From NCBI GenBank assembly GCA_022767345.1, contig JALEOD010000017.1, forward strand, positions 1 to 58,107: 58,107 nucleotides of DNA, written 5' to 3'. The DNA comes from Emergencia sp. (GTDB lineage Bacteria; Bacillota; Clostridia; Peptostreptococcales; Anaerovoracaceae). Shown here one piece after another: positions 1 to 58,107 of this stretch. Every line of letters starts with the position of its first letter. The stretch's first letter is position 1. The position numbers and the translations under genes were made by a program. Under the pieces are notes generated by a model that ran no database searches, was not told where the DNA came from, and saw only the letters and a program-made list of their open reading frames with translations.

Positions 1-1
1 A

Positions 2-3000
2 AAAAATGGCAGCAATATTTATGCGGAATTCGATCACATCACCTGGGATCCTGCGGGACAGTCCACCAGGCCCAACCTGCTGGATCCGAAAAATCACAAG
101 GGCGAGGACGGCAGCTATAAGGACGGGTTTACCTTTACACAGAAGACAAATGAAACCAATCATACCGTCACATTGACCTGGGAAAACCTGTACCTGGAGT
201 ACGGGCAGGACTACCTGACCCCATATTTTAAGTGGAAGTCTGATTGTGACGTCACAGCTACAAATGCTGTCAAGTGGGGCAGCGATTCGATTCTCAACAC
301 CGGTAAGACAGCTCCCGGATGCTACGAGGGTGAGACGCCTACTACCGGTGCTGCCTCCGCAGTGGGCGGAACGATTACCTGGCAGGATGACAGTACATGG
401 TATCTCTATAATGGTGACTGTACTACGTTCAGCTTCACTGCTCAAGCAGGAGAGAGCATGAGTGTGACGGGAAAAGCCAACAATCAGCCAATCTATAATA
501 ATTACGCAGGCGATTCCGGTATTACCTATTATCTGGGACAGTTCCATGTGGTCAACCAGGGCGGCGCCGCCAGCGCTGATAAGACCGTGGAATTTACTTA
601 TGGAAACAATGATAAAATCGGAGTCACTGCCCAAAAGATTCCTGCAAGCACGGACAATACTGTGGAGGTCTGGTATACGACGACAAAGACCACAAGCGAG
701 CAAAAGTATAGCGGCACGCTCACCAGCAGCGGCGGCTTTGTCACCTTTACCGCCCAGATGGCAGGACTTGGCGAGGACGAGTATTTCACCAAGATCAAGG
801 CCAACGTAGGCAGCTATGAGAAGGATTACGTGGGATATGTGTCCTCCCGTGATCAGGATCCCACATCGGGATACGCCACCACCTTTGGCAAGCTGCTGAC
901 CGCAGACGCGGGTACTTATACCAAATTTGCTTCCATGAAAATGTACGATACAGATTCCAGTGATAGCACGGCCGCATCAGTCTACTATACCGTAAATGTC
1001 ACAAGCACAGGAGGCGAGATCCCTCTGGCCATGGAGCAAGCGTATAAAGAAGGAACTTTGGAGCGAGTGCCTATCCTGAGCAAGACCTCCGCAACGGCGG
1101 GAGACACCATTACATTCAACGGCCTGCTCAGTTCATCCGCTTATCCTTATTCTTCCAATAATGTCACAACGGATCAGGAAATCTATATCCGTCTGCCGGA
1201 GAAGATAACTGTTGAAAATCTAAAGCTGTATCAGGAGGTTGGTAGAATAGCGGATAAGGTTTTCCTGCTCGATGCAGTAACAGAGACTGTGACGAATCCC
1301 CAAAGAACGGAAATACCCGAAGCTGCATACAACTTTGAGGCTGTGAAATCTGTCGAAGCAGGATACAAGCTGTACAAGATTACCTTTACGAACAAAGATA
1401 ATCCCGCAAAGGTCGGCTGGTTCACCGATGGGCTGGGGCAGTACCAGATCGGGATTTCCTTTGATATGAAGATCGCCAAGGATGCCGACGCTATGACCCT
1501 CGATATGAGAGACTGCGTACGGTTCAAGAGCGCATCACTGAACTCAACATCAAACAATGGTACCTTGGCACAATATCAGGTTATGGATGAGGGGGTGCGG
1601 TACAGCACCTTCAATGTCAACGCAAAGGGCACTAAGCTATCTGTAGTGGCGGCAAGGCTTGGCTTGACCTTCACTTTCGGCGCAAGAATAACGGAAAAGA
1701 GTTCTACGGCTGAGTTCGATGCCACGAAGTATTCCAACTTTGAGGTTGACAAGAACACGGTCTATCTGAAGGACGCAAAACACGTGGTGGACATGCTGTT
1801 CACCCTGAAGAATGAAACCGGAAGGGAGTTTTCCGAGGAGGACGCCCATGCCTTCTATTACTTTATTCCAGTGCCTAAGAATGGCGACTTGTGGGATAGC
1901 CATATGCAAGATCAGCCATTTGAATTTGATATGAGTCTGACACGCGCACCGGAGCTTCAAGGAATCTCTGCGGAGCACATCCTGGTCACCTACGCCACGG
2001 AGATTGATTCCAAGGCGCAGGCGGGTGAAGCAAAGCACTATACAAATACGGCTAACTACCAGACAGAGGAAGAGCTGTTAAAGGGGTGTACCACCGATGA
2101 GGCAAAGGCTGAGAGGTGGAAAAAAGTCAAAATGATCCGCATTGCGGCGAAGACCGGTATTGATTCAATCCCGAAAAACGCGGAGCTAAAAGTCAATATG
2201 CGTCTCGAGCCGATGTTTGAAGAGAACGCGGACTTGGTGGGTAGTGAGATCAACTTCGGACCATGTGGGGTATCTCCTTACTCCGTGGGCAATACGCTGA
2301 ATCAGGGTCACAACCCTCTGCCCCGCATTCAGGTGGAGTTCCAGACGGGCATCATTGCCGGTAAGATTTTTATCGATAAAAACTTTAACGGCACATATGA
2401 CGAAGACACGGATGAACTTTACACAGGCGGTGTTACGGTAGAAGCGAACCACAGCAACGGCAATGATAACTGCACTGAGGGGGCGGATGCGCATAAGAAA
2501 ACTGCCACAAATGGAACATTTACATTCACAGGCCGCCGGGCGGACACCTACCATGTGATTGTCACCAACCCGGGCAGCACCGGTGCCAACGATGATAATC
2601 CGCTGAAATTCTCCCTGCCGGAAAGCGGAGGAAAGTTCTCGCTGGATGCGGGGGAGAACACCGCCACGGCAACCGTCATTTTGGATATGAACAAGACCTC
2701 CAATGACATCGCTGCGGCAAAGAATCTGATGATTGGCCTGCAGCAGCCCCATACGGTGACGTTCAGCGTGCCATATGGGCAGGGCGGAACTACAACCAAG
2801 GTGTGGCACGGCGAGAAGCTTAATACTGTCCCGATCGTCAACGCCAATGCAGGCTATCGCTTCACCGGAAACTGGACGGACGGAACCAACACATGCACCG
2901 CCGACCAACTCAAGGAAGTAGCAATTTCCAGCGATGTGACCTTTACAGCGGAAGTAAAAAAGCTCCATTCCCTCAACTATGACCTCAACGGAGGCAGCGG

Positions 3001-4678
3001 GGCAGCGGCTCCGGAGACCTCCACGCATATCGAGGGCGAGAAGGTCAGGCCGGATTATACCGGCACGGAGAATCTGAAAAATGGCGAGGATACGATCTTC
3101 GTCGGTTGGAGTGAAAAACAGATCACGAACCCTCTTCCGGCAGACGCGGCGAAGGACGACATCGACACGATTATCTCCACGGACGAATACACAATGCCTG
3201 CCCGTAATGTTACCCTCTACGCCGTCTACGCGGTGGACGCCAACGACAACGGCAACCCGGATTACAACGATGATGCTGTTCATGTCCGTTACCACGGCAA
3301 TAACGGCGACTATAAGGACATTATCTGTCCTCACCACCATGTGGCAGGAGCAACGGCGATGCTCTCCACCAACGGTACAGTTTCCGGCAAGAGATTGGGC
3401 CATGGTGATGCAGCATCTGCTGCCGCCGCCGAGGTAACCTCCCATACCTTTACCTACGACACCAATATCTTTATTGGTTGGAGCACCAAGCCGATCCTGG
3501 ACAAAGTGATCGAAACCAAGGCGGAATATGACAACCTGAAAAGCAGCATCAAGAACGAGGTTACGATGCTGGAAAAGCCGGGTAATGATGTTTCCGATGA
3601 GGACGCCAAAGATACCAGCAAGTACGCCGACACAGACGGCAACACCAATGTGTACGCCGTCTGGGCCGCCGACCGCAACGGGAATAATGTAGCGGACTAT
3701 CTGGAAGAGTATACGCTGACCTATGATGGCAATGCCCAGGAGGGCGGCACTGTGGCAAACCTGCCGACGGATACAGATATCCACATCCCTAACGACAAGG
3801 TTACATTGAACACAGCAAAGCCTACCCACAACGATGTGGACAGCAAGAAGGTTGTCTTTATCGGCTGGACTGAAGCGCAGACGAATTCGATTTTCAGCCG
3901 CGCGGACACCACACCGGCAACGGTCACCGAGGTCACCTTCGGCAGTGCCAACAAGACAGTTTACGCCGCATGGGGCTATGATGAGAATAAGAACGGAACA
4001 GCCGATGTGCTGGAGACCTATACCCTCACATATGACCTCAACGGCGGAAAAGAAACTGCACCAACAGCGGTATCGGGCATTGCAAAGAACACCGAGGTCA
4101 CATTGACAGCGGAGAAGAACTTTACAAGAAATCCTAACGAAATCTTTGTGGGCTGGAGTGTGAGAAAGTTAGATGCCGCGCTCACGGCGGCGACGAAACA
4201 GGAGGATTTGGAAAAGTTACTGATTACCGGAGCAACGTATCGGATCACAACGGCGGATGTGACCCTCTATGCTGTATGGGCGGTTGATGCAGACGGCGAC
4301 GGAATCCCTGATTATAATCCGAAACCGATCGTTCCGATTTACCCGGACAATCCAGACGATCCGGATAATCCGGACAATCCGGATAACCCGGACGATCCGG
4401 ATAAACCGGACAATCCGGACGATCCGGACAACCCGGACAATCCGGATAAGCCAGGGAAGCCGGATAAACCGAACAAGCCTGGAAAACCGAACAAACCGGG
4501 TGATACAAATAATACGACGAATCCGGCGAATATCAATACAGATCCAAGCGGTCCTAAGACGGGTGATACTGCAGATCCGGCTCTGTGGATAATATTGTTT
4601 GGCGTTTCCTGCATCGGAATTGCTTGTACACTTGCAGTTTCCAGAAGAAAGAGCAGAAAAACTGGAGACAGAAAGTAG
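2..4678 (+). CDS. Sortase-anchored giant surface protein, 5' end outside window
   Basis: The reading frame is open from the first bases, so the gene starts upstream; 1558 residues are visible. The N-terminal two thirds is a beta-rich extracellular region without a domain I can name. An SdrD/Cna-B-like domain lies at about nt 2346-2755 (KIFIDKNFNG and a TFTFTG core). Four InlB/Flg_new-type repeats follow from about nt 2955 to 4320, each with a YDLNGG-like start, an IFVGWS core and a YAVWA end. Each repeat is followed by an Asp/Asn-rich, type-3-like calcium loop such as DADGDGIPDYN. A Pro-Asp-Asn wall-spanning tract, a PKTGD sortase signal (about nt 4556), a hydrophobic helix and an RRKSRK tail complete a classic wall anchor. 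It is probably an adhesin displayed on the cell wall; the ligand is unknown. Confidence 0.9.
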   Translation, partial: KNGSNIYAEFDHITWDPAGQSTRPNLLDPKNHKGEDGSYKDGFTFTQKTNETNHTVTLTWENLYLEYGQDYLTPYFKWKSDCDVTATNAVKWGSDSILNTGKTAPGCYEGETPTTGAASAVGGTITWQDDSTWYLYNGDCTTFSFTAQAGESMSVTGKANNQPIYNNYAGDSGITYYLGQFHVVNQGGAASADKTVEFTYGNNDKIGVTAQKIPASTDNTVEVWYTTTKTTSEQKYSGTLTSSGGFVTFTAQMAGLGEDEYFTKIKANVGSYEKDYVGYVSSRDQDPTSGYATTFGKLLTADAGTYTKFASMKMYDTDSSDSTAASVYYTVNVTSTGGEIPLAMEQAYKEGTLERVPILSKTSATAGDTITFNGLLSSSAYPYSSNNVTTDQEIYIRLPEKITVENLKLYQEVGRIADKVFLLDAVTETVTNPQRTEIPEAAYNFEAVKSVEAGYKLYKITFTNKDNPAKVGWFTDGLGQYQIGISFDMKIAKDADAMTLDMRDCVRFKSASLNSTSNNGTLAQYQVMDEGVRYSTFNVNAKGTKLSVVAARLGLTFTFGARITEKSSTAEFDATKYSNFEVDKNTVYLKDAKHVVDMLFTLKNETGREFSEEDAHAFYYFIPVPKNGDLWDSHMQDQPFEFDMSLTRAPELQGISAEHILVTYATEIDSKAQAGEAKHYTNTANYQTEEELLKGCTTDEAKAERWKKVKMIRIAAKTGIDSIPKNAELKVNMRLEPMFEENADLVGSEINFGPCGVSPYSVGNTLNQGHNPLPRIQVEFQTGIIAGKIFIDKNFNGTYDEDTDELYTGGVTVEANHSNGNDNCTEGADAHKKTATNGTFTFTGRRADTYHVIVTNPGSTGANDDNPLKFSLPESGGKFSLDAGENTATATVILDMNKTSNDIAAAKNLMIGLQQPHTVTFSVPYGQGGTTTKVWHGEKLNTVPIVNANAGYRFTGNWTDGTNTCTADQLKEVAISSDVTFTAEVKKLHSLNYDLNGGSGAAAPETSTHIEGEKVRPDYTGTENLKNGEDTIFVGWSEKQITNPLPADAAKDDIDTIISTDEYTMPARNVTLYAVYAVDANDNGNPDYNDDAVHVRYHGNNGDYKDIICPHHHVAGATAMLSTNGTVSGKRLGHGDAASAAAAEVTSHTFTYDTNIFIGWSTKPILDKVIETKAEYDNLKSSIKNEVTMLEKPGNDVSDEDAKDTSKYADTDGNTNVYAVWAADRNGNNVADYLEEYTLTYDGNAQEGGTVANLPTDTDIHIPNDKVTLNTAKPTHNDVDSKKVVFIGWTEAQTNSIFSRADTTPATVTEVTFGSANKTVYAAWGYDENKNGTADVLETYTLTYDLNGGKETAPTAVSGIAKNTEVTLTAEKNFTRNPNEIFVGWSVRKLDAALTAATKQEDLEKLLITGATYRITTADVTLYAVWAVDADGDGIPDYNPKPIVPIYPDNPDDPDNPDNPDNPDDPDKPDNPDDPDNPDNPDKPGKPDKPNKPGKPNKPGDTNNTTNPANINTDPSGPKTGDTADPALWIILFGVSCIGIACTLAVSRRKSRKTGDRK
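4333..4502 (+). repeat. Imperfect tandem repeat coding the Pro/Asp wall-spanning tract
   Basis: The DNA iterates a 9-base unit of the type CCGGACAAT / CCGGACGAT / CCGGATAAC, coding Pro-Asp-Asn/Asp/Lys triplets, then changes to Pro-Gly-Lys-Pro-Asn-Lys units. Such tracts can change copy number by slippage while staying in frame, altering how far the adhesin projects from the wall. Confidence 0.85.
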
Positions 4679-4752
4679 CAGGAACTGCAGATTTACAAAT
4701 CTGAACGTCAGTTAAGATAAAGTTTATCCGCGAATGTTACGAAACAAGATTT

Positions 4753-4781
4753 AAAACAGTGGTCATTTCGGCCACTGTTTT
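4753..4781 (+). terminator. Terminator of the surface-protein gene
   Basis: A 10-bp perfect stem (AAAACAGTGG with CCACTGTTTT) closes a 9-base loop and ends in T residues, 75 bases after the stop codon. Confidence 0.8.
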
Positions 4782-5025
4782 AGAATGCGCAGATTTCCTC
4801 CGCACTTATTGAAAAAAATACAAAGTATCCGGAGATTTGACAATGTTATATTTGCTAGAAGACTTTTGTGGGTTTACCGTGTATATAAAGTAGTTTTTCC
4901 TTTACAGGGCAGCGCAGAACACATATAATTTAAGAAGAGTATCATCATTGGCAGACTGGAAAAGCAGTATTATTTTCTTTGCAGCGGTTCAGTCTGCAGC
5001 GGATTGGTTTTAGGAGGAGTCATTG
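4782..5025. other. Non-coding gap upstream of mtnN
   Basis: Together with the terminator this makes a gap of about 350 bases between the surface-protein gene and mtnN. It is AT-rich and holds no ORF or RNA I recognise. A TTGACA is present near 4836 but has no well-spaced -10 partner, so I call no promoter. A strong AGGAGG at 5012-5017 serves mtnN. Confidence 0.5.
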
Positions 5026-5730
5026 ATGCAAACCATAGGAATTATCTGCGCCTGCAAATCGGAATTGAAGCCGTTTCTTTCCTATATAGAGAATCAGAAA
5101 ATAACGGAAAAAGCGGGTTTTATTTTTTATGAAGGAAATATCGGCAAAGTACATGTTGCAGCTGTGCAGTGCGGGATTTGCAAGGTCAATGCAGCCCTTG
5201 GCGCGCAGATTTTAATTGATCTTTTTCATGTGGACGGGATAATCAACAGCGGCACAGCAGGCGGCATGGATCCGGTGCTGCAGATTTTTGATACGGTGGT
5301 TGCCGAGAAAGCCGCTTACTACGATGTAGAAGAAAGCATTCTGACAGAGGAGTATCCTTACATGGAGTCGGTCTATTTTGAAAGCGATAGAAAAATGCTC
5401 GCCGCATCAAAAGAATACAGCCGTAATTGCGGCGGTCGGGTTTTCTTCGGCACCATGGTTACAGGGGAGCAGTTTATTGAGGATGAGCGGCGTGATGAAA
5501 TCAACGGACGTTTTGCGCCTCTTTGTGTGGATATGGAGACGGCCGGAATTGCCCACGCCTGTTATATCAACAAAGTTCCTTTTCTCGCGGTGCGCACCAT
5601 AACCGATACGGCAGAGCATAAGGGACTTGAGACTTACAGCAATAACAGCCATAAAGCCGCGGAAATCGCAGCAGGAATCGCAATGGGTATCATAGATGTC
5701 ATAGCTTTAGAAAATGAACAGGAGGCATAG
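5026..5730 (+). CDS. mtnN: MTA/SAH nucleosidase
   Basis: Predicted 5'-methylthioadenosine/S-adenosylhomocysteine nucleosidase of 234 residues. It splits adenine from MTA and SAH, recycling methionine and removing methyltransferase inhibition. Visible family signatures are GIICACKSEL at the N-terminus, the NSGTAGG glycine loop, the VDMETAGIAHAC segment that carries the ribose-binding Met-Glu, and RTITDTA with the catalytic Asp near the C-terminus. A TTG codon lies one codon upstream, but ATG 5026 has the better distance from AGGAGG. The next gene follows after 4 bases, so the two are probably co-transcribed. Confidence 0.9.
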   Translation: MQTIGIICACKSELKPFLSYIENQKITEKAGFIFYEGNIGKVHVAAVQCGICKVNAALGAQILIDLFHVDGIINSGTAGGMDPVLQIFDTVVAEKAAYYDVEESILTEEYPYMESVYFESDRKMLAASKEYSRNCGGRVFFGTMVTGEQFIEDERRDEINGRFAPLCVDMETAGIAHACYINKVPFLAVRTITDTAEHKGLETYSNNSHKAAEIAAGIAMGIIDVIALENEQEA

Positions 5731-5734
5731 GGAA

Positions 5735-6217
5735 ATGCAATCAGGTATCAGCAAACTTGCTCACATCGCAGAGGAAAGTGTAATCGTGGGAGATGTAATC
5801 GTCGGTGATGAATCCACGGTGCTGTATTACGCGGTTTTGCGGGGCGATAATGGCCCCATCCGTATCGGACAGCGGACCAACATTCAGGAGCACTGCATCC
5901 TTCACACTGACCCCGGTCATCAGCTTTTAATCGGAAATGATGTGACGGTGGGACATGGCTGTATTCTTCATGGGTGTCAAATTGACGACGAAACGATGAT
6001 TGGCATGGGAACCATCGTGATGAACGGCGCAAAGATTGGAAAGCATTGTCTGATTGGCGCGGGCAGTCTGGTCACAGAGAATACGGAAATCCCAGATGGA
6101 TATCTGGCCTTTGGCAGACCGGCAAAACCAGTGAAGCCGCTGAGCCCGCAGCAGCTTGCCATGCTGAAGCACAGCGCTGCAGAGTATGTGGAAGTGGGAA
6201 AGAAGCTGCTGGGCTAA
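5735..6217 (+). CDS. Gamma-carbonic-anhydrase-like hexapeptide-repeat protein
   Basis: A left-handed beta-helix protein of 160 residues in the YrdA/CaiE/gamma-CA family. Hexapeptide periodicity runs through most of the chain (VIVGDVIVGD, IGMGTIVMNGAKIG). The family's metal-binding histidines are recognisable in EHCILH and in the VGHGCILHG segment, so a zinc or iron site is likely. The start was moved to the ATG after GGAGG (5721-5725), dropping seven residues of a longer possible frame. Family members are called carbonic anhydrases, but many have no measured activity. Confidence 0.85.
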   Translation: MQSGISKLAHIAEESVIVGDVIVGDESTVLYYAVLRGDNGPIRIGQRTNIQEHCILHTDPGHQLLIGNDVTVGHGCILHGCQIDDETMIGMGTIVMNGAKIGKHCLIGAGSLVTENTEIPDGYLAFGRPAKPVKPLSPQQLAMLKHSAAEYVEVGKKLLG

Positions 6218-6301
6218 ATAACGAGTAAACAGCACGTTATAATTTCCTTTTTACATGATATTATATAAATCAATCATAGAAAGCGAAACTGGAGGAACAC
6301 A

Positions 6302-6814
6302 ATGGAACTTGGCATTACGATTCCGCTGCAGCGTTTTTTGAAACGAAAGAAACCCGATTACGGCGGCATGACTGATTTGCTTTTTTGTTGGGATTTGCAC
6401 AATATTACCTATCAGGGGCAGGAAGTACTGCTGGTAATCAATGGGTCTAACCGCTTTACCTGCGTGATGGCGAATCTCAGCGCATCTGACTGGGAAAACA
6501 TAGAAGAGACTGCGCAGCAGGGTATTGTTCAGGGACTTTTGGCAGCAGGATATTGTGATGAAATAGTGCAGCGCTATTTCAGTGCCGCAGGCACGCCGTG
6601 GATTACGAAGACCCACGGCCGTAAGCCAGTTGCCGCATTGAACCGGGCGGTGGAAAGACTTTATTGGATGGCGGAGCCCATTGCAGAGGAAATACAGTTT
6701 CAAAAAAATCACAGTGACTGGGTCAATGAAGAAATCTGCAAGGCTGCAGGTTTTTCGCAGAGGGGAAAACCTAAGGCTTTTCTGCGCGCCGACATGGCAC
6801 AGTTTCTATTTTAA
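6302..6814 (+). CDS. DUF6933-type protein
   Basis: A 170-residue cytoplasmic protein with no signal peptide or membrane segment. It resembles proteins annotated as DUF6933: a WDLHNITYQGQEVLLVIN strand pair, SNRFTCVMANL, and a conserved THGRKPVAALNRA segment near the middle. The function of the family is not known. A clear TGGAGG ribosome site precedes the ATG. It faces corA and shares a two-way terminator with it. Confidence 0.6.
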   Translation: MELGITIPLQRFLKRKKPDYGGMTDLLFCWDLHNITYQGQEVLLVINGSNRFTCVMANLSASDWENIEETAQQGIVQGLLAAGYCDEIVQRYFSAAGTPWITKTHGRKPVAALNRAVERLYWMAEPIAEEIQFQKNHSDWVNEEICKAAGFSQRGKPKAFLRADMAQFLF

Positions 6815-6820
6815 GGAATA

Positions 6821-6860
6821 AAAGACCTTACTGAATCATACGAAGGGTAAGGCCTTTTTT
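6821..6860. terminator. Bidirectional terminator between convergent genes
   Basis: An inverted repeat (AAAGACCTTAC ... GTAAGGCCTTTTTT) with A-rich and T-rich flanks can end transcripts arriving from either side, from the DUF6933 gene and from corA. Confidence 0.75.
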
Positions 6861-6886
6861 AATTTTCCGGTTTAAGCTGGTAGATA

Positions 6887-7777
6887 CTAAAAAAATTTTT
6901 TCTTTTTGAAGTAGATAATTTCCAGCAGGATAATCAGCCCAGCGACGATGGCAACAGCCAGATAGCCGTATTTCCAGTGCAGTTCGGGCATGTTTACAAA
7001 ATTCATGCCATACCATCCTGTCAGGAGCGTCAGTGGCAGCAGGAGTGTGGTGACTACGGTGAGAATACACATAACCTTGTTTTGCCATGCATCCTGAATG
7101 GACTGATAAAGCTCCCGGAGCTGCAGAGTATTTTCCTGTAAAAGACGCACATGGTTTTGCAGCCGCTCCGTGCGCTGAGTAAGTCGATTCCATGAAGCCG
7201 CGTCCGCCACAAGGGGCGTGGCGCCGCAGGTCTGGATTAAGTCGCCAAACGCGGTGAGCTGCTCATAGTAAGCGTTCAGTTCAGTAAATTTCTGCCGGTA
7301 TTTGGTTAATTTCGCGAAGAAATCCTCTGAAATTCCGCTGACGAGGGTGGTTTCCATTTCTTCGATTTCCGTTTCAAAGTGCAGAAGATAGGGAATATCG
7401 TTTTCGATAAACTGTTCAATGAGAAGAAGCAGCAGTTGATCGGGCGATGTGCAGTCTTGAAACAAGTCGGTATTTTTATGAATTTGTTTTTTCAGTTCGT
7501 CAGTGTCATCAATGATAAAAAGCGTGGTATCAGTCATATAAAAGCCAAAGGAATGCTTCGGCTGACGGTGTTCGCTCTTCTGTGGAATTCGAAGCGTGCC
7601 GAAAATACAGTGGTGAAAAGCCTCTGCGTGGCAGTAGCGGATGGAGTGAAGCCTGCTGAAAAAAGTCTGGAAGTGAGGTAAATCTCCGTATGACTTCTGC
7701 CATTGGTCGGTGTGAAGAAAGACCAGATTCGGCATAGATTTCTCTGCAGAATTGTCGGGCATAAGGGTTGTCATCAT
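6887..7777 (-). CDS. corA: CorA-family divalent cation transporter
   Basis: A 296-residue CorA-type Mg2+/Co2+ channel protein. The long N-terminal part is the cytoplasmic alpha/beta and helical funnel. The C-terminus holds two membrane helices with the family's diagnostic YGMNF motif (in GWYGMNF) just after the first, and a KKKK tail on the cytoplasmic side. Length and topology fit the family. The start ATG follows an AGGAGG by 4 bases. The periplasmic loop (VNMPELHWKYG) replaces the usual MPE-N loop but keeps Met-Pro-Glu. Confidence 0.88.
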   Translation of the reverse strand: MMTTLMPDNSAEKSMPNLVFLHTDQWQKSYGDLPHFQTFFSRLHSIRYCHAEAFHHCIFGTLRIPQKSEHRQPKHSFGFYMTDTTLFIIDDTDELKKQIHKNTDLFQDCTSPDQLLLLLIEQFIENDIPYLLHFETEIEEMETTLVSGISEDFFAKLTKYRQKFTELNAYYEQLTAFGDLIQTCGATPLVADAASWNRLTQRTERLQNHVRLLQENTLQLRELYQSIQDAWQNKVMCILTVVTTLLLPLTLLTGWYGMNFVNMPELHWKYGYLAVAIVAGLIILLEIIYFKKKKFF

Positions 7778-7906
7778 AAGCCTCCTTTCATTTTATTAAC
7801 AGTATACACCGAAATTGAGGAATTTCAATCCTTTCCTTAAAAACCGCAGATAGCCGGCGATTAGCAGTTTTGCACCGGAATCATTGTTTGTTCCTATCTC
7901 CCCCCC

Positions 7907-7935
7907 TTGAGACACAGAAAGAAATAGTGTATAAT
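7907..7935 (+). promoter_or_regulatory. Promoter of the acetyltransferase gene
   Basis: TTGAGA and a consensus TATAAT are separated by 17 bases, ending about 60 bases before the ATG at 7998. Confidence 0.7.
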
Positions 7936-7997
7936 AATCACAACTTTGAGAGCCGAAAAAGGACTGACTGAAAAGGTATTGACAGGAAAGGAGAAAC

Positions 7998-8888
7998 ATG
8001 GGAACAGAAACAATCAAGACAGCACGGCTGACGCTCAGAAGATTTTGCGCAGAGGATGCGGCAGCAATGTACCGCAATTGGGCGTCCAGCAAGGATGTGA
8101 CGAGATTTCTCACTTGGCCTGCCCATAAGAATATAGATGTGACCAAGGCAGTTTTGGCGGACTGGGAACGGCAATATGCCGATGAAAATTATTATAACTG
8201 GGCCATCGTGCCCGATGATGTGGGGGAACCCATCGGCAGCATCGGCATGGCGGCTGCGGATTCAGATACCCGACAGATTTCCATCGGCTACTGTATCGGA
8301 AAGAAGTACTGGCATCAGGGCATTACCTCCGAGGCATTGAAAGCGGTCATTGACTTCCTCTTTCAGAATACCAACTGCAACAGGATTGAATCAAGGCATG
8401 ATGTGCGAAATTTTTATTCCGGCATGGTGATGAAAAAATGCGGTATGCAGTACGAAGGAACGCTGCGCGAAGCAGCAAGAGGAAATAACGGACTTGCTGA
8501 CTGCAAGTATTATGCTATTCTGCGAAAGGATTATGAAGCCAAAGCAGAAACCCGGCAGATAGAGTTTGAAGAGACGGAGAAGGATGATGTAATCGCAGTC
8601 TTTGCGGGAAAACTCCGCGGCAAGACAGTAGGCTGCGGGCGCATTGCTCACTACGACGGCAGAGTGCCGGAGCTTTGCGGTATCTGGCTGACCAACGAGG
8701 GGAAAGAGCTGCTGGAGATTACCGCTTTCGCAGAGGGCTTCTTCTCCTTCTTAAAAGAGAGGGGATATGAAGCGCTTTATCTGATTGATGAAGACATGGA
8801 CTCCGGTGACAGGTTCGGATTTACCCTTGAGTCGAGGGATGCTTCCGGGTGGTATCCGAAGTATGAATTCAGCAGGAGGCTGGTGTAG
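7998..8888 (+). CDS. RimJ/RimL-type GNAT acetyltransferase with an added C-terminal domain
   Basis: Residues 1 to about 178 are a complete GNAT domain of the ribosomal-protein-acetyltransferase type: TARLTLRRF at the start, an acetyl-CoA segment around GKKYWHQGITSEALKAV, and a conserved HDVRN...SGMVMKKCGM end. A further 115 residues follow (from about ETRQIEFEETEKDD), resembling the second half of another GNAT fold (GCGRIAHYDGRVPELCGIWL) without an obvious acetyl-CoA P-loop. The substrate is unknown. The gene has its own promoter and a terminator after it. Confidence 0.8.
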   Translation: MGTETIKTARLTLRRFCAEDAAAMYRNWASSKDVTRFLTWPAHKNIDVTKAVLADWERQYADENYYNWAIVPDDVGEPIGSIGMAAADSDTRQISIGYCIGKKYWHQGITSEALKAVIDFLFQNTNCNRIESRHDVRNFYSGMVMKKCGMQYEGTLREAARGNNGLADCKYYAILRKDYEAKAETRQIEFEETEKDDVIAVFAGKLRGKTVGCGRIAHYDGRVPELCGIWLTNEGKELLEITAFAEGFFSFLKERGYEALYLIDEDMDSGDRFGFTLESRDASGWYPKYEFSRRLV

Positions 8889-8938
8889 TGTAAAGGATGC
8901 AGCCGCAATGGAAAAAGAAAATAAAATATAATAAGCAG

Positions 8939-8972
8939 AAGCAAACATGACACACTACTGTCGTGTTTGCTT
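8939..8972 (+). terminator. Terminator after the acetyltransferase gene
   Basis: A 14-base arm at 8939 pairs with 8959-8972 with one mismatch (AAGCAAACA...TGTTTGCTT), loop CACTAC, followed by TTGC. Confidence 0.7.
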
Positions 8973-9036
8973 TGCTATAACATAGGAAGTATCGATGATT
9001 CAATATTTCCTGGATAATGAAAGAAGGAGAACCTTT

Positions 9037-9942
9037 ATGAAAATTGACCGGTTAATCGGCATTTTGGCTGTGCTTTTACGCCGCGAGCAGATTACGGCGC
9101 CGGAGCTTGCCGTCCGCTTTGAAGTATCGCGGAGAACCATCAATCGAGATATTGAGAGTCTGTGCAAGGCTGGCATTCCTATCGTAACCAGTCAGGGCAG
9201 CGGCGGCGGCATTTCTATTATGGAAGATTACAAAATCGACAGAACCCTGCTTACGACAAAGGATATGCAGATGATTCTGGCGGGGCTTCGGAGTCTGGAC
9301 AGCGTCAGCGGAAGCAGTTACTATGAACAGCTCATGGAAAAATTAAAGCCCGGCGCATCCAGTTTTACCTGCGGCAGTGATTTTATGCTCATTGACCTGT
9401 CATCCTGGTACAAGGACAGTCTGGCGCCGAAGATTCAGCTGATTCAGGAGGCGATTCCGGAGAAAAGGCTGCTGACTTTCCGCTATTACTCACCAAAAGG
9501 GGAAGCAGAGCGGACTGCTGAGCCGTACTATCTGGTTTTTCACTGGTCTAACTGGTATCTTTGGGCGTGGTGCGAAAAAAGACAGGACTTTCGTCTGTTC
9601 AAGCTGAACCGCATGACCTGCCTGCAAAAAAGCAAGGTGCAGTTTGCCGGGCGTGACGTGCGTTTTCCGGACCTTTCAAACGAAAAAATTTTTCCGGGAG
9701 AAATTAAGGTCAAGGCGCTCTTTGAAGCCGGTGCGAAGTGGAGATTAATCGAGGAGTTCGGAGTCGATTCATTCATCGAGCAAGAAGACGGAAAACTGCT
9801 TTTCTGTGCGGATTATACGGACAAGGACAATCTGCTGACCTGGCTGCTTACCTTTGGCGAGCAGGCTGAACTTTTGGAGCCGGCGCAGCTGAGGGAGGAA
9901 CTACACGGCATCATCAGAAAAATGGAGGAAATTTACAAGTGA
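9037..9942 (+). CDS. HTH/WYL-domain transcriptional regulator (YafY type)
   Basis: A 301-residue regulator. Residues 1-60 form a DeoR-like winged helix (ITAPELAVRFEVSRRTINRDIE) and the C-terminal two thirds is a WYL ligand-sensing domain, with the FRYYSPKG, EPYYLVF and WYLWAWC strands plus a WCX-like end. ATG 9037 was chosen over an upstream ATG because it follows AAGGAG. Its stop overlaps the next start (GTGA), so it is translationally coupled to the YoaP-like acetyltransferase and likely controls this small operon. Confidence 0.88.
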   Translation: MKIDRLIGILAVLLRREQITAPELAVRFEVSRRTINRDIESLCKAGIPIVTSQGSGGGISIMEDYKIDRTLLTTKDMQMILAGLRSLDSVSGSSYYEQLMEKLKPGASSFTCGSDFMLIDLSSWYKDSLAPKIQLIQEAIPEKRLLTFRYYSPKGEAERTAEPYYLVFHWSNWYLWAWCEKRQDFRLFKLNRMTCLQKSKVQFAGRDVRFPDLSNEKIFPGEIKVKALFEAGAKWRLIEEFGVDSFIEQEDGKLLFCADYTDKDNLLTWLLTFGEQAELLEPAQLREELHGIIRKMEEIYK

Positions 9943-10691
9943 AGTACATGAAACTGACAGAAGAAAATCTGGATAGGGAGCACATCTGCTGCGCCATATC
10001 CTCTAATAAGGACCCACAGGTGGTCAGCAAGAAAGGCTGGCTGGCAGAGCGTTTTTCGGACGGCCTTGTGTTTCTGCGGGCGGACGCCAGAGGGAAGTGT
10101 TTTATCGAGTATATCCCGGCAGAAAAGGCGTGGGTACCTGTCTGCGCTCCCAATTACATGCACATCAACTGTTTCTGGGTGTCTGGAGCCAGCAAAGGCC
10201 ACGGGTATGCAAATGACCTTCTGAATGCCTGTATAGAGGACGCAAAGGCACAGGGTAAGTCAGGGCTGACGGTTATCTCTTCTGAAAAAAAGAAGGGGTT
10301 TCTTTCGGAGCCAAAATATCTGCAGTATAAGGGATTTCGCCTTGCGGATACGGCGGAACCGTATTTTACACTGCTCTATCTGCCATTTTCTGAAGACGCA
10401 GAGACGCCGAAGTTTCGTCCTTGTGCAAAGGAGCCTGTCATCAGCGCAAAGGGTTTCACCCTGTATTATGCCAGCGGCTGCCCGTTTACCGCAAAATACG
10501 TGCCGGTTATTGAAAAGCTGGCGGAGGCAAAGGGCATAGCCTTTGAGAAAAGAAAAATTGAGACTTTGGAGCAGGCACAGAACGCACCTATGGCGTGGAC
10601 CAATTACGGACTGTTTTATGACGGAAAGTTTATCACCCACGAGATTCTTTCCGAGAAGAAATTTGGGTGTCTCTGTGAGACATTGCTGTAG
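9939..10691 (+). CDS. GNAT acetyltransferase with YoaP-like C-terminal domain
   Basis: 250 residues. The first about 150 are a divergent GNAT fold (INCFWVSGASKGHGYANDLL has the acetyl-CoA loop). The C-terminal about 90 have a thioredoxin/YoaP-like character with YYASGCPFTAKYVPVIEKL, a Cys-Pro-Phe segment similar to a glutaredoxin active-site helix. The GTG start overlaps the preceding stop and has GGAGG 10 bases upstream; the later ATG at 9948 is badly spaced. The substrate is unknown. Confidence 0.78.
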   Translation: MKYMKLTEENLDREHICCAISSNKDPQVVSKKGWLAERFSDGLVFLRADARGKCFIEYIPAEKAWVPVCAPNYMHINCFWVSGASKGHGYANDLLNACIEDAKAQGKSGLTVISSEKKKGFLSEPKYLQYKGFRLADTAEPYFTLLYLPFSEDAETPKFRPCAKEPVISAKGFTLYYASGCPFTAKYVPVIEKLAEAKGIAFEKRKIETLEQAQNAPMAWTNYGLFYDGKFITHEILSEKKFGCLCETLL

Positions 10692-10720
10692 CTGGCGCAC
10701 TGACAGAAAGGAGAAGTATT

Positions 10721-11047
10721 ATGGCATCTAATCTGGAATTTGTAGAATATGTGGCGGAACAGCTATCTGAGGCAGGGGAAATCACCTACCGGAAAATGTT
10801 CGGCGAGTACGGTATGTACCTGGACGGTAAAATTTTTGCGGTGATTTGTGATGACCAGCTGTTTATTAAAGTGACCGAGGCTGGCAGAAAAATTGCGCCC
10901 CAGCTGACTCTGGCGCCGCCTTATGAGAGCGCGAAGGACTATTTCCTCTTTGAGGATATCGATAACAGGGAGTTTCTGGTAGACTTTGTAAAGAAGACAT
11001 GGGAAGAACTGCCTATGCCGAAACCGAAGAAAAAGAAGGTGAAATAA
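10721..11047 (+). CDS. TfoX N-terminal-domain protein
   Basis: A 108-residue stand-alone TfoX/Sxy N-terminal domain: the TYRKMFGEYGMYLDGKIFAVICDDQLFIKV core is intact, and the chain ends in a basic PKPKKKKVK tail. In gammaproteobacteria TfoX works in competence; short clostridial versions have no established role. It lies between the YoaP-like and GyrI-like genes with small gaps and is probably in the same transcript. Confidence 0.85.
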   Translation: MASNLEFVEYVAEQLSEAGEITYRKMFGEYGMYLDGKIFAVICDDQLFIKVTEAGRKIAPQLTLAPPYESAKDYFLFEDIDNREFLVDFVKKTWEELPMPKPKKKKVK

Positions 11048-11049
11048 CG

Positions 11050-11691
11050 ATGGCTTTTGATTACAAGAAGGAATACAAGGAGTTTTATCAGCCGAAGAAG
11101 AAGCCGTCTATGGTGGAAGTGCCTGAGATGCGCTATATTGCAGTCAGGGGAGAGGGCGATCCCAATGAAGAGGGCGGCGCTTACAAAGAGGCCATCGGGC
11201 TGCTTTACGCCATTGCCTTTACCATTAAAATGAGCAAGATGGGCAGTTATCATATTGAAGGCTACTTTGATTATGTGGTGCCGCCGCTGGAAGGATTTTG
11301 GTGGCAGGAGAATACAGAGGGCATTGAATACGGCAGAAAGGAAGATTTTCATTGGATTTCTGTCATCAGGCTGCCGGATTTCGTGACGAAGAAAGATTTC
11401 GACTGGGCGATTTTGGAGGCGACTGCAAAGAAGAAAAAGGACTTCTCTAAGGTGGAGTTTCTTACCATAGAAGAGGGCTTGTGTGTGCAGTGCATGCACA
11501 TCGGCGATTATGATGCCGAGCCTGAGACCATAGCGCTGATGGACGCATATATTGCGGAGCAGGGCTATGAGAATGACTTTGCAGGCGGCAGGCTGCATCA
11601 CGAAATTTATCTGTCGGATCCGCGCAGAGTGCCGCCGCAGCGGCGCAAAACCGTCATTAGACATCCGGTGAAGGAAAAGGCAATGGGATAA
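11050..11691 (+). CDS. GyrI-like small-molecule-binding protein
   Basis: A 213-residue SOUL/GyrI-like domain protein without a DNA-binding part. The family's first strand (MRYIAVRGEGDP), the aromatic EGFWW segment and the LCVQCMHIGDYDAEPETI strand-turn are present. Free-standing members bind or hydrolyse hydrophobic small molecules in some cases. ATG 11050, two bases after the tfoX-like stop, was preferred to a longer upstream-overlapping frame. Confidence 0.8.
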   Translation: MAFDYKKEYKEFYQPKKKPSMVEVPEMRYIAVRGEGDPNEEGGAYKEAIGLLYAIAFTIKMSKMGSYHIEGYFDYVVPPLEGFWWQENTEGIEYGRKEDFHWISVIRLPDFVTKKDFDWAILEATAKKKKDFSKVEFLTIEEGLCVQCMHIGDYDAEPETIALMDAYIAEQGYENDFAGGRLHHEIYLSDPRRVPPQRRKTVIRHPVKEKAMG

Positions 11692-11705
11692 TAACGTTGT
11701 ATTGT

Positions 11706-11735
11706 TTGACAATTTGGTGTAAAATCAGTTATGAT
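11706..11735 (+). promoter_or_regulatory. Promoter of the DUF6485-like gene
   Basis: Consensus TTGACA (11706-11711) and TATGAT (11730-11735) are 18 bases apart and lie just before the ribosome site at 11743. Confidence 0.75.
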
Positions 11736-11758
11736 AAAAGAAAAGGAGCGTGGAATTC

Positions 11759-11983
11759 ATGGGTGAAGTCGATTTTTGTACATGTGATGATTATGAATGC
11801 CCTTTTAATCCCGTCAATCATAATCAGGGGTGTACCCCGTGTATTGCCAAGAATCTGAAAGAAAGGGAAATCCCCAGCTGCATTTTCAACAAGCAGGACC
11901 CGAACAAAGAGGCGGACCGCGGCGGCTTCAAATGGGAAGATTTTGCCAGAGTCGTGATGGAGACCGCTGAAAAGGACAAATAA
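11759..11983 (+). CDS. Small Cys-rich protein, DUF6485-like
   Basis: A 74-residue protein with cysteines in the order C-x-C, C (ECPFNP), then GCTPCIAKNLKEREIPSC, resembling proteins annotated as DUF6485. The spacing suggests a metal or Fe-S site, but this is inference. ATG 11759 lies 10 bases after AAGGAG; a GTG three codons earlier overlaps the ribosome site. It has its own promoter and terminator. Confidence 0.65.
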   Translation: MGEVDFCTCDDYECPFNPVNHNQGCTPCIAKNLKEREIPSCIFNKQDPNKEADRGGFKWEDFARVVMETAEKDK

Positions 11984-11996
11984 AAGCAGCAAATGA

Positions 11997-12028
11997 AATA
12001 GATCGAAAGCGAGGACTTTCGGTCTATT
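11997..12028 (+). terminator. Terminator after the DUF6485-like gene
   Basis: AATAGATCGAAAG pairs with CTTTCGGTCTATT, loop CGAGGA, followed by TTTTT. Confidence 0.8.
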
Positions 12029-12077
12029 TTTTTAATCTCCGCATATTCTGCTAAGAAGGACAAAGGGGGAATTTGCG

Positions 12078-13157
12078 GTGAAAGAGAAAATCAGCGTGAT
12101 TCGGGTGATGAAATACGCCGGGGCGTACATCGCCTTTGAAATCGGATCTGGATTTGCGACGGGACAGGAGATTTTACAATTTTATACATCTTACGGAGTT
12201 ATGGGTATGGGGGCGGCTCTTGTCAGCATGGTCCTCTTTGCATGGACCGGCGGCAGCCTGATGAGGATTGGACATCAGGTGGGAGAAGCGGCTGCGGAGA
12301 AACCGTATCAGCTTTTTTGCGGAAAGGTGCTTGGCACTTTTTATGAATATTTCGTGCTGTTTTATCTTTTTGCGGTACTGGCAGTCATGATTTCGGGCGC
12401 CGGCGCGACTCTTCAGGAATACTGCGGGGTCAGCTATTATGTGGGCGGTCTCATTATGGCGTTTTTGGTATTCGGTGCTTTTGCCTTTGGTCTGGATAAA
12501 CTGATCGACATCGTAGGACTGATGGGACCGCTGATTATCGGCTTTTCAATTTTCATCGCGATTTGTACCATTACGGCAAACTTCGGCGACTTGATGGCAG
12601 GCAATGTGGATGTGGAATATCTGAAGAGCGTAAGACCTGCACAGAACTGGTGGTTCAGCGGAATTTTATATGTGGCATATAATACGGTGAGTTCTGTGGC
12701 ATTTCTCATGGCGCTGGGAAGAGACGCCCGGTCGGAACGGGAGGCAGCGGCCGGCGGTATTGCCGGCGGCGTTCTTCTGATGGTGACAGTTATTTTTATG
12801 AATTTGGCGCTGACTTCGCGTTTGGATTTGGCCAAAAGCAGTATTGTTCCGTCTTTGAAACTGGCAGAGGGTGTATCTTCTGCGGCAGGCGTTATTTTTG
12901 TGTGCATTATGATCTGCGGCATCTTCTCGACAGCGGCGCCGGTGCTGTGGTCGATCTGCAGCAGCCTTGCGAGACCGGGAAGTAAAGGAGCTCTTGTCAT
13001 TGCTCTGCTGGTCAGCATTGACAGTTTTATCTTGGGTCAGCTGCCCTTTGATAAACTGGTGGCATTCATCTATCCCTTTACCGGATATTTGGGGATTTTG
13101 CTGCTCTTTTGTGTATTCAAATGGCAAGTTGGAAATAGAGGCGCTGGGAAAGTATAA
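12078..13157 (+). CDS. YkvI-family membrane transporter
   Basis: A 359-residue integral membrane protein with about ten hydrophobic segments and a short cytoplasmic tail. The opening helix has the unwound glycine motif seen in LeuT-fold carriers (IAFEIGSGFATGQEILQF). The protein resembles the YkvI group of the APC superfamily, which has no settled substrate. It starts at a GTG after GGGGGA. The gene stands alone between two terminators. Confidence 0.75.
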   Translation: MKEKISVIRVMKYAGAYIAFEIGSGFATGQEILQFYTSYGVMGMGAALVSMVLFAWTGGSLMRIGHQVGEAAAEKPYQLFCGKVLGTFYEYFVLFYLFAVLAVMISGAGATLQEYCGVSYYVGGLIMAFLVFGAFAFGLDKLIDIVGLMGPLIIGFSIFIAICTITANFGDLMAGNVDVEYLKSVRPAQNWWFSGILYVAYNTVSSVAFLMALGRDARSEREAAAGGIAGGVLLMVTVIFMNLALTSRLDLAKSSIVPSLKLAEGVSSAAGVIFVCIMICGIFSTAAPVLWSICSSLARPGSKGALVIALLVSIDSFILGQLPFDKLVAFIYPFTGYLGILLLFCVFKWQVGNRGAGKV

Positions 13158-13174
13158 TTTTGCACATGAAAAAA

Positions 13175-13202
13175 CTCTTGCCGGAAGGGGAGGCGGCAAG
13201 AG
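13175..13202 (+). terminator. Terminator after the YkvI-like gene
   Basis: CTCTTGCC pairs with GGCAAGAG around a 12-base loop, followed by a CTTTCTTTCT tail. Confidence 0.7.
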
Positions 13203-13272
13203 CTTTCTTTCTGCATGGCTGTGTGCGCAGTTGTGAAAGAACAGGAAGGCATGCAGAAAGGGTGGAAGATTT

Positions 13273-13920
13273 TTAGTGTGTTTCGTTTAGCTGGAAGCGG
13301 TTATAGTGGGCAGACAGTAAATCTTTTGCTGCGCTATAATTACCGCTGATGATAGCACTCAGAATCTGCTGGTGCTCCATCACGGTGTGGTTTCTGCTTC
13401 TGTCGATGTGCCAGTGGTTATAGAGTACGATCATATAGAATAAATCTTCGATCTGACCATACTGCCGCGTGATATATGGATTGTCACAGCAGGTAATAAA
13501 CGCGGACTCAAAACTGATGGAATAACGGACATATTCCTGTATATTTTCTACTTCAAGGTGGTCAATCTGTGCCTTTAGTGTTTTTTGCAAAAGTTCTACA
13601 AGCTGGTCCATTCTGCCGGTTTGCTGACAGATTTCAAAGGCGCCGAGAAGCATGCTCAAAATCGCCTGTGCAATCTGAGCCAGTCTTCGTTCGGAGAATT
13701 TAATCACGCTGGGACCGGAATTAGGATAAACGTCGATAATACCATCCCGATTCAGCATGGAAAGCGCCTCTCTGACAGGAGAGTTGCTGACATTCAGTTC
13801 TTTGGAAAGGGCTGTAATACTCAGGCGGCTGCCGGGTTCATATTTTCCCTCGATGATGTTTTTCTTGATAATGTCGTAAATCTGATCCCGTATCGGGGCT
13901 TTTTTAATCGGCTTGTGCAT
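13273..13920 (-). CDS. GntR/FCD-family transcriptional regulator
   Basis: 215 residues. A GntR winged helix occupies residues 8-75 (LSITALSKELNVSNSPVREALSML is typical), followed by an all-helical FCD-type effector domain. The effectors of this class are usually organic acids or amino-acid-derived acids. It is divergent from iorAB across a 437-base AT-rich region, which makes aryl-pyruvate metabolism the best guess for its target. The start ATG is preceded by GGGAG. Confidence 0.88.
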   Translation of the reverse strand: MHKPIKKAPIRDQIYDIIKKNIIEGKYEPGSRLSITALSKELNVSNSPVREALSMLNRDGIIDVYPNSGPSVIKFSERRLAQIAQAILSMLLGAFEICQQTGRMDQLVELLQKTLKAQIDHLEVENIQEYVRYSISFESAFITCCDNPYITRQYGQIEDLFYMIVLYNHWHIDRSRNHTVMEHQQILSAIISGNYSAAKDLLSAHYNRFQLNETH

Positions 13921-13961
13921 AGTCTGGTCTCCCTTTATCTAGTCTTCCTTTCGATAGGCAT

Positions 13962-13990
13962 ATTTTAAGGGATTTTCGGTATAATGTCAA
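13962..13990 (-). promoter_or_regulatory. Promoter of the GntR gene
   Basis: On the minus strand TTGACA (13990-13985) and TAAAAT (13967-13962) are 17 bases apart, about 40 bases before the start codon. Confidence 0.75.
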
Positions 13991-14263
13991 TAGTTTTCTG
14001 ATTTCTTTGAAAAGAGTTTGACAAAAGATAATGAATAATTGATAATGCCTTATTTTTTTGTGATGAATTTCGTAAATTTTAATAAAATGGAAAAAATTAC
14101 AGGATGATATCATTGAAAATATCGGATTTTAAGCTCAAATAGCGTTATTAAAGCATATTGGATATAATTATTAGAAAATAACAATAAAAGTTATAAAAAA
14201 TTGTTATTAAAAACATAAAACTGAATAAATTGAAAGAAATATGATTCGATTTGGCAAAATGAA
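13991..14263. other. AT-rich divergent intergenic region
   Basis: This stretch between the gntR and iorA promoters is very AT-rich, with many ATAAT/TTATT runs, and has no ORF. I see no second gene or RNA. The length and composition suit upstream-element or regulator binding, but no clear operator dyad could be picked by eye. Confidence 0.4.
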
Positions 14264-14292
14264 TTGACAAAGGGAAATTACAATTCTAAAAT
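14264..14292 (+). promoter_or_regulatory. Promoter of iorAB
   Basis: TTGACA (14264-14269) and TAAAAT (14287-14292) are exactly 17 bases apart. A 65-base leader follows, with AAGTCAATCATGACAAGGAATCACTT-like partial symmetry that could be an operator. Confidence 0.8.
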
Positions 14293-14357
14293 GTGGGTAA
14301 CAAGTCAATCATGACAAGGAATCACTTGGTAGATATGATAAAGGAGGATTCACCCTT

Positions 14358-16136
14358 ATGAAAAAATTATTAACAGGCGATGAAGCTATTGCAAGAGGGG
14401 CTTATGAGGCCGGCGTGACACACGCAGCTGCATATCCTGGAACGCCTAGTACAGAAATTTTGGAAAATGTTGCTAAATATAAGGAGATTTATGCTGAATG
14501 GGCACCGAACGAAAAGGTGGCTATGGAATCCGCAGCAGGGGCATCAATGGCTGGGGCAAGAAGCATGGCTTCCATGAAGCACGTAGGTGTAAACGTAGCA
14601 GCAGACCCTATGATGACCTTTGCCACTATGAGAGTAAACGGCGGTTCCGTACTGGTAACAGCTGACGAGCCGGGCATGTTCTCATCTCAGAATGAGCAGG
14701 ACAACAGAAACTTTGCAAAGATGGCAAAGATGCCGATGTTTGAGCCAGCAGATTCCCAGGAGTGCCTTGACATGATGAAGGAAGCTTATGAAGTTTCCGA
14801 AACCTTTGGCGCACTGGTTCTGATGAGAATGGTAACCCGTGTATGTCACTCCAAGTCCTTAGTAGAAGTGGGCGAAAGAGTAGAAGTTGCTAACAGACCT
14901 TGGGAAAAGGATTTAGCCAGATTTGTATGTGTTCCTGCCAACGCAAGAGTAAACAGAGTCAATGTTGAGGAGAGAACCAGAAAATTAGAAGAATACACAG
15001 AACAGAGCAGATTCAATTTTGCCGAAATGGCTGGCGGAAAAATTGGCGTTATCGCTTCCGGTCCTTCCTACTATTACGCAAAGGAAGTATTCGGAGAAGA
15101 CGCTTCTTATCTGAAATTAGGATTTACATATCCGCTGCCAAAAGAAATGATTAAAGATTTCTGCAGCAAGGTTGAAACCGTTTATATCGTTGAAGAGGAC
15201 GATCCGTATATCGAAGAATTCGTACAGAGACTGGGCATCGAATGCCACGGAAAAGACACTTTCCCTGCATACGGCGAAATGACTTCCAACGTGCTGAGAA
15301 AAGCCCTTTACGGCGAAGAACTGCCACAGCTTGACTACGATAGAGATAAAGTCATTAAGCGTCCGCCTTCGCTTTGCGCAGGTTGCCCGCACAGAGGACT
15401 GTTCTACAGACTGGGCAAGAGAAAAGACGTGATGATTACAGGCGATATCGGATGCTATACTCTGGCATACGGTGCTCCTTATAATGCAATGGACGCTGCA
15501 ATCTGCATGGGCGCTTCCATCTCCATGGGTCACGGCGCACAGAAAACCTTCAATAGAGAGGGCATCAAGAGAAAGGTTGTTACCGTACTGGGCGACTCCA
15601 CTTTCTTCCATACAGGCGTAAACTCTCTGATGAACACAGTTTACAACAACAGCAACACCATCAATGTTATCCTGGACAACAGAATCACCGGTATGACAGG
15701 ACATCAGCAGAATCCGGGCACCGGCTATACCGTAAAAGGTGAAGAGACCAACATGATTAACATGGAAGAACTGGTAAGAGCCATCGGTATCAAGCACGTG
15801 AAGGTAGTAAATCCGAACAATCTGGACGAAGTTGACGCTGCATTTGACGAATTCTGGGATTTAGATGAACCTTCTGTTATCATCACAAGATGGCCGTGCG
15901 TACTGAAAAAGTTCTCACCGGCTGATTTGGAAGAATTCCCGGGACTGTTTGCGACAAAGGACATTGTAGATCCTGATAAGTGCATCGGATGCAAGGCTTG
16001 TCAGAAGACAGGTTGTCCTGCACTGATCTTTGACAAAGATACAAAGAAAGTACATATCAACAGAGCTGACTGTGTAGGCTGCGACGTTTGCGCACAGGTT
16101 TGCCCGGTAGATGCCATCGTAAAGGAGGAGAAATAA
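14358..16136 (+). CDS. iorA: Indolepyruvate:ferredoxin oxidoreductase, alpha subunit
   Basis: 592 residues, the normal length for IorA. With IorB it oxidises indolepyruvate and other arylpyruvates to aryl-acetyl-CoA, passing electrons to ferredoxin, in aromatic amino acid fermentation. The N-terminal pyrimidine-binding domain begins GDEAIARGAYEAG. The TPP-binding domain holds CAGCPHRG and GDIGCYTLAYGAP, and two [4Fe-4S] clusters close the chain (CIGCKACQKTGCPAL and CVGCDVCAQVCPVDAI; the first spacing is unusual but typical of IorA). The ribosome site is AAAGGAGG. Codon use looks adapted to high expression. iorB begins one base after the stop. Confidence 0.95.
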   Translation: MKKLLTGDEAIARGAYEAGVTHAAAYPGTPSTEILENVAKYKEIYAEWAPNEKVAMESAAGASMAGARSMASMKHVGVNVAADPMMTFATMRVNGGSVLVTADEPGMFSSQNEQDNRNFAKMAKMPMFEPADSQECLDMMKEAYEVSETFGALVLMRMVTRVCHSKSLVEVGERVEVANRPWEKDLARFVCVPANARVNRVNVEERTRKLEEYTEQSRFNFAEMAGGKIGVIASGPSYYYAKEVFGEDASYLKLGFTYPLPKEMIKDFCSKVETVYIVEEDDPYIEEFVQRLGIECHGKDTFPAYGEMTSNVLRKALYGEELPQLDYDRDKVIKRPPSLCAGCPHRGLFYRLGKRKDVMITGDIGCYTLAYGAPYNAMDAAICMGASISMGHGAQKTFNREGIKRKVVTVLGDSTFFHTGVNSLMNTVYNNSNTINVILDNRITGMTGHQQNPGTGYTVKGEETNMINMEELVRAIGIKHVKVVNPNNLDEVDAAFDEFWDLDEPSVIITRWPCVLKKFSPADLEEFPGLFATKDIVDPDKCIGCKACQKTGCPALIFDKDTKKVHINRADCVGCDVCAQVCPVDAIVKEEK

Positions 16137-16137
16137 A

Positions 16138-16716
16138 ATGACAAAGAATATTTTATTATCAGGTGTCGGCGGACAGGGCACCATCACTGCTGCAAAGATG
16201 CTGACCTTCGGTCTGATGGAAGCAGGCTACGACGTAAAAATGAGTGAAATTCACGGCATGAGCCAGAGAGGCGGCGATGTTGTTTCTCAGGTAAGATACA
16301 GCAAGGAAAAGGTATATTCTCCAGTTATCGAAAAGGGTACTGCAGACATCGTTGTATCCTTTGAAGAAATGGAAGCGCTGAGAACACTGGATTATCTGAA
16401 ACCGGACGGTGCAGTAGTTGTAAACACAGAGAGAATTCCTTCCATGACTGTTTTAACAGGTGCGGAAGAATATGCAAATGATGTAATCGAGGAGATCGAA
16501 AAGGCTGCAGACCGCGTACATACCATGGACGCTTCTAAGATGGCTGCTGACCTGGGCAACGTAAAAGCTGCTAACGTAATTCTTCTGGGCGCTCTTGTAA
16601 AACTGATGGGTCTTGACGATATCGACTGGGAAGACATTATCAGAAAGAATGTAAAAGAAAAGTTCATCGACCTGAACTTAAAAGCATTCAAAGTTGGAGC
16701 AGATGCTGTAAAATAA
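16138..16716 (+). CDS. iorB: Indolepyruvate:ferredoxin oxidoreductase, beta subunit
   Basis: 192 residues, corresponding to the gamma domain of other 2-oxoacid oxidoreductases. The GVGGQGTITAAKML nucleotide/CoA-binding loop opens the chain, followed by EIHGMSQRGGDVVSQVRYS, the standard family block. It is translationally coupled to iorA and ends the operon at a strong terminator. Confidence 0.95.
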   Translation: MTKNILLSGVGGQGTITAAKMLTFGLMEAGYDVKMSEIHGMSQRGGDVVSQVRYSKEKVYSPVIEKGTADIVVSFEEMEALRTLDYLKPDGAVVVNTERIPSMTVLTGAEEYANDVIEEIEKAADRVHTMDASKMAADLGNVKAANVILLGALVKLMGLDDIDWEDIIRKNVKEKFIDLNLKAFKVGADAVK

Positions 16717-16736
16717 CTATAAAATAACAATTGAGA

Positions 16737-16761
16737 GGGCGAAGTCACGCGGACTTCGCCC
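16737..16761 (+). terminator. Terminator of iorAB
   Basis: A 10-bp perfect stem, GGGCGAAGTC with GACTTCGCCC, loop of 5, followed by TTTTGCTTTTT. Confidence 0.9.
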
Positions 16762-16787
16762 TTTTGCTTTTTCTTGCTATTCCAGCC

Positions 16788-17486
16788 CTACAGGCTGGCT
16801 TTTGATTCTGATAGATAAGTCTGCGCCTGTTCTCTGCTCAGAGAAAATCTGCGCATGAGTTTATCGAGAATGCGGCTTTCAGGGATTCCTTCCTCCAGGT
16901 TGTCGAAGATAAGAGCCTGAATACCTGTTTTTATTCCTTTTTCTAGACCTGTCGCAAGGCCTTTCTCTACGCCGGCTTCAAAGGATTCTTCTGCCGGAAG
17001 TTCCTCGTATTCCTTCTGTGTGAACTCATAAAACTTCATTTTTCCAATCTCCTCACCGTACTGCTTCAGGAAAGCTGTAAGATATCCGTCCTCGATGCAG
17101 CTTTGAATTGCTTCCTCAATGGCAGTTTCAAGAGGCATGCCGTCTCTAAGTCCGTCTTTAATTCGGGTGATGAGCATGCTGTAACCTGCAAGGGTTTTGC
17201 TGCGCTTAAGGATTTCATTGTCTTTATTGTACCGTAAATTGATGATTTTTACCACCAGTTCCAGTGAATTTTCCGGCGGATTTTCTACATAACAGTCCGA
17301 AAGCCTGAGTGTTTTTGTCTGCCACGGTTCATCACCGGTATAGAAAACGTAGAAAATCGGCGTCGGAAGCTGAAGTTTTTTCTTACTGTATAGGGCTCTT
17401 TGTTCGATGAGTTTTTCGTAGCTGTAGGTGATATAACCGAGGAAGCGCAGGCGCACTTTTCGAGTATAATTAAAATTTTGCAACAA
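16788..17486 (-). pseudogene. 5'-truncated Rpn-family (PD-(D/E)XK) nuclease gene
   Basis: The 232 codons match the central and C-terminal part of Rpn/YhgA-type recombination-promoting nucleases: RFLGYITYSYEKLI, then LPTPIFYVFYTG, then a helical tail with GLATGLEKGIKTGIQAL repeats. The N-terminal part of the nuclease domain with its first acidic residue is missing. The frame starts about 20 bases after the NhaC terminator with no ribosome site, so the 5' end was probably lost when this DNA arrived or was rearranged. Rpn genes are mobile and often decay. Confidence 0.7.
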
Positions 17487-17512
17487 AAAAGGACGGCACC
17501 AACCGTCCTTTT
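17487..17512 (-). terminator. Terminator of the NhaC-type gene
   Basis: AAAAGGACGG pairs perfectly with CCGTCCTTTT; on the minus strand it ends in a T run and lies 80 bases after the antiporter stop. Confidence 0.85.
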
Positions 17513-17591
17513 GGAATATAATGGGTCATGTTCCTATTTTACCCATAACACAACTATAGCCTTTTTCCTCCCCATATGCAAGGAGAATTTT

Positions 17592-18878
17592 CTATTTCTT
17601 CTTTTTTGAAATGGCAATGCTGATCAGACCGCACGCTGCCATCAGATAAGGATAGAACAGGTACGGAATGATATCGAAGGAAGTCAGACCTGTCAGCGTC
17701 GCGGCGGACAGCAGCTGAGCGCCGTAAGGAATGATTCCCTGAAATACGGAAGCGAACATATCCAGAAGTGAAGCGCTTCTATCCGGTTCAATGCCGTAGT
17801 CCTCGCTGATTTCCTTTGCGATAGGACCTGCGATAACGATAGCAACGGTATTGTTGGCCGTCGCAGCGTCAACGACAGAAATCAGGGCAGCGATACCGAC
17901 TTCAGCACCTTTGTATGTATGAATGCGGCTGTGGATTTTTTCCAGGATAAAGGCAAAGCCGCCATTTTCCTTCACCAGTGCACTGATTGCCGCAACCAGC
18001 ATAGAGATAACGGTGATGTCGTACATGCCGGTAACGCCTGTGCCGATAGAAGTGAACACTTCGGAAATGGCGATGGAACCGGTTGCAAGACCTACGATGA
18101 CGGAAAGCACGGTGCCGCTGATTAAAACGACAAAGACGTTGATTCCGATTACGGCGGTCACCAGTACAAAGATATATGGCATAACCTGCCAAATATTGTA
18201 AGTAAGCTCAGAATCCAGTGTAAAAGAAGCGCCGCGGGTTAAAAAGAACAGTACGACAACAGTGATAATCGCTGCCGGAAGTACGATTAAAAAGTTCTTT
18301 CTGAATTTATCTTTCATTTCGCAGCCCTGGGTTCTTACAGCTGCGATGGTGGTGTCTGAAATCATGGACAGGTTGTCGCCGAACATAGCGCCGGACACCA
18401 CTGCGCCGATACAGATTGGCAGGGCGAATCCGGTTTTGTCTGCGATACCTACAGCGATTGGAGCAAGGGCTGCGATGGTGCCCATGGAAGTACCCATGGA
18501 AATTGAAATAAAGCAGCCGATGACAAAGAGACCGATGACAGCAACGCTTGGCGGCATCAGAGAAAGTCCCAGATTGACGGTACTGTCAACACCGCCGGCT
18601 GCGGATACAGCTCCTGAAAAAGCGCCTGCGGCGAGATAAATCAGACACATGGTGATGATATTGTCCTCTCCGATTCCTACTGCGGCAATGTGGAGTTTTT
18701 CGGTGAAAGATTTTCCTTTTGTCTGGACGAATGCCACGATGAGGGCGATCAGAAAGCCTACAACAGCAGGCATCGTGTAAAAGTCATTGAGCAGGATTCC
18801 GGTCCCCAGAAACAGAACCAGAAATACTAGAATTGGCAAAAGGGCCCAGCCGTTTGCCTTTGGTTTTGATTCGTTCAT
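17592..18878 (-). CDS. NhaC-family Na+/H+ antiporter-like transporter
   Basis: A 428-residue polytopic membrane protein with about eleven hydrophobic segments. The block SISMGTSMGTIAALAPIAVGIA and the following SGAMFGDNLSMISDTTIAAVRTQG match the NhaC signature region around the conserved Gly-Asp-Asn. Family members exchange Na+ for protons or carry amino acids and carboxylates, so the substrate is open. The start was placed at ATG 18878 behind AAAGGAG; a longer upstream frame runs through the terminator of the preceding gene. Confidence 0.85.
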   Translation of the reverse strand: MNESKPKANGWALLPILVFLVLFLGTGILLNDFYTMPAVVGFLIALIVAFVQTKGKSFTEKLHIAAVGIGEDNIITMCLIYLAAGAFSGAVSAAGGVDSTVNLGLSLMPPSVAVIGLFVIGCFISISMGTSMGTIAALAPIAVGIADKTGFALPICIGAVVSGAMFGDNLSMISDTTIAAVRTQGCEMKDKFRKNFLIVLPAAIITVVVLFFLTRGASFTLDSELTYNIWQVMPYIFVLVTAVIGINVFVVLISGTVLSVIVGLATGSIAISEVFTSIGTGVTGMYDITVISMLVAAISALVKENGGFAFILEKIHSRIHTYKGAEVGIAALISVVDAATANNTVAIVIAGPIAKEISEDYGIEPDRSASLLDMFASVFQGIIPYGAQLLSAATLTGLTSFDIIPYLFYPYLMAACGLISIAISKKKK

Positions 18879-18925
18879 TTCTTTGTCTCCTTTGTGTGAA
18901 ATTGATAATAAAATCCTGAGAAAAA

Positions 18926-18950
18926 AGCCGGACCTTTGAGAGGTTCGGCT
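18926..18950 (-). terminator. Terminator of the PHP gene
   Basis: AGCCGGACCT pairs with AGGTTCGGCT (one G-T pair); on the minus strand it is followed by TTTTTTCTC, 30 bases after the PHP stop and 50 bases before the NhaC start. Confidence 0.8.
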
Positions 18951-18981
18951 CAAACATGATTGCTACCTATATTCTATCAAA

Positions 18982-19767
18982 TTATCTTTTGCGGTGCAAG
19001 GGCAATTTGCGAAGTTTCAGCTGTCTGTACGGAGAATACAGCACGCCGAGGCTTCTGTTGTATGCACGGAATCCAAAGGAGGCCGCCAGGGAGTGTCTTT
19101 TTTTATGTTTTGGGAGCATGGTGCGCTCTGTGCCGCCAAATGAGATAATGCCGCCGCCGGTGATGGCTGCGATTAAATCATTGTTACAGGTAATTTGCTG
19201 CTGAAAGGCGGTAAAGGCCATGCCGACATAGTCTTCTTTGTGAGAATCTGAGCCGCCAACGCAAGGTTTATGATAAGATTTTGCAAGAGCTTGGGCTTTC
19301 AGGTTGGCTTCGGGACTTTCGCAGGTATTAAAACCTTCGATAAAGTCAAAGTGAGCAACGAGGTGAGGATTCTTTCGTATTTTGCGAAGAAGCAAGGCGC
19401 TGTTGTAGCGGGTGCCGAAGGGGTGAGCCGGCCCTAAAATGCCGCCGTACTGATGCACCAGATGTGTAAGGCGGGCAAGGGACATGCCGCGAATTTTCAG
19501 TACAGGCAGAAATATGCCGTCGGGCATGATGACAAGAATATGTCCTGCGTCCTTTGTATCATATTCCACGCCGGCAAGCACTGTAAAATTCTCAGTGGAG
19601 GCACGGCAGTTGCGGTCATAATATCGGTAACCTTTGTATGTATCGTGGTCGGTTACCAGCATGCCGGAAAAGCCGCGGGATTTTAGGATTTCGATATAGC
19701 GTTCAATGGAGATTCTGGCATCGATGGAGCCGGCTTTTGTGTGACAGTGCAAATCGAATTTAATCAT
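18982..19767 (-). CDS. PHP-domain metal-dependent phosphoesterase
   Basis: A 261-residue PHP protein of the TrpH/YciV type. All metal-binding blocks are visible: DLHCHTKAGS, VTDHDTYKGY, a Glu in LAGVEYDTKD, GPAHPFG, and GGSDSH near residue 195. It may hydrolyse phosphoesters or nucleotides such as pAp, but the substrate cannot be read from sequence. The C-terminal 60 residues are basic. ATG 19767 sits 8 bases after AAGGAAG and was chosen over a GTG three codons upstream. Confidence 0.85.
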   Translation of the reverse strand: MIKFDLHCHTKAGSIDARISIERYIEILKSRGFSGMLVTDHDTYKGYRYYDRNCRASTENFTVLAGVEYDTKDAGHILVIMPDGIFLPVLKIRGMSLARLTHLVHQYGGILGPAHPFGTRYNSALLLRKIRKNPHLVAHFDFIEGFNTCESPEANLKAQALAKSYHKPCVGGSDSHKEDYVGMAFTAFQQQITCNNDLIAAITGGGIISFGGTERTMLPKHKKRHSLAASFGFRAYNRSLGVLYSPYRQLKLRKLPLHRKR

Positions 19768-19875
19768 GGCATTCACTTCCTTTATTGGGATATCCTTTAC
19801 AGCAGCAGTGGATTTTATGCAGCACTCTTTGGTGGAAAAGGTCTGCGCGTTGTCACCTTTTTAAAAATATAAAGG

Positions 19876-19904
19876 TTGACATAAATGAACAAAAGTGTTA
19901 TACT
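19876..19904 (+). promoter_or_regulatory. bioY promoter
   Basis: Consensus TTGACA (19876-19881) and TATACT (19899-19904) with a 17-base spacer, 35 bases before the bioY start. Confidence 0.85.
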
Positions 19905-19916
19905 CACAATAGTTCA
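19886..19916. promoter_or_regulatory. Interrupted palindrome over the bioY -10 box
   Basis: Half-sites TGAAC / GTTCA at the edges and GTG / CAC inside are placed with exact symmetry (gaps 4-7-4) around position 19901. A repressor bound here would block RNA polymerase. It is not the classical BirA box (TTGTTAAC type), so the regulator is not identified. Confidence 0.5.
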
Positions 19917-19938
19917 AAGAAGAAAGAGGTATTGTATC

Positions 19939-20496
19939 ATGCTTGCAACAAAAAATAAAACCTATGATATGATTTGTATCGCAATGTTTGCGGTGATTAT
20001 GGCGGTCTGCTCCTGGATTTCTATTCCAACTTTAGTGCCTTTTACCATGCAGACCTTTGCGCTCTTTTTGAGTTTTGGCGTGCTGGGCGGCAAACGAGGA
20101 ACCTTAGTGGTGGTGGTATATGTGCTGCTGGGTGCTGTAGGCGTGCCTGTCTTTGCAGGGTTTTCCAGCGGACTGGGCGTTCTGATGGGAACGACAGGCG
20201 GTTATGTTCTGGGATTTTTGCTCAGCGGACTTCTCTACTGGATGTTTGAGCGAATCCTTGGTGAAAAAAATTGGGTGCGTGCGCTCTCTATGATATTGGG
20301 GATGATTACCTATTATATCTTCGGCACCATCTGGTTTATGGTAGTCTATACACAGACCACCGGAGCCATAGGCCTTGGCGCGGTACTGGGCTGGTGTGTA
20401 TTTCCTTTTGTGGTGCCGGATATCATTAAAATGGTGCTGGCTCTTGTGCTCAGTGACAGACTCAGAGGAATCATGAAAAAGAGCGGGCAGGAATAA
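19939..20496 (+). CDS. bioY: BioY biotin transporter S component
   Basis: A 185-residue membrane protein with six hydrophobic helices. Family blocks visible are VPFTMQTFALFLS, VYVLLGAVGVPVFAGFSSG and GTTGGYVLGF. BioY captures biotin and works alone or with a shared EcfA/EcfT energising module, which is not encoded here. ATG 19939 was chosen over an in-frame start that overlaps the promoter. No biotin synthesis genes lie nearby, suggesting scavenging. Confidence 0.92.
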   Translation: MLATKNKTYDMICIAMFAVIMAVCSWISIPTLVPFTMQTFALFLSFGVLGGKRGTLVVVVYVLLGAVGVPVFAGFSSGLGVLMGTTGGYVLGFLLSGLLYWMFERILGEKNWVRALSMILGMITYYIFGTIWFMVVYTQTTGAIGLGAVLGWCVFPFVVPDIIKMVLALVLSDRLRGIMKKSGQE

Positions 20497-20521
20497 ACCC
20501 GGCGGCATCTGGCTGCAAATG

Positions 20522-21391
20522 TTACTTTCGATAATCCAAATATTCCAGAAAACGCTTTACCGTAAGGGAAGCGTTTTTTTGACTGCGCAAAATCAGAGCA
20601 AGATTGCGGTAAGAGGGCACTTCCAGCGACTTGGTGACGATGTCGTAGGGCGAACGCTTTAGAATCAGGCTGGGCAGAATGCTGATGCCAAGACCGCTTT
20701 CTACCATGGACATGATGGCGTAGTCGTCAAAGGTGGAACATCTGATGTTCGGGATGAGTCGGTGATTTTTAAAAATCTGATCGGAATCCACTCGTTTTCC
20801 GGTTTTTGCAAGAATAAACGGATCGCCGCAAAGAGCCTGCAAAGGAAATTTTTCACAGTCTGCCAAAGGGTGATTCTTGGGCAGGGCGACCAGAAGCTCG
20901 TCCATTTCCAGATGAATGGTTTCCAGAGGCGAACTGATGGGAAGGGGAAGAAAGCCGCAATCCACTTTACCGCTGGCGACCCATTCTTCGATTTCTTCGT
21001 AGTTTCCCATAAGCAGTTCGTAGTCGATACCGGGGTAATCTGCCTGAAAGTGCTTGATGATATTGGGAATCCAGTGGGTGGCGATACTGGAAAAGGTGGC
21101 GATACGAATCAGCCCGGTGTGCAGCCCGGAGAGCTCGTCAACCTGCTCTTTCAGGGCGTCACATTCTCGGCATAGAGACTGGATAAAAGGCAGCAGTTTT
21201 TCGCCCTCAGAAGTCAGCCAGACCCCAGCCTTACCCCGCTCAAGGAGGGTCAGATTCCATTCCTTTTCTATGTCGGAAATCATACGGCTGATTCCGGACT
21301 GGGAATAATTCAAAAACTCAGCCGCCTTGGTGAAGCTGCCGTATTCTACAGTTTTCAAAAATGCCTGGTATTTCTGTAGATTAAATTCCAT
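20522..21391 (-). CDS. LysR-family transcriptional regulator
   Basis: 289 residues. The N-terminal winged helix (FLKTVEYGSFTKAAEFLNYSQSGISRMI) and the two-lobed LysR effector domain are complete. It is divergent from the Gate-domain membrane protein gene with a 133-base gap, the usual arrangement for a LysR regulator controlling its neighbour; a typical T-N11-A operator was not pinned down. It converges with bioY with 25 bases between the stops. Confidence 0.9.
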   Translation of the reverse strand: MEFNLQKYQAFLKTVEYGSFTKAAEFLNYSQSGISRMISDIEKEWNLTLLERGKAGVWLTSEGEKLLPFIQSLCRECDALKEQVDELSGLHTGLIRIATFSSIATHWIPNIIKHFQADYPGIDYELLMGNYEEIEEWVASGKVDCGFLPLPISSPLETIHLEMDELLVALPKNHPLADCEKFPLQALCGDPFILAKTGKRVDSDQIFKNHRLIPNIRCSTFDDYAIMSMVESGLGISILPSLILKRSPYDIVTKSLEVPSYRNLALILRSQKNASLTVKRFLEYLDYRK

Positions 21392-21524
21392 GAAAGGCTC
21401 TCCTATCTATCTGATTTTGTAATGTAAACTATGATAAAAATTCGCTTTTGTGCTTTATACTTCTATGATACAGTATGAGAGAGAAAAATGCAATTATATA
21501 TGATAAAGAAAGAAGGAATTTACA

Positions 21525-22748
21525 ATGCAGGAGAATTTGTCTGTACAGAGTGATCCGCAGCTGACAAAGCCGCAGATGAAAATTGTAGAGAACAGAAAGC
21601 CCAACGTAAAAAAGGCATTCAGCTTGGAAACACTGGTATTTCTTGGAATATTTGGCGTCATATTCGGCTATCTGGGAATCACCATGGGCACTGTTAATAT
21701 GATGAACACACTGATGAATACAGCTTACGACCTTTTGATGAACACTGTATTTTACATTATGGCTATCGCCGTACTGGCCGGGGCAGCTGCGGGACTTCTG
21801 ACGGAATTTGGCGTAGTTGCTGCTATTAACAAAATTTTGTCACCTTTGATGAAGCCGCTGTACGGACTTCCGGGCGCCAGCATAGTAGGTGTTGTTACGA
21901 CTTACCTGTCCGACAATCCGGCGATTTTGTCTCTGGCTGAGGACGACAACTTCAGAAGATACTTTAAAAAATATCAGCTGCCGGCACTGACCAATATCGG
22001 TACAGCTTTCGGCATGGGCATGATTATTACAACTTTTATGATCGGTATAAAATCTCCTGTGGGGGAAAGTTTTGTAGGCGCGGCTTTAATCGGTAATTTG
22101 GGCGCAGTCATTGGCAGTATTATCAGCGCAAGATTGATGCTTCGCCACACGAAGAAAATTTACGGTACAGAAGCGGAAGTCGATGTAAAATCAGGCTGCG
22201 GCCAGGTTTCTCTCGATGAAAGAATCATTCGTGAGGGCAGCCTGGGCGAGCGTTTTATGGGTGCCATGCTGGAAGGCGGAAAAAACGGCGTATCTATGGG
22301 ATTTGCCATTATTCCGGGCGTACTCATCATCTGCACAGTGGTTATGATGTTAACCAACGGAGCATCGGCAGAGGGTACTTTTACAGGTGCCGCCTATGAG
22401 GGCGTGGGACTTCTTCCTTGGCTGGCTGAAAAGGTGGACTTTATTCTGACGCCGCTCTTCGGATTCACCGCGGCAGAGGCTATCTCCGTTCCTATTACAG
22501 CATTGGGGGCAGCCGGCGCAGCCATCGGTCTGGTGCCGGGCTTAGTATCGGATGGGCTTGCAAGCGGCAATGATATCGCAGTATTTACTGCAATGTGCAT
22601 GTGCTGGAGCGGCTATCTGAGCACACACGTTGCTATGATGGACTCACTCCGTTTCAGAGAACTTACAGGCAAAGCAATCATGTGCCACACTATCGGCGGA
22701 CTCATTGCCGGAGTCAGCGCACATCTTCTATACATGTTGATTGGCTAA
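21525..22748 (+). CDS. Gate-domain (nucleoside-recognition) membrane protein
   Basis: A 407-residue polytopic membrane protein related to clostridial proteins annotated as the CD0519/CD1768 family, which carry a Gate domain as in nucleoside transporters and spore maturation proteins. Glycine-rich half-helices (TYLSDNPAILSLAEDD and LVPGLVSDGLASGNDIAVF) are placed symmetrically in the two halves, suggesting an inverted repeat architecture. The substrate is unknown. It is probably controlled by the divergent LysR protein. An AAGGAATT ribosome site precedes the ATG. Confidence 0.7.
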   Translation: MQENLSVQSDPQLTKPQMKIVENRKPNVKKAFSLETLVFLGIFGVIFGYLGITMGTVNMMNTLMNTAYDLLMNTVFYIMAIAVLAGAAAGLLTEFGVVAAINKILSPLMKPLYGLPGASIVGVVTTYLSDNPAILSLAEDDNFRRYFKKYQLPALTNIGTAFGMGMIITTFMIGIKSPVGESFVGAALIGNLGAVIGSIISARLMLRHTKKIYGTEAEVDVKSGCGQVSLDERIIREGSLGERFMGAMLEGGKNGVSMGFAIIPGVLIICTVVMMLTNGASAEGTFTGAAYEGVGLLPWLAEKVDFILTPLFGFTAAEAISVPITALGAAGAAIGLVPGLVSDGLASGNDIAVFTAMCMCWSGYLSTHVAMMDSLRFRELTGKAIMCHTIGGLIAGVSAHLLYMLIG

Positions 22749-22791
22749 AAGCTTCCTGGATAGTATAAATGCAATATTATAAAGCAAAATG

Positions 22792-22813
22792 CGGATATCT
22801 TTAAAGATATCCG
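22792..22813 (+). terminator. Terminator after the Gate-domain gene
   Basis: A 22-base perfect palindrome (CGGATATCTTT / AAAGATATCCG) flanked by AAAAT and ATTTTG; it can work in both directions. Confidence 0.8.
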
Positions 22814-22869
22814 TATTTTGTTTGGAACAACAGTTGATTTTCAGGCGGGTGAGCGTATATAATAGAACC

Positions 22870-24675
22870 ATGATTTTACTTAACGCGGAAAACATTAAAA
22901 AGAGTTATACAGAAAAACCCCTATTGGTCAGCGTGGATTTATCCATCGATCAGGCGGACAAAATCGGGCTGATTGGCGTCAACGGAAGCGGCAAGTCTAC
23001 CCTACTTAAAATTATCGCAGGGGTGGTTTCAGAAGAAGAAGGTACTATCACAAAATCCAGAGAGCTTCGAAGCGCGTATCTGGCGCAGAATCCGCCTTTT
23101 AATCCGCAGCTTTCTGTTTTGGAGCAGGCGACCTGTTATCTTTCTGAAATCGGCGGACAGTACGAACTGTATCAGTGTCAGGCTATGCTGACAAAGCTGG
23201 GTATTACAGACTTTGAGCAGAAGATGGGACAGCTTTCCGGCGGGCAGAGAAAAAGGGTAGCCATGGCGGCAGTGCTGACTGCTGACAGCAATCTTTTGAT
23301 TTTAGACGAGCCGACCAACCATATGGACGCAGACGTCATCATTTGGCTGGAGGAGTACCTGCTTCGCTATAAGGGCGCTATTTTTATGATTACCCACGAC
23401 AGATATTTCCTCGACCGGGTGACCAATCGAATTGTGGAAATCGACGGCGGAAAGCTTTACAGCTACGACGGCAATTACGATTACTATCTGGAAACCAAGG
23501 CAGACAGAAAAGAAATGGAACTGGCTTCAGAAAGAAAGCGGCAGGCCATCTACCGCAAGGAGCTGGCTTGGATCAGACGAGGGGCACAGGCACGTACCAC
23601 AAAGGCTAAGGGCAGAATTCAGAGATTCCACCAGCTGGAAGAAAGCAAATTGGTAATAGACGATGATGTGCTGGAAATCAGTACGGCAACCAGCAGGCTG
23701 GGAAAGAAAATCATAGAGATGAGCAGCCTCAGCAAATCCTATGGCGACTTGCGGCTCTTTGAGGATTTCAGCTATATCCTTTTACGAAACGACAGAGTTG
23801 GTATTATTGGGCCTAACGGCTGTGGGAAATCCACTCTGCTGGGCATGATTATGGGACAGGTTCCTTGCGACAGCGGCACAGTGGAGAAAGGCGATACTGT
23901 AAAAATCGGCTATTTTTCGCAAGAAAATCAGGCACTCGATGAAGATGCCAGGGTAATCCGCTATATTTCCGATATTGCGGCCAACGTGCAGACGGCAGAG
24001 GGCAGTTTTTCGGCTTCGCAGATGCTGGAGCGGTTTCTCTTTCCGCCTCACATGCACTCGGTCAAAATCGGACACCTCTCCGGCGGCGAAAAGCGCAGGC
24101 TGTACCTGCTCAGTATTTTGATGACAGCGCCAAACGTACTGATTTTGGACGAACCGACCAACGATTTGGACATTGAGACTTTGACGGTATTGGAAGATTA
24201 TCTGGATGATTTTAACGGCGCGGTTATCGCAGTATCTCATGACCGATATTTTCTGGACAGGGTGACCCGAAAGACCTTTGCATTTTTGCCTGGCGGGGAG
24301 ATTCGTCAGTACAACGGCGGATTTACAGACTATGAGGAAAAGCGCAGCATAGAAATTTCAGAGGAGCAGGCAGTTAAAAGAGAAAAGGAAAAGACGGCAG
24401 AGACTAGGCGGCGGGAATCAAAGCCGCAGAAGCCACGGTTTACCTATAAAGAACAGAAGGAATTTGAAACTATAGATGCAGACATTGAAGAACTGGAACA
24501 GCGTTTGGCGGAGGCGGAAGCCGAAATGAGCCGGCACGCGACAGATTTTTCAAAGCTGGCGGCTTTACAGGCGGAGAAAGAAGACCTGGAAATGCAGCTT
24601 CTAGAAAAAATGGAACGGTGGGAATATCTTTCCGAGCTGGCAGAGGAAATAGAAAATTACAAAAAGCAAAAATAA
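22870..24675 (+). CDS. ABC-F family ATPase
   Basis: 601 residues with two ABC domains and no membrane part. First domain: GVNGSGKST, LSGGQRKR, LLILDEPTNHMD. Second: GPNGCGKST, LSGGEKRR, VLILDEPTNDLD. The linker between them is the P-site tRNA interaction motif region, and the last 90 residues form a coiled coil like the Uup/YdiF C-terminal domain. Such proteins act on the ribosome; this one is closer to Uup/YdiF housekeeping types than to known resistance proteins, judged only by eye. The start is ATG 22870; a longer frame would run through the upstream terminator. It heads a three-gene operon. Confidence 0.92.
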   Translation: MILLNAENIKKSYTEKPLLVSVDLSIDQADKIGLIGVNGSGKSTLLKIIAGVVSEEEGTITKSRELRSAYLAQNPPFNPQLSVLEQATCYLSEIGGQYELYQCQAMLTKLGITDFEQKMGQLSGGQRKRVAMAAVLTADSNLLILDEPTNHMDADVIIWLEEYLLRYKGAIFMITHDRYFLDRVTNRIVEIDGGKLYSYDGNYDYYLETKADRKEMELASERKRQAIYRKELAWIRRGAQARTTKAKGRIQRFHQLEESKLVIDDDVLEISTATSRLGKKIIEMSSLSKSYGDLRLFEDFSYILLRNDRVGIIGPNGCGKSTLLGMIMGQVPCDSGTVEKGDTVKIGYFSQENQALDEDARVIRYISDIAANVQTAEGSFSASQMLERFLFPPHMHSVKIGHLSGGEKRRLYLLSILMTAPNVLILDEPTNDLDIETLTVLEDYLDDFNGAVIAVSHDRYFLDRVTRKTFAFLPGGEIRQYNGGFTDYEEKRSIEISEEQAVKREKEKTAETRRRESKPQKPRFTYKEQKEFETIDADIEELEQRLAEAEAEMSRHATDFSKLAALQAEKEDLEMQLLEKMERWEYLSELAEEIENYKKQK

Positions 24676-24688
24676 CAAGGAGGCTTTT

Positions 24689-24907
24689 ATGGCAGAGATT
24701 AAATATGAAATCGTAGAGGAACTGGGCGTTTTATCAGAGGGCGCAAGAGGTTGGCGCAAAGAACTGAATCTGGTCAGCTGGAACGGCGCTGCGCCGAAGT
24801 ATGATTTGCGGGACTGGGCGCCGGAACATGAAAAGATGGGCAAAGGCGTTACCTTGACCAAGGCAGAGGCAAAGGAACTGGCAATCCTTTTGAGTGAGAT
24901 AGAATAG
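24689..24907 (+). CDS. YdbC-family PC4-like protein
   Basis: 72 residues, a near-complete copy of the YdbC fold: GWRKELNLVSWNG and PKYDLRDWAPEHEKMGKG are the conserved blocks. It is related to the eukaryotic PC4/Sub1 single-strand DNA-binding coactivator and likely binds ssDNA as a dimer. It is preceded by AAGGAGG and sits 13 bases after the ABC-F gene. Confidence 0.88.
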   Translation: MAEIKYEIVEELGVLSEGARGWRKELNLVSWNGAAPKYDLRDWAPEHEKMGKGVTLTKAEAKELAILLSEIE

Positions 24908-24917
24908 GAGGAGAGTC

Positions 24918-25499
24918 GTGGAAAAACTGTTATTCATAGATGCATGCGTCAGAGATGAAAGATCCAGAACCAAGGTTTTGTGCGATGTTTATCTGGAAGA
25001 ATTTCTGAAAAAGAATCCTGATATCGAGGTGGATCGAGTGGTTCTCAGAAATGGCAGCGTGGAAACGCACACCATGGAAAAGCTGGATATCCGCGACGGA
25101 CTGATTCGTCAAAAGGATTTCAGTCACCCGATGTTCGATTTGGCAAAGCAGTTTAAAGAGGCAGACTACGTTGTCATCGGCAGTCCTTACTGGGATTTGT
25201 CTTTTTCTGCCATCCTTAAAGTCTATATCGAAAATATTATGATGGCGGATTTGACTTTTGAGGCAACGGATACCGGCTTTATCGGACTGTGCAAAGGAAA
25301 GAAGCTGACCTATATTACCACTGCCGGCGGCGTTATCGGGGATAAAAACTTTGGATACGATTATATGTGCGGCGTGGCTGATATGCTGGGGATTGCTGAA
25401 ACGGAGTGCATTATGGCAGAGGCCCTTGATATTGCAGGAAATGACGCAGATGCCATTGTTGCCGGCGCCATAGAGGAAATTCGCCGCAAATTCAAGTAA
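24918..25499 (+). CDS. Flavodoxin-fold NAD(P)H-dependent oxidoreductase
   Basis: 193 residues of the FMN-dependent NADH-azoreductase/NQO type. The FMN pocket is marked by GSPYWDLSFSAILKVYIENI and TTAGGVIGDKNFGYDY. It starts at a GTG behind GGAGGAG, 10 bases after the ydbC-like stop. It probably reduces quinones or nitro/azo compounds with two electrons. It is the last gene of the ABC-F operon. Confidence 0.85.
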   Translation: MEKLLFIDACVRDERSRTKVLCDVYLEEFLKKNPDIEVDRVVLRNGSVETHTMEKLDIRDGLIRQKDFSHPMFDLAKQFKEADYVVIGSPYWDLSFSAILKVYIENIMMADLTFEATDTGFIGLCKGKKLTYITTAGGVIGDKNFGYDYMCGVADMLGIAETECIMAEALDIAGNDADAIVAGAIEEIRRKFK

Positions 25500-25576
25500 A
25501 AGGGCATGATACTGCGCAGCTTGGCGCTGCCGACAAAGAAAACAAAAAATATTTGTAGAATGTAAACAAAAAACTG

Positions 25577-25605
25577 TTGACATTGCTGCGGCAAAAAGGT
25601 AGAAT
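25577..25605 (+). promoter_or_regulatory. Promoter of the T-box leader
   Basis: TTGACA (25577-25582) and TAGAAT (25600-25605), 17-base spacer, just upstream of the leader stem I. Confidence 0.85.
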
Positions 25606-25639
25606 AAGTTTGGATTAAATTTCATATGAACCAAAGACT

Positions 25640-25901
25640 TTGACGGAGACAGTAGATTTACGCCAAAAAGGTAAGAGCGAGCCGGGGATGGTGAAAGCCC
25701 GGTACTGAATGTAGGCATAGATTGAATATCACTCCTGAGTTGCAGAGCTGAAAGGCAGAGCATCCGGGTTTTATCGGATAGCAGGCAGAGTAAGTGCTGA
25801 CGGGCCTTCCCCGTAATCGGAAGAACATATGATGGTATGTTGTAGCAGGTGGTTAAGCGAAGATTTTATATCTCCGTCCTGATACAGGACGGAGTTTTTT
25901 T
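25640..25901 (+). promoter_or_regulatory. T-box leader with isoleucine specifier
   Basis: The RNA reads uncharged tRNA-Ile. Stem I shows the AGUA side of the specifier loop near 25651 and the distal block GAGCCGGGGATGGTGAAAGC (25678-25697). The opposite side of the loop reads GAA-T-ATC-A followed by CTCCTGAG, the same layout as in the Bacillus glyQS leader, which puts codon ATC (25728-25730) in the specifier position. A stem II/III block with CCGTAATC follows. The T-box sequence is at 25844-25860 with TGGT (25850-25853), able to pair with the ACCA end expected of tRNA-Ile. The terminator CTCCGTCC / GGACGGAG plus seven T closes it (25872-25901). Uncharged tRNA-Ile should let transcription run on into the oxidoreductase genes. 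Confidence 0.9.
25872..25901 (+). terminator. Regulated terminator of the T-box leader
   Basis: An 8-bp perfect stem with loop TGATACA and seven T. Its left arm can instead pair with the T-box sequence (CAGG with CCTG) to form the antiterminator. Confidence 0.88.
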
Positions 25902-25977
25902 ATGACGCAGGAAATCGCAGGACACTGCGGCGGACCTAACCCGATTTTCACACGACCCGGATGTAAACATTGCCAAA

Positions 25978-26158
25978 GTTGACAAAAAACATGGATTCTG
26001 TCAATTTTGTCAACGTTTTGCGATGGATTTGTTGCCAAATTGGACAGATTTTCGATTTTTTGTCAATTTTGTCAACAAAGGGACGATTTTTCGATGAATT
26101 TTATGCGCATTACAGAGGAAACGTTGACAAATTTCATGAAATAAGGGTTTTTTGTCAA
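25978..26158. repeat. Cluster of TTGACAA/TTGTCAA repeats upstream of the oxidoreductase operon
   Basis: The 310 bases between the T-box terminator and the first gene contain six copies of TTGACAA or its complement: 25979, 25999, 26007, 26061, 26069, 26124 and a final one at 26152. A 16-base block TGTCAATTTTGTCAAC occurs identically at 25999-26014 and 26061-26076. It may be a multi-site operator or a small repeat expansion. A 69-codon frame across it has no ribosome site and I do not call it. Confidence 0.6.
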
Positions 26159-26210
26159 TCACGAATCAATCACGAATAGAACAGACAAATGATTTACAGG
26201 AGGAAAACGA

Positions 26211-26798
26211 ATGCAAAAGAATAACAATACGGTAGAAATCAGATGGCACGGCAGAGGCGGGCAGGGCGCCAAAACAGCTTGTCTGCTGCTGGCGGATGTA
26301 GCTTTCAGCTCAGGGAAACAGGTACAGGGATTTCCTGAATACGGTCCTGAACGTATGGGCGCGCCGATTACTGCATACAACCGGATTTCCGACCATGAGA
26401 ATAAAGTACATTCAAATATTTATAACCCGGATTATGTCGTTGTCGTTGATGAGACGCTGCTCCATACAGTAGACGTGACAGCTGGGCTTTCGGAGGAAGG
26501 CGCGATTATTATTAACAGCAGTAAGGAACCTTCTGAATTAAGACCGCTGCTCCGTGGCTATCAGGGCAAGGTCTGCACAGTAGATGCGGAAAAGATTTCT
26601 ATCGCGACATTGGGAAAGAATTTTCCAAACAGCCCGATGCTTGCTGCGGTAGTAAAAGTAAGCGGTGTGGTAGAACAGAAAAAATTCCTCCAGGATATGG
26701 AAGTTTCCTTTAAGCACAAGTTTGCGACTAAGCCGGGTGTAATCGCAGGCAATATGGATGCGCTGAAAATGGCGATGAATGAAGTAAAGGTAGGTTAG
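26211..26798 (+). CDS. 2-oxoacid:ferredoxin oxidoreductase, gamma subunit
   Basis: 195 residues. The family block WHGRGGQGAKTACLLLADVA is followed by GFPEYGPERMGAPITAYNRI, as in PorG/VorG. It is the first gene of a gamma-delta-alpha-beta operon with almost no gaps, behind AGGAGG. The enzyme interconverts a 2-oxoacid plus CoA with an acyl-CoA plus CO2 using ferredoxin and TPP. The upstream Ile T-box makes a branched-chain or 2-oxobutyrate substrate more likely than pyruvate. Confidence 0.92.
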   Translation: MQKNNNTVEIRWHGRGGQGAKTACLLLADVAFSSGKQVQGFPEYGPERMGAPITAYNRISDHENKVHSNIYNPDYVVVVDETLLHTVDVTAGLSEEGAIIINSSKEPSELRPLLRGYQGKVCTVDAEKISIATLGKNFPNSPMLAAVVKVSGVVEQKKFLQDMEVSFKHKFATKPGVIAGNMDALKMAMNEVKVG

Positions 26799-26804
26799 AA
26801 TCAG

Positions 26805-27107
26805 ATGAAATTAGCAAAGAATATCAACGAGCAGAGTGCGTGGCAGGAGCTGACCGTAGGGGCAGAAATTTACGAGCCGGGCACTTCCCGATTAGTCAAT
26901 ACCGGAGAATGGAGAGTATTAACGCCTTTCTTCGATGCAGAAAAATGTAAGCACTGCATGCTTTGCGTGCCGTTTTGTCCGGACGTGTCGATTCCGGTAA
27001 AAGATGGAAGACGCCAGGATACGGATTTGTATCACTGCAAAGGCTGCGGTGTCTGTGCAAAAGTATGTCCTTTTGGGGCAATTACGATGGGAAAGGAGGA
27101 AAAGTAA
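26805..27107 (+). CDS. 2-oxoacid:ferredoxin oxidoreductase, delta subunit
   Basis: 100 residues. A small 2[4Fe-4S] ferredoxin-like subunit with CKHCMLCVPFCPD and CKGCGVCAKVCPFGAI, each with normal cluster spacing. It carries electrons from the TPP-containing beta subunit to free ferredoxin. It is separated from the gamma gene by only 6 bases and touches the alpha gene. Confidence 0.93.
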   Translation: MKLAKNINEQSAWQELTVGAEIYEPGTSRLVNTGEWRVLTPFFDAEKCKHCMLCVPFCPDVSIPVKDGRRQDTDLYHCKGCGVCAKVCPFGAITMGKEEK

Positions 27108-28295
27108 ATGGCGGTAAAAGATAGAATGAGCGGCAACGAGGCGGTTGCAGTGGCGATGAGACAGATTAACCCTGATGTGATGGGCGCTTTTCCGATTACG
27201 CCATCTACAGAGATTCCTCAGTATTTTTCTAAATACATAGCGGACGGTCTGGTTGATACAGAGTTTGTGGCGGTGGAATCCGAGCATTCCGCAATGTCAA
27301 CCTGTATCGGTGCTTCTGCAGCAGGTGCAAGAGCAATTACGGCGACATCTTCTGCAGGTCTTGCTCTGATGTGGGAGCTGCTTTATGTAGCATCTTCTTC
27401 CAGACTGCCTATCACCATGGCAGTGGTAAACCGTGCCCTGACCGGCCCGATTAATATCAACAACGACCATTCCGACTCCATGGGCTGCAGGGATGCAGGC
27501 TGGATTCAGATTTATGCAGAAAACAATCAGGAAGTTTACGACAATTACATTCAGGCAATGCCTATTGCAGAAAGCTGCCGTCTGCCGATTATGATCTGTC
27601 AGGACGGCTTTATCACAAGCCACGCTGTTGAAAATATCGAGCTTTTAGACGATGCAGATGTAAAGGCTTTTGTCGGTGAGTATCAGCCGGAAAATTATCT
27701 GTTAAAGGCAGAAAATCCGCTGGCGGTAGGACCTTACGGCGTTTCTCCGTACTATATGGAAATCAAAAAAGCCCAGGCTGAAGCCATGAAGGACGCAAAG
27801 GCAAGGATTTTGGAAGTTGCCAAAGAATACGAAAAAGTTTCCGGCAGAAAATATGGATTCTTTGAGGAATATTCCATGGAAGATGCGGAAGCTGCAGTGG
27901 TGGTTATCGGCTCTTCTGCAGGAACCGGAAAAGCAGCAGTAGACGTGCTGCGTGCAGAAGGCAAAAAAGTTGGTCTCATTAAACTGAGAGTGTTCAGGCC
28001 TTTCCCGATGGAAGAACTGGCGCAGGCACTTTCCAAGGTAAAGGCTGTGGCTGTAATGGACAAGTGCGAAGGCTTTTCTGCTTGCGGCGGCCCGGTTTTC
28101 GCAGAAACGCGAAGCGCTTTATATGACCTTCCTGAAAGACCGATGGCAGTCAACTACGTATATGGACTTGGCGGCAGAGATGTGACAATCTCCACCTATG
28201 AAGAAATTTACGACGCACTCTTTAAAATGGTAGAAACGGGTCAGGTCGGACAGGTTTACAGACATATCGGTGTTAGAGATTTGGAGGATAGATAG
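27108..28295 (+). CDS. 2-oxoacid:ferredoxin oxidoreductase, alpha subunit
   Basis: 395 residues. The pyrimidine-binding domain opens with MSGNEAVAVAMRQINPDVMGAFPITPSTE-type sequence and contains VESEHSAMSTCIGASAAGAR, the block that holds the catalytic Glu region. A transketolase C-terminal-like domain follows (GSSAGTGKAAVDVLRAEGKKVG). It begins directly after the delta stop with GGAGG inside that gene. The length fits four-subunit POR/VOR enzymes. Confidence 0.93.
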   Translation: MAVKDRMSGNEAVAVAMRQINPDVMGAFPITPSTEIPQYFSKYIADGLVDTEFVAVESEHSAMSTCIGASAAGARAITATSSAGLALMWELLYVASSSRLPITMAVVNRALTGPININNDHSDSMGCRDAGWIQIYAENNQEVYDNYIQAMPIAESCRLPIMICQDGFITSHAVENIELLDDADVKAFVGEYQPENYLLKAENPLAVGPYGVSPYYMEIKKAQAEAMKDAKARILEVAKEYEKVSGRKYGFFEEYSMEDAEAAVVVIGSSAGTGKAAVDVLRAEGKKVGLIKLRVFRPFPMEELAQALSKVKAVAVMDKCEGFSACGGPVFAETRSALYDLPERPMAVNYVYGLGGRDVTISTYEEIYDALFKMVETGQVGQVYRHIGVRDLEDR

Positions 28296-28297
28296 AC

Positions 28298-29230
28298 ATG
28301 GCTTACAGTTTAAAGACAGAATTAGAAAAGAAAAATAGATTTGTACCGGGACACAGACTTTGTGCAGGCTGCGGCGCAGGTGTGGCTGTAAACGGCGTGC
28401 TTCGCGCCCTTGACGAAGGTGACAAGGCGGTAGTTTCCAATGCGACCAGCTGTCTGGAAGTTTCCACTTTTATGTACCCTTATACAGCTTATGAAGACAG
28501 CTACATTCACAGCGCTTTTGAAAATGCTGCAGCCATGACCGGCGGTGTGGAGACTGCTTATCACGTGCTGAAAAAGAGAGGTAAAATTAAGGAGAATTAT
28601 AAGTTTATCTGTTTTGGCGGCGATGGCGGTACCTATGATATCGGTTTTCAGTCTCTTTCCGGCGCTATGGAGCGTGGACACGACATGGTTTACGTGTGCT
28701 ATGATAACGAAGCCTACATGAATACCGGTATTCAGCGTTCTTCTGCAACCCCTCGCTTTGCTGATGCGACGACCACGCCGGTAGGCAGTCAATCCTATGG
28801 AAAGGTACAGTGTAAGAAAAACCTGACAGAAATTATCGCTGCCCATAACGTGCCTTATGCAGCGCAGACAACGTTTCTTGGGGATTTCCGCGACCTGCAC
28901 AGCAAAGCACACAAAGCCATCTATACAGAAGGTCCGTGCTTTCTCAACATTCTTTCCCCTTGCCCGAGAGGCTGGAGATATGAGATGGAAGATTTAGCGG
29001 AAATCTGTAAGCTGGCTGTGGATACCTGTGTTTGGCCTCTTTACGAGATTGAACAGGGTGTGTGGAAGTTGACCTACGAGCCTGCGAAGAAGCTGCCTGT
29101 GGAACGTTTTCTCGAAAAGCAGGGCAGATTTAAGCACATGTTCGCCAAAGGAAATGAGTGGATGATCGAAGACGCGCAGAATTACGTAGACGAGCAGTGG
29201 GAAAAGCTGAAAGAAAAGTGTCAGAGATAA
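28298..29230 (+). CDS. 2-oxoacid:ferredoxin oxidoreductase, beta subunit
   Basis: 310 residues. The TPP-binding subunit has LCAGCGAGVAVNGVLRAL near the N-terminus and the GDGGTYDIGFQ ... YDNEAYMNTG motif that binds the TPP-Mg2+. Additional cysteines (C at LCAGCG and a downstream SPCPRGWR) match the cluster ligands of PorB/VorB. It ends the operon at a strong terminator. Confidence 0.93.
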   Translation: MAYSLKTELEKKNRFVPGHRLCAGCGAGVAVNGVLRALDEGDKAVVSNATSCLEVSTFMYPYTAYEDSYIHSAFENAAAMTGGVETAYHVLKKRGKIKENYKFICFGGDGGTYDIGFQSLSGAMERGHDMVYVCYDNEAYMNTGIQRSSATPRFADATTTPVGSQSYGKVQCKKNLTEIIAAHNVPYAAQTTFLGDFRDLHSKAHKAIYTEGPCFLNILSPCPRGWRYEMEDLAEICKLAVDTCVWPLYEIEQGVWKLTYEPAKKLPVERFLEKQGRFKHMFAKGNEWMIEDAQNYVDEQWEKLKEKCQR

Positions 29231-29241
29231 AACAGTTTTAA

Positions 29242-29287
29242 AAATGATCAGTTTCTATCGTATTGATAGGTACTGGTCATTTTTTTG
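29242..29287 (+). terminator. Terminator of the oxidoreductase operon
   Basis: AAAATGATCAGTTTCTATC pairs imperfectly with GATAGGTACTGGTCATTTTT and is followed by a T run. Confidence 0.85.
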
Positions 29288-29592
29288 TTATGCAGATGCG
29301 TAAAAATCCGCATTTAATACTTTCAGGAATTTTTGGTGAAAAGGTACTGGGAATACGGGGATTTCCGGCTAACAGAATGATTTTTTTAGTAAAAGACTGG
29401 TTTGCATGGACTGGATTATATGGTATATTTTTGCTTAGAATACGGCACGAAGGGAGTGAAACGGATGTTACTGGCTATTGCAGCAGCTCCATGCAGGGCT
29501 TAAGGGTGAACTTGTGTGGAGTGAATGGAAATTCACCCGAGGGCTTTGCAGTTTATTTGGAAAAAATCTGAATGAAAAAGGAGCAAAGTCTG
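29288..29592. other. Non-coding gap upstream of the MFS gene
   Basis: No convincing gene; a 102-codon frame crosses it but lacks a ribosome site and starts inside the terminator. A GGGTGAA...TTCACCC hairpin near 29507-29541, just before the MFS ribosome site, may be a leader structure. I do not recognise a riboswitch class. Confidence 0.4.
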
Positions 29593-30915
29593 ATGAATAA
29601 TTTAAAAATGATATGTAAGGAACTTCACAGTTTCCTAATTTTGTGGTCTACCCAGTCCTTGTCGCTTTTGGGAAGCTCCATGACCAGTTTCGCGCTGATT
29701 TTGTGGACATACCAAGAGAAGGGTTCTGCTCTGACAACGGCGCTTTTGTCGGTGTGTTCATATGCGCCTTATATCGCTATGAGCATTTTCGCAGGAGCGC
29801 TCAGCGATAAGTGGAGCAAAAAACTGACGCTGCTTGCCAGCGACAGCTTTGCGGCAATCTGTACGGTGGCAGTGCTTGCCCTTTTAGGGACAGGACAGCT
29901 TCAAATCTGGCACCTTTACGCACTGAACGCATTGAACGGACTCATGGGAACGGTGCAGCAGCCGGCAATGGATGTGACGATTACTTTGCTTGTGCCAAAG
30001 AAGCATTACCAAAGGATATCGGGTTTGCGGTCACTATCCGGTTCGGTAGTAAATATTCTGACGCCGGTGGCGGCGACAACATTGTATGCGCTCTTTGGAC
30101 TGTCCGCTGTGATCTACTTTGATCTAGCGACATTTCTATGCGCCTTTGTGACACTGTGCCTATGGATTAAAATTCCCGCGGCCGGTGATGGACCTGAGGA
30201 GAAAGAGTCGCTGATTGAATCTGCAAAGGCGGGGCTCTCCTATTTGTGGAGCAATAGGGGAATTCTCGACTTAATGCTGTTTCTGGCGGCCATTAATCTG
30301 ACTGCGTCTATGTATAATGCGGCGTTTCCCGCCATGCTGCTTTCCAGAGCAGGAGGAGGTGAAACCGCTCTTGCGGCGGTCAATACGGCAACGGGTCTTG
30401 CAATGGTGGCTGGCAGTATCGCAGTTTCACTTCTGCCGGAACCAAAGAGCCGAATTCGCGTTATCTGCAATACACTGCTTTTATCCATGAGCACGGAGAA
30501 TTTTATTCTCGCTTTCGGCAGCTCGGTGCCGGTGTGGTGTATTGGAGGAGTGCTTGGCTGGATTTGGATTCCCATTATGAACGCCAACATGGACGTAGTG
30601 ATGCGCAGCTTTATTCCTGCCCAAATGCAGGGAAGAGTATATGCCGCGAGAAATACGCTGCAATTTTTTACCATACCCATCGGCTATTTGCTGGGAGGGC
30701 TGCTGGTCGACAGAGTATTTGAGCCGTTTATGGCATTGCAGTATTCTGGGGCTTCTGATGGTGCCGGCAGTACTGCCGCCATGTGGTGCAGTCTGTTCGG
30801 CAGCGGAAAGGGCTCGGGCGCAGCGCTGTTCTTCTTTGTCATTGGTATATTAGGTGTGGCAACCTGTTTGGCATTTCGCAGGGATAAGCATATTTGGAAA
30901 CTGGAGGAGAGATAG
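29593..30915 (+). CDS. MFS transporter, macrolide-exporter (MefA-like) type
   Basis: 440 residues with about twelve membrane helices. The N-terminal helix block LILWSTQSLSLLGSSMTSFALILW and the loop ALSDKWSKKLTLLASD match the MFS_3/MefA group of drug exporters. ATG 29593 is placed 9 bases behind AAAGGAG; an ATG seven codons earlier precedes the ribosome site. The substrate is unknown. It stands alone and ends at a strong terminator. Confidence 0.85.
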   Translation: MNNLKMICKELHSFLILWSTQSLSLLGSSMTSFALILWTYQEKGSALTTALLSVCSYAPYIAMSIFAGALSDKWSKKLTLLASDSFAAICTVAVLALLGTGQLQIWHLYALNALNGLMGTVQQPAMDVTITLLVPKKHYQRISGLRSLSGSVVNILTPVAATTLYALFGLSAVIYFDLATFLCAFVTLCLWIKIPAAGDGPEEKESLIESAKAGLSYLWSNRGILDLMLFLAAINLTASMYNAAFPAMLLSRAGGGETALAAVNTATGLAMVAGSIAVSLLPEPKSRIRVICNTLLLSMSTENFILAFGSSVPVWCIGGVLGWIWIPIMNANMDVVMRSFIPAQMQGRVYAARNTLQFFTIPIGYLLGGLLVDRVFEPFMALQYSGASDGAGSTAAMWCSLFGSGKGSGAALFFFVIGILGVATCLAFRRDKHIWKLEER

Positions 30916-30930
30916 AGTATAAATGAAAAA

Positions 30931-30985
30931 GGCGCTGTCGCGAAGTTTGACTGATTAGTCGACTAGAGCGACAGCGCCCTCTTTT
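30931..30985 (+). terminator. Terminator of the MFS gene
   Basis: An 11-bp perfect stem, GGCGCTGTCGC with GCGACAGCGCC, with a 26-base loop, then CTCTTTTTT. Confidence 0.9.
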
Positions 30986-31083
30986 TTATGAAGCATAGAG
31001 ATTTTGGCGTGGCTGGTACATTTCTGCTGATATAGTAGAGAAAATATAATTAACGCTGGTAAATTTTTTTTAGATAAAAGCAA

Positions 31084-31117
31084 TCTGAACAGATAGGATT
31101 TATCTGTTCAGACTTTT
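31084..31117 (+). terminator. Orphan terminator
   Basis: A 12-bp perfect stem (TCTGAACAGATA with TATCTGTTCAGA), loop GGATT, then CTTTTTCC. No gene ends just upstream on the plus strand, so the gene it served may have been lost. The rest of 30986-31272 shows nothing I can name. Confidence 0.7.
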
Positions 31118-31272
31118 TCCGAGCAAAGAAGGGCGCCGCCGAAATGGGGAAATTACAAGGCTAATATGGCGTAGATAGAAATACAGACAGCCATTCTTTA
31201 CTGGTACTTCCATTGGCACGGGTTTTGCTTCTTAATGAAATCATAGAATTGCAACATCAAGGAGGGAATGAA

Positions 31273-31682
31273 ATGATTATCAGTGTAATTAAGGAAATCA
31301 AACCCTATGAGAACAGAGTGGCGGCGACTCCCACTGCGGTAGGCGAGCTGGTGAGGAGAGGTCATGTCGTATTGGTAGAAAAAGGTGCAGGCATGGGAAG
31401 CTGTTTTTCAGATGAAGAATATAAAGCTGCAGGTGCGGAGATTGTGGAGACCGAGGAGGCATGGAAAAGAGGTGAGCTAATTTATAAAGTAAAAGAAATT
31501 TTTCCGGAAGAATATCATTACATAGATGATAAGAAAATTATCTTTACATACATCCATTCTAACGCACATCTGGATCAGACCGAGTATTTGCTTTCTTCCG
31601 GCTGCACAAGTATTGCTTATGAAAATGTCATTGCGCCTGATGGAACTTTTCCTCTGTTAGCGCCAATGAGTGAACTTGCCGG
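31273..31682 (+). pseudogene. ald: Alanine dehydrogenase, N-terminal fragment
   Basis: About 135 codons match the start of alanine dehydrogenase: IISVIKEIKPYENRVAATPT, the catalytic-Lys block VLVEKGAGMGS, GELIYKVKEI, and YENVIAPDG...LLAPMSELAGK. A good AGGAGG precedes ATG 31273, so it was once an ordinary gene. After LAGK the sequence stops matching; the NAD-binding domain (about 230 residues) is absent and the frame ends at 31743 in unrelated residues. The junction is shared with the racemase fragment downstream. Confidence 0.85.
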
Positions 31683-31885
31683 CAAGGGAGGTACGTCAGG
31701 AAATCTTAGGGACGGTAATGGAGGGGATGAAAGCCTGTCCTGATATGGGAGCGATTCTTTTAGAATGTACGGATTTGCCGCCTTTCGGCAGTGCGATTCA
31801 GGAGGCAACAGGTCTTCCTGTATTTGATTTCAACTCTATGATGGGTATTATGGCAGCAGCCTTGGGCGAACATCGTTTGTATTGA
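31683..31885 (+). pseudogene. Aspartate/glutamate racemase family protein, C-terminal fragment
   Basis: In a different frame from the ald fragment, about 65 codons read REVRQEIL...KACPDMGAILLECTDLPPF...IQEATGLPVFDFNSMMGIM. LECTDLPPF with its cysteine is the C-terminal catalytic block of the Asp/Glu racemase family. The N-terminal two thirds is missing. The sequence joins the ald fragment within a few bases of 31680, indicating one deletion that fused two neighbouring genes out of frame. Confidence 0.8.
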
Positions 31886-31928
31886 TGTTATATCCTTTTG
31901 TAATGGTGTGTACAATATGTGAATGTCA

Positions 31929-31958
31929 GGTGGTCAGATTGTTCTGACCACCTTTTTT
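31929..31958 (+). terminator. Terminator after the racemase fragment
   Basis: A 10-bp perfect stem, GGTGGTCAGA with TCTGACCACC, loop TTGT, then TTTTTT. It would also lie downstream of the metY remnant on the minus strand. Confidence 0.88.
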
Positions 31959-31962
31959 AGTT

Positions 31963-32262
31963 TTATTTCACCGCATTAAAACCGCCTTCCAAGTCAGCGA
32001 TGATATCATCGATATGCTCTGTGCCGATGGAAAGCCGAATGGTATTCTGTTTGATGCCCTGGTCTGCCAGTTCTTTTTCACTCAGCTGGCTGTGAGTAGT
32101 GGTAGCAGGGTGAATGACCAGGCTTTTGACGTCTGCCACGTTTGCCAGCAGCGAGAAAATCTGCAGGTTGTCGATAAACTTGTGGGCTTCAGCGACGCCG
32201 CCTTTTATCTCAAAGGTAAAGATGGAAGCGCCGCCATTTGGGAAATACCTCTGAATCTCTTT
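31963..32262 (-). pseudogene. metY: O-acetylhomoserine sulfhydrylase (MetY), C-terminal fragment
   Basis: Read on the minus strand, about 98 codons give FPNGGASIFTFEIKGG, then FSLLANVADVKSLVIHPATT, THSQLSEKEL and NTIRLSIGTEHIDDIIADL before a TAA. These are the C-terminal blocks of the Cys/Met-metabolism PLP enzymes of the MetY type. The N-terminal about 330 residues, including the PLP lysine, are absent; similarity stops near 32262, 80 bases before the fic gene. It was probably cut when the fic DNA arrived. Confidence 0.85.
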
Positions 32263-32343
32263 TGAACTAATATTTAAAATTTAGCTTGTTTTTTTGAATA
32301 ATATGGCGTATTATAGGTAATATATCAAAAAGGAGGTGGTGTT

Positions 32344-33561
32344 TTGAAAAGTAAAGAGTATGTATTGCTGAAAAGTCTATATTATGACCATAAAGAAGAA
32401 TACGAAGAGCTTTATGAGAGCAGATTCAATTCAAGTGAATGCGTGCATCTGAAGTTTTCAATTGCTGATAACCCTGCGTTCTTTTTGGAAACACCTGAAC
32501 TGATGAAGAAGGTGATAGAGATTACCAGACTTGATAAAGAGATTTCTCAATTATCACATGCGCTTCCGGGCATTGCATTGAAACAGTATATAAACAAATG
32601 CCTGATTGATGAAATTGTTATCACGAATAACATAGAAGGCGTTCACAGTACAAGAAAAGAAATCGGAGAAATACTGGATGACCTGGAAGGGAAAAGTAAT
32701 AAAAGATTTTTTGGTTTGGTTAATAAATATATTGCGTTAATTACAGGAAACGATTTATCAATAATGGATAGTCGTGATATCAGAGCCCTTTATGACGAAA
32801 TGTTTCTTTCTGAAATTATTGAGGAAGATCCAAAGGACGCGCCCGATGGGGAGATATTCAGAAAGGATCATGTTGATGTTGTAGATCCGACACAAAAGGT
32901 AATTCATCATGGCTTATATCCGGAGAGTAAAATAGTCAGCAGTATGGACGATGCCATAAATATTCTAAATGATGCCGGTATTGAACCGTTATTCAGGATA
33001 GCAATATTTCATTACTTGTTCGGATATATTCATCCATTCTACAACGGCAATGGCCGTTTGAACAGATTTATAAGCAGCTATTATCTTGCAGACACGCTTG
33101 AATCAATTATGGGATACCGCCTGTCCTACACGATAAAAGAAAACATAAATAAGTATTACAAGAGCTTTAAGATAGTGAATGAAGAAGTGAATAAAGGTGA
33201 TATCACACCGTTTATTTCCACCTATCTCGATTTTATTAAAGAGTCCGCCGTGAATCTGAGAGATGGTCTGGTTGAGAAGGCAAAGAGACTGGAATTGTTT
33301 TCAAAGCAGCTTGCGTCACTGCCATATGGCAATGAGGGAAAATACAACCGCCTGTATTACTGTTTACTGCAGGCTTCTCTGTTTTCAGACATTGGAATTT
33401 CAACCGGGGAACTGTTACAATGCTTAAATGTAAGCAGGCCCACTTTGCAAAAACGTTTGAATGAAATTCATAAGTACAATCTTCTGATTACAGAAAAACG
33501 TGATTTGAATAAATTCTATCAGTTGAATCTAGATACTCTGATGGATATGATTCAAGACTAA
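32344..33561 (+). CDS. Fic-domain protein
   Basis: 405 residues. The central Fic domain holds a full active-site loop, HPFYNGNGRLNRF, so AMP transfer to a protein hydroxyl is chemically possible. Upstream, TNNIEGVHSTRKEI resembles the Fic N-terminal region of large stand-alone Fic proteins. The last 75 residues form a winged helix (GISTGELLQCLNVSRPTLQKRL), so it may bind DNA and regulate its own gene. The start is TTG behind a strong AAAGGAGG. The gene is more AT-rich than its neighbours and sits in a decayed zone, which suggests transfer. Confidence 0.9.
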   Translation: MKSKEYVLLKSLYYDHKEEYEELYESRFNSSECVHLKFSIADNPAFFLETPELMKKVIEITRLDKEISQLSHALPGIALKQYINKCLIDEIVITNNIEGVHSTRKEIGEILDDLEGKSNKRFFGLVNKYIALITGNDLSIMDSRDIRALYDEMFLSEIIEEDPKDAPDGEIFRKDHVDVVDPTQKVIHHGLYPESKIVSSMDDAINILNDAGIEPLFRIAIFHYLFGYIHPFYNGNGRLNRFISSYYLADTLESIMGYRLSYTIKENINKYYKSFKIVNEEVNKGDITPFISTYLDFIKESAVNLRDGLVEKAKRLELFSKQLASLPYGNEGKYNRLYYCLLQASLFSDIGISTGELLQCLNVSRPTLQKRLNEIHKYNLLITEKRDLNKFYQLNLDTLMDMIQD

Positions 33562-33570
33562 AATATCAGG

Positions 33571-33600
33571 GTCGCTGCGCGTATGCGCGGCGGCTTTTAT
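33571..33600 (+). terminator. Terminator of the fic gene
   Basis: GTCGCTGCGC pairs with GCGCGGCGGC around GTAT, followed by TTTTAT. Confidence 0.7.
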
Positions 33601-33803
33601 AATGTCCTGATTTAAGTGTCCTGAACCATTCCATGAGTGTTTCTTTTTTTTATCAACTTTTTTTTCGTCATGACACTTTCTGTCCTTCTCATCCGCTACA
33701 ATGATATTAGCAAAGGTGCAGGAAACCTGATGCACACGGCAGCCGCTTCTGATACAGACAAGCGGTAGAAATTCGCAGTACGAACTACAGGAGGATGAAC
33801 ATA

Positions 33804-34418
33804 ATGAAGAAATTAGTAACTTTAATCTTAACGATAGCTTTCACCGCAGTTATGACGGCAGGGCTTGCGGCATGCGAAAGCAGTCCGGGCCCGTCTGAAA
33901 CAACGGATGCATTTCTGCAAGCGATGAAAGAAAAGGACACGGAAACCATAAAAACAGTCTATACAGGCGATATGCCGGCCTTTCTGGATTCTGACGAAAT
34001 CAATGCGCTGGACGATTTTACCCGTGAGATGGTAGAGGCGCTGCTTCCGAAAGCGCTGGATTTTGATTATGAGATCCAGGAAGAGACCATAAATGATGAT
34101 AAGGCAGAGGTAAAGGTGAAACTCAGTACCTATGAACTGGGCGACGCTTTCCTGGAAGTCTACGAAAAGTTTTTGCTGACAGCGTATGCCGCCTACGGAG
34201 ACGATGCACTTGAAATGGATGATGCAGAAATGGAAGCCGGTTTTTCGGAGCTTTTCAATGAGGCGCTGGATAAACTGAAGCATAAAGGCTACGAACAGGC
34301 CGTGATCCTTTTTCTGACAGAGAAGGATGGAAAATGGAAAGTGGATGAAATTGACAGTGAGTCGGACTTTTACAATGCGTTCCTCGGCGGATTTAACGAG
34401 GCGATGGAGGATATGTAA
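33804..34418 (+). CDS. Small lipoprotein (DUF5105/DUF4878-like)
   Basis: 204 residues. A signal peptide with the lipobox LAAC near residue 24 predicts lipid anchoring on the outer face of the membrane. The rest is acidic, and the motif TTDAFLQAMKEKDTETIKTVY opens an NTF2-like fold typical of DUF4878/DUF5105 lipoproteins; a WKVDEIDSES strand ends it. ATG 33804 has AGGAGG 9 bases upstream, whereas the ATG at 33795 abuts it. The function is unknown. Confidence 0.8.
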   Translation: MKKLVTLILTIAFTAVMTAGLAACESSPGPSETTDAFLQAMKEKDTETIKTVYTGDMPAFLDSDEINALDDFTREMVEALLPKALDFDYEIQEETINDDKAEVKVKLSTYELGDAFLEVYEKFLLTAYAAYGDDALEMDDAEMEAGFSELFNEALDKLKHKGYEQAVILFLTEKDGKWKVDEIDSESDFYNAFLGGFNEAMEDM

Positions 34419-34474
34419 CGGGCAGCGGTATAAGGTTTCCTGCAAGACGCTGATCAGAAAAGAAGGAGGACGCA

Positions 34475-34693
34475 ATGAAGAAAAGGTGTACAAAATGCGG
34501 CGCCATGGACGGCGCGGATCAGACCTGCTGGCTCTGGGGCTACAGCGGTGATACGCTGCCGGTATTCTTAAACGGCATCACGCAGGATGAGGCTTTTTAT
34601 AACATACAGGATTGGTCTGATGTCTGTGTGGAAGGGTATTTTTATCGGAGTGATACAGGCGATTTAACCATTGATGTGGATCGCATAGAATAG
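34475..34693 (+). CDS. Small CxxC protein of unknown function
   Basis: 72 residues opening with a CTKCG half zinc ribbon, followed by WLWGYSGDTLPVFLNG and an acidic C-terminus. It has GAAGGAGG before the start and sits between the lipoprotein and zinc-ribbon genes with small gaps. I do not recognise the family. Confidence 0.6.
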   Translation: MKKRCTKCGAMDGADQTCWLWGYSGDTLPVFLNGITQDEAFYNIQDWSDVCVEGYFYRSDTGDLTIDVDRIE

Positions 34694-34703
34694 GAGGCTT
34701 GCT

Positions 34704-34841
34704 ATGGAGAAGAAAATCTGTGAAAACTGCGGAGCAGCAGTAAAGGAGGACCAGAGATTCTGTACGGCGTGTGGAGAATGTCTGACGGATGCCCTTTGCC
34801 CGGATGGAATCCGCAGCTGCTTCTGGGCGCCGTTGTCATAG
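34704..34841 (+). pseudogene. Frameshifted zinc-ribbon membrane protein
   Basis: ATG 34704 follows TAGGAGG and reads a zinc ribbon (ICENCGAAVKEDQRFCTACGE) for about 28 codons, then stops at codon 46. In the +1 frame the sequence continues as PGWNPQLLLGAVVIEGLLVCVALSPFLL, a clear membrane helix. The normal product would be a zinc ribbon joined to a membrane helix, so a one-base change near 34790 probably broke it. Sequence from about 34900 to 35130 has no recognisable continuation. Confidence 0.65.
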
Positions 34842-35284
34842 AGGGACTGCTTGTGTGCGTGGCGCTGTCGCCGTTTCTTCTTGCGACTGTTGATCCGCAG
34901 GCAGGGACTGAACGAGAAAGGCGGCTGCGGCCGCTATTTTTTCAGCGGCCCGTGTTTCCGTTGTACCTTTTCATTTTGCCGGTCAGCGCCCCTGGACCTG
35001 CTGACTGGCGTAAAGTGATGTCTCCTTTGAATTTCCCTTTTGCAATTATTATTTTAATGCAAAGCGTGGACTGATTAAAGACGCAGTCCGGCGAATTAAG
35101 GCGGGCTAATTCACATGATTTGACAAAATACAAGGATATGCTGTGCTAAATGGGGCTGGTTTTGAAAAGCGCGCTGGAAGAGGTTTTGCGGGGAATGCAG
35201 TTTTCCCTTTACGCTGCATCTTTTTTTGCTATAATGGAAATATCTGTAGTAACGTAATAATATATCATATCGAAGGGTGGAAGC
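34842..35284. other. Remnant and upstream region of the XRE gene
   Basis: The first about 60 bases still code the membrane helix of the broken zinc-ribbon gene in the shifted frame. The rest has no gene I can support. A TTGACA at about 35119 and a TATAAT at about 35231 are too far apart to be one promoter; the TATAAT is well placed for the XRE gene. Confidence 0.45.
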
Positions 35285-35800
35285 ATGGGAAGAAAATCTT
35301 TGAATTTAGGCGAAAATATTTACTGTGACAGACGGCAGAAGGCGGGAATGACGCGCCAGCAGGCTAGCGAGGCGACTTATATTTCTGAAAGCCGCATAGA
35401 GAAGATAGAGAGCGGCAGGGTAGAGCCGCATCCTGATGATGTTTACGCAATGTCGAAGGCATATAAGGATCCGGAACTCTGCAATTATTATTGTTCGCAG
35501 GTGTGCCGTATCGGCAGGGAATATGTTCCGAAGATTAAAGTAAAGACTTTATCGGAGATTGTGATAGAGATGCTGGCATCGCTGAATTCCCTGAATAAGG
35601 AAAAGGATAGACTGATTGAGATTGTGGCTGACGGTAAAATTGAAGATGACGAGCTCCACGATTTTGCCGGCATCAAGATGCAGCTGGAGTACCTTTCGCT
35701 GACCGTGGATTCCCTTCAGCTTTGGGTGAATCAGACCATTGCGTCCGGCGCTATCGATAAGGAGAAGCTGGATGCAATCTGCGGGGAAATGAAGAAATAG
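35285..35800 (+). CDS. XRE-family HTH regulator
   Basis: 171 residues. The N-terminal 70 form a lambda-repressor-like HTH (AGMTRQQASEATYISESRIEKIESGRVEPHPDDVYAMS type). The C-terminal half is helical, with an acidic NKEKDRLIEIVADGKIEDDELHDF stretch, and may be a dimerisation or coiled-coil part. No integrase or phage gene accompanies it. The context is the edge of the accessory zone next to tRNA-Ser. Confidence 0.85.
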   Translation: MGRKSLNLGENIYCDRRQKAGMTRQQASEATYISESRIEKIESGRVEPHPDDVYAMSKAYKDPELCNYYCSQVCRIGREYVPKIKVKTLSEIVIEMLASLNSLNKEKDRLIEIVADGKIEDDELHDFAGIKMQLEYLSLTVDSLQLWVNQTIASGAIDKEKLDAICGEMKK

Positions 35801-35865
35801 ATTGCGTACAGCGGGATGGATATAGAAAATCTGAAAGTGATTTTATTGGAATTGTGTTATCATCT

Positions 35866-35889
35866 CGTGGGTTCGAGTCCCATGTCCTC
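35866..35889 (+). repeat. tRNA-Ser T-arm relic
   Basis: Twenty-four bases, CGTGGGTTCGAGTCCCATGT plus CCTC, are identical to the T-arm and 3' acceptor strand of tRNA-Ser (GGA) at 36350-36437, but on the opposite strand. No other part of a tRNA is present. A second, weaker copy (CTCGTGGGTTC, three changed bases, TCCCAT) lies at 36276-36295. Confidence 0.75.
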
Positions 35890-36306
35890 TGAAATCCGTG
35901 TAGAAAAGCAGTTACGGTTGTATCGCAAAAGCTGTATGGTAGTATGAAGCCGCTTGAATGAGAATATACATATATTTACGAAAAAGTCCAGAAATATGCA
36001 TAATACTCTACATATATTTTGAAAAAATCCTCAAAATATGTATTTTCCAAACTATTTAAGGACAATGATACTACTCTTTCCACAGTTTTTTCGGTTTTAG
36101 CAGAGCAGATATGCATATTAAAGGTGTTTTTTCTAAAAATATGCACGTCGTTATGCATATTTTTGATATAATCTCCCCAAATATGCACAGTGGCATATAA
36201 TGAAAAGAAACAGGGTGTGATTTGGAATGCGCAGGCAAAGCCTTGCGCAAAATGGGGATGGGACACTCTCACCCACTCGTGGGTTCTCATCCCATTATAT
36301 TTCACA
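35890..36306. other. AT-rich gap before tRNA-Ser
   Basis: No gene is supported. The stretch 35990-36200 repeats ATATGCA/TGCATAT several times and contains TATAAT-like boxes. A hairpin at about 36272-36286 (ACCCACTCGTGGGTT) sits in the second T-arm-like copy. Long frames here run through the tRNA and its terminator and are not genes. Confidence 0.5.
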
Positions 36307-36350
36307 AGAAAAAGAAAAAGACAGGTTAAAACCTGTCTTTTTCTTTTTCT
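36307..36350 (-). terminator. Terminator of tRNA-Ser
   Basis: A 21-bp perfect inverted repeat (36307-36327 with 36330-36350) rich in GAAAAAG / CTTTTTC, immediately after the CCA end of the tRNA. Confidence 0.85.
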
Positions 36351-36437
36351 GGCGGAGGACATGGGACTCGAACCCACGGGGCTGTTACACCTTACCGCAT
36401 TTCCAATGCGGCTCCTTAGCCACTCGGTCAATCCTCC
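36350..36437 (-). tRNA. tRNA-Ser (anticodon GGA)
   Basis: 88 bases including an encoded CCA. Acceptor GGAGGAT pairs with GTCCTCC, discriminator G. The anticodon stem is CCGCAT/ATGCGG with loop TTGGAAA, giving anticodon GGA. A long variable arm (TAAGGTGTAACAGCCCCGT region) marks class II, and the T-arm reads GTGGGTTCGAGTCCCAT. Confidence 0.97.
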
Positions 36438-36600
36438 AAGCACCATTATAATTTACCATAAGTTGAGGAATTTTGCAAGTAGTTTCTCATATATTTTTAA
36501 ATATTTTAGAAGTTTTTTCGCATTTATTTCTTTTTTTATAAATTGGTAAAACAAATGCACACTTTTTTTGGGGTGTATATGCCGCCCTGCAGCGTTCATT

Positions 36601-36660
36601 CAGCCAGCTCCAAGTCCGGCTGTTTCCCCCCCCTAGTCCAGCCAGCCCCAAGTCCGGCTG
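36601..36660. repeat. Two copies of a 22-base hairpin-forming repeat
   Basis: CAGCCAGCTCCAAGTCCGGC-TG (36601-36622) recurs at 36639-36660 with one change. Each copy can fold, CAGCC pairing with GGCTG. The remainder of 36438-36727 has no gene. The repeats follow the stop of the DUF4230 gene on the minus strand and may act as terminator-like structures. Confidence 0.6.
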
Positions 36661-36727
36661 CCCACGGTTTAGTCAACCATCGTTCAGGCAATCTCAATTC
36701 AGCCAACCGCAACGCAGCGAGCTTTGT

Positions 36728-37315
36728 TTAAGCAACTTCGACAGTCCAGTCCTCCGGTACAAGCTGCAGAATAAATCCTTTGACCGTATCTGCGGCCTTT
36801 TTCTTTGCTTCGGTGAGCAGACCCTTTTCTGTAGCTTTCTTTTCCATTTCGGCTTTTTGATCCCTGTTGAAGCTGTTGTAGTCTGTAACTTTCAGCGGGT
36901 TAAATATGCTGGTAGTTTCATCGAAAATCTCCAGACTGTCTTCATCAATCTGATGAGACAGAATTTCGGCATCGGGAAGGGTAATGGAAACCTTCTGCCC
37001 GGAAACAGAAACTTCCGCTTTGGAAAGGTCGATGCCCGCTTTAATCTCTCCATCGTAGGTGATGATAAATCCCTTTGTAGTGAAAGGCAGTTTGATTCCG
37101 TAAAAATCCTTGCTGTTCTCAAATTCCGCCATATTGGTATATGAATAAGTAATCGAAGCGAGTTCGCTGATTTCGGTCAGCTTGTTCTCCAGCACCACTG
37201 CGTCAACTTCGGATATGCCTGCGGATTTACCCACTGAGCGTCCGAACAAGAAGCAGATTAGGCAAACTGCCGCAAGACAAAGTGCAATCAGACCGATGTG
37301 TTTTGCTTTCTTCAT
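36728..37315 (-). CDS. DUF4230 membrane-anchored protein
   Basis: 195 residues with one N-terminal membrane helix (about residues 8-26, LIALCLAAVCLICFLFG) and an extracytoplasmic domain. The blocks ITYSYTNMAEFENS, FIITYDGEIKAGIDLSKAEV and ITLPDAEILSHQIDEDSLEIFDE are those of DUF4230 proteins, which have no established role. It is divergent from the lipoyl operon; no shared regulator is visible. Confidence 0.85.
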   Translation of the reverse strand: MKKAKHIGLIALCLAAVCLICFLFGRSVGKSAGISEVDAVVLENKLTEISELASITYSYTNMAEFENSKDFYGIKLPFTTKGFIITYDGEIKAGIDLSKAEVSVSGQKVSITLPDAEILSHQIDEDSLEIFDETTSIFNPLKVTDYNSFNRDQKAEMEKKATEKGLLTEAKKKAADTVKGFILQLVPEDWTVEVA

Positions 37316-37422
37316 AAAATTCCCCTTTTCGACAAAATATACTGTTAAGCTTATTTTAACATCTGCTGGAAAAAATGCAATAGATTTACCATGGAATATA
37401 AAAATCTTCGCACGGTCCTTTC

Positions 37423-37451
37423 TTGCAATAGACAGGACAAAGTTTTATAAT
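37423..37451 (+). promoter_or_regulatory. Promoter of the lipoyl operon
   Basis: TTGCAA (37423-37428) and consensus TATAAT (37446-37451) are 17 bases apart, 68 bases before the first start codon. Confidence 0.75.
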
Positions 37452-37519
37452 AGATAATATCTAGTATAGCGTTTCGCAAATAATTAGACCAAATCATTTG
37501 CCAGGAGGTGAACCTTTCC

Positions 37520-38731
37520 ATGAAAGTCATCGTAATCGGCGGCGGTCCTGCCGGCTATGAAGCGGCGCTGGGCCTTGGCCGCAGGGGCGTTGAGACAGTT
37601 TTAATAGAAAAGACCGCCATTGGAGGCATCTGTGTCAACTGCGGCTGCATCCCGACCAGAGTTTATCTGCAGGCAATCAAGTCAGCAGACAATCTGTACC
37701 GAAGCGGTTTCGGGCAGACAAAACTGCCGCCGCAGGCTTTGCGCAGATCGGCAGCGGCAAAGATAGAGCAGCTGGCATATGGTATGACGTATATGCTGCA
37801 GAAGCGGAAAGTGCAGATGATAGAAGGAACAGTCAGCCGGGTAGAAACCGGTAAAGTCACACTGGAAGACGGAACCAGTCTAACCTGCGATAAAATTGTC
37901 ATTGCTTCCGGCTCAGAGGCGGCTCGCGCGGAAACTTTCACCGCGAAACAGCACTTTACAGCGGAACAGCTGCTCACCTTAGAAAATCTGCCGGAACAGC
38001 TGGATATCATCGGCGGTGGCGTGCTGGGCGTGGAGCTTGCGGTGATTTTACAGTATCTGGGCGTGCAGATTACGCTGCACGAATCCATGTCCCGCATTTT
38101 GCCGAAATGGGACCGGGATGTCAGCGCTGCCATGACGGCTTATCTGAAAGGTCTGGGCATACAGATTGAGACAGAGGTAAAATCCGGCGCTTTCGAGAAC
38201 ATGGTATTCTGCTGCGGAAGAAAGCCAAGACTGCCGGAGATAAAGGGAACGCTCCATAAAATTCATCTGATTGGCGACTGCAAGGGCGCACCGTTTACAG
38301 CGGATATCGCGGCGGAGGACGGACGGCGAATCGCATCGCTTTTGACTGGCGGAGGAGCAGAAAACGAAGTAAACAGAACCGCAGCGCCGGGCGCTGTCAC
38401 TGCCCAGTGCATTTTTACGCCCCTTGAGGCAGCGGCAGCGGGCAGCCTTTGCAAAGAGGGCATGGTGGAAAGCAGTCTTTCCACAGATATGATGGCAGGC
38501 GGAGTGATCTTCGGCACTGAGGGTGCCTTTGTAAAGGCGGTCATGGAACAAGAAACTCACATCCTAAGGGGATTTCATGTTGTTTCCCATCTGGCGTCGG
38601 AAGTCATTCAAATGGGTCAGATGGCAATTGCGGCGGAAATGACGGCGGAACAATTTATGACGACAGTATTTCCTCATCCGACGGAGGGAGAACTGCTGAA
38701 GGAAGCTGTAAGAGGTCTGCTATGCGATTAA
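37520..38731 (+). CDS. Compact dihydrolipoamide-dehydrogenase-like flavoprotein
   Basis: 403 residues, against about 450-470 for usual LpdA. In order: FAD Rossmann motif IGGGPAGYEAALGLG; the redox disulfide CxxxxC (C38, C43 in GGICVNCGCIPTR) with an extra cysteine C41 between them; NAD-binding IIGGGVLGVELAVIL; the second FAD motif IHLIGDC; and the dimer domain ending VFPHPTEGE, which keeps the catalytic His-Glu pair of LpdA. It should therefore oxidise or reduce a dithiol such as dihydrolipoyl-lysine with NAD(H). The extra Cys and the short FAD/NAD domains are unusual. ATG 37520 was chosen 11 bases after AGGAGG. It overlaps the ligase gene by 10 bases. Confidence 0.88.
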   Translation: MKVIVIGGGPAGYEAALGLGRRGVETVLIEKTAIGGICVNCGCIPTRVYLQAIKSADNLYRSGFGQTKLPPQALRRSAAAKIEQLAYGMTYMLQKRKVQMIEGTVSRVETGKVTLEDGTSLTCDKIVIASGSEAARAETFTAKQHFTAEQLLTLENLPEQLDIIGGGVLGVELAVILQYLGVQITLHESMSRILPKWDRDVSAAMTAYLKGLGIQIETEVKSGAFENMVFCCGRKPRLPEIKGTLHKIHLIGDCKGAPFTADIAAEDGRRIASLLTGGGAENEVNRTAAPGAVTAQCIFTPLEAAAAGSLCKEGMVESSLSTDMMAGGVIFGTEGAFVKAVMEQETHILRGFHVVSHLASEVIQMGQMAIAAEMTAEQFMTTVFPHPTEGELLKEAVRGLLCD

Positions 38732-39741
38732 TCATTGAGACAAGCCAGAGTCCTAGTCATAATCTGGCAAGAGAAGAGGTGCTCTTCAATCATGTGAAAG
38801 AAGATACCGTTTATCTCTGGCGAAACAGACCTGCGGTCATCATAGGCCGCCATCAGAATACGCTGGCGGAAATAGACGAGGCGGCGGCAGAGGATGGGCA
38901 TATTGAAATCGTGCGGCGGCTTACAGGAGGAGGCGCGGTGTTTCATGACCCGGGCAATATCAACTTTTCCTTCGTCTTCGCCTGCGGCGATTTTGAGAAG
39001 AAAAAAGAGCAGGGGCTGCAGATGATGATCAGCTATCTGCAAAGCCGCGGCGCGACATGTTTTACAAACGGGAGAAACGACATCTGCATGAAGGATTCTG
39101 ACGGCAATGTGGTGAAAATTTGCGGAACTGCCATGACTCAGCAGGAAGAGCGAGGGATTTTTCACGGGTGTATCCTCTTTGACTGCAATCTTGCCGCCAT
39201 GGGGAAAGTGCTGACGCCGGCACGAGAAAAGCTGCATTCCAAGGGAATCTCCTCACTTCGCAGCAGGGTTGCCAATTTGCGCGCGCTGGTGCCCCAGCTT
39301 AAAGATATCAGTAGAGACTGTTTTTTTGAAGAGTGGGGAAAAGACCTTTCGGAAACATGCAGACTGATTGAAGAGGAAAGTACCGCAGAAAAAGCAGAGA
39401 TTGCGGTATTGTTGCAGGAGCGATATGAAAACAGAGCTTGGAATTTTGGGCGGAACCCGGCGTGCACCATGGAGATAAGCCGCAGATTTCCCGTCGGCAC
39501 TGTGATCTTTCACGGGGATATCAAAGGCGGCGTAATCAAAAGCTGCTGCTTCAGCGGAGACTATTTATCCCTGAAAGATTTTGGGAAAATCTCAGCAGGA
39601 CTGCAGGACATAGAATTTTCACGGGACGCCATAGAAAAAGCCTTGCAAGGGATAGAGCTTGAGAAATATTTCGGGACATCGAACCAAGAAGAGATATTGG
39701 ATTTTTTAACAGGAAGGAGAGAGGAATCATGGCATTTGTAA
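38722..39741 (+). CDS. lplA: Lipoate-protein ligase
   Basis: 339 residues. The LplA catalytic domain is complete: YLWRNRPAVIIGRHQN, RRLTGGGAVFHDPGNINFSF, and the active-site Lys block VKICGTAMTQQ, followed by FHGCILFDCNL. A C-terminal accessory domain of about 90 residues follows. It activates lipoate with ATP and attaches it to a lysine of a lipoyl domain; the obvious substrate is the lipoyl protein two genes downstream. It overlaps both neighbours (10 and 13 bases), indicating tight coupling. Confidence 0.93.
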   Translation: MRLIIETSQSPSHNLAREEVLFNHVKEDTVYLWRNRPAVIIGRHQNTLAEIDEAAAEDGHIEIVRRLTGGGAVFHDPGNINFSFVFACGDFEKKKEQGLQMMISYLQSRGATCFTNGRNDICMKDSDGNVVKICGTAMTQQEERGIFHGCILFDCNLAAMGKVLTPAREKLHSKGISSLRSRVANLRALVPQLKDISRDCFFEEWGKDLSETCRLIEEESTAEKAEIAVLLQERYENRAWNFGRNPACTMEISRRFPVGTVIFHGDIKGGVIKSCCFSGDYLSLKDFGKISAGLQDIEFSRDAIEKALQGIELEKYFGTSNQEEILDFLTGRREESWHL

Positions 39742-40316
39742 TGAAAGACGAAGTCTTCGCAAGTTTGCGAGAAGTCTGTAAGAAAATGTATGAAGGGGGA
39801 AAGGTGCTGAAGGCTGACGAAGCGCTGATGGAACTGATGAATATGGAGGGAATTCTCATGCACTGTCCGTATCATCACTTTATCATGCCGGCGGCGCTGC
39901 TGACGATTACGGCGATTCAGGAGAAAAAATCATGGGAAGAACTGGATAACTGGCTTGCAGTGACTGAGGAGCGGGCAAAGACCGTACCGCCGGGATTTTG
40001 CGGTTTTTGCGGCACTTGCGGCGCGGCAGTAGGAATCGGCATTTTTATCAGCGTTTATACCGGCGCAACGCCCCTTGCTGTGGAAACCTGGCAATGGGCC
40101 AATGAGGGAACAGGCAGATGTCTCATCGCCATTTCCAAATATCCGGGGCCTAGATGCTGCAAGAGAACTTCTTTCCTTGCGGCGAAAGAAGGCGTGCCTT
40201 TCATCAATGAAAAGTGCGGGCTGCACATAGAAATTTCAGAGGACATTGCGTGCAGGTATCACAGCAAAAATGCCCAGTGTCTGGAAGAACAATGTCCGTT
40301 TTATAAAGAGGTGTAG
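39729..40316 (+). CDS. DUF5714 cysteine-rich protein
   Basis: 195 residues with twelve cysteines. Notable blocks are CPYHHF (from C46), GFCGFCGTCGAAVGIG (C91, C94, C97), PGPRCCKRTS (C143, C144), and CRYHSKNAQCLEEQCPFY (C175, C184, C189). It resembles proteins annotated as DUF5714, for which I know no assigned activity. The CxxCxxC and CPxHH patterns suggest an Fe-S cluster or metal site, or redox-active thiols. No membrane segment or signal peptide. Being placed between the ligase and the lipoyl protein, it is the best candidate for the enzyme that uses the lipoyl arm. Confidence 0.75.
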   Translation: MAFVMKDEVFASLREVCKKMYEGGKVLKADEALMELMNMEGILMHCPYHHFIMPAALLTITAIQEKKSWEELDNWLAVTEERAKTVPPGFCGFCGTCGAAVGIGIFISVYTGATPLAVETWQWANEGTGRCLIAISKYPGPRCCKRTSFLAAKEGVPFINEKCGLHIEISEDIACRYHSKNAQCLEEQCPFYKEV

Positions 40317-40319
40317 CAT

Positions 40320-40604
40320 ATGAAAAAAGAAATTATCGTGCCGGAAAGTCTGCTTCCTAAACCGCAGCCCTACAGAAACTGCGAATGTATGAAGCAGCCT
40401 ATCGACTTGACCGCAAAGAAGGGAACTATTACCTGGCTGGTGTCGGAAGGCGATGCGGTTACAGAAGGACAGACCGTCTGCGAAGGCGAAGTCGATAAAA
40501 AAACGGTGGAAATCAAAGCGCCGGTCAACGGAATTCTGAAAGAAATCCTCGTTGAAGATGAGCACGTTTTTAAAGCCGGTGATATAGTGGGGTATATCGA
40601 ATAG
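40320..40604 (+). CDS. Free-standing lipoyl-domain protein
   Basis: 94 residues. Residues about 28-94 are a biotinyl/lipoyl fold of the E2 type: WLVSEGDAVTEGQTVCEGEV, then DKKTVEIKAPVNGILKE. The Asp-Lys at 59-60 is in the lipoyl-lysine position (biotin carriers would show Met-Lys-Met). The N-terminal extension has a CEC pair (C21, C23). No E2 catalytic or subunit-binding domain and no GcvH-like length, so it is a carrier rather than part of a large E2. It starts 3 bases after the DUF5714 stop. Confidence 0.88.
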   Translation: MKKEIIVPESLLPKPQPYRNCECMKQPIDLTAKKGTITWLVSEGDAVTEGQTVCEGEVDKKTVEIKAPVNGILKEILVEDEHVFKAGDIVGYIE

Positions 40605-40663
40605 GTTAACTTGGAATTTCCGGGTCTAGGAGGCCGGTTAGGCGAGAAAATCACTAAAAAACA

Positions 40664-40735
40664 AAGCAAGTTTGTCAAATCACCGCAATTGTTTGCTATA
40701 TTACAAACAAAATCTCGATTTCGACAAACTTGCTT
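40664..40735. terminator. Long inverted repeat between convergent operons
   Basis: AAGCAAGTTTGTC (40664-40676) and its exact complement (40723-40735) enclose 46 bases and are followed by TTTTCTATT. It probably ends the lipoyl operon and, on the other strand, the exporter operon. Confidence 0.6.
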
Positions 40736-40764
40736 TTCTATTGCTGCCATCTTAAATGGAGTTA

Positions 40765-43761
40765 TTATTCAATTGATTTCAGCGATTCGGTCATGCTGAT
40801 TTTTTCCAGCTTATAGTACATAGCAAGGCTAACCACTGCCGCAAAGACAAAGGTCAGAACGACAGCCAGTACATAGCTGATCGGCGCAATCCGCACGTCA
40901 AAGGAAATCAGGTCCACCTGTATCTGGCTCATGACGAAGGCGTGAAGCAGCTTGCCCAGCACCAGACCGACAAGGGCGCTGATTCCGGTCAGGAAAAAGT
41001 TTTCACGAAATACATAAGCAGAGGTTTCGCCGGGATAAAATCCCAGAACTTTGATGGTTGCGATTTCTCTGATTCGCTCTGTAATATTGATGTTAGTCAG
41101 GTTATAAAGGACGATAAATGCCAGCGCGCCGGCGCTGATGATGACCAGCAGAATGACATAATCCAGACTTTCCATCATACTCTCCACCCGGACTCTGAAA
41201 TCGTGGTTGACAGAAACTGCAGCTACATAGGAATCGTTTAATACATTGGCAGATGAGCTGTAGATATACGCAGTTTCAGAACTGCCCGAGGGGGACTCGT
41301 TCCCAGAGGCTGCCGCAGATGCTGCATAAACAAGAGCCGTTTTAATTTCCGGCTTTGCGCCCCAGTCCTCTTCCACGGCTTCCGGCGCGATGTAGATGTA
41401 GTTTTGTACGTAATTTTCGCAGACGGCGCTGACAGTGAGGCGTGTTTCTTTCCCATCGCTGTTTCGCAGGGTAAAATCATTGCCCGGCGCAAGGTCGTAG
41501 GAATCAGCTAACTTCTTGCAGATGACTGCTTCCTTGCCCTTTGGATAGGCAATGGAATTGCCGCGGCTATCGTGGAGCTTGATGAAGTTGCCAAAGTTTT
41601 TATCATCGGTGGCAATCAGGTTGACTGATTTTACGGTGTCACCTGCCACAAGGTCTGCGCTGCTTTGATGGATGTAAATCATTTCCTCAATGGAAGTCGC
41701 ATTTCTGTCTGCAAAGCGGCTCTGACGAGATTCTGTCATTGCCTTGTTAAAGGTGATACTGTAGTCGTAAAGCTGAATTTCGTTGTACTGGTAGTCGGCG
41801 AAGTTTCGCACGGAATCGCTGACTCCAAGGCCTGTTAGAAGCAGGGCGGTACAGCCGCTGATTCCCAGCACCATCATGAAAAACCGCTTCTTGTAGCGGA
41901 AAATATTTCTAAAGGACACCTTATAGAGAAATCCCAGTTTGTTCCAAAGGAAAGGTATTCGTTCCAGCAGAATCCGCTTGCCGTCTTTCGGCGCTTTGGG
42001 GCGAATCAACTGGGCAGGCACTTCTCTGAATTCTGCGTAACAGGAGAACAGGGTTGCGCCCATGGAGCACAGCAGGGAAACGACCAGAGCGCAGGCTGCC
42101 AGCGGCAGGTCTACGATGTAGGCCAGGTCGCCGCTGAAATCGTACATCATGCCGTAGGCGTTCCAGATGATAATCGGAAAGATATAGCAGCATGCGAAAA
42201 AGCCGATGATACAGCCGATTAAGGCGGCGCTTCCCGAATAAAACATGTATTTCCCGATGACGGCACCGTTGCTGTATCCCAGGGCTTTGAGGACACCGAT
42301 TTGGGTCCGCTGCTCATCGATCATTCTCGTCATGGTAGTCATGCAGACAAGGGCTGCCACCAGGAAGAAGAAAATCGGGAAAATTTTCGCGATACCGTCG
42401 ATGATACCGGAATCGCTTTCAAAGCAGGCATAGCCGATGTTGGTACTTCTGTCAAGAACGTAGGTATCCGGTGTTTCGATGTCGGCAATTTCCGCCTCGG
42501 CTTCGGCAAGTTCCTTGCGTGCGTCTTTAAACTCTGCCTCTGCCTCGGCAAATTCTTTTTCTGCCTCCGCTTTTCCGTCGTAGTAAGCGGCAAAGCCGTC
42601 TTCGATTTCTTTTTCGGATTTTATAAGCTGATTTCTTCCTTCCTTAATCTGGGAAAGCCCGCTTTCGATTTCCTTTAAATTTTTCTGCAGTTCTTTTTCG
42701 GTTTTAGAAAGCTGGGCTTCGGTCTGCGCGGCCTGTTCAGGCGGCATATAAGGTTTACCTGCTTCAAATTCGGCACGATTTTTGGCAACTTCGGCAAGCC
42801 CCTGTTCCACCTTGGTCTTGTTTTCTTTCAGCAGTTTTTCCTGCTTATCAAGGTTCTCTTTGTTCTTGGCAATTTCCGCTCTGCCCTCTGTCAGCTTTCG
42901 GTAGGTGTCCGCAAGTTCTGCCTCTGCGTCTGCCTTTTCTTTCTGATATTTTCCGTAATTTTCGTCGTATTTTCTCTGACCCTTGGCAAGCTCTTTGCGG
43001 GCCTCTGCTACGATGTCCCTGTAGCGGCGGTCAGCCTGACTTTCTGCCTGCGCCTGCACTGCGTCCTCAGTTCTGTCCACCAGGGCTTTGTACTCGTCTG
43101 AATAAATCGGAAAGCTTTCCGAAAGGGTCATGTAAATTTCAGTAAAATAGTCCGTATCAAAACCGCCGTCTCCCACATAGGCAAAGCCGGAAACAGAACC
43201 GTTTCCAAGGGCGGTGGAGCCTCTTTCAAAGTTGAGATAAATTGGGGAGACACAGGTGCCCACGATGGTATAGGTGTCGCGGCTGAGCATGTCCAGCGTG
43301 TCTTTTTCGTTGTCTTCGGAGATGTGAATGACGGAGCCGATGGGGTCTTTTTCAAAGAGATTGTAGTCGACCACGCATTCGTTTGCCGCCTTTGGCATAC
43401 GGCCGCTTTTCAGGCTCAGAGTGTTGACCTTAGACGGCAGGGTATGCAGCTTCAGCACCCGGTCGGTCTTTTCGTCATCGGTATGATAAAGAACGTCGCA
43501 GCTGACTGACCCCTCAGCATTTTTTACATCGGAAAGGCTTGCCATGGCGGTCACGTCTTCTTCCTCAAATCCCAAAGTGTTCATAACCTGGTAGTCGAAG
43601 AAACTGCTTTCGGAAAGATAGTCGTCTGCGGTGGTAATCATGGCAGGCCTGGTGACTTTCAGTCCGGAAAAAAAGCCTACGCCAAGAGCGACGATGGCGA
43701 GAATGGCAAGGTAACGGCCAAGACTTGATTTAATTTCTCTAAATGTGGATTTCTTTAGCAT
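40765..43761 (-). CDS. Large ABC exporter permease (FtsX/MacB type) with coiled coil
   Basis: About 998 residues. One membrane helix at about residues 15-37, a large extracytoplasmic region containing a long heptad-rich coiled coil (about residues 240-425, rich in EAEAE/KEL repeats), three further helices with the FtsX signature (MTRMIDEQRTQIGVLKALGYSNG), then a second extracytoplasmic domain and a C-terminal FtsX bundle (RIREIATIKVLGFYPGETSAYV). The design matches clostridial permeases paired with LolD-like ATPases. ATG 43761 is preferred over a GTG directly after the ATPase stop. The substrate is unknown; envelope peptide or lipid handling is likely. Confidence 0.88.
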   Translation of the reverse strand: MLKKSTFREIKSSLGRYLAILAIVALGVGFFSGLKVTRPAMITTADDYLSESSFFDYQVMNTLGFEEEDVTAMASLSDVKNAEGSVSCDVLYHTDDEKTDRVLKLHTLPSKVNTLSLKSGRMPKAANECVVDYNLFEKDPIGSVIHISEDNEKDTLDMLSRDTYTIVGTCVSPIYLNFERGSTALGNGSVSGFAYVGDGGFDTDYFTEIYMTLSESFPIYSDEYKALVDRTEDAVQAQAESQADRRYRDIVAEARKELAKGQRKYDENYGKYQKEKADAEAELADTYRKLTEGRAEIAKNKENLDKQEKLLKENKTKVEQGLAEVAKNRAEFEAGKPYMPPEQAAQTEAQLSKTEKELQKNLKEIESGLSQIKEGRNQLIKSEKEIEDGFAAYYDGKAEAEKEFAEAEAEFKDARKELAEAEAEIADIETPDTYVLDRSTNIGYACFESDSGIIDGIAKIFPIFFFLVAALVCMTTMTRMIDEQRTQIGVLKALGYSNGAVIGKYMFYSGSAALIGCIIGFFACCYIFPIIIWNAYGMMYDFSGDLAYIVDLPLAACALVVSLLCSMGATLFSCYAEFREVPAQLIRPKAPKDGKRILLERIPFLWNKLGFLYKVSFRNIFRYKKRFFMMVLGISGCTALLLTGLGVSDSVRNFADYQYNEIQLYDYSITFNKAMTESRQSRFADRNATSIEEMIYIHQSSADLVAGDTVKSVNLIATDDKNFGNFIKLHDSRGNSIAYPKGKEAVICKKLADSYDLAPGNDFTLRNSDGKETRLTVSAVCENYVQNYIYIAPEAVEEDWGAKPEIKTALVYAASAAASGNESPSGSSETAYIYSSSANVLNDSYVAAVSVNHDFRVRVESMMESLDYVILLVIISAGALAFIVLYNLTNINITERIREIATIKVLGFYPGETSAYVFRENFFLTGISALVGLVLGKLLHAFVMSQIQVDLISFDVRIAPISYVLAVVLTFVFAAVVSLAMYYKLEKISMTESLKSIE

Positions 43762-43773
43762 GGGCAGCCTCAC

Positions 43774-44478
43774 TTACCATTCGATTTCTTCAACAGGGAC
43801 GATATGCTGATTCTTTTCGACAGAGGAAACACTACCGTTTTTAATATGGATAATCCGGTCTGCCATAGCGGTCAGAGCAGAGTTATGCGTGATGATGACA
43901 ACGGTCATGCCGTTTTTTCTGCTGGTATCCTGCAGGAGTTTCAGGATGGCTTTTCCGGTGTTGTAGTCGAGAGCGCCTGTAGGCTCATCGCAGAGGAGCA
44001 GCTTTGGATTTTTCGCGAGGGCGCGGGCGATGGCAACGCGCTGCTGCTCGCCGCCGGAAAGCTGAGCAGGGAAGTTGTTTATCCTGTGCGAAAGTCCCAC
44101 TTCCTCAAGGACGGTGCGGGCATCCAGCGGATCTTTGCAAATCTGGGTTGCCAGTGAGACATTTTCCAGAGCTGTCAAATTCTGTACTAAATTGTAAAAC
44201 TGGAATACAAAGCCGATGTCATAGCGGCGATAGGCGGTCAGCTGTTTTTTGTCGAACTTTGAAATGTCGGTGCCGTCTAAGATAACAGAACCTTCGCTCA
44301 AGGTATCCATGCCGCCTAAAATATTTAAAAGGGTGGTTTTTCCGGCGCCGGAAGCGCCGACGATGACGCAGATTTCGCCTTTTTCAATTTCAAAGGTGGC
44401 GTCCTTCAGTGCCTCGATGGAAACCTCGCCCATGTGATATACTTTTTTTACCTGATTAAATGCTACGAATGCGCACAT
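43774..44478 (-). CDS. ABC transporter ATP-binding protein (LolD/MacB-like)
   Basis: 234 residues with Walker [10 protein letters not shown], the Q-loop in [13 protein letters not shown], signature [15 protein letters not shown], Walker [13 protein letters not shown] and the switch His in VIITHN. It lies just upstream of the FtsX-type permease and shares its promoter; the two form a mechanotransmitting exporter. Confidence 0.93.
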
Positions 44479-44515
44479 AAAAAAGCCCTCCCAGAGAATT
44501 TAAATAGTTAAAAAT

Positions 44516-44544
44516 ATTTTAACATAAATCCCGGGGAGGGTCAA
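44516..44544 (-). promoter_or_regulatory. Promoter of the exporter operon
   Basis: On the minus strand TTGACC (44544-44539) and TAAAAT (44521-44516), 17-base spacer. Confidence 0.75.
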
Positions 44545-44588
44545 AAAAAGATTTTGTCAATGGAGGGCAGCTGCGTCGGGGACAGTTC

Positions 44589-45443
44589 TTAGTGTTTCAG
44601 TTTTTTTACAGTCATGCTGCCGCTGGTAGAACTGAACTCAAAGGACGCTTTGCCGCTGCCGATGATGAACTCCTCGTCATCTTCAGGATAGGTGTCAAAT
44701 TCGCTGTCGAAATCGCCGCTGATAGTGTCAAATTCGCAGGTAAGACCGGATTTTTTCGGCAGATACAGGGTGCAGTCTCCGCTGATGGTGTACATTTCAA
44801 AGGAGGAAGGACAGTGGGACAGCTTTAAATCCATGGAGCCGGAGGTGGAATCGAAGGTGATTTCATCAGCCAGCAGAAGAGTTCCGGAAAGGTTTCCGCT
44901 GATGGTATCGATGGAAAATTCTTCCGACCCGATGTCCTCAAGCTGTACATCGGAGGAGATTGCGTCGACACTGAGTTCCAGCAGGCTTTCCGCCAGACCT
45001 TTCGGGACTTTAATCTCTAAAGTTTTAATAGGAAAGTTGTCTTCTTCGGAAAGATCGAGGCCGATATAGTATTTGGATTTGCAGTATTCAATTAGTAATT
45101 TGCCGCTCTTAATTCGATAGCGGAGGCAGTACTCATCGTCCAGATCCTTGTTTGAGGATTCGGTCAAAATGATATCGTCACCGTCGTAAGGTACGACAGA
45201 AATATCGCCGTCAATCCAGTCCACATCGATGGAGTGGATGGAAGACGCTGAAACGTGATAGGTATTGTCTTTGTCGAAGGTATTATCGTAATGAATTTTT
45301 TGATAACCCGTAAAACGCCAGAGGCCATGATTCATAATATTTGACAGAGAGCCGCCGCAGATAAGGCCGATGGCGGAGAGAATCAGTCCGAAGGAAACAA
45401 GGCCGGCTGAGACAAGAAGGATAATTTTGGTACTGTGTTTCAT
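44589..45443 (-). CDS. DUF4097 envelope protein
   Basis: 284 residues: one N-terminal membrane helix (LLVSAGLVSFGLILSAIGLI) and a beta-helix-like DUF4097 domain with repeated strand motifs (TISGNLSGTLLLADEITFDSTSG type, GDFDSEFD, SSTSGSMTV). Proteins of this sort appear with PadR and DUF1700 partners in Firmicutes and may sense envelope state; the mechanism is not known. It begins directly after the DUF1700 stop, behind AGGAGG. Confidence 0.85.
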   Translation of the reverse strand: MKHSTKIILLVSAGLVSFGLILSAIGLICGGSLSNIMNHGLWRFTGYQKIHYDNTFDKDNTYHVSASSIHSIDVDWIDGDISVVPYDGDDIILTESSNKDLDDEYCLRYRIKSGKLLIEYCKSKYYIGLDLSEEDNFPIKTLEIKVPKGLAESLLELSVDAISSDVQLEDIGSEEFSIDTISGNLSGTLLLADEITFDSTSGSMDLKLSHCPSSFEMYTISGDCTLYLPKKSGLTCEFDTISGDFDSEFDTYPEDDEEFIIGSGKASFEFSSTSGSMTVKKLKH

Positions 45444-46040
45444 TTATTCCACCTCCTGTTTGATGAACAGACTCTTTATCTGTCTGTAGATGTAGCGGGC
45501 AAGTCGTGCCAGATAGACCGCGGCAGCTTTCGCGGCGAGAAAACCCAGAAGGCACAGGCCTGCGAAGACAAAGCTGGTGCCGATGGTAAGCAGCACGTAG
45601 CCGATTCCGCTTCCTGTCAGGGTAAATGCCTTAAAGAGCAGCACAATTCCGGCAAATCCGACGGATATAACTACTGCGAAGATGGCGACGATGACTGCTG
45701 CGATGACGATAAAGATGGAGCCGATGACTGCAATCAGCGCAAGGAGCAGCGGCACCCAGATTGGGGAACCTATGATAGCCAGAATAATGGCGGTTGCCGT
45801 CCAGCCTTTTTTCGGTGTAGCCTTTGCTCTTACCAGATGGGAAAGGGAAGCGTCCTGAAGAATTTGCTGTGCAAGCAGGTTCACATCCCCAAAACTGGCG
45901 ACTGCAGCCTCTTCACTGACCCCGTCTTCCATCATATCGTCAATGAGTTCCGCGTAGTAGTCAAGCTGTTTCTGCGCCTCCTGGGGCGGAAGCTGCGTCA
46001 GCCTGACCCGCAGCTGGTGCAGGAATACTTCTTTATTCAT
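45444..46040 (-). CDS. DUF1700 (HAAS-domain) membrane protein
   Basis: 198 residues. The N-terminal 60 form the HAAS helical domain (FLHQLRVRLTQLPPQEAQKQLDYYAELIDDM type), followed by three to four membrane helices. Such proteins are usual partners of PadR regulators and may hold the regulator at the membrane. It overlaps the padR gene by 8 bases, so the two are coupled. Confidence 0.88.
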   Translation of the reverse strand: MNKEVFLHQLRVRLTQLPPQEAQKQLDYYAELIDDMMEDGVSEEAAVASFGDVNLLAQQILQDASLSHLVRAKATPKKGWTATAIILAIIGSPIWVPLLLALIAVIGSIFIVIAAVIVAIFAVVISVGFAGIVLLFKAFTLTGSGIGYVLLTIGTSFVFAGLCLLGFLAAKAAAVYLARLARYIYRQIKSLFIKQEVE

Positions 46041-46353
46041 GTTCTAATCCCTCCTTGATATACTGATAGATGTGTTCAATTTCTTCCCAGCCGGCAAGGA
46101 ATTCCCGAATCTGGGCTTTACCAGTTTCTGTCAGTTTGTACATTTTGCGAAGGCGGCTGTTGTGTTCTACGGTGTAGACCATCAGACAGCCTCCGGCTTC
46201 CAGCCTTCTTAAAATGGGATATAAAGTGGATTCTGACAGTTTGATGTATTCGGATAAGTCTTTGATAATTTTGTATCCGTAGGAATCGCCCCGGCTGAGT
46301 ACCGATAGTACGCAGACATCGAGGAGTCCTTTTTTCATCTGTGGGTTAATCAT
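46033..46353 (-). CDS. PadR-family transcriptional regulator
   Basis: 106 residues, a short PadR winged helix: DVCVLSVLSRGDSYGYKIIKDL, then ESTLYPILRRLEAGGCL. These repressors often govern membrane-stress or drug-efflux genes and the HAAS partner gene. The start at ATG 46353 follows GGGGGT. It is first in the padR-DUF1700-DUF4097 operon; the ABC exporter further on has its own promoter. Confidence 0.92.
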   Translation of the reverse strand: MINPQMKKGLLDVCVLSVLSRGDSYGYKIIKDLSEYIKLSESTLYPILRRLEAGGCLMVYTVEHNSRLRKMYKLTETGKAQIREFLAGWEEIEHIYQYIKEGLEHE

Positions 46354-46357
46354 AGCT

Positions 46358-46414
46358 GATACCCCCTTTCGCGTTATACTATACAATGCGTAGTACTATC
46401 TGTCAAGGGGTATC
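46358..46414 (-). promoter_or_regulatory. padR promoter with flanking dyad
   Basis: On the minus strand TTGACA (46406-46401) and TATAGT (46383-46378) are 17 bases apart. GATACCCC (46358-46365) and GGGGTATC (46407-46414) flank this promoter symmetrically, and ATAGTA occurs twice around it. These may be autoregulatory PadR sites. Confidence 0.7.
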
Positions 46415-46519
46415 ATCGGATTTAAGAAAATTGTAAGAGATTTATGAGAAAGATATGCGATGACTTGGCGGAGTATTGGTGGTATACTGGAAGAAATAAG
46501 CAAGAGGAAGGATTTTAAC

Positions 46520-47215
46520 ATGAAATATATAGAAGAACGACTCTTTGCACTGCAGGATCTGGGGTACAGAGATTTTCACGCAAGGCTCATGCCCGGCTAC
46601 GAGAAAGAGCACATCATCGGCGTGCGCACGCCTGCCCTCAGAAAGCTGGCAAAGGAACTTGCCAAAGAGATGAAGACGGACGAGACCATTGCGGCATTCC
46701 TTTCGGAACTTCCGCATAAATATTATGAGGAGAACAATCTTCATGCATTTCTGATCGAACAGATTGCGAAGGATTTTGAGCAGGCCCTCACCATGACAGA
46801 GGCGTTTCTGCCATATATCGATAACTGGGCGACCTGCGACTGCTTTACGCCAAAGGCTCTGAAAAAAGATTTAAACAGGCTGTACGATAAGACTTTAGAA
46901 TGGATGAAAAGTGCACATACTTATACGGTGCGGTATGGGATTGTAACCCAGCTGCAGCTGTTTTTAGATGATGCTTTCAGGCCGGAAATGCTGGAGATTT
47001 TGGCACAGATACACAGAGACGACTATTACATCAACATGGCAATCGCCTGGTATTACAGCTTTGCCCTGATTAAACAGTATGACAGTACCATCGGGCTGTT
47101 TCAGGCGCAGACCTTAGACAAATGGATTCACAACAAGTCTCTGCAGAAAGCCATTGAAAGCTATAGAATTGATAAGGAGACAAAGGACTATCTGCGCAGT
47201 CTGAAAAGAAAATGA
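46520..47215 (+). CDS. DNA alkylation repair protein (AlkD-like)
   Basis: 231 residues of all-helical HEAT-like repeats. Family blocks seen are GVRTPALRKLAKEL, the DNWATCDCFTPK segment with the Trp-Ala-Thr-Asp-like stretch of the active face, and MAIAWYYSFALI. AlkD-type glycosylases excise bulky or cationic alkylated bases without base flipping; small clostridial members are annotated as the same family but often untested. ATG 46520 follows AGAGGAAGG. Its stop overlaps the next start by four bases (ATGA). Confidence 0.85.
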   Translation: MKYIEERLFALQDLGYRDFHARLMPGYEKEHIIGVRTPALRKLAKELAKEMKTDETIAAFLSELPHKYYEENNLHAFLIEQIAKDFEQALTMTEAFLPYIDNWATCDCFTPKALKKDLNRLYDKTLEWMKSAHTYTVRYGIVTQLQLFLDDAFRPEMLEILAQIHRDDYYINMAIAWYYSFALIKQYDSTIGLFQAQTLDKWIHNKSLQKAIESYRIDKETKDYLRSLKRK

Positions 47216-48042
47216 GTAGTAGGAAAGAAAGAAAAAGTCACGGCCTTAGGAACCTGATTCTGTACTGTCTGATTCTGGCAGGAATCTGGTATTACGGCAC
47301 GTTTACCCTCACTACGGCGGAAGTGACCATCGAAAGTGAAAAAATACAGGATGAGGTGACTATCGTGCAGATTACGGATTTGCACGGGTGGAAATTCGGT
47401 GAGGACAACAAGTGGCTGATAGAGGCTATTGAGGCGGCGGAGCCGGACTTTATCGTATCCACAGGAGATATGTTTTCTGCAGGCGACAGTCGGGGCAAAA
47501 AAACAGCAGAGGCGCTCCTTTCTGCCCTTGCAGAAGAATATCCGGTTTATACAGTAAATGGGGAACACGACAATGATTCAGAGTTCGAGGAGAGACTTTC
47601 TAAAGCAGGAGTAGAGGTAATCCGCTATGAAAGCCGCAATATTGAGATAGGGAAAACCAGCCTGCGCCTTTATGGAATTGATAATGTCTACTATTCCGAT
47701 GCCTTTGACTTGCATAATGAATTCACACTGGATGAGAGCCGGTACAATATTCTGGCGGCTCATATCAGCAATTCTAAAGCATTTTCTGATTTCGGCGTGG
47801 ATCTGGCGATGTGCGGAGATACTCACGGCGGACAGGTACGGCTGCCTTTTGTCGGCGGACTGAACAACAGGGGAACATGGTTTCCGGAGCTTGCCGGCGG
47901 GGAAACCTTTTATACCAAGGGTCTTTACGAGGTGGACGATATGAAGCTCTTTATCTGCGGAGGCCTGGGCAGCAGCCCGGTGCCGGTGCGGTTTCTCAAC
48001 CGGCCGGAAATTGCGGTAATCCATTTAACGTCGGGGGACTGA
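47212..48042 (+). CDS. Membrane-anchored metallophosphoesterase
   Basis: 276 residues. One membrane helix at residues 12-30, then a calcineurin-like phosphoesterase domain with ITDLHGW (in place of the usual D-x-H), STGDMF, GEHDND and GDTHGGQV, all metal ligands present. It resembles YkuE/YaeI enzymes, some of which act on lipid phosphates such as UDP-diacylglucosamine; the substrate here is unknown. It is translationally coupled to the AlkD-like gene. Confidence 0.88.
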   Translation: MSSRKERKSHGLRNLILYCLILAGIWYYGTFTLTTAEVTIESEKIQDEVTIVQITDLHGWKFGEDNKWLIEAIEAAEPDFIVSTGDMFSAGDSRGKKTAEALLSALAEEYPVYTVNGEHDNDSEFEERLSKAGVEVIRYESRNIEIGKTSLRLYGIDNVYYSDAFDLHNEFTLDESRYNILAAHISNSKAFSDFGVDLAMCGDTHGGQVRLPFVGGLNNRGTWFPELAGGETFYTKGLYEVDDMKLFICGGLGSSPVPVRFLNRPEIAVIHLTSGD

Positions 48043-48124
48043 GATTCATATTAAAATAACAACCCTATCCTTCCTCGGAGCAAAGATTCGGATGGATATG
48101 GCAAATGAATAAAATGTATCATTG

Positions 48125-48354
48125 GTACCTTTAGGCGATTTTTGCAAAAAAGGTACTAAAACCTCGGAAAGTTTTTTTCTATTATATGGAAATCAAGGAA
48201 TAAACTTTCGTATAATGGAATATTTGCATGAAAATATGCCGTTGAAAAACAGAAAGGTGCAATAAATTTTGGTCCATTTGCTCAAAACTTTTTAGTTAGC
48301 ATGAAACAACTCCTAATTTTTGATACCTTTTTTGCAAAAACACGGAATAGGTAC
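48125..48354. mobile_element. Possible MITE bounded by 37-base imperfect inverted repeats
   Basis: A perfect 17-base inverted repeat, TTTTTGCAAAAAAGGTA at 48139-48155 and its complement at 48324-48340, lies inside longer imperfect terminal repeats that begin GTACCT / AGGTAC (48125 and 48354). About 230 bases, AT-rich, no coding. The flanks do not show a convincing target duplication. Confidence 0.5.
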
Positions 48355-48372
48355 GAAAATTCAATGGAAAAT

Positions 48373-48412
48373 AAAAACCTGCCTAGCAAAAGAGAAAGCC
48401 GGACAGGTTTTT
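48373..48412. terminator. Terminator of the radical SAM/ACT/PFL operon
   Basis: AAAAACCTG pairs with CAGGTTTTT across a 22-base loop; both strands carry T runs, so it may act in both directions. The rest of 48043-48430 is the possible MITE described separately. Confidence 0.7.
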
Positions 48413-48431
48413 TTATACTGATTTCCTGATG

Positions 48432-49790
48432 TTAGTTCTTCAAACTTTGCAGCGGTGCAGGAATTCTGCCGCCGCGGTGAATCATCTTGGCAGGGGACTG
48501 GCTACTCAGCGGCATCACCGGACCGTAGCCGAGAAGTCCGCCGAAATCCAGTTCTTCTCCCTCAGAAAGACCGATGGCAGGAATGACTCTGACAGCGGTA
48601 GTTTTGGAGTTGACCATGCCGATTGCGGCTTCATCTGCGATGATGGCGGAAATGACTTCGCTTGTTGTATCGCCAGGAATTACAATCATATCAAGGCCTA
48701 CAGAGCATACGGCAGTCATGGCTTCCAGTTTTTCGATGGAAAGGACACCGTTTCTTGCAGCAGCAATCATACCTGCGTCTTCGCTGACCGGAATGAAAGC
48801 GCCGGAAAGTCCGCCGACACTGGAGGATGCCATCACGCCGCCTTTTTTAACTGCGTCGTTGAGCATGGCAAGGGCTGCCGTTGTGCCGTGGGCGCCGCAC
48901 TGCTCTAAGCCGATTTCTTCTAAGATGTGCGCCACAGAATCGCCGACAGCAGGAGTTGGTGCCAGAGAAAGGTCTACAATTCCAAATGGAACGCCAAGCA
49001 TTTCTGCCGCTTCCATGCCGACAAGCTGACCCATGCGGGTAATCTTAAAGGCTGTCTTCTTGATGGCTTCTGCAACTACGTTAAGGGGTGCGTCATCAGG
49101 CATTTTCGATAGAACAGAGCGTACAACGCCAGGTCCTGAAACGCCGACACTGAGGACGCAGTCCGCTTCGCCCACGCCGTGGAAAGCGCCTGCCATAAAC
49201 GGATTATCTTCAACAGCATTGCAGAATACTACCAGCTTGGCTGCTCCAATGCATTGTCTGTCTTTGGTCAGTTCGGATGCCTGTCGAACTTTTTCACCCA
49301 TGAGTCTGACTGCGTCCATGTTGATACCGGCTTTGGTGGAACCTACATTGACGGAGGAGCAGACCAGCTCCGTTTCGGCAAGGGCGCGGGGAATGGCCTC
49401 AATCAGCTCTCTGTCGCCGGCGCTGAAACCTTTCTGTACCAGAGCGGAAAAACCGCCGATGAAGTTTACGCCTACCTCGTGGGCAACTTTGTCCAGGGTT
49501 TTTGCGTATTTTACAGGGTCGCCGCCGGAAACGCCGACCAGCATGGAAATCGGTGTCACGGAGATTCTCTTGTTTACGATGGGAATGCCGTACTTCTTTT
49601 CGATGAATTCGCCGGTCTTTACAAGGTCTTTGGCAAGACGGAGAATTTTGTTATAGACCTTTTCACAGGATTTGTCGATATCGCTGTCAGCGCAGTCGAT
49701 TAAGGAAATGCCCATGGTGATGGTTCTGATGTCTAAGTTTTCTTCTTGAATCATGGTAATGGTTTCCATGATATCGCTCATATTCAGCAT
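48432..49790 (-). CDS. PFL-family (DUF711/UPF0210) protein
   Basis: 452 residues, the normal length of UPF0210 proteins, which are related to the pyruvate formate-lyase-like fold but have no established reaction. Blocks seen: [58 protein letters not shown] and [14 protein letters not shown] near the end. It lies 21 bases after an ACT-domain gene, the usual conserved pairing. AGGAGAG precedes the ATG; the fourth codon (ATG) is an alternative start. Confidence 0.9.
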
Positions 49791-49811
49791 ATTTCTCTAT
49801 CTCTCCTTCCA

Positions 49812-50087
49812 TTAAATTCTGTGCATGGAGTTAAAGATATTCTCGTGCATAACGTGAACCTGCATAGCTGGGACGGTGTCTGCAATAGATTTCTGCAGTT
49901 CGTCGATTGGCAGGGACGCTTCGGTAATGTCAATAATCATAACCATACAGAAAAAACTGTCGAGTACCGACTGGGTTACCTCGATGACGTTGGCATTTGC
50001 ATTTGCGCAGGAAGTAGAAACCTTAGCCAGGATTCCTACCATGTCTTTTCCGATGACTGTAACTACAGCCTTTGATGTTTCTTTCAT
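49812..50087 (-). CDS. ACT-domain protein (GcvR-like, UPF0237)
   Basis: 91 residues, one ACT domain: AVVTVIGKDMVGILAKVSTSCANANANVIEVTQ. Such proteins probably bind an amino acid and regulate their PFL-family partner. It sits between the radical SAM and PFL genes, directly after the radical SAM stop, behind GGAG. Confidence 0.92.
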   Translation of the reverse strand: MKETSKAVVTVIGKDMVGILAKVSTSCANANANVIEVTQSVLDSFFCMVMIIDITEASLPIDELQKSIADTVPAMQVHVMHENIFNSMHRI

Positions 50088-51164
50088 TTATTTATCTCCT
50101 TTAATATTGATTTTAAATTGATTGTCGCAAAGGGTGTGATCGACCTTATATAAAATTCGCAGGTGCGGGTACTTCTCTCGGAAGTACGCTTTGTTGCAGC
50201 CGCGGTGTCCGATCATGTTTGAAAAACTTTTTCCGTTAGAACAAAAGTCCACTTTCGTGTTTTTTTTCTGCGAAAGTGCTGTCTCTTGGGAAAAGCTCAC
50301 CTCTTTTGAGAGTTTTGACTCGGATAAAAGCGCTTCCAGCGCCTCTTTTGCCAGTTCTCCCTCAACCAGCTGACGGAAAGCGGGGTGGTAGGTTTTGCTG
50401 CTGATATCACCATTTTCGCTTATGATATCGGTGCTTTTCAGGCCCACACGGATGATGTTGATACCAGCCTCTGTGAGGATTTTGTACATTTCTTTGGTGC
50501 GAAGCACCGCTTCCTCTTGTGTCAGAGGGATGTATTGTCCGTTGATGTACTGATCGTAAAGGGCAGTATCCTGAATCACCACTGTCGGATAAAGCCGCGC
50601 GATGGACGGGCCGATTTTGACTGTTTCCTCTGCTGAAAAAATACAGCTTTTTAGGGAGTCGCCGGGAAGTCCGATCATCAGCTGAATGCCCAGCTCAAAA
50701 CCATAGTCTTGAATCAGTTTTGAACTTTTATATACGACAGCGCTGTCGTGGCCCCTGCCGGAAAGTCTCAGAACCTCATCGTCAAAGGACTGAACGCCCA
50801 GTTCTATTACATCTGCATCGTAAGATTTCAGGTTGTCCAGAATTTCTTCATTGATATAGTCTGGTCTTGTGGACATATGAATCTTGTGAATTCTGCCGGC
50901 GTCCTTGTACTTCTTTGCGATGGCAAGATACGCTGACTGCTCTTCTATGGGGATTCCGGTAAAACTGCCGCCGAAGAAAGCGATTTCGATGGTTTCAGTT
51001 TTGGCAGGCTCCAGGGTAGAAAGCCATGTTTCGATGGTGTTTATCACATTTTCTCCCGTGACAGGCGCCTGCCTTGCCGTGATTTTCTTCTGGTTGCAGA
51101 AGACACAGTCGTTGGGACAGCCTTTGTGGGGGATGAAGATGGGGATAATCGCATGCTTTTTCAC
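50088..51164 (-). CDS. Radical SAM protein, Elp3-like
   Basis: 358 residues. The radical SAM cysteines are CPNDCVFCNQ (CxxxCxxC), followed by EIAFFGGSFTGI and the GVQSFDDEVLRLSGRGHD block typical of the Elp3/YhcC group. A C-terminal domain of about 100 residues follows, with IGHRGCNKAYF near the end. A role in tRNA or protein modification is plausible but not shown. It starts at GTG, 10 bases behind GGAGG, and heads the ACT-PFL operon. Confidence 0.88.
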   Translation of the reverse strand: MKKHAIIPIFIPHKGCPNDCVFCNQKKITARQAPVTGENVINTIETWLSTLEPAKTETIEIAFFGGSFTGIPIEEQSAYLAIAKKYKDAGRIHKIHMSTRPDYINEEILDNLKSYDADVIELGVQSFDDEVLRLSGRGHDSAVVYKSSKLIQDYGFELGIQLMIGLPGDSLKSCIFSAEETVKIGPSIARLYPTVVIQDTALYDQYINGQYIPLTQEEAVLRTKEMYKILTEAGINIIRVGLKSTDIISENGDISSKTYHPAFRQLVEGELAKEALEALLSESKLSKEVSFSQETALSQKKNTKVDFCSNGKSFSNMIGHRGCNKAYFREKYPHLRILYKVDHTLCDNQFKINIKGDK

Positions 51165-51313
51165 TTGTCTTTCACCTCCATTACGTCGGTTTGCTTGTAT
51201 GCGCTGCGATACTCACGTACTTTATGTACGCTCCGTTTCTCGACATACCGCAAACCTGTGTACTGAAGGCGAAATTCTGCGTGAATTTTTCACTTGTCTT
51301 TCACCCTCATTAC
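51158..51313 (-). repeat. Duplicated ribosome-site region upstream of the radical SAM gene
   Basis: A 27-base block containing the sequence GTGAAAGACAAGTGAAAAA and the preceding GTAATG occurs at the radical SAM start and again about 127 bases upstream (51285-51313). Between them lies a stretch with GTACTTTATGTAC. The upstream copy begins a 23-codon frame that ends early. It may be a small duplication or an intergenic repeat element. Confidence 0.55.
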
Positions 51314-51957
51314 AAAATTGATCCGATGTCGGTCAGCTTGAACTGCGGGAACCATTTGCAGGTAAGGCCGCGCTTTTCGATGAAATCCACGATGGCAGAA
51401 AAATCAGGGTGACTGAATAAATCGCCGTGGAAGATAATTTCCTTGCCGACTCTTCCGCTGGTGCCGCCGATAAATCCGGTATCGTAGCCGTCCAGTCTGA
51501 CAAAACCGGGCGCAACCCGAAGGACTGAGATGTCCGGATATTTGCTGCAGGCTTTAATAATGCCTTCATCATAAGTGATGATAGAGGTTTCGTCTACGAT
51601 AACCGTGCTGCATTTGGTATAGCCCTGATGTACGTCGACGAGGATCATGCCCATTTCTTTGGCGGCCAGAAGCAGCTTTTCGTTGGTCAGGGAAAGGTTA
51701 TGAATAAAATATTTGCCGGTGCAGGCAGCATTAAAGCTGACATCGGCGGGATAATCCTTGCCCAGATCTTCTGTGGCAGCGAAAAAAATAGGCGAATCGG
51801 TTTCGATGCCCATTTTGCATAAAAAAGTATCGGGATGGTTGGAAATCGCCTTGTCGACAATACCGTCCGACGCCACAAATTCCAAAGTATAACCCAGCGC
51901 TTCCAAGTATTCTTTTAATCTGATATTTGCATCTTTTGAAATGTATATTTTACTCAT
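51310..51957 (-). CDS. DUF6873 GME-fold protein
   Basis: 215 residues resembling proteins annotated as the DUF6873 family with a GME (guanidino-group-modifying enzyme) fold. Blocks seen: DTFLCKMGIE, HNLSLTNEKLL, VHQGYTKCSTVIVDE and GFIGGTSGRVGKEIIFHGDL. The guanidino-enzyme relationship makes an amidinotransferase or deiminase origin possible, but typical catalytic residues cannot be assigned by eye. Confidence 0.75.
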   Translation of the reverse strand: MSKIYISKDANIRLKEYLEALGYTLEFVASDGIVDKAISNHPDTFLCKMGIETDSPIFFAATEDLGKDYPADVSFNAACTGKYFIHNLSLTNEKLLLAAKEMGMILVDVHQGYTKCSTVIVDETSIITYDEGIIKACSKYPDISVLRVAPGFVRLDGYDTGFIGGTSGRVGKEIIFHGDLFSHPDFSAIVDFIEKRGLTCKWFPQFKLTDIGSIL

Positions 51958-52085
51958 GGCACTATTCTAACACGAAAGAAGAAAGAAAAAAAGGGTAGAT
52001 TGTTTTTTCTTTGCATAACCTCTTGACTTTATGCCTGAAAGTATGTTTACATGAAAGTAACGCTTTATGAGGAAAGGAGAAATAC

Positions 52086-53471
52086 ATGGAAAAAAACAAT
52101 ACTTTAATGACATCGGGCACAATCTGGAAGGAAATCCTCCTTTTTTCTATTCCGCTGATTTTAGGAAATCTGTTTCAGCAGCTTTATAATATTGTGGATT
52201 CTGTAATTGTAGGTAATATCGTGGGAAGTCAGGCGCTGGCTGCGGTAGGCGCAAGCGGCGCAATTATTCAGCTTCTGATTGGGTTTTGTATCGGTGCCTC
52301 AGCAGGTGCGGGAGTTATCACCTCTCAGGCCTACGGCGCACAGAACAAAGATGGGGTATTCAAAGCGATTCATACCACCCTGGCTATTGCAATCTGTGCA
52401 GGCATTATTCTGTCGGTCATCGGAATTCTGTTCACGCCGTGGATTCTGCGAATGATGAATACGCCGGAGGAGGTTTTCGCGGACGCGAAGGCATATTTGC
52501 AGATTTTCTTCGCCGGGCATTTCTTTGCGGTTGTCTATAACATGCTGGCTGGAATTTTAAATGCAGTTGGAAATTCTAAACGTGCGCTGGTTTATCTGAT
52601 TATCGCTGCGGTATCCAATACCATCTTGGATATTATTTTTGTAGCTGTATTTAAGATGGGGGTTGTAGGCGCGGCACTTGCAACGGACATTGCACAGGCT
52701 ATTTCCTGTTTCTTTATTCTGCGGTTTTTATGCCGAACCGGTGAGATGTATAAACTGCATTTTAAAGCCATTCGGTTTTATGATAACCTTCTGGCAAAGA
52801 TTGTAAAGATTGGATTGCCAACGGGAATTCAAAATATCGTTATCTCTTTGTCCAACGTCATCGTCCAGTCCAGTGTCAACAGCTTTGGAGCTACGGTGAT
52901 GGCTTCTTACGCGGCTTTTAACAGGATAGATGGATTTATTCTGCTTCCTATTTTAAGTATCAGTATGGCGGCAACAACCTTCTGTGGGCAGAATTTCGGC
53001 GCCCGGGAGGTTGAGCGGGTTCGCAGGGGCATGAAGACTTCCATCAGCATGGGAACGGTTTATGCACTGATTGCAGGAGCGGTAATGCTGATCTTTGGTC
53101 CGTATATCATTCGGATTTTTACCGGAGAGCAGGCCGTCATCGAAACAGGTATCTATATGATGAAATATATGTATCCGTTCTATTGGGTTCTGGCCATTCT
53201 GCAGATTGCCATCGGTGCCATTCGCGGCGTGGGAAGAACCTTTGAGGGTATGGTTATCTCTATCTTCTCTCTGTGCGTCTGCAGGGTGATTTGGATTAAA
53301 GTCAGCCTCAGCATTGCCCACCAGCTGAATCTGCTCATACTGGGATATCCGGTAACCTGGATGATTGGCGCGATTATGATGCTTATTTACATCAAAAAAG
53401 GCAGATGGCTCAGAGTGGAAGAAATGGGATTGGCAGGAGCACAGAAACCGGACTCGCCGGAGAAGGGATAA
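52086..53471 (+). CDS. MATE-family efflux transporter
   Basis: 461 residues with twelve membrane helices. The MATE blocks are [27 protein letters not shown] and [32 protein letters not shown], repeated in weaker form in the second half ([24 protein letters not shown]). It exchanges cationic drugs or metabolites for Na+ or H+. GAAAGGAG precedes the ATG. The uracil-DNA glycosylase gene begins 5 bases after the stop. Confidence 0.92.
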
Positions 53472-53476
53472 AGAAG

Positions 53477-54148
53477 ATGGTAAACATAGGAAATCAATGG
53501 GATACAGTCTTGGCAGAAGAATTTGATAAGGAATATTATCAGAAACTGCGGCAGTTTTTAATCAGCGAATACAGGAGCAAGACCATTTATCCCGAAATGC
53601 ATGACATCTTCAATGCGCTGAAGTATACAGACTATGATGATGTCAAGGTGGTGATTTTGGGGCAGGATCCGTATCATGGTCCGGGTCAGGCGCACGGCAT
53701 GTCCTTTTCCGTACGTCCGGGCATCAAGCAGCCGCCTTCACTTGTGAATATTTTCAGAGAACTCCTGGACGATTTAGGAATTGACCCGCCGGACCACGGC
53801 TATCTGGTAAAATGGGCAGAGCAGGGGGTGCTTTTGCTCAACACTTGTCTTACGGTACGTGAGCATCAGCCTAATTCCCACAAAGGAAAGGGCTGGGAGA
53901 CTTTTACGGACAAGGTTATCAGCCTGCTCAATGAGAGAGAAAAGCCCATGGTGTTCATTCTCTGGGGCGGTAATGCTAAATCGAAGCAGAGCCTGATTAC
54001 GAATCCGAATCATCTGATTCTGACCGGTGCTCACCCAAGTCCCCTTTCTGCCTATAACGGCTTTTACGGCGGCAAGTATTTTTCCAAGGCAAACGAGTTT
54101 TTAGAAAGCTGCGGACAGAGTGCTGTCGACTGGGATTTGAAAGAATAA
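53477..54148 (+). CDS. ung: Uracil-DNA glycosylase
   Basis: 223 residues, family 1 UDG. All motifs are present: the water-activating loop [29 protein letters not shown], the uracil-binding ILWGGNA, and the minor-groove [11 protein letters not shown] loop. It removes uracil from DNA in base-excision repair. ATG 53477 was chosen over a longer frame that runs into the MATE gene. A strong terminator follows. Confidence 0.95.
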
Positions 54149-54154
54149 GGAAAG

Positions 54155-54193
54155 AAAAAGGAGTGTCTTACTTTGCGGAAGGACACTCTTTTT
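54155..54193 (+). terminator. Terminator of ung
   Basis: AAAAAGGAGTGTC pairs with GACACTCTTTTT across a 14-base loop. Confidence 0.85.
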
Positions 54194-54316
54194 GGTTATG
54201 CCATTTGAAGGGAACTTTTTCTTTCATATTCTTTCTTTTTCTTTCTGATACGGTTGATTTTTTTTATTTTGGGGTTATAATATAAGAAAAATGGTTTTGC
54301 AGGAGGGAGACTTGAG

Positions 54317-55348
54317 TTGAAGCGATTTGAGAACATGGACATGGAAGGCAGCGGAAAATCCTATGAGGAGAGCCGCAGCATGGTGCAGGAACTTACATTT
54401 TCCGTGTTGGAAGATGAGCTGTCACAAAAGAACATTGACTTTGGTGTATCTCAGATGAAGAATTGGCGCCTGATTGGTGAAGACGGTCTTTATACCAATT
54501 TAGCGCTGCTTTTGTCGGATCAGTGTGAGCACAGTATTACAGCTGCAATCTTTCAGGGAAAAGAGGAAGAAATTTTCCTTAGCCGAAAGGAGTTTTCGGG
54601 ATCGCTTTTAAAGCAGCTGCATAGTGTGTATGAGTTGATAGATTTAAGCAATAAGACAAAAGCAACTTTCTCCGGTCTGAACAGAATCGATCAGAGGGAT
54701 TATCCGGAAGATGCGCTTAGAGAGGCGCTGATTAACTGCATTGTACATCGGGATTACGCTTTCAGCGCAAGCACGCTGGTTCATATTTACGAGAATCGCA
54801 TCGAATTTGTTTCTTTAGGAGGTTTGGTGCAGGGCTTATCTCTGGAAGCAATCCTTATGGGTGCGTCCCAATCGAGAAATCCTAATCTGGCGCAGATATT
54901 TTATCGTATGGGTCTGATTGAAAGCTATGGCACAGGCATCAGCAAGATGATGCGGCTGTATAAAGACGAGGCGAAGCCGCCGAAGATTGAAACCGCACAG
55001 GGTGCATTTAAAGTGACGCTGCCAAATTGCAATGATAAGGAAGGGCAGGCAGATAAAATCCAAAAGGAATATATGATTCAGGAGGGCGGTCTGCGAGTGC
55101 TGGAGGCGAACTATTCCTATGCAGCAGCAAAAGAGATTCCGACACCTTATATTACAGAGGAAGAAAAAATTTTGCGTTATGTGAGAGCCAGCGGCTGTAT
55201 CACCAGAAAAGAAACGGAAGCGCTTTTGCAGATAAAAACGACTAAGGCCTACCAGCTGTTGCGAAAACTTTGCGAGGACGGACTGCTTTGTGAACACGGA
55301 AGCGGCAGAAATCGAATCTATATCGGCGTATATGACGCGAATCAATAA
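54317..55348 (+). CDS. AlbA_2/Schlafen-type ATP-binding regulator lacking its N-terminal domain
   Basis: 343 residues. The sequence begins with a segment that in the family comes after the AlbA_2 domain (SYEESRSMVQELTF), then YTNLALLLSDQCEHSITAAIF, the GHKL-like ATP-binding helix DYPEDALREALINCIVHRDY, GLIESYGTGISKMM, and a C-terminal winged helix (ASGCITRKETEALLQIKTTKAYQLLRKL type). The about 120-residue DNA/ligand-binding AlbA_2 domain is absent. A TTG start has a good GGAGGG and an upstream TATAAT, so the short form may be expressed. Full-length members act as transcription regulators. Confidence 0.8.
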   Translation: MKRFENMDMEGSGKSYEESRSMVQELTFSVLEDELSQKNIDFGVSQMKNWRLIGEDGLYTNLALLLSDQCEHSITAAIFQGKEEEIFLSRKEFSGSLLKQLHSVYELIDLSNKTKATFSGLNRIDQRDYPEDALREALINCIVHRDYAFSASTLVHIYENRIEFVSLGGLVQGLSLEAILMGASQSRNPNLAQIFYRMGLIESYGTGISKMMRLYKDEAKPPKIETAQGAFKVTLPNCNDKEGQADKIQKEYMIQEGGLRVLEANYSYAAAKEIPTPYITEEEKILRYVRASGCITRKETEALLQIKTTKAYQLLRKLCEDGLLCEHGSGRNRIYIGVYDANQ

Positions 55349-55381
55349 ACAGACACAATGAAACAGAAATGAGGTAGCAAA

Positions 55382-55636
55382 TTGAACAAAAAAATGAAAG
55401 ACTTAGTTATAGTTGCAGTAGTGGCAGCGGTGATTTTTGCGCTGGATCTGATAGATGAGGATTTTCAGTGGCGTATGGATATCGGGGAAATTTTTCTGAT
55501 TCTGCTTATCATATTCTGGATGAGAAGTCTCAAAAGAACCAGAACAGCTCGCAGAGAAATCCGCAAAAATATGGAAGCCGGTCTAAAACTGGAACAGGAA
55601 AATCCGGTTGCGAATACAGACAGAGAAAGGGAGTAA
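55382..55636 (+). CDS. Small membrane protein of unknown function
   Basis: 84 residues: two hydrophobic segments (LVIVAVVAAVIFALDLI and IGEIFLILLIIFWM) joined by a short acidic loop, then a basic and acidic tail. TTG start with GAGG 7 bases upstream; an ATG four codons later is possible. It is 3 bases from the SDR gene, so co-translated. Family not recognised. Confidence 0.6.
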   Translation: MNKKMKDLVIVAVVAAVIFALDLIDEDFQWRMDIGEIFLILLIIFWMRSLKRTRTARREIRKNMEAGLKLEQENPVANTDRERE

Positions 55637-55639
55637 GTC

Positions 55640-56431
55640 ATGGCAGATAAATGTGCAGTCGTAACCGGCGCGTCCAAGGGAATCGGTCTTGAAATCGCAA
55701 AAGGACTTTTGGCAGACGGATACCGGGTATTCGGTTTTGCCAGAAGCCGGGCAGAAGTATCTGATATAGATTGGATCAGATGTGACGTAACGGACAGCCA
55801 AAGCGTGACGGATGCTTTTAAGCAGGTCATTGAACAGGCTGGAAAGCTTGACCTGCTGGTTGTCAACGCAGGTATGGGCATTTCCGGCGCGGCGGAATTT
55901 GCCGGTGAAGCGGATTATCGCAGGCAGTTTGAGGTCAACGTATTTGGGGCAATCGCCTGTGCGAAGGAGGCGGCCCATCAGATGAGAAGTCAAAGGAGCG
56001 GAAAGATTATTTTCATTTCTTCTCTTGCGGCGATTTTTCCTATTCCGTTTCAGAGTTATTATGCAGCCAGGAAAGCGGGGGTGAATGCTTTTAGCGATGC
56101 ACTGGGCATTGAACTGAAGCCTTTTGATGTAGAGACCTGCACCGTCATGCTCAACGATGTAAAGACTGAGTTTACAGAAAACCGTATAAAGACAGCAGAA
56201 GGAGACGATATTTATCAGGGCAGAATCTCAGCGTCAGTAGCGAAGATGGAGCAGTCTGAACAGCATGGCATGTCCCCTGTGAAGGTGGCGGACACTGTGC
56301 GCGCACTGGTTAAACGCAGGAATCTTCCTGCGCACAAAATTGTTGGAATTTCTAATGAATTTTTAGGGCTTTTGTACAGAGTTCTTCCCGCTAATGCGAT
56401 GTTGTGGATTCTGGCAAAGATTTATGGGTAA
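55640..56431 (+). CDS. Short-chain dehydrogenase/reductase
   Basis: 263 residues of a classical SDR: cofactor loop TGASKGIGLEIAK, NAG motif VVNAGMGISG, catalytic Ser in FISSLAAIFP, and YYAARKAG with Tyr and Lys four apart (normal YxxxK). The substrate is unknown; the C-terminal hydrophobic stretch suggests membrane association. It is in an operon with the small membrane protein and the SpoIIM-like gene. Confidence 0.9.
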   Translation: MADKCAVVTGASKGIGLEIAKGLLADGYRVFGFARSRAEVSDIDWIRCDVTDSQSVTDAFKQVIEQAGKLDLLVVNAGMGISGAAEFAGEADYRRQFEVNVFGAIACAKEAAHQMRSQRSGKIIFISSLAAIFPIPFQSYYAARKAGVNAFSDALGIELKPFDVETCTVMLNDVKTEFTENRIKTAEGDDIYQGRISASVAKMEQSEQHGMSPVKVADTVRALVKRRNLPAHKIVGISNEFLGLLYRVLPANAMLWILAKIYG

Positions 56432-56444
56432 ACAGGAGATGCTG

Positions 56445-57032
56445 ATGAAACAGAAACTATTGAAAATGACATTGATTGTGGGAGGCCTTTTTATCGCGGC
56501 GACCGCAGTCTTTTACTTCTATTTTTATGAGAATATTGCAGATGCGCAAAGTGTATTATCCCTTTATATGCCAAGCGTGGAAGCGGTGACCGGAAAGGAT
56601 GGAACCCTTTCGCTTCTAGCCCTTTTCCGCAGTAATCTCTTCGCCTGCGCTACATGTGTGGGGCTAGGCTTGATTCCGTTTATATTTCTGCCTGCCTGGG
56701 CGCTTTTATCCAACAGCATGATGATTGGCGCGCTGCTGGGAGTCGTGCAGGCAAGCGGCGTTGTCAGCCTGGCAAAGACTGTCGTCTTTGGACTTTTGCC
56801 TCATGGAATCTTTGAACTTCCAGCATTTTTTCTGTCCATGGCCATGGGCATATACCTCTGCAAAACGCTTACCCTGAAAATTTTCGGAGGGGCAAAAGAG
56901 GAAAAAATTCTGCCTATGCTCAATGGCATTGCGAAAGGTTTTGTGATGGTGGTAATACCGCTTTTGATTGTCGCAGCTTTGCTCGAATGCTTCTTGACGC
57001 CGCAGCTGATGGATATGGCAGGAATAAACTAG
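56445..57032 (+). CDS. SpoIIM-like (DUF95) membrane protein
   Basis: 195 residues, five to six membrane helices. The family's NLFACATCVGLGLIPFIFLPAW and GLLPHGIFELPAFFLSMAMG blocks are present. True SpoIIM acts in septal peptidoglycan degradation during sporulation; many paralogues occur in non-sporulating bacteria, and its isolated placement does not settle the role. ATG 56445 follows AGGAG by 6 bases. Confidence 0.85.
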   Translation: MKQKLLKMTLIVGGLFIAATAVFYFYFYENIADAQSVLSLYMPSVEAVTGKDGTLSLLALFRSNLFACATCVGLGLIPFIFLPAWALLSNSMMIGALLGVVQASGVVSLAKTVVFGLLPHGIFELPAFFLSMAMGIYLCKTLTLKIFGGAKEEKILPMLNGIAKGFVMVVIPLLIVAALLECFLTPQLMDMAGIN

Positions 57033-57046
57033 AGGAGAAATAGAAT

Positions 57047-57661
57047 ATGGAAACATTACAGACATTGTTTTACGATATATTTGCAAAGGGAGAGCTGGTG
57101 CGGATGATTTTTTCAGGGAAACGGAAGAAGTCTCTTGCCTGCGCTAAGGTTACCATAAGGCCGGTTAAGCTTTCGGGAAAAACGTGTTTTCAGGCGGAGT
57201 ATACCTTTGAGAAGAAAGTGACCCATGAGAATCTTTCCGCGGAGGAAGCCGCAGCTTTGGCCCTTCGTCTTACACAGGAGGCGTTTAAACAGATAAACAT
57301 CTTCACCTTGTCCGAGGATGTGCAGGTTCTTGCCGCAAAACCGGAAAAGCCGAGAATTACAACAAAGCCTGCCACTAAAGGCATGCCGACTCTCGAACAC
57401 AACAGGGAGAAAAAGAGACTGATTCCGGAAAAGACGCCGTGTGATTTTTTGGCGCGCCTTGGCGTCATGGACAAAGACGGAAATGTGATTCAGAAACACT
57501 ACAGCAAGTACAGACAGATTAATCGGTATCTGGAAATTGTTGAAGATGTTTTTCCTGCTCTGCCAAAAGATAGACCTTTAAGAATCATTGACTTCGGCTG
57601 CGGAAAAGCCTATCTGACTTTTGCCCTTTATTATTATCTGAAAAACTCTGATTATCTCTGA
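57047..57661 (+). pseudogene. Class I SAM-dependent methyltransferase, interrupted
   Basis: 204 codons. The N-terminal part is a substrate/RNA-binding-like region with THENLSAEEAAALALRL and a basic segment (EHNREKKRLIPEKTPCDFLARLGVMDKDG). The methyltransferase domain starts with the SAM motif I, IIDFGCGKAYLTFALYYYL, and ends 7 codons later at an early stop (57659). Motifs II to IV are missing. The sequence changes character at about 57645, so the gene was probably cut by inserted DNA bounded by the IS110 element at the window edge. Confidence 0.75.
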
Positions 57662-58009
57662 AAAGCCCTGAAATACAGGCAAAACGCAGGATATGAGAAC
57701 TCATTTTACTACCAATTTACTACTTTTGGATTGAGCCGCAAATATGCTGACCCTCCTGCAAATGCCTGACACCCAGATACGACACATCATCAACCGAATT
57801 GAATACGACACCGTAAACGCGGCGTTCCTCTTTCCCATCACGGGAGAACAGGACACCGCTTTTTTTATGCCCAAATACGGAAAGACCTGCTAATGAAAGT
57901 CAAGTAGGAATTTCAAGATTTTAAGTCAGAAAAAAGGCCATACAAAGCCAGACCGCTGAGCGCTCTAAAATTGAAACGGCGGTCGGCCAGAGAGGTGTTC
58001 AGTATGAGA
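57662..58009. other. Unassigned DNA between the broken methyltransferase and an IS110 transposase
   Basis: No gene can be supported. A 49-codon frame at 57744-57893 on the plus strand (MPDTQIRHIINRIEYDTVNA core) has no ribosome site. The minus strand also reads open for about 57 codons but matches nothing I know. The stretch is probably part of a mobile element end. Confidence 0.4.
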
Positions 58010-58107
58010 TCAGATCCGCGCCAGTGTGTTTAGATAAGCAGTTACCGAGGCGTAGTAGATACGCAGGAACTTGTTGGCAGAAGCCATCATGTAGACCTTG
58101 TAAGGCT
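58010..58107 (-). CDS. IS110-family transposase, C-terminal end only
   Basis: On the minus strand 31 codons before a TGA at 58012-58010 read PYKVYMMASANKFLRIYY...YLNTLARI. This is the C-terminal block of IS110-type (DEDD) transposases. The rest lies beyond the right edge, so activity and element ends cannot be judged. Confidence 0.7.
   Translation of the reverse strand, partial: PYKVYMMASANKFLRIYYASVTAYLNTLARI

Follow-up and report, generated by a model that had tools for sequence, protein, structure and literature searches.

A four-gene lipoate operon with a DUF5714 protein in Emergencia and its association with a pyrrolysine-dependent methylamine methyltransferase locus

A 58,107-nucleotide stretch of DNA from Emergencia sp. 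(contig JALEOD010000017.1, hereafter the window) encodes a lipoyl carrier together with its own ligase, and the question raised by this locus was which reaction the carrier serves. To our knowledge, few uses of lipoate have been described, namely the 2-oxoacid and acetoin dehydrogenases, glycine cleavage, sHdr sulfur oxidation and lipoyl-fed peroxidase systems. The list would grow by one with a module that tracks the pyrrolysine-dependent demethylation of methylamines and whose constant partner is an uncharacterised protein of no solved fold.

The operon and its proteins

The genes lie on the forward strand and encode a compact dihydrolipoyl-dehydrogenase-like (Lpd-like) flavoprotein of 403 aa (37520..38731), a lipoate-protein ligase LplA of 339 aa with a C-terminal domain (38722..39741), a DUF5714 protein of 195 aa (39729..40316) and a free-standing E2-type lipoyl domain of 94 aa (40320..40604). 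Overlaps of 10 nt and 13 nt join the first three genes, and a 3-nt gap precedes the fourth. A promoter-like -35/-10 pair, TTGCAA-17-TATAAT, was recognized by its match to the consensus at 37423..37451 (7 sites of this pattern were found, with 3.2 expected). A closing inverted repeat, resembling a terminator hairpin, was located at 40663..40736 of the same strand; its 17-nt arms (40663-40679 and 40720-40736) were 94% complementary, the RNA fold had a z value of -6.05 and none of 200 shuffles was equally stable. The four-gene operon with its own promoter-like site and closing repeat, as described in the initial annotation, was confirmed.

Immediately 3' of the -10 element, an operator-like palindrome of 13 nt, TAGA-N5-TCTA, was observed on the forward strand (37451..37463), its single occurrence in the window. 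The same palindrome stood just 5' of lpd in all five operons of the genus with upstream DNA (the window's own and those of genomes G011, G005, G009 and G007), a count that leaves out G004 and G006, where the operons were cut, and G001, with less than 50 nt upstream. Two matches in G001 were located elsewhere in locus L028, both in coding regions.

Read-through of the DUF5714 stop codon TAG (40314-40316) as pyrrolysine into the in-frame lipoyl ORF was considered and judged weak, since the stop codon varies between relatives: it was TAG in the window's genome, G004, G006 and G009, TAA in G011 and TGA in G007, and in G005 it was TAA, the lipoyl ORF there lying in another frame. Among 49 long ORFs of the window, picked greedily, 14 ended in TAG.

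The Lpd-like protein matched the Pfam domains Pyr_redox_2 (4e-39) and Pyr_redox_dim (6e-13), and scored 231 bits against TIGR01350, below the equivalog cut-off of 408.8. The redox Cys pair (CVNCGCIPT) and the HPxxxE dyad (HPTEGE) were both kept. An extra Cys within the CxxxxC motif had been pointed out earlier; it is indeed present in the window's protein but was absent from the other eight of nine readable motifs (G005 failed the pattern used, and the G004 and G006 proteins were cut), and was rejected as an important feature. The ligase matched LplA-B_cat (4e-49) and Lip_prot_lig_C, exceeded the TIGR00545 cut-off (311 bits against 280) and was the only PF21948 match in the window's genome, G000.

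The carrier matched Biotin_lipoyl (PF00364, 6e-15), and its Lys60 (E-V-D-K60-K) aligned with the DK of E2 lipoyl domains from the PDB. In the 15 carriers compared, the lipoyl Lys was present in all, and a CxC motif (positions 21 and 23) and Cys54 in 14 each. Cys54 was absent from the E2 domain aligned with the carrier; the CxC region did not align.

The DUF5714 protein matched PF18978 (1.1e-51; 175.3 bits, above the gathering cut-off of 26.2) and was placed by a tree in a subfamily that lacks the Cys-rich ribbon at the N-terminus. The 12 Cys, CxxCxxC and CPYHHF emphasized in the initial annotation are all present, but the middle Cys of the former motif and the Cys of the latter vary; invariant in 20 sequences were H45, H49, H50, C91, C97, C143, C144, C175, C184 and C189. 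An AlphaFold2 model was all-helical (pLDDT 91.9), and a model of a DUF5714-lipoyl fusion reached a pLDDT of 90.4 and a pTM of 0.68. Foldseek returned 104 matches at E<=10 and none at E<=0.001, no PDB relative was found by fold or sequence search, and a literature search found no paper on DUF5714. The family may bear a distant likeness to the 'putative redox-active' C_GCAxxG_C_C proteins, as weakly suggested by PF09719, which matched 9 of the 20 members at E<=1 (best 6e-6), the window's own protein not among them; the DUF5714 profile gave a probability of 1.3% against one C_GCAxxG_C_C protein. The nearest named NCBIfam family was the 'metal-binding double selenoprotein MbdU' (NF045648; 1.8e-18, 66.7 bits against a cut-off of 600).

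Lipoate systems and the DUF5714-lipoyl partnership

The possibility that an E2 set elsewhere uses the carrier was examined genome-wide, and no E2 was found: neither the E2 catalytic domain PF00198 nor GcvH PF01597 had a match in G000, and GcvH had none over the cut-off in 13 genomes of the genus. PF00198 matches of 20-33 bits exist in other genomes. The operon held the only lipoyl-type domain detected in the genome, as the other three PF00364 domains carried the biotin motif EAMKM. The E1/E2 and glycine cleavage readings were rejected on the lack of an E2 catalytic domain and GcvH, which, together with the sole LplA and lipoyl domain, supported the earlier proposal of a self-contained lipoate module outside the 2-oxoacid dehydrogenase, acetoin and glycine cleavage systems. 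This exclusivity is a trait of the window's genome and not of all carriers, because G005 (E. timonensis) encodes an E2 as well as a further LplA and a further lipoyl domain.

The neighbours of the carrier were not random. All 13 lipoyl family matches of at least 58 bits in the order and phylum samples adjoined DUF5714 or were fused to it; lower-scoring matches of the order sample and that of G485 (48.6 bits, in an ORF of 422 aa) were not counted, the lengths of their ORFs pointing to E2- or biotin-type proteins, a judgement checked for G062 and G005 by comparison with E. coli AceF. Fusion on one chain occurred at six loci. When DUF5714 was the query, 15 of 18 loci had a lipoyl partner, eight of the 15 coming from genomes already counted. 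Related DUF5714 genes without a lipoyl protein were seen at L082, L085 and L087, and in the order sample the partner was present in 12 of 86 DUF5714-bearing genomes and absent from 74. Within the module DUF5714 is the constant partner and, as proposed earlier, a candidate catalyst, but DUF5714 at large is not a client of lipoate.

Association with the methylamine locus

LplA, DUF5714 and the lipoyl protein were present in the same 8 of 13 genomes of the genus, and these eight, and no others, carried a UroD-type methyltransferase that bears a CAAC tail, its orthologs sharing 74-77% identity with a query taken from a different genus. The window's genome had one UroD match at 1e-20, outside the window, in a locus (L126) unlinked to the lipoyl operon. 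This locus holds corrinoid proteins, mttB and mtbB ORFs ending in TAG, UroD, a corrinoid activase, PylB, C, D, Sc and Sn, CobW, PadR and tRNA-Pyl; it is a pyrrolysine-dependent tri/dimethylamine methyltransferase locus. The earlier reading of the window had overlooked it. Although unlinked here, the methyltransferase locus shares a cluster with the module in some relatives.

In the order sample, a UroD ortholog was found in 12 of 12 lipoyl-positive genomes as against 36 of 393 overall (Fisher p 5e-14) and, counted by genus, in 6 of 6 against 24 of 158 (p 7e-6), both tests ignoring relatedness. When 12 of the 13 genus genomes were placed on a tree of pyruvate carboxylase (G004 had no match to this protein), the trait needed four changes, at least three of them on starred branches; an independent-pairs test had three pairs only (p 0.25). 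Module and methyltransferase genes shared a cluster in G366, G235 and G385, and the module had CobW/PadR or activase genes as its neighbours in L079, L092 and L077. The link between the lipoyl operon and the methylamine locus is well supported, and the operon's pathway likely lies outside the window.

Proposed role and comparison with known systems

It was proposed, with a probability of roughly 0.4, that the operon encodes a dithiol relay from NADH through Lpd, the lipoyl carrier and DUF5714 that serves corrinoid-dependent methylamine demethylation, the reaction itself being deduced. LplA would attach lipoate to Lys60, and the Lpd-like flavoprotein, judged by its family, would couple the lipoyl disulfide/dithiol to NAD(H). 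The lipoyl arm would act on DUF5714, a pairing seen in gene adjacency and in the six same-chain loci, and this all-helical His/Cys protein would most likely relay electrons between thiols, delivering them to UroD at its thioredoxin-like CAAC tail. The tail, the candidate client, was present in 37 of 37 aligned orthologs, and UroD accompanies the pyrrolysine methyltransferases MttB and MtbB. The relay is modelled on AhpD, a protein of helical fold, which supplies AhpC with electrons drawn from lipoyl proteins. PMC8945050 provides a precedent for lipoyl-fed AhpD.

A role in metal or metalloid handling, where the DUF5714 His/Cys cluster binds metal, the lipoyl dithiol chelates it, and CobW GTPase, PadR and an SsuA/TauA-like importer help to mature or protect the methyltransferases, was considered unlikely. 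It fits the similarity to MbdU, the invariant H45/H49/H50 with seven Cys, and the recurrence of CobW, PadR and an ABC importer around ribbon-less DUF5714. However, such a role alone does not need an NAD-linked Lpd, and CobW belongs to the methyltransferase rather than to DUF5714, because the CobW and UroD genes are found together even where the genome has no DUF5714 match (as in G317, G322, G368, G133, G122, G089 and G200).

It is rather unlikely that the dihydrolipoyl carrier is itself a thiol methyl acceptor, a protein-bound stand-in for coenzyme M to which UroD would move the methylamine-derived methyl group from the corrinoid protein, with DUF5714 handling the S-methyl. Methylcobalamin:coenzyme M methyltransferase is a relative of UroD (4ay7, 1.5e-25; TIGR01463, 2.8e-44, below the cut-off), the DUF5714-lipoyl pairing is constant, and no tetrahydrofolate methyltransferase was named among 10 ORFs scanned, a part of the own methylamine locus. 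Against this, the His of the 4ay7 HxC motif, which we take to be a zinc ligand, was replaced by Phe in 37 of 37 orthologs, so that a His-Cys-Cys zinc site was not found. Such a site is the rule for these methyltransferases in PMC10418091. The G366 cluster also has ORFs reading, by eye, like MetF and MetH. Moreover, UroD can work without the lipoyl module, because 24 of the 36 UroD-positive genomes of the order sample lacked the carrier and, in 16 loci from such genomes, neither the lipoyl protein nor DUF5714 nor Lpd had a match at 1e-8.

That the operon and the methylamine locus merely share an ecology, being gained and lost together by lifestyle with the module's job unrelated, seemed improbable. 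The two are unlinked in the window's genome, and no operator common to both was found: in seven mtt loci scanned for the palindrome, one match occurred, within the PylD ORF of L131. The Schaedlerella-type and E. callanderi loci have the module with no mtt gene within the stretch examined; its companions in the former are double-cubane/HGD-D-like proteins, a DVU_1556-like methyltransferase and radical SAM proteins. The shared clusters and adjoining genes of other relatives, and the joint gain or loss repeated within the genus, argue otherwise.

Very improbable is a full bacterial substitute for coenzyme M, in which tri- and dimethylamine methyls would pass through the corrinoid protein and UroD-Trx to the dihydrolipoyl thiol, DUF5714 would release the methyl reductively or pass it on, and Lpd would re-reduce the lipoyl disulfide with NADH; if true, it would be a methyl-reducing electron sink outside archaea. 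An orphan remnant of a 2-oxoacid or acetoin dehydrogenase, of glycine cleavage or of an sHdr-type sulfur carrier is strongly disfavoured: the E2-type sequence of the carrier's lipoyl domain speaks for a dehydrogenase origin and is not GcvH-like, but the genome lacks an E2 catalytic domain and GcvH, Cys54 is missing from the aligned E2 domain and the operon encodes its own ligase.

The dithiol relay remained the preferred reading. Counting against it as well are the UroD-positive genomes that lack the carrier, the missing common operator, the absence of the window's own protein from the PF09719 matches, the Schaedlerella-type loci, the related DUF5714 genes that have no lipoyl partner and the small number of independent pairs. 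PMC10653893 lists Emergencia and a novel Anaerovoracaceae genus among the gut genomes whose mttB consumes trimethylamine; therefore, the module may bear on trimethylamine removal in the gut. The link to the module also gives DUF5714 a concrete assay.

The LbpA carrier of the sHdr system is GcvH-like, while the present carrier matched PF00364 in a genome without a PF01597 match. Both carriers stand alone, have a ligase of their own (for LbpA, PMC6067878) and lie outside central carbon metabolism, but LbpA is tied to Hdr-like proteins, whereas the E2-type carrier here is tied to DUF5714, which the main text of PMC6067878 does not mention. The type 1 mlp gene clusters of Kountz and Balskus likewise combine a UroD-superfamily methyltransferase, a corrinoid protein and an activase in anaerobes; the main text of PMC10418091 contains no occurrence of lipoyl, lipoate or DUF5714, and the present genome differs in its one close UroD protein with the CAAC tail, the Phe in place of the zinc-site His and the pyrrolysine methylamine enzymes. 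MbdU has a region similar to DUF5714 and, according to PMC13188914, Sec in a CU motif, whereas the present protein has no Sec and scored far below the family cut-off. As to the SAO organometal system, matches came from relatives: the substrate-binding protein of L075 matched SaoX (4e-6) and the permease of L079 matched SaoP (1e-22), both under the cut-off.

Another close likeness is to the Lpd-lipoyl-AhpD-AhpC relay, in which an NADH-driven lipoyl protein feeds a Cys adaptor and the adaptor in turn reduces a client of thioredoxin fold; the feeding of AhpD by a lipoyl protein is described in PMC8945050. An Lpd, by similarity and under the equivalog cut-off, and a lipoyl carrier are present in the operon; no AhpD/CMD family member was found among the domain or profile matches of its proteins, nor by Foldseek at E<=0.001. 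In contrast to the AhpD relay, the operon here pairs a free-standing carrier with a ligase of its own, no relation of DUF5714 to AhpD was detected, and the proposed client is a corrinoid methyltransferase.

Layout of the operon and its lipoate proteins

Four ORFs, all on the + strand and overlapping or nearly touching, were read in the window. Based on the Pfam and NCBIfam assignments, the first one (lpd, 37520-38731) encoded a pyridine nucleotide-disulphide oxidoreductase closest to lipoamide dehydrogenase, and the other three encoded LplA (38722-39741), a DUF5714 protein (39729-40316) and a free biotin/lipoyl domain (40320-40604). A promoter-like pair was located upstream of the operon and a strong hairpin at its 3' end; hence, the four-gene layout with its own promoter and a closing inverted repeat, as described in the initial annotation, was borne out. 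The palindrome TAGA-N5-TCTA (37451-37463), lying directly 3' of the lpd promoter -10, was found at the same place in all five genus operons whose upstream DNA could be scanned. The window also contained a gene for a Fic/DOC family protein (32344-33561; PF02661, 1e-12) and a tRNA-Ser (GGA) gene on the - strand (36350-36437).

The stop codon of the DUF5714 gene was TAG, the lipoyl ORF followed in the same frame (40314-40319), and the genome possessed tRNA-Pyl. As read from the sequence, a pyrrolysine read-through giving a DUF5714-lipoyl fusion would be conceivable. However, the stop at this place was TAA in genome G011, and TAG terminated 14 of the 49 long ORFs of the window.

The 2.6 Mb genome, of which the window is contig C17, contained one LplA and four PF00364 domains, three of them with the biotin motif, and gave no match to GcvH or to the E2 catalytic domain. 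Therefore, the sole predicted lipoyl acceptor and the sole ligase found were those of the operon, in agreement with the earlier view of a self-contained lipoate module. Such exclusivity was not general among the relatives: genome G005 had an E2 in addition to a further LplA and a further lipoyl domain, and genome G137 had an E2. Of the 9 genomes outside the genus that possess the operon's lipoyl carrier family (lipoyl-positive genomes), 8 encoded LplA at another site, and in the ninth, G390, LplA was not found.

Partnership of DUF5714 and lipoyl carriers

The DUF5714, LplA and lipoyl proteins were encoded in the same 8 of 13 genus genomes, and all three were missing from the other five, of which three are 98-99% complete. 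The gene order was identical in seven genus genomes (two with a cut lpd), and in G001 the lipoyl domain was fused to DUF5714. The lipoyl family model yielded 12 matches of at least 58 bits in 393 genomes of the order, the next match being at 45 bits, and all 12 adjoined or were fused to DUF5714. The phylum sample (398 genomes) added G718, where the two genes were also adjacent. When DUF5714 was used as a query against genome contigs, the lipoyl domain was adjacent or fused in 15 of 18 loci, 8 of these 15 being from genomes already counted. Fusions were observed in G001, G366, G385, G346, G390 and locus L077, the last cut by a contig end.

DUF5714 was commoner than its lipoyl partner and occurred in 86 of the 393 order genomes at E<=0.001 (84 above the cut-off). 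In the DUF5714 tree, 31 rows without the N-terminal Cys-rich ribbon, 24 of them lipoyl-linked, were split from the other 10 with a support of 100/99. Hence, the partnership proposed for DUF5714 holds for the ribbon-less subfamily and not for DUF5714 at large.

Other settings were also recorded. In the Schaedlerella-type loci L081, L083 and L086, the Lpd-DUF5714-lipoyl trio was accompanied by a DVU_1556-like methyltransferase and HGD-D-like proteins. If the contig extended far enough, TrsS-like radical SAM proteins, a double-cubane-like protein and an acyl-CoA dehydratase activase were encoded as well; L081 also carried LplA. In G021, LplA, Lpd and an ArsM-like methyltransferase were encoded with a radical SAM-DUF5714 fusion, as was a protein with a C-terminal GcvH-like domain. 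Both settings point to recurrent encounters of DUF5714 with lipoyl carriers in the context of methyl transfer and thiol chemistry. The GcvH-like protein (292 aa, L036:2445-3320), encoded in a locus with the same four partners, was a different lipoyl-type carrier near DUF5714. Separately, a glycyl radical enzyme was encoded near DUF5714-lipoyl fusions in two genera (L028:1-2280, L090:11364-13781 and L092:3365-5653); an SDR and an activase were each encoded in two of these three loci. The L090 enzyme did not reach the cut-offs for HYPD, CutC or sulfopropanediol dehydratase.

Link to methylamine methyltransferases

In other genera, ribbon-less DUF5714 was neighboured by corrinoid methyltransferase genes in varying sets, which included a UroD-type methyltransferase, a CobW GTPase, a PadR regulator, an SsuA/TauA-like ABC importer, an MttB-family protein, a corrinoid protein with its activase, PylC and PylD. 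When a UroD protein from such a locus was used as a query, each of the 8 lipoyl-positive genus genomes yielded an ortholog (74-77% identity), and the 5 lipoyl-negative ones yielded none at 1e-20. In the window's genome, this gene was located in L126 (G000:C64:25000-44500) beside genes for corrinoid proteins, a corrinoid activase, CobW and PadR, together with trimethylamine (mttB) and dimethylamine (mtbB) methyltransferase ORFs, both ending in TAG, and PylB, PylC, PylD, both PylS parts and tRNA-Pyl. The same gene kinds were found in six other genus members (L127, L128, L130-L133), as far as the contigs extended.

Strong UroD orthologs (at least 218 bits, the next match being at 127 bits; 2 in fragments) were present in 36 of the 393 order genomes, including all 12 lipoyl-positive ones (Fisher p 5e-14, uncorrected for relatedness). 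By genus, all 6 lipoyl-positive genera were among the 24 UroD-positive of 158 (p 7e-6, likewise uncorrected for relatedness). When the lipoyl/UroD trait was mapped onto a tree of pyruvate carboxylases from 12 genus members, four changes were needed, at least three of them on starred branches. The converse failed, as 24 of the 36 UroD-positive genomes had no lipoyl protein, and 16 loci from UroD-positive, lipoyl-negative genomes gave no lipoyl, DUF5714 or Lpd match. UroD was directly linked to the DUF5714-lipoyl pair in G366, G235 and G385.

The UroD-type protein of the window's genome (L126:8677-10041) was compared with 36 orthologs. The tail of these proteins was thioredoxin-like, with PF13192 above the cut-off in the L082 protein and below it in the genome's own protein. 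The CAAC motif, C239 and C320 were kept in 37/37 sequences, and Phe replaced the Zn-site His in all of them. Judged by these sequences, the CAAC-tailed, Phe-bearing proteins can be set apart as a subgroup of their own within the MtaA/CmuA family.

Proposed electron relay

It was proposed that electrons would pass from NADH through Lpd, the lipoyl carrier and DUF5714 to the CAAC tail of the UroD-type enzyme, the last step, from DUF5714 to the tail, being the one that we infer. Such a relay would fit the parts listed here. The lipoyl Lys was found in all 15 carriers compared, and CxC and Cys54 in 14 each. DUF5714 was predicted with high confidence to be all-helical, and 3 His and 7 Cys were invariant in 20/20 sequences. 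No solved relative was found by fold or by sequence; PF09719, a putative redox-active family, touched 9 of 20 members, the window's own not among them, and a direct comparison with one PF09719-type protein was negative. Handling of a metal or metalloid by DUF5714 and the lipoyl dithiol, and a dihydrolipoyl thiol serving as the methyl acceptor, were considered less probable functions of the same parts.

The literature search returned no paper on DUF5714 and, by title and abstract, no lipoyl or lipoate module with corrinoid, CobW, Emergencia or pyrrolysine, though selenoprotein-neighbourhood literature could describe one. A precedent for the proposed relay is the lipoyl-fed AhpD system (PMC8945050), in which a lipoyl carrier likewise feeds a downstream protein.
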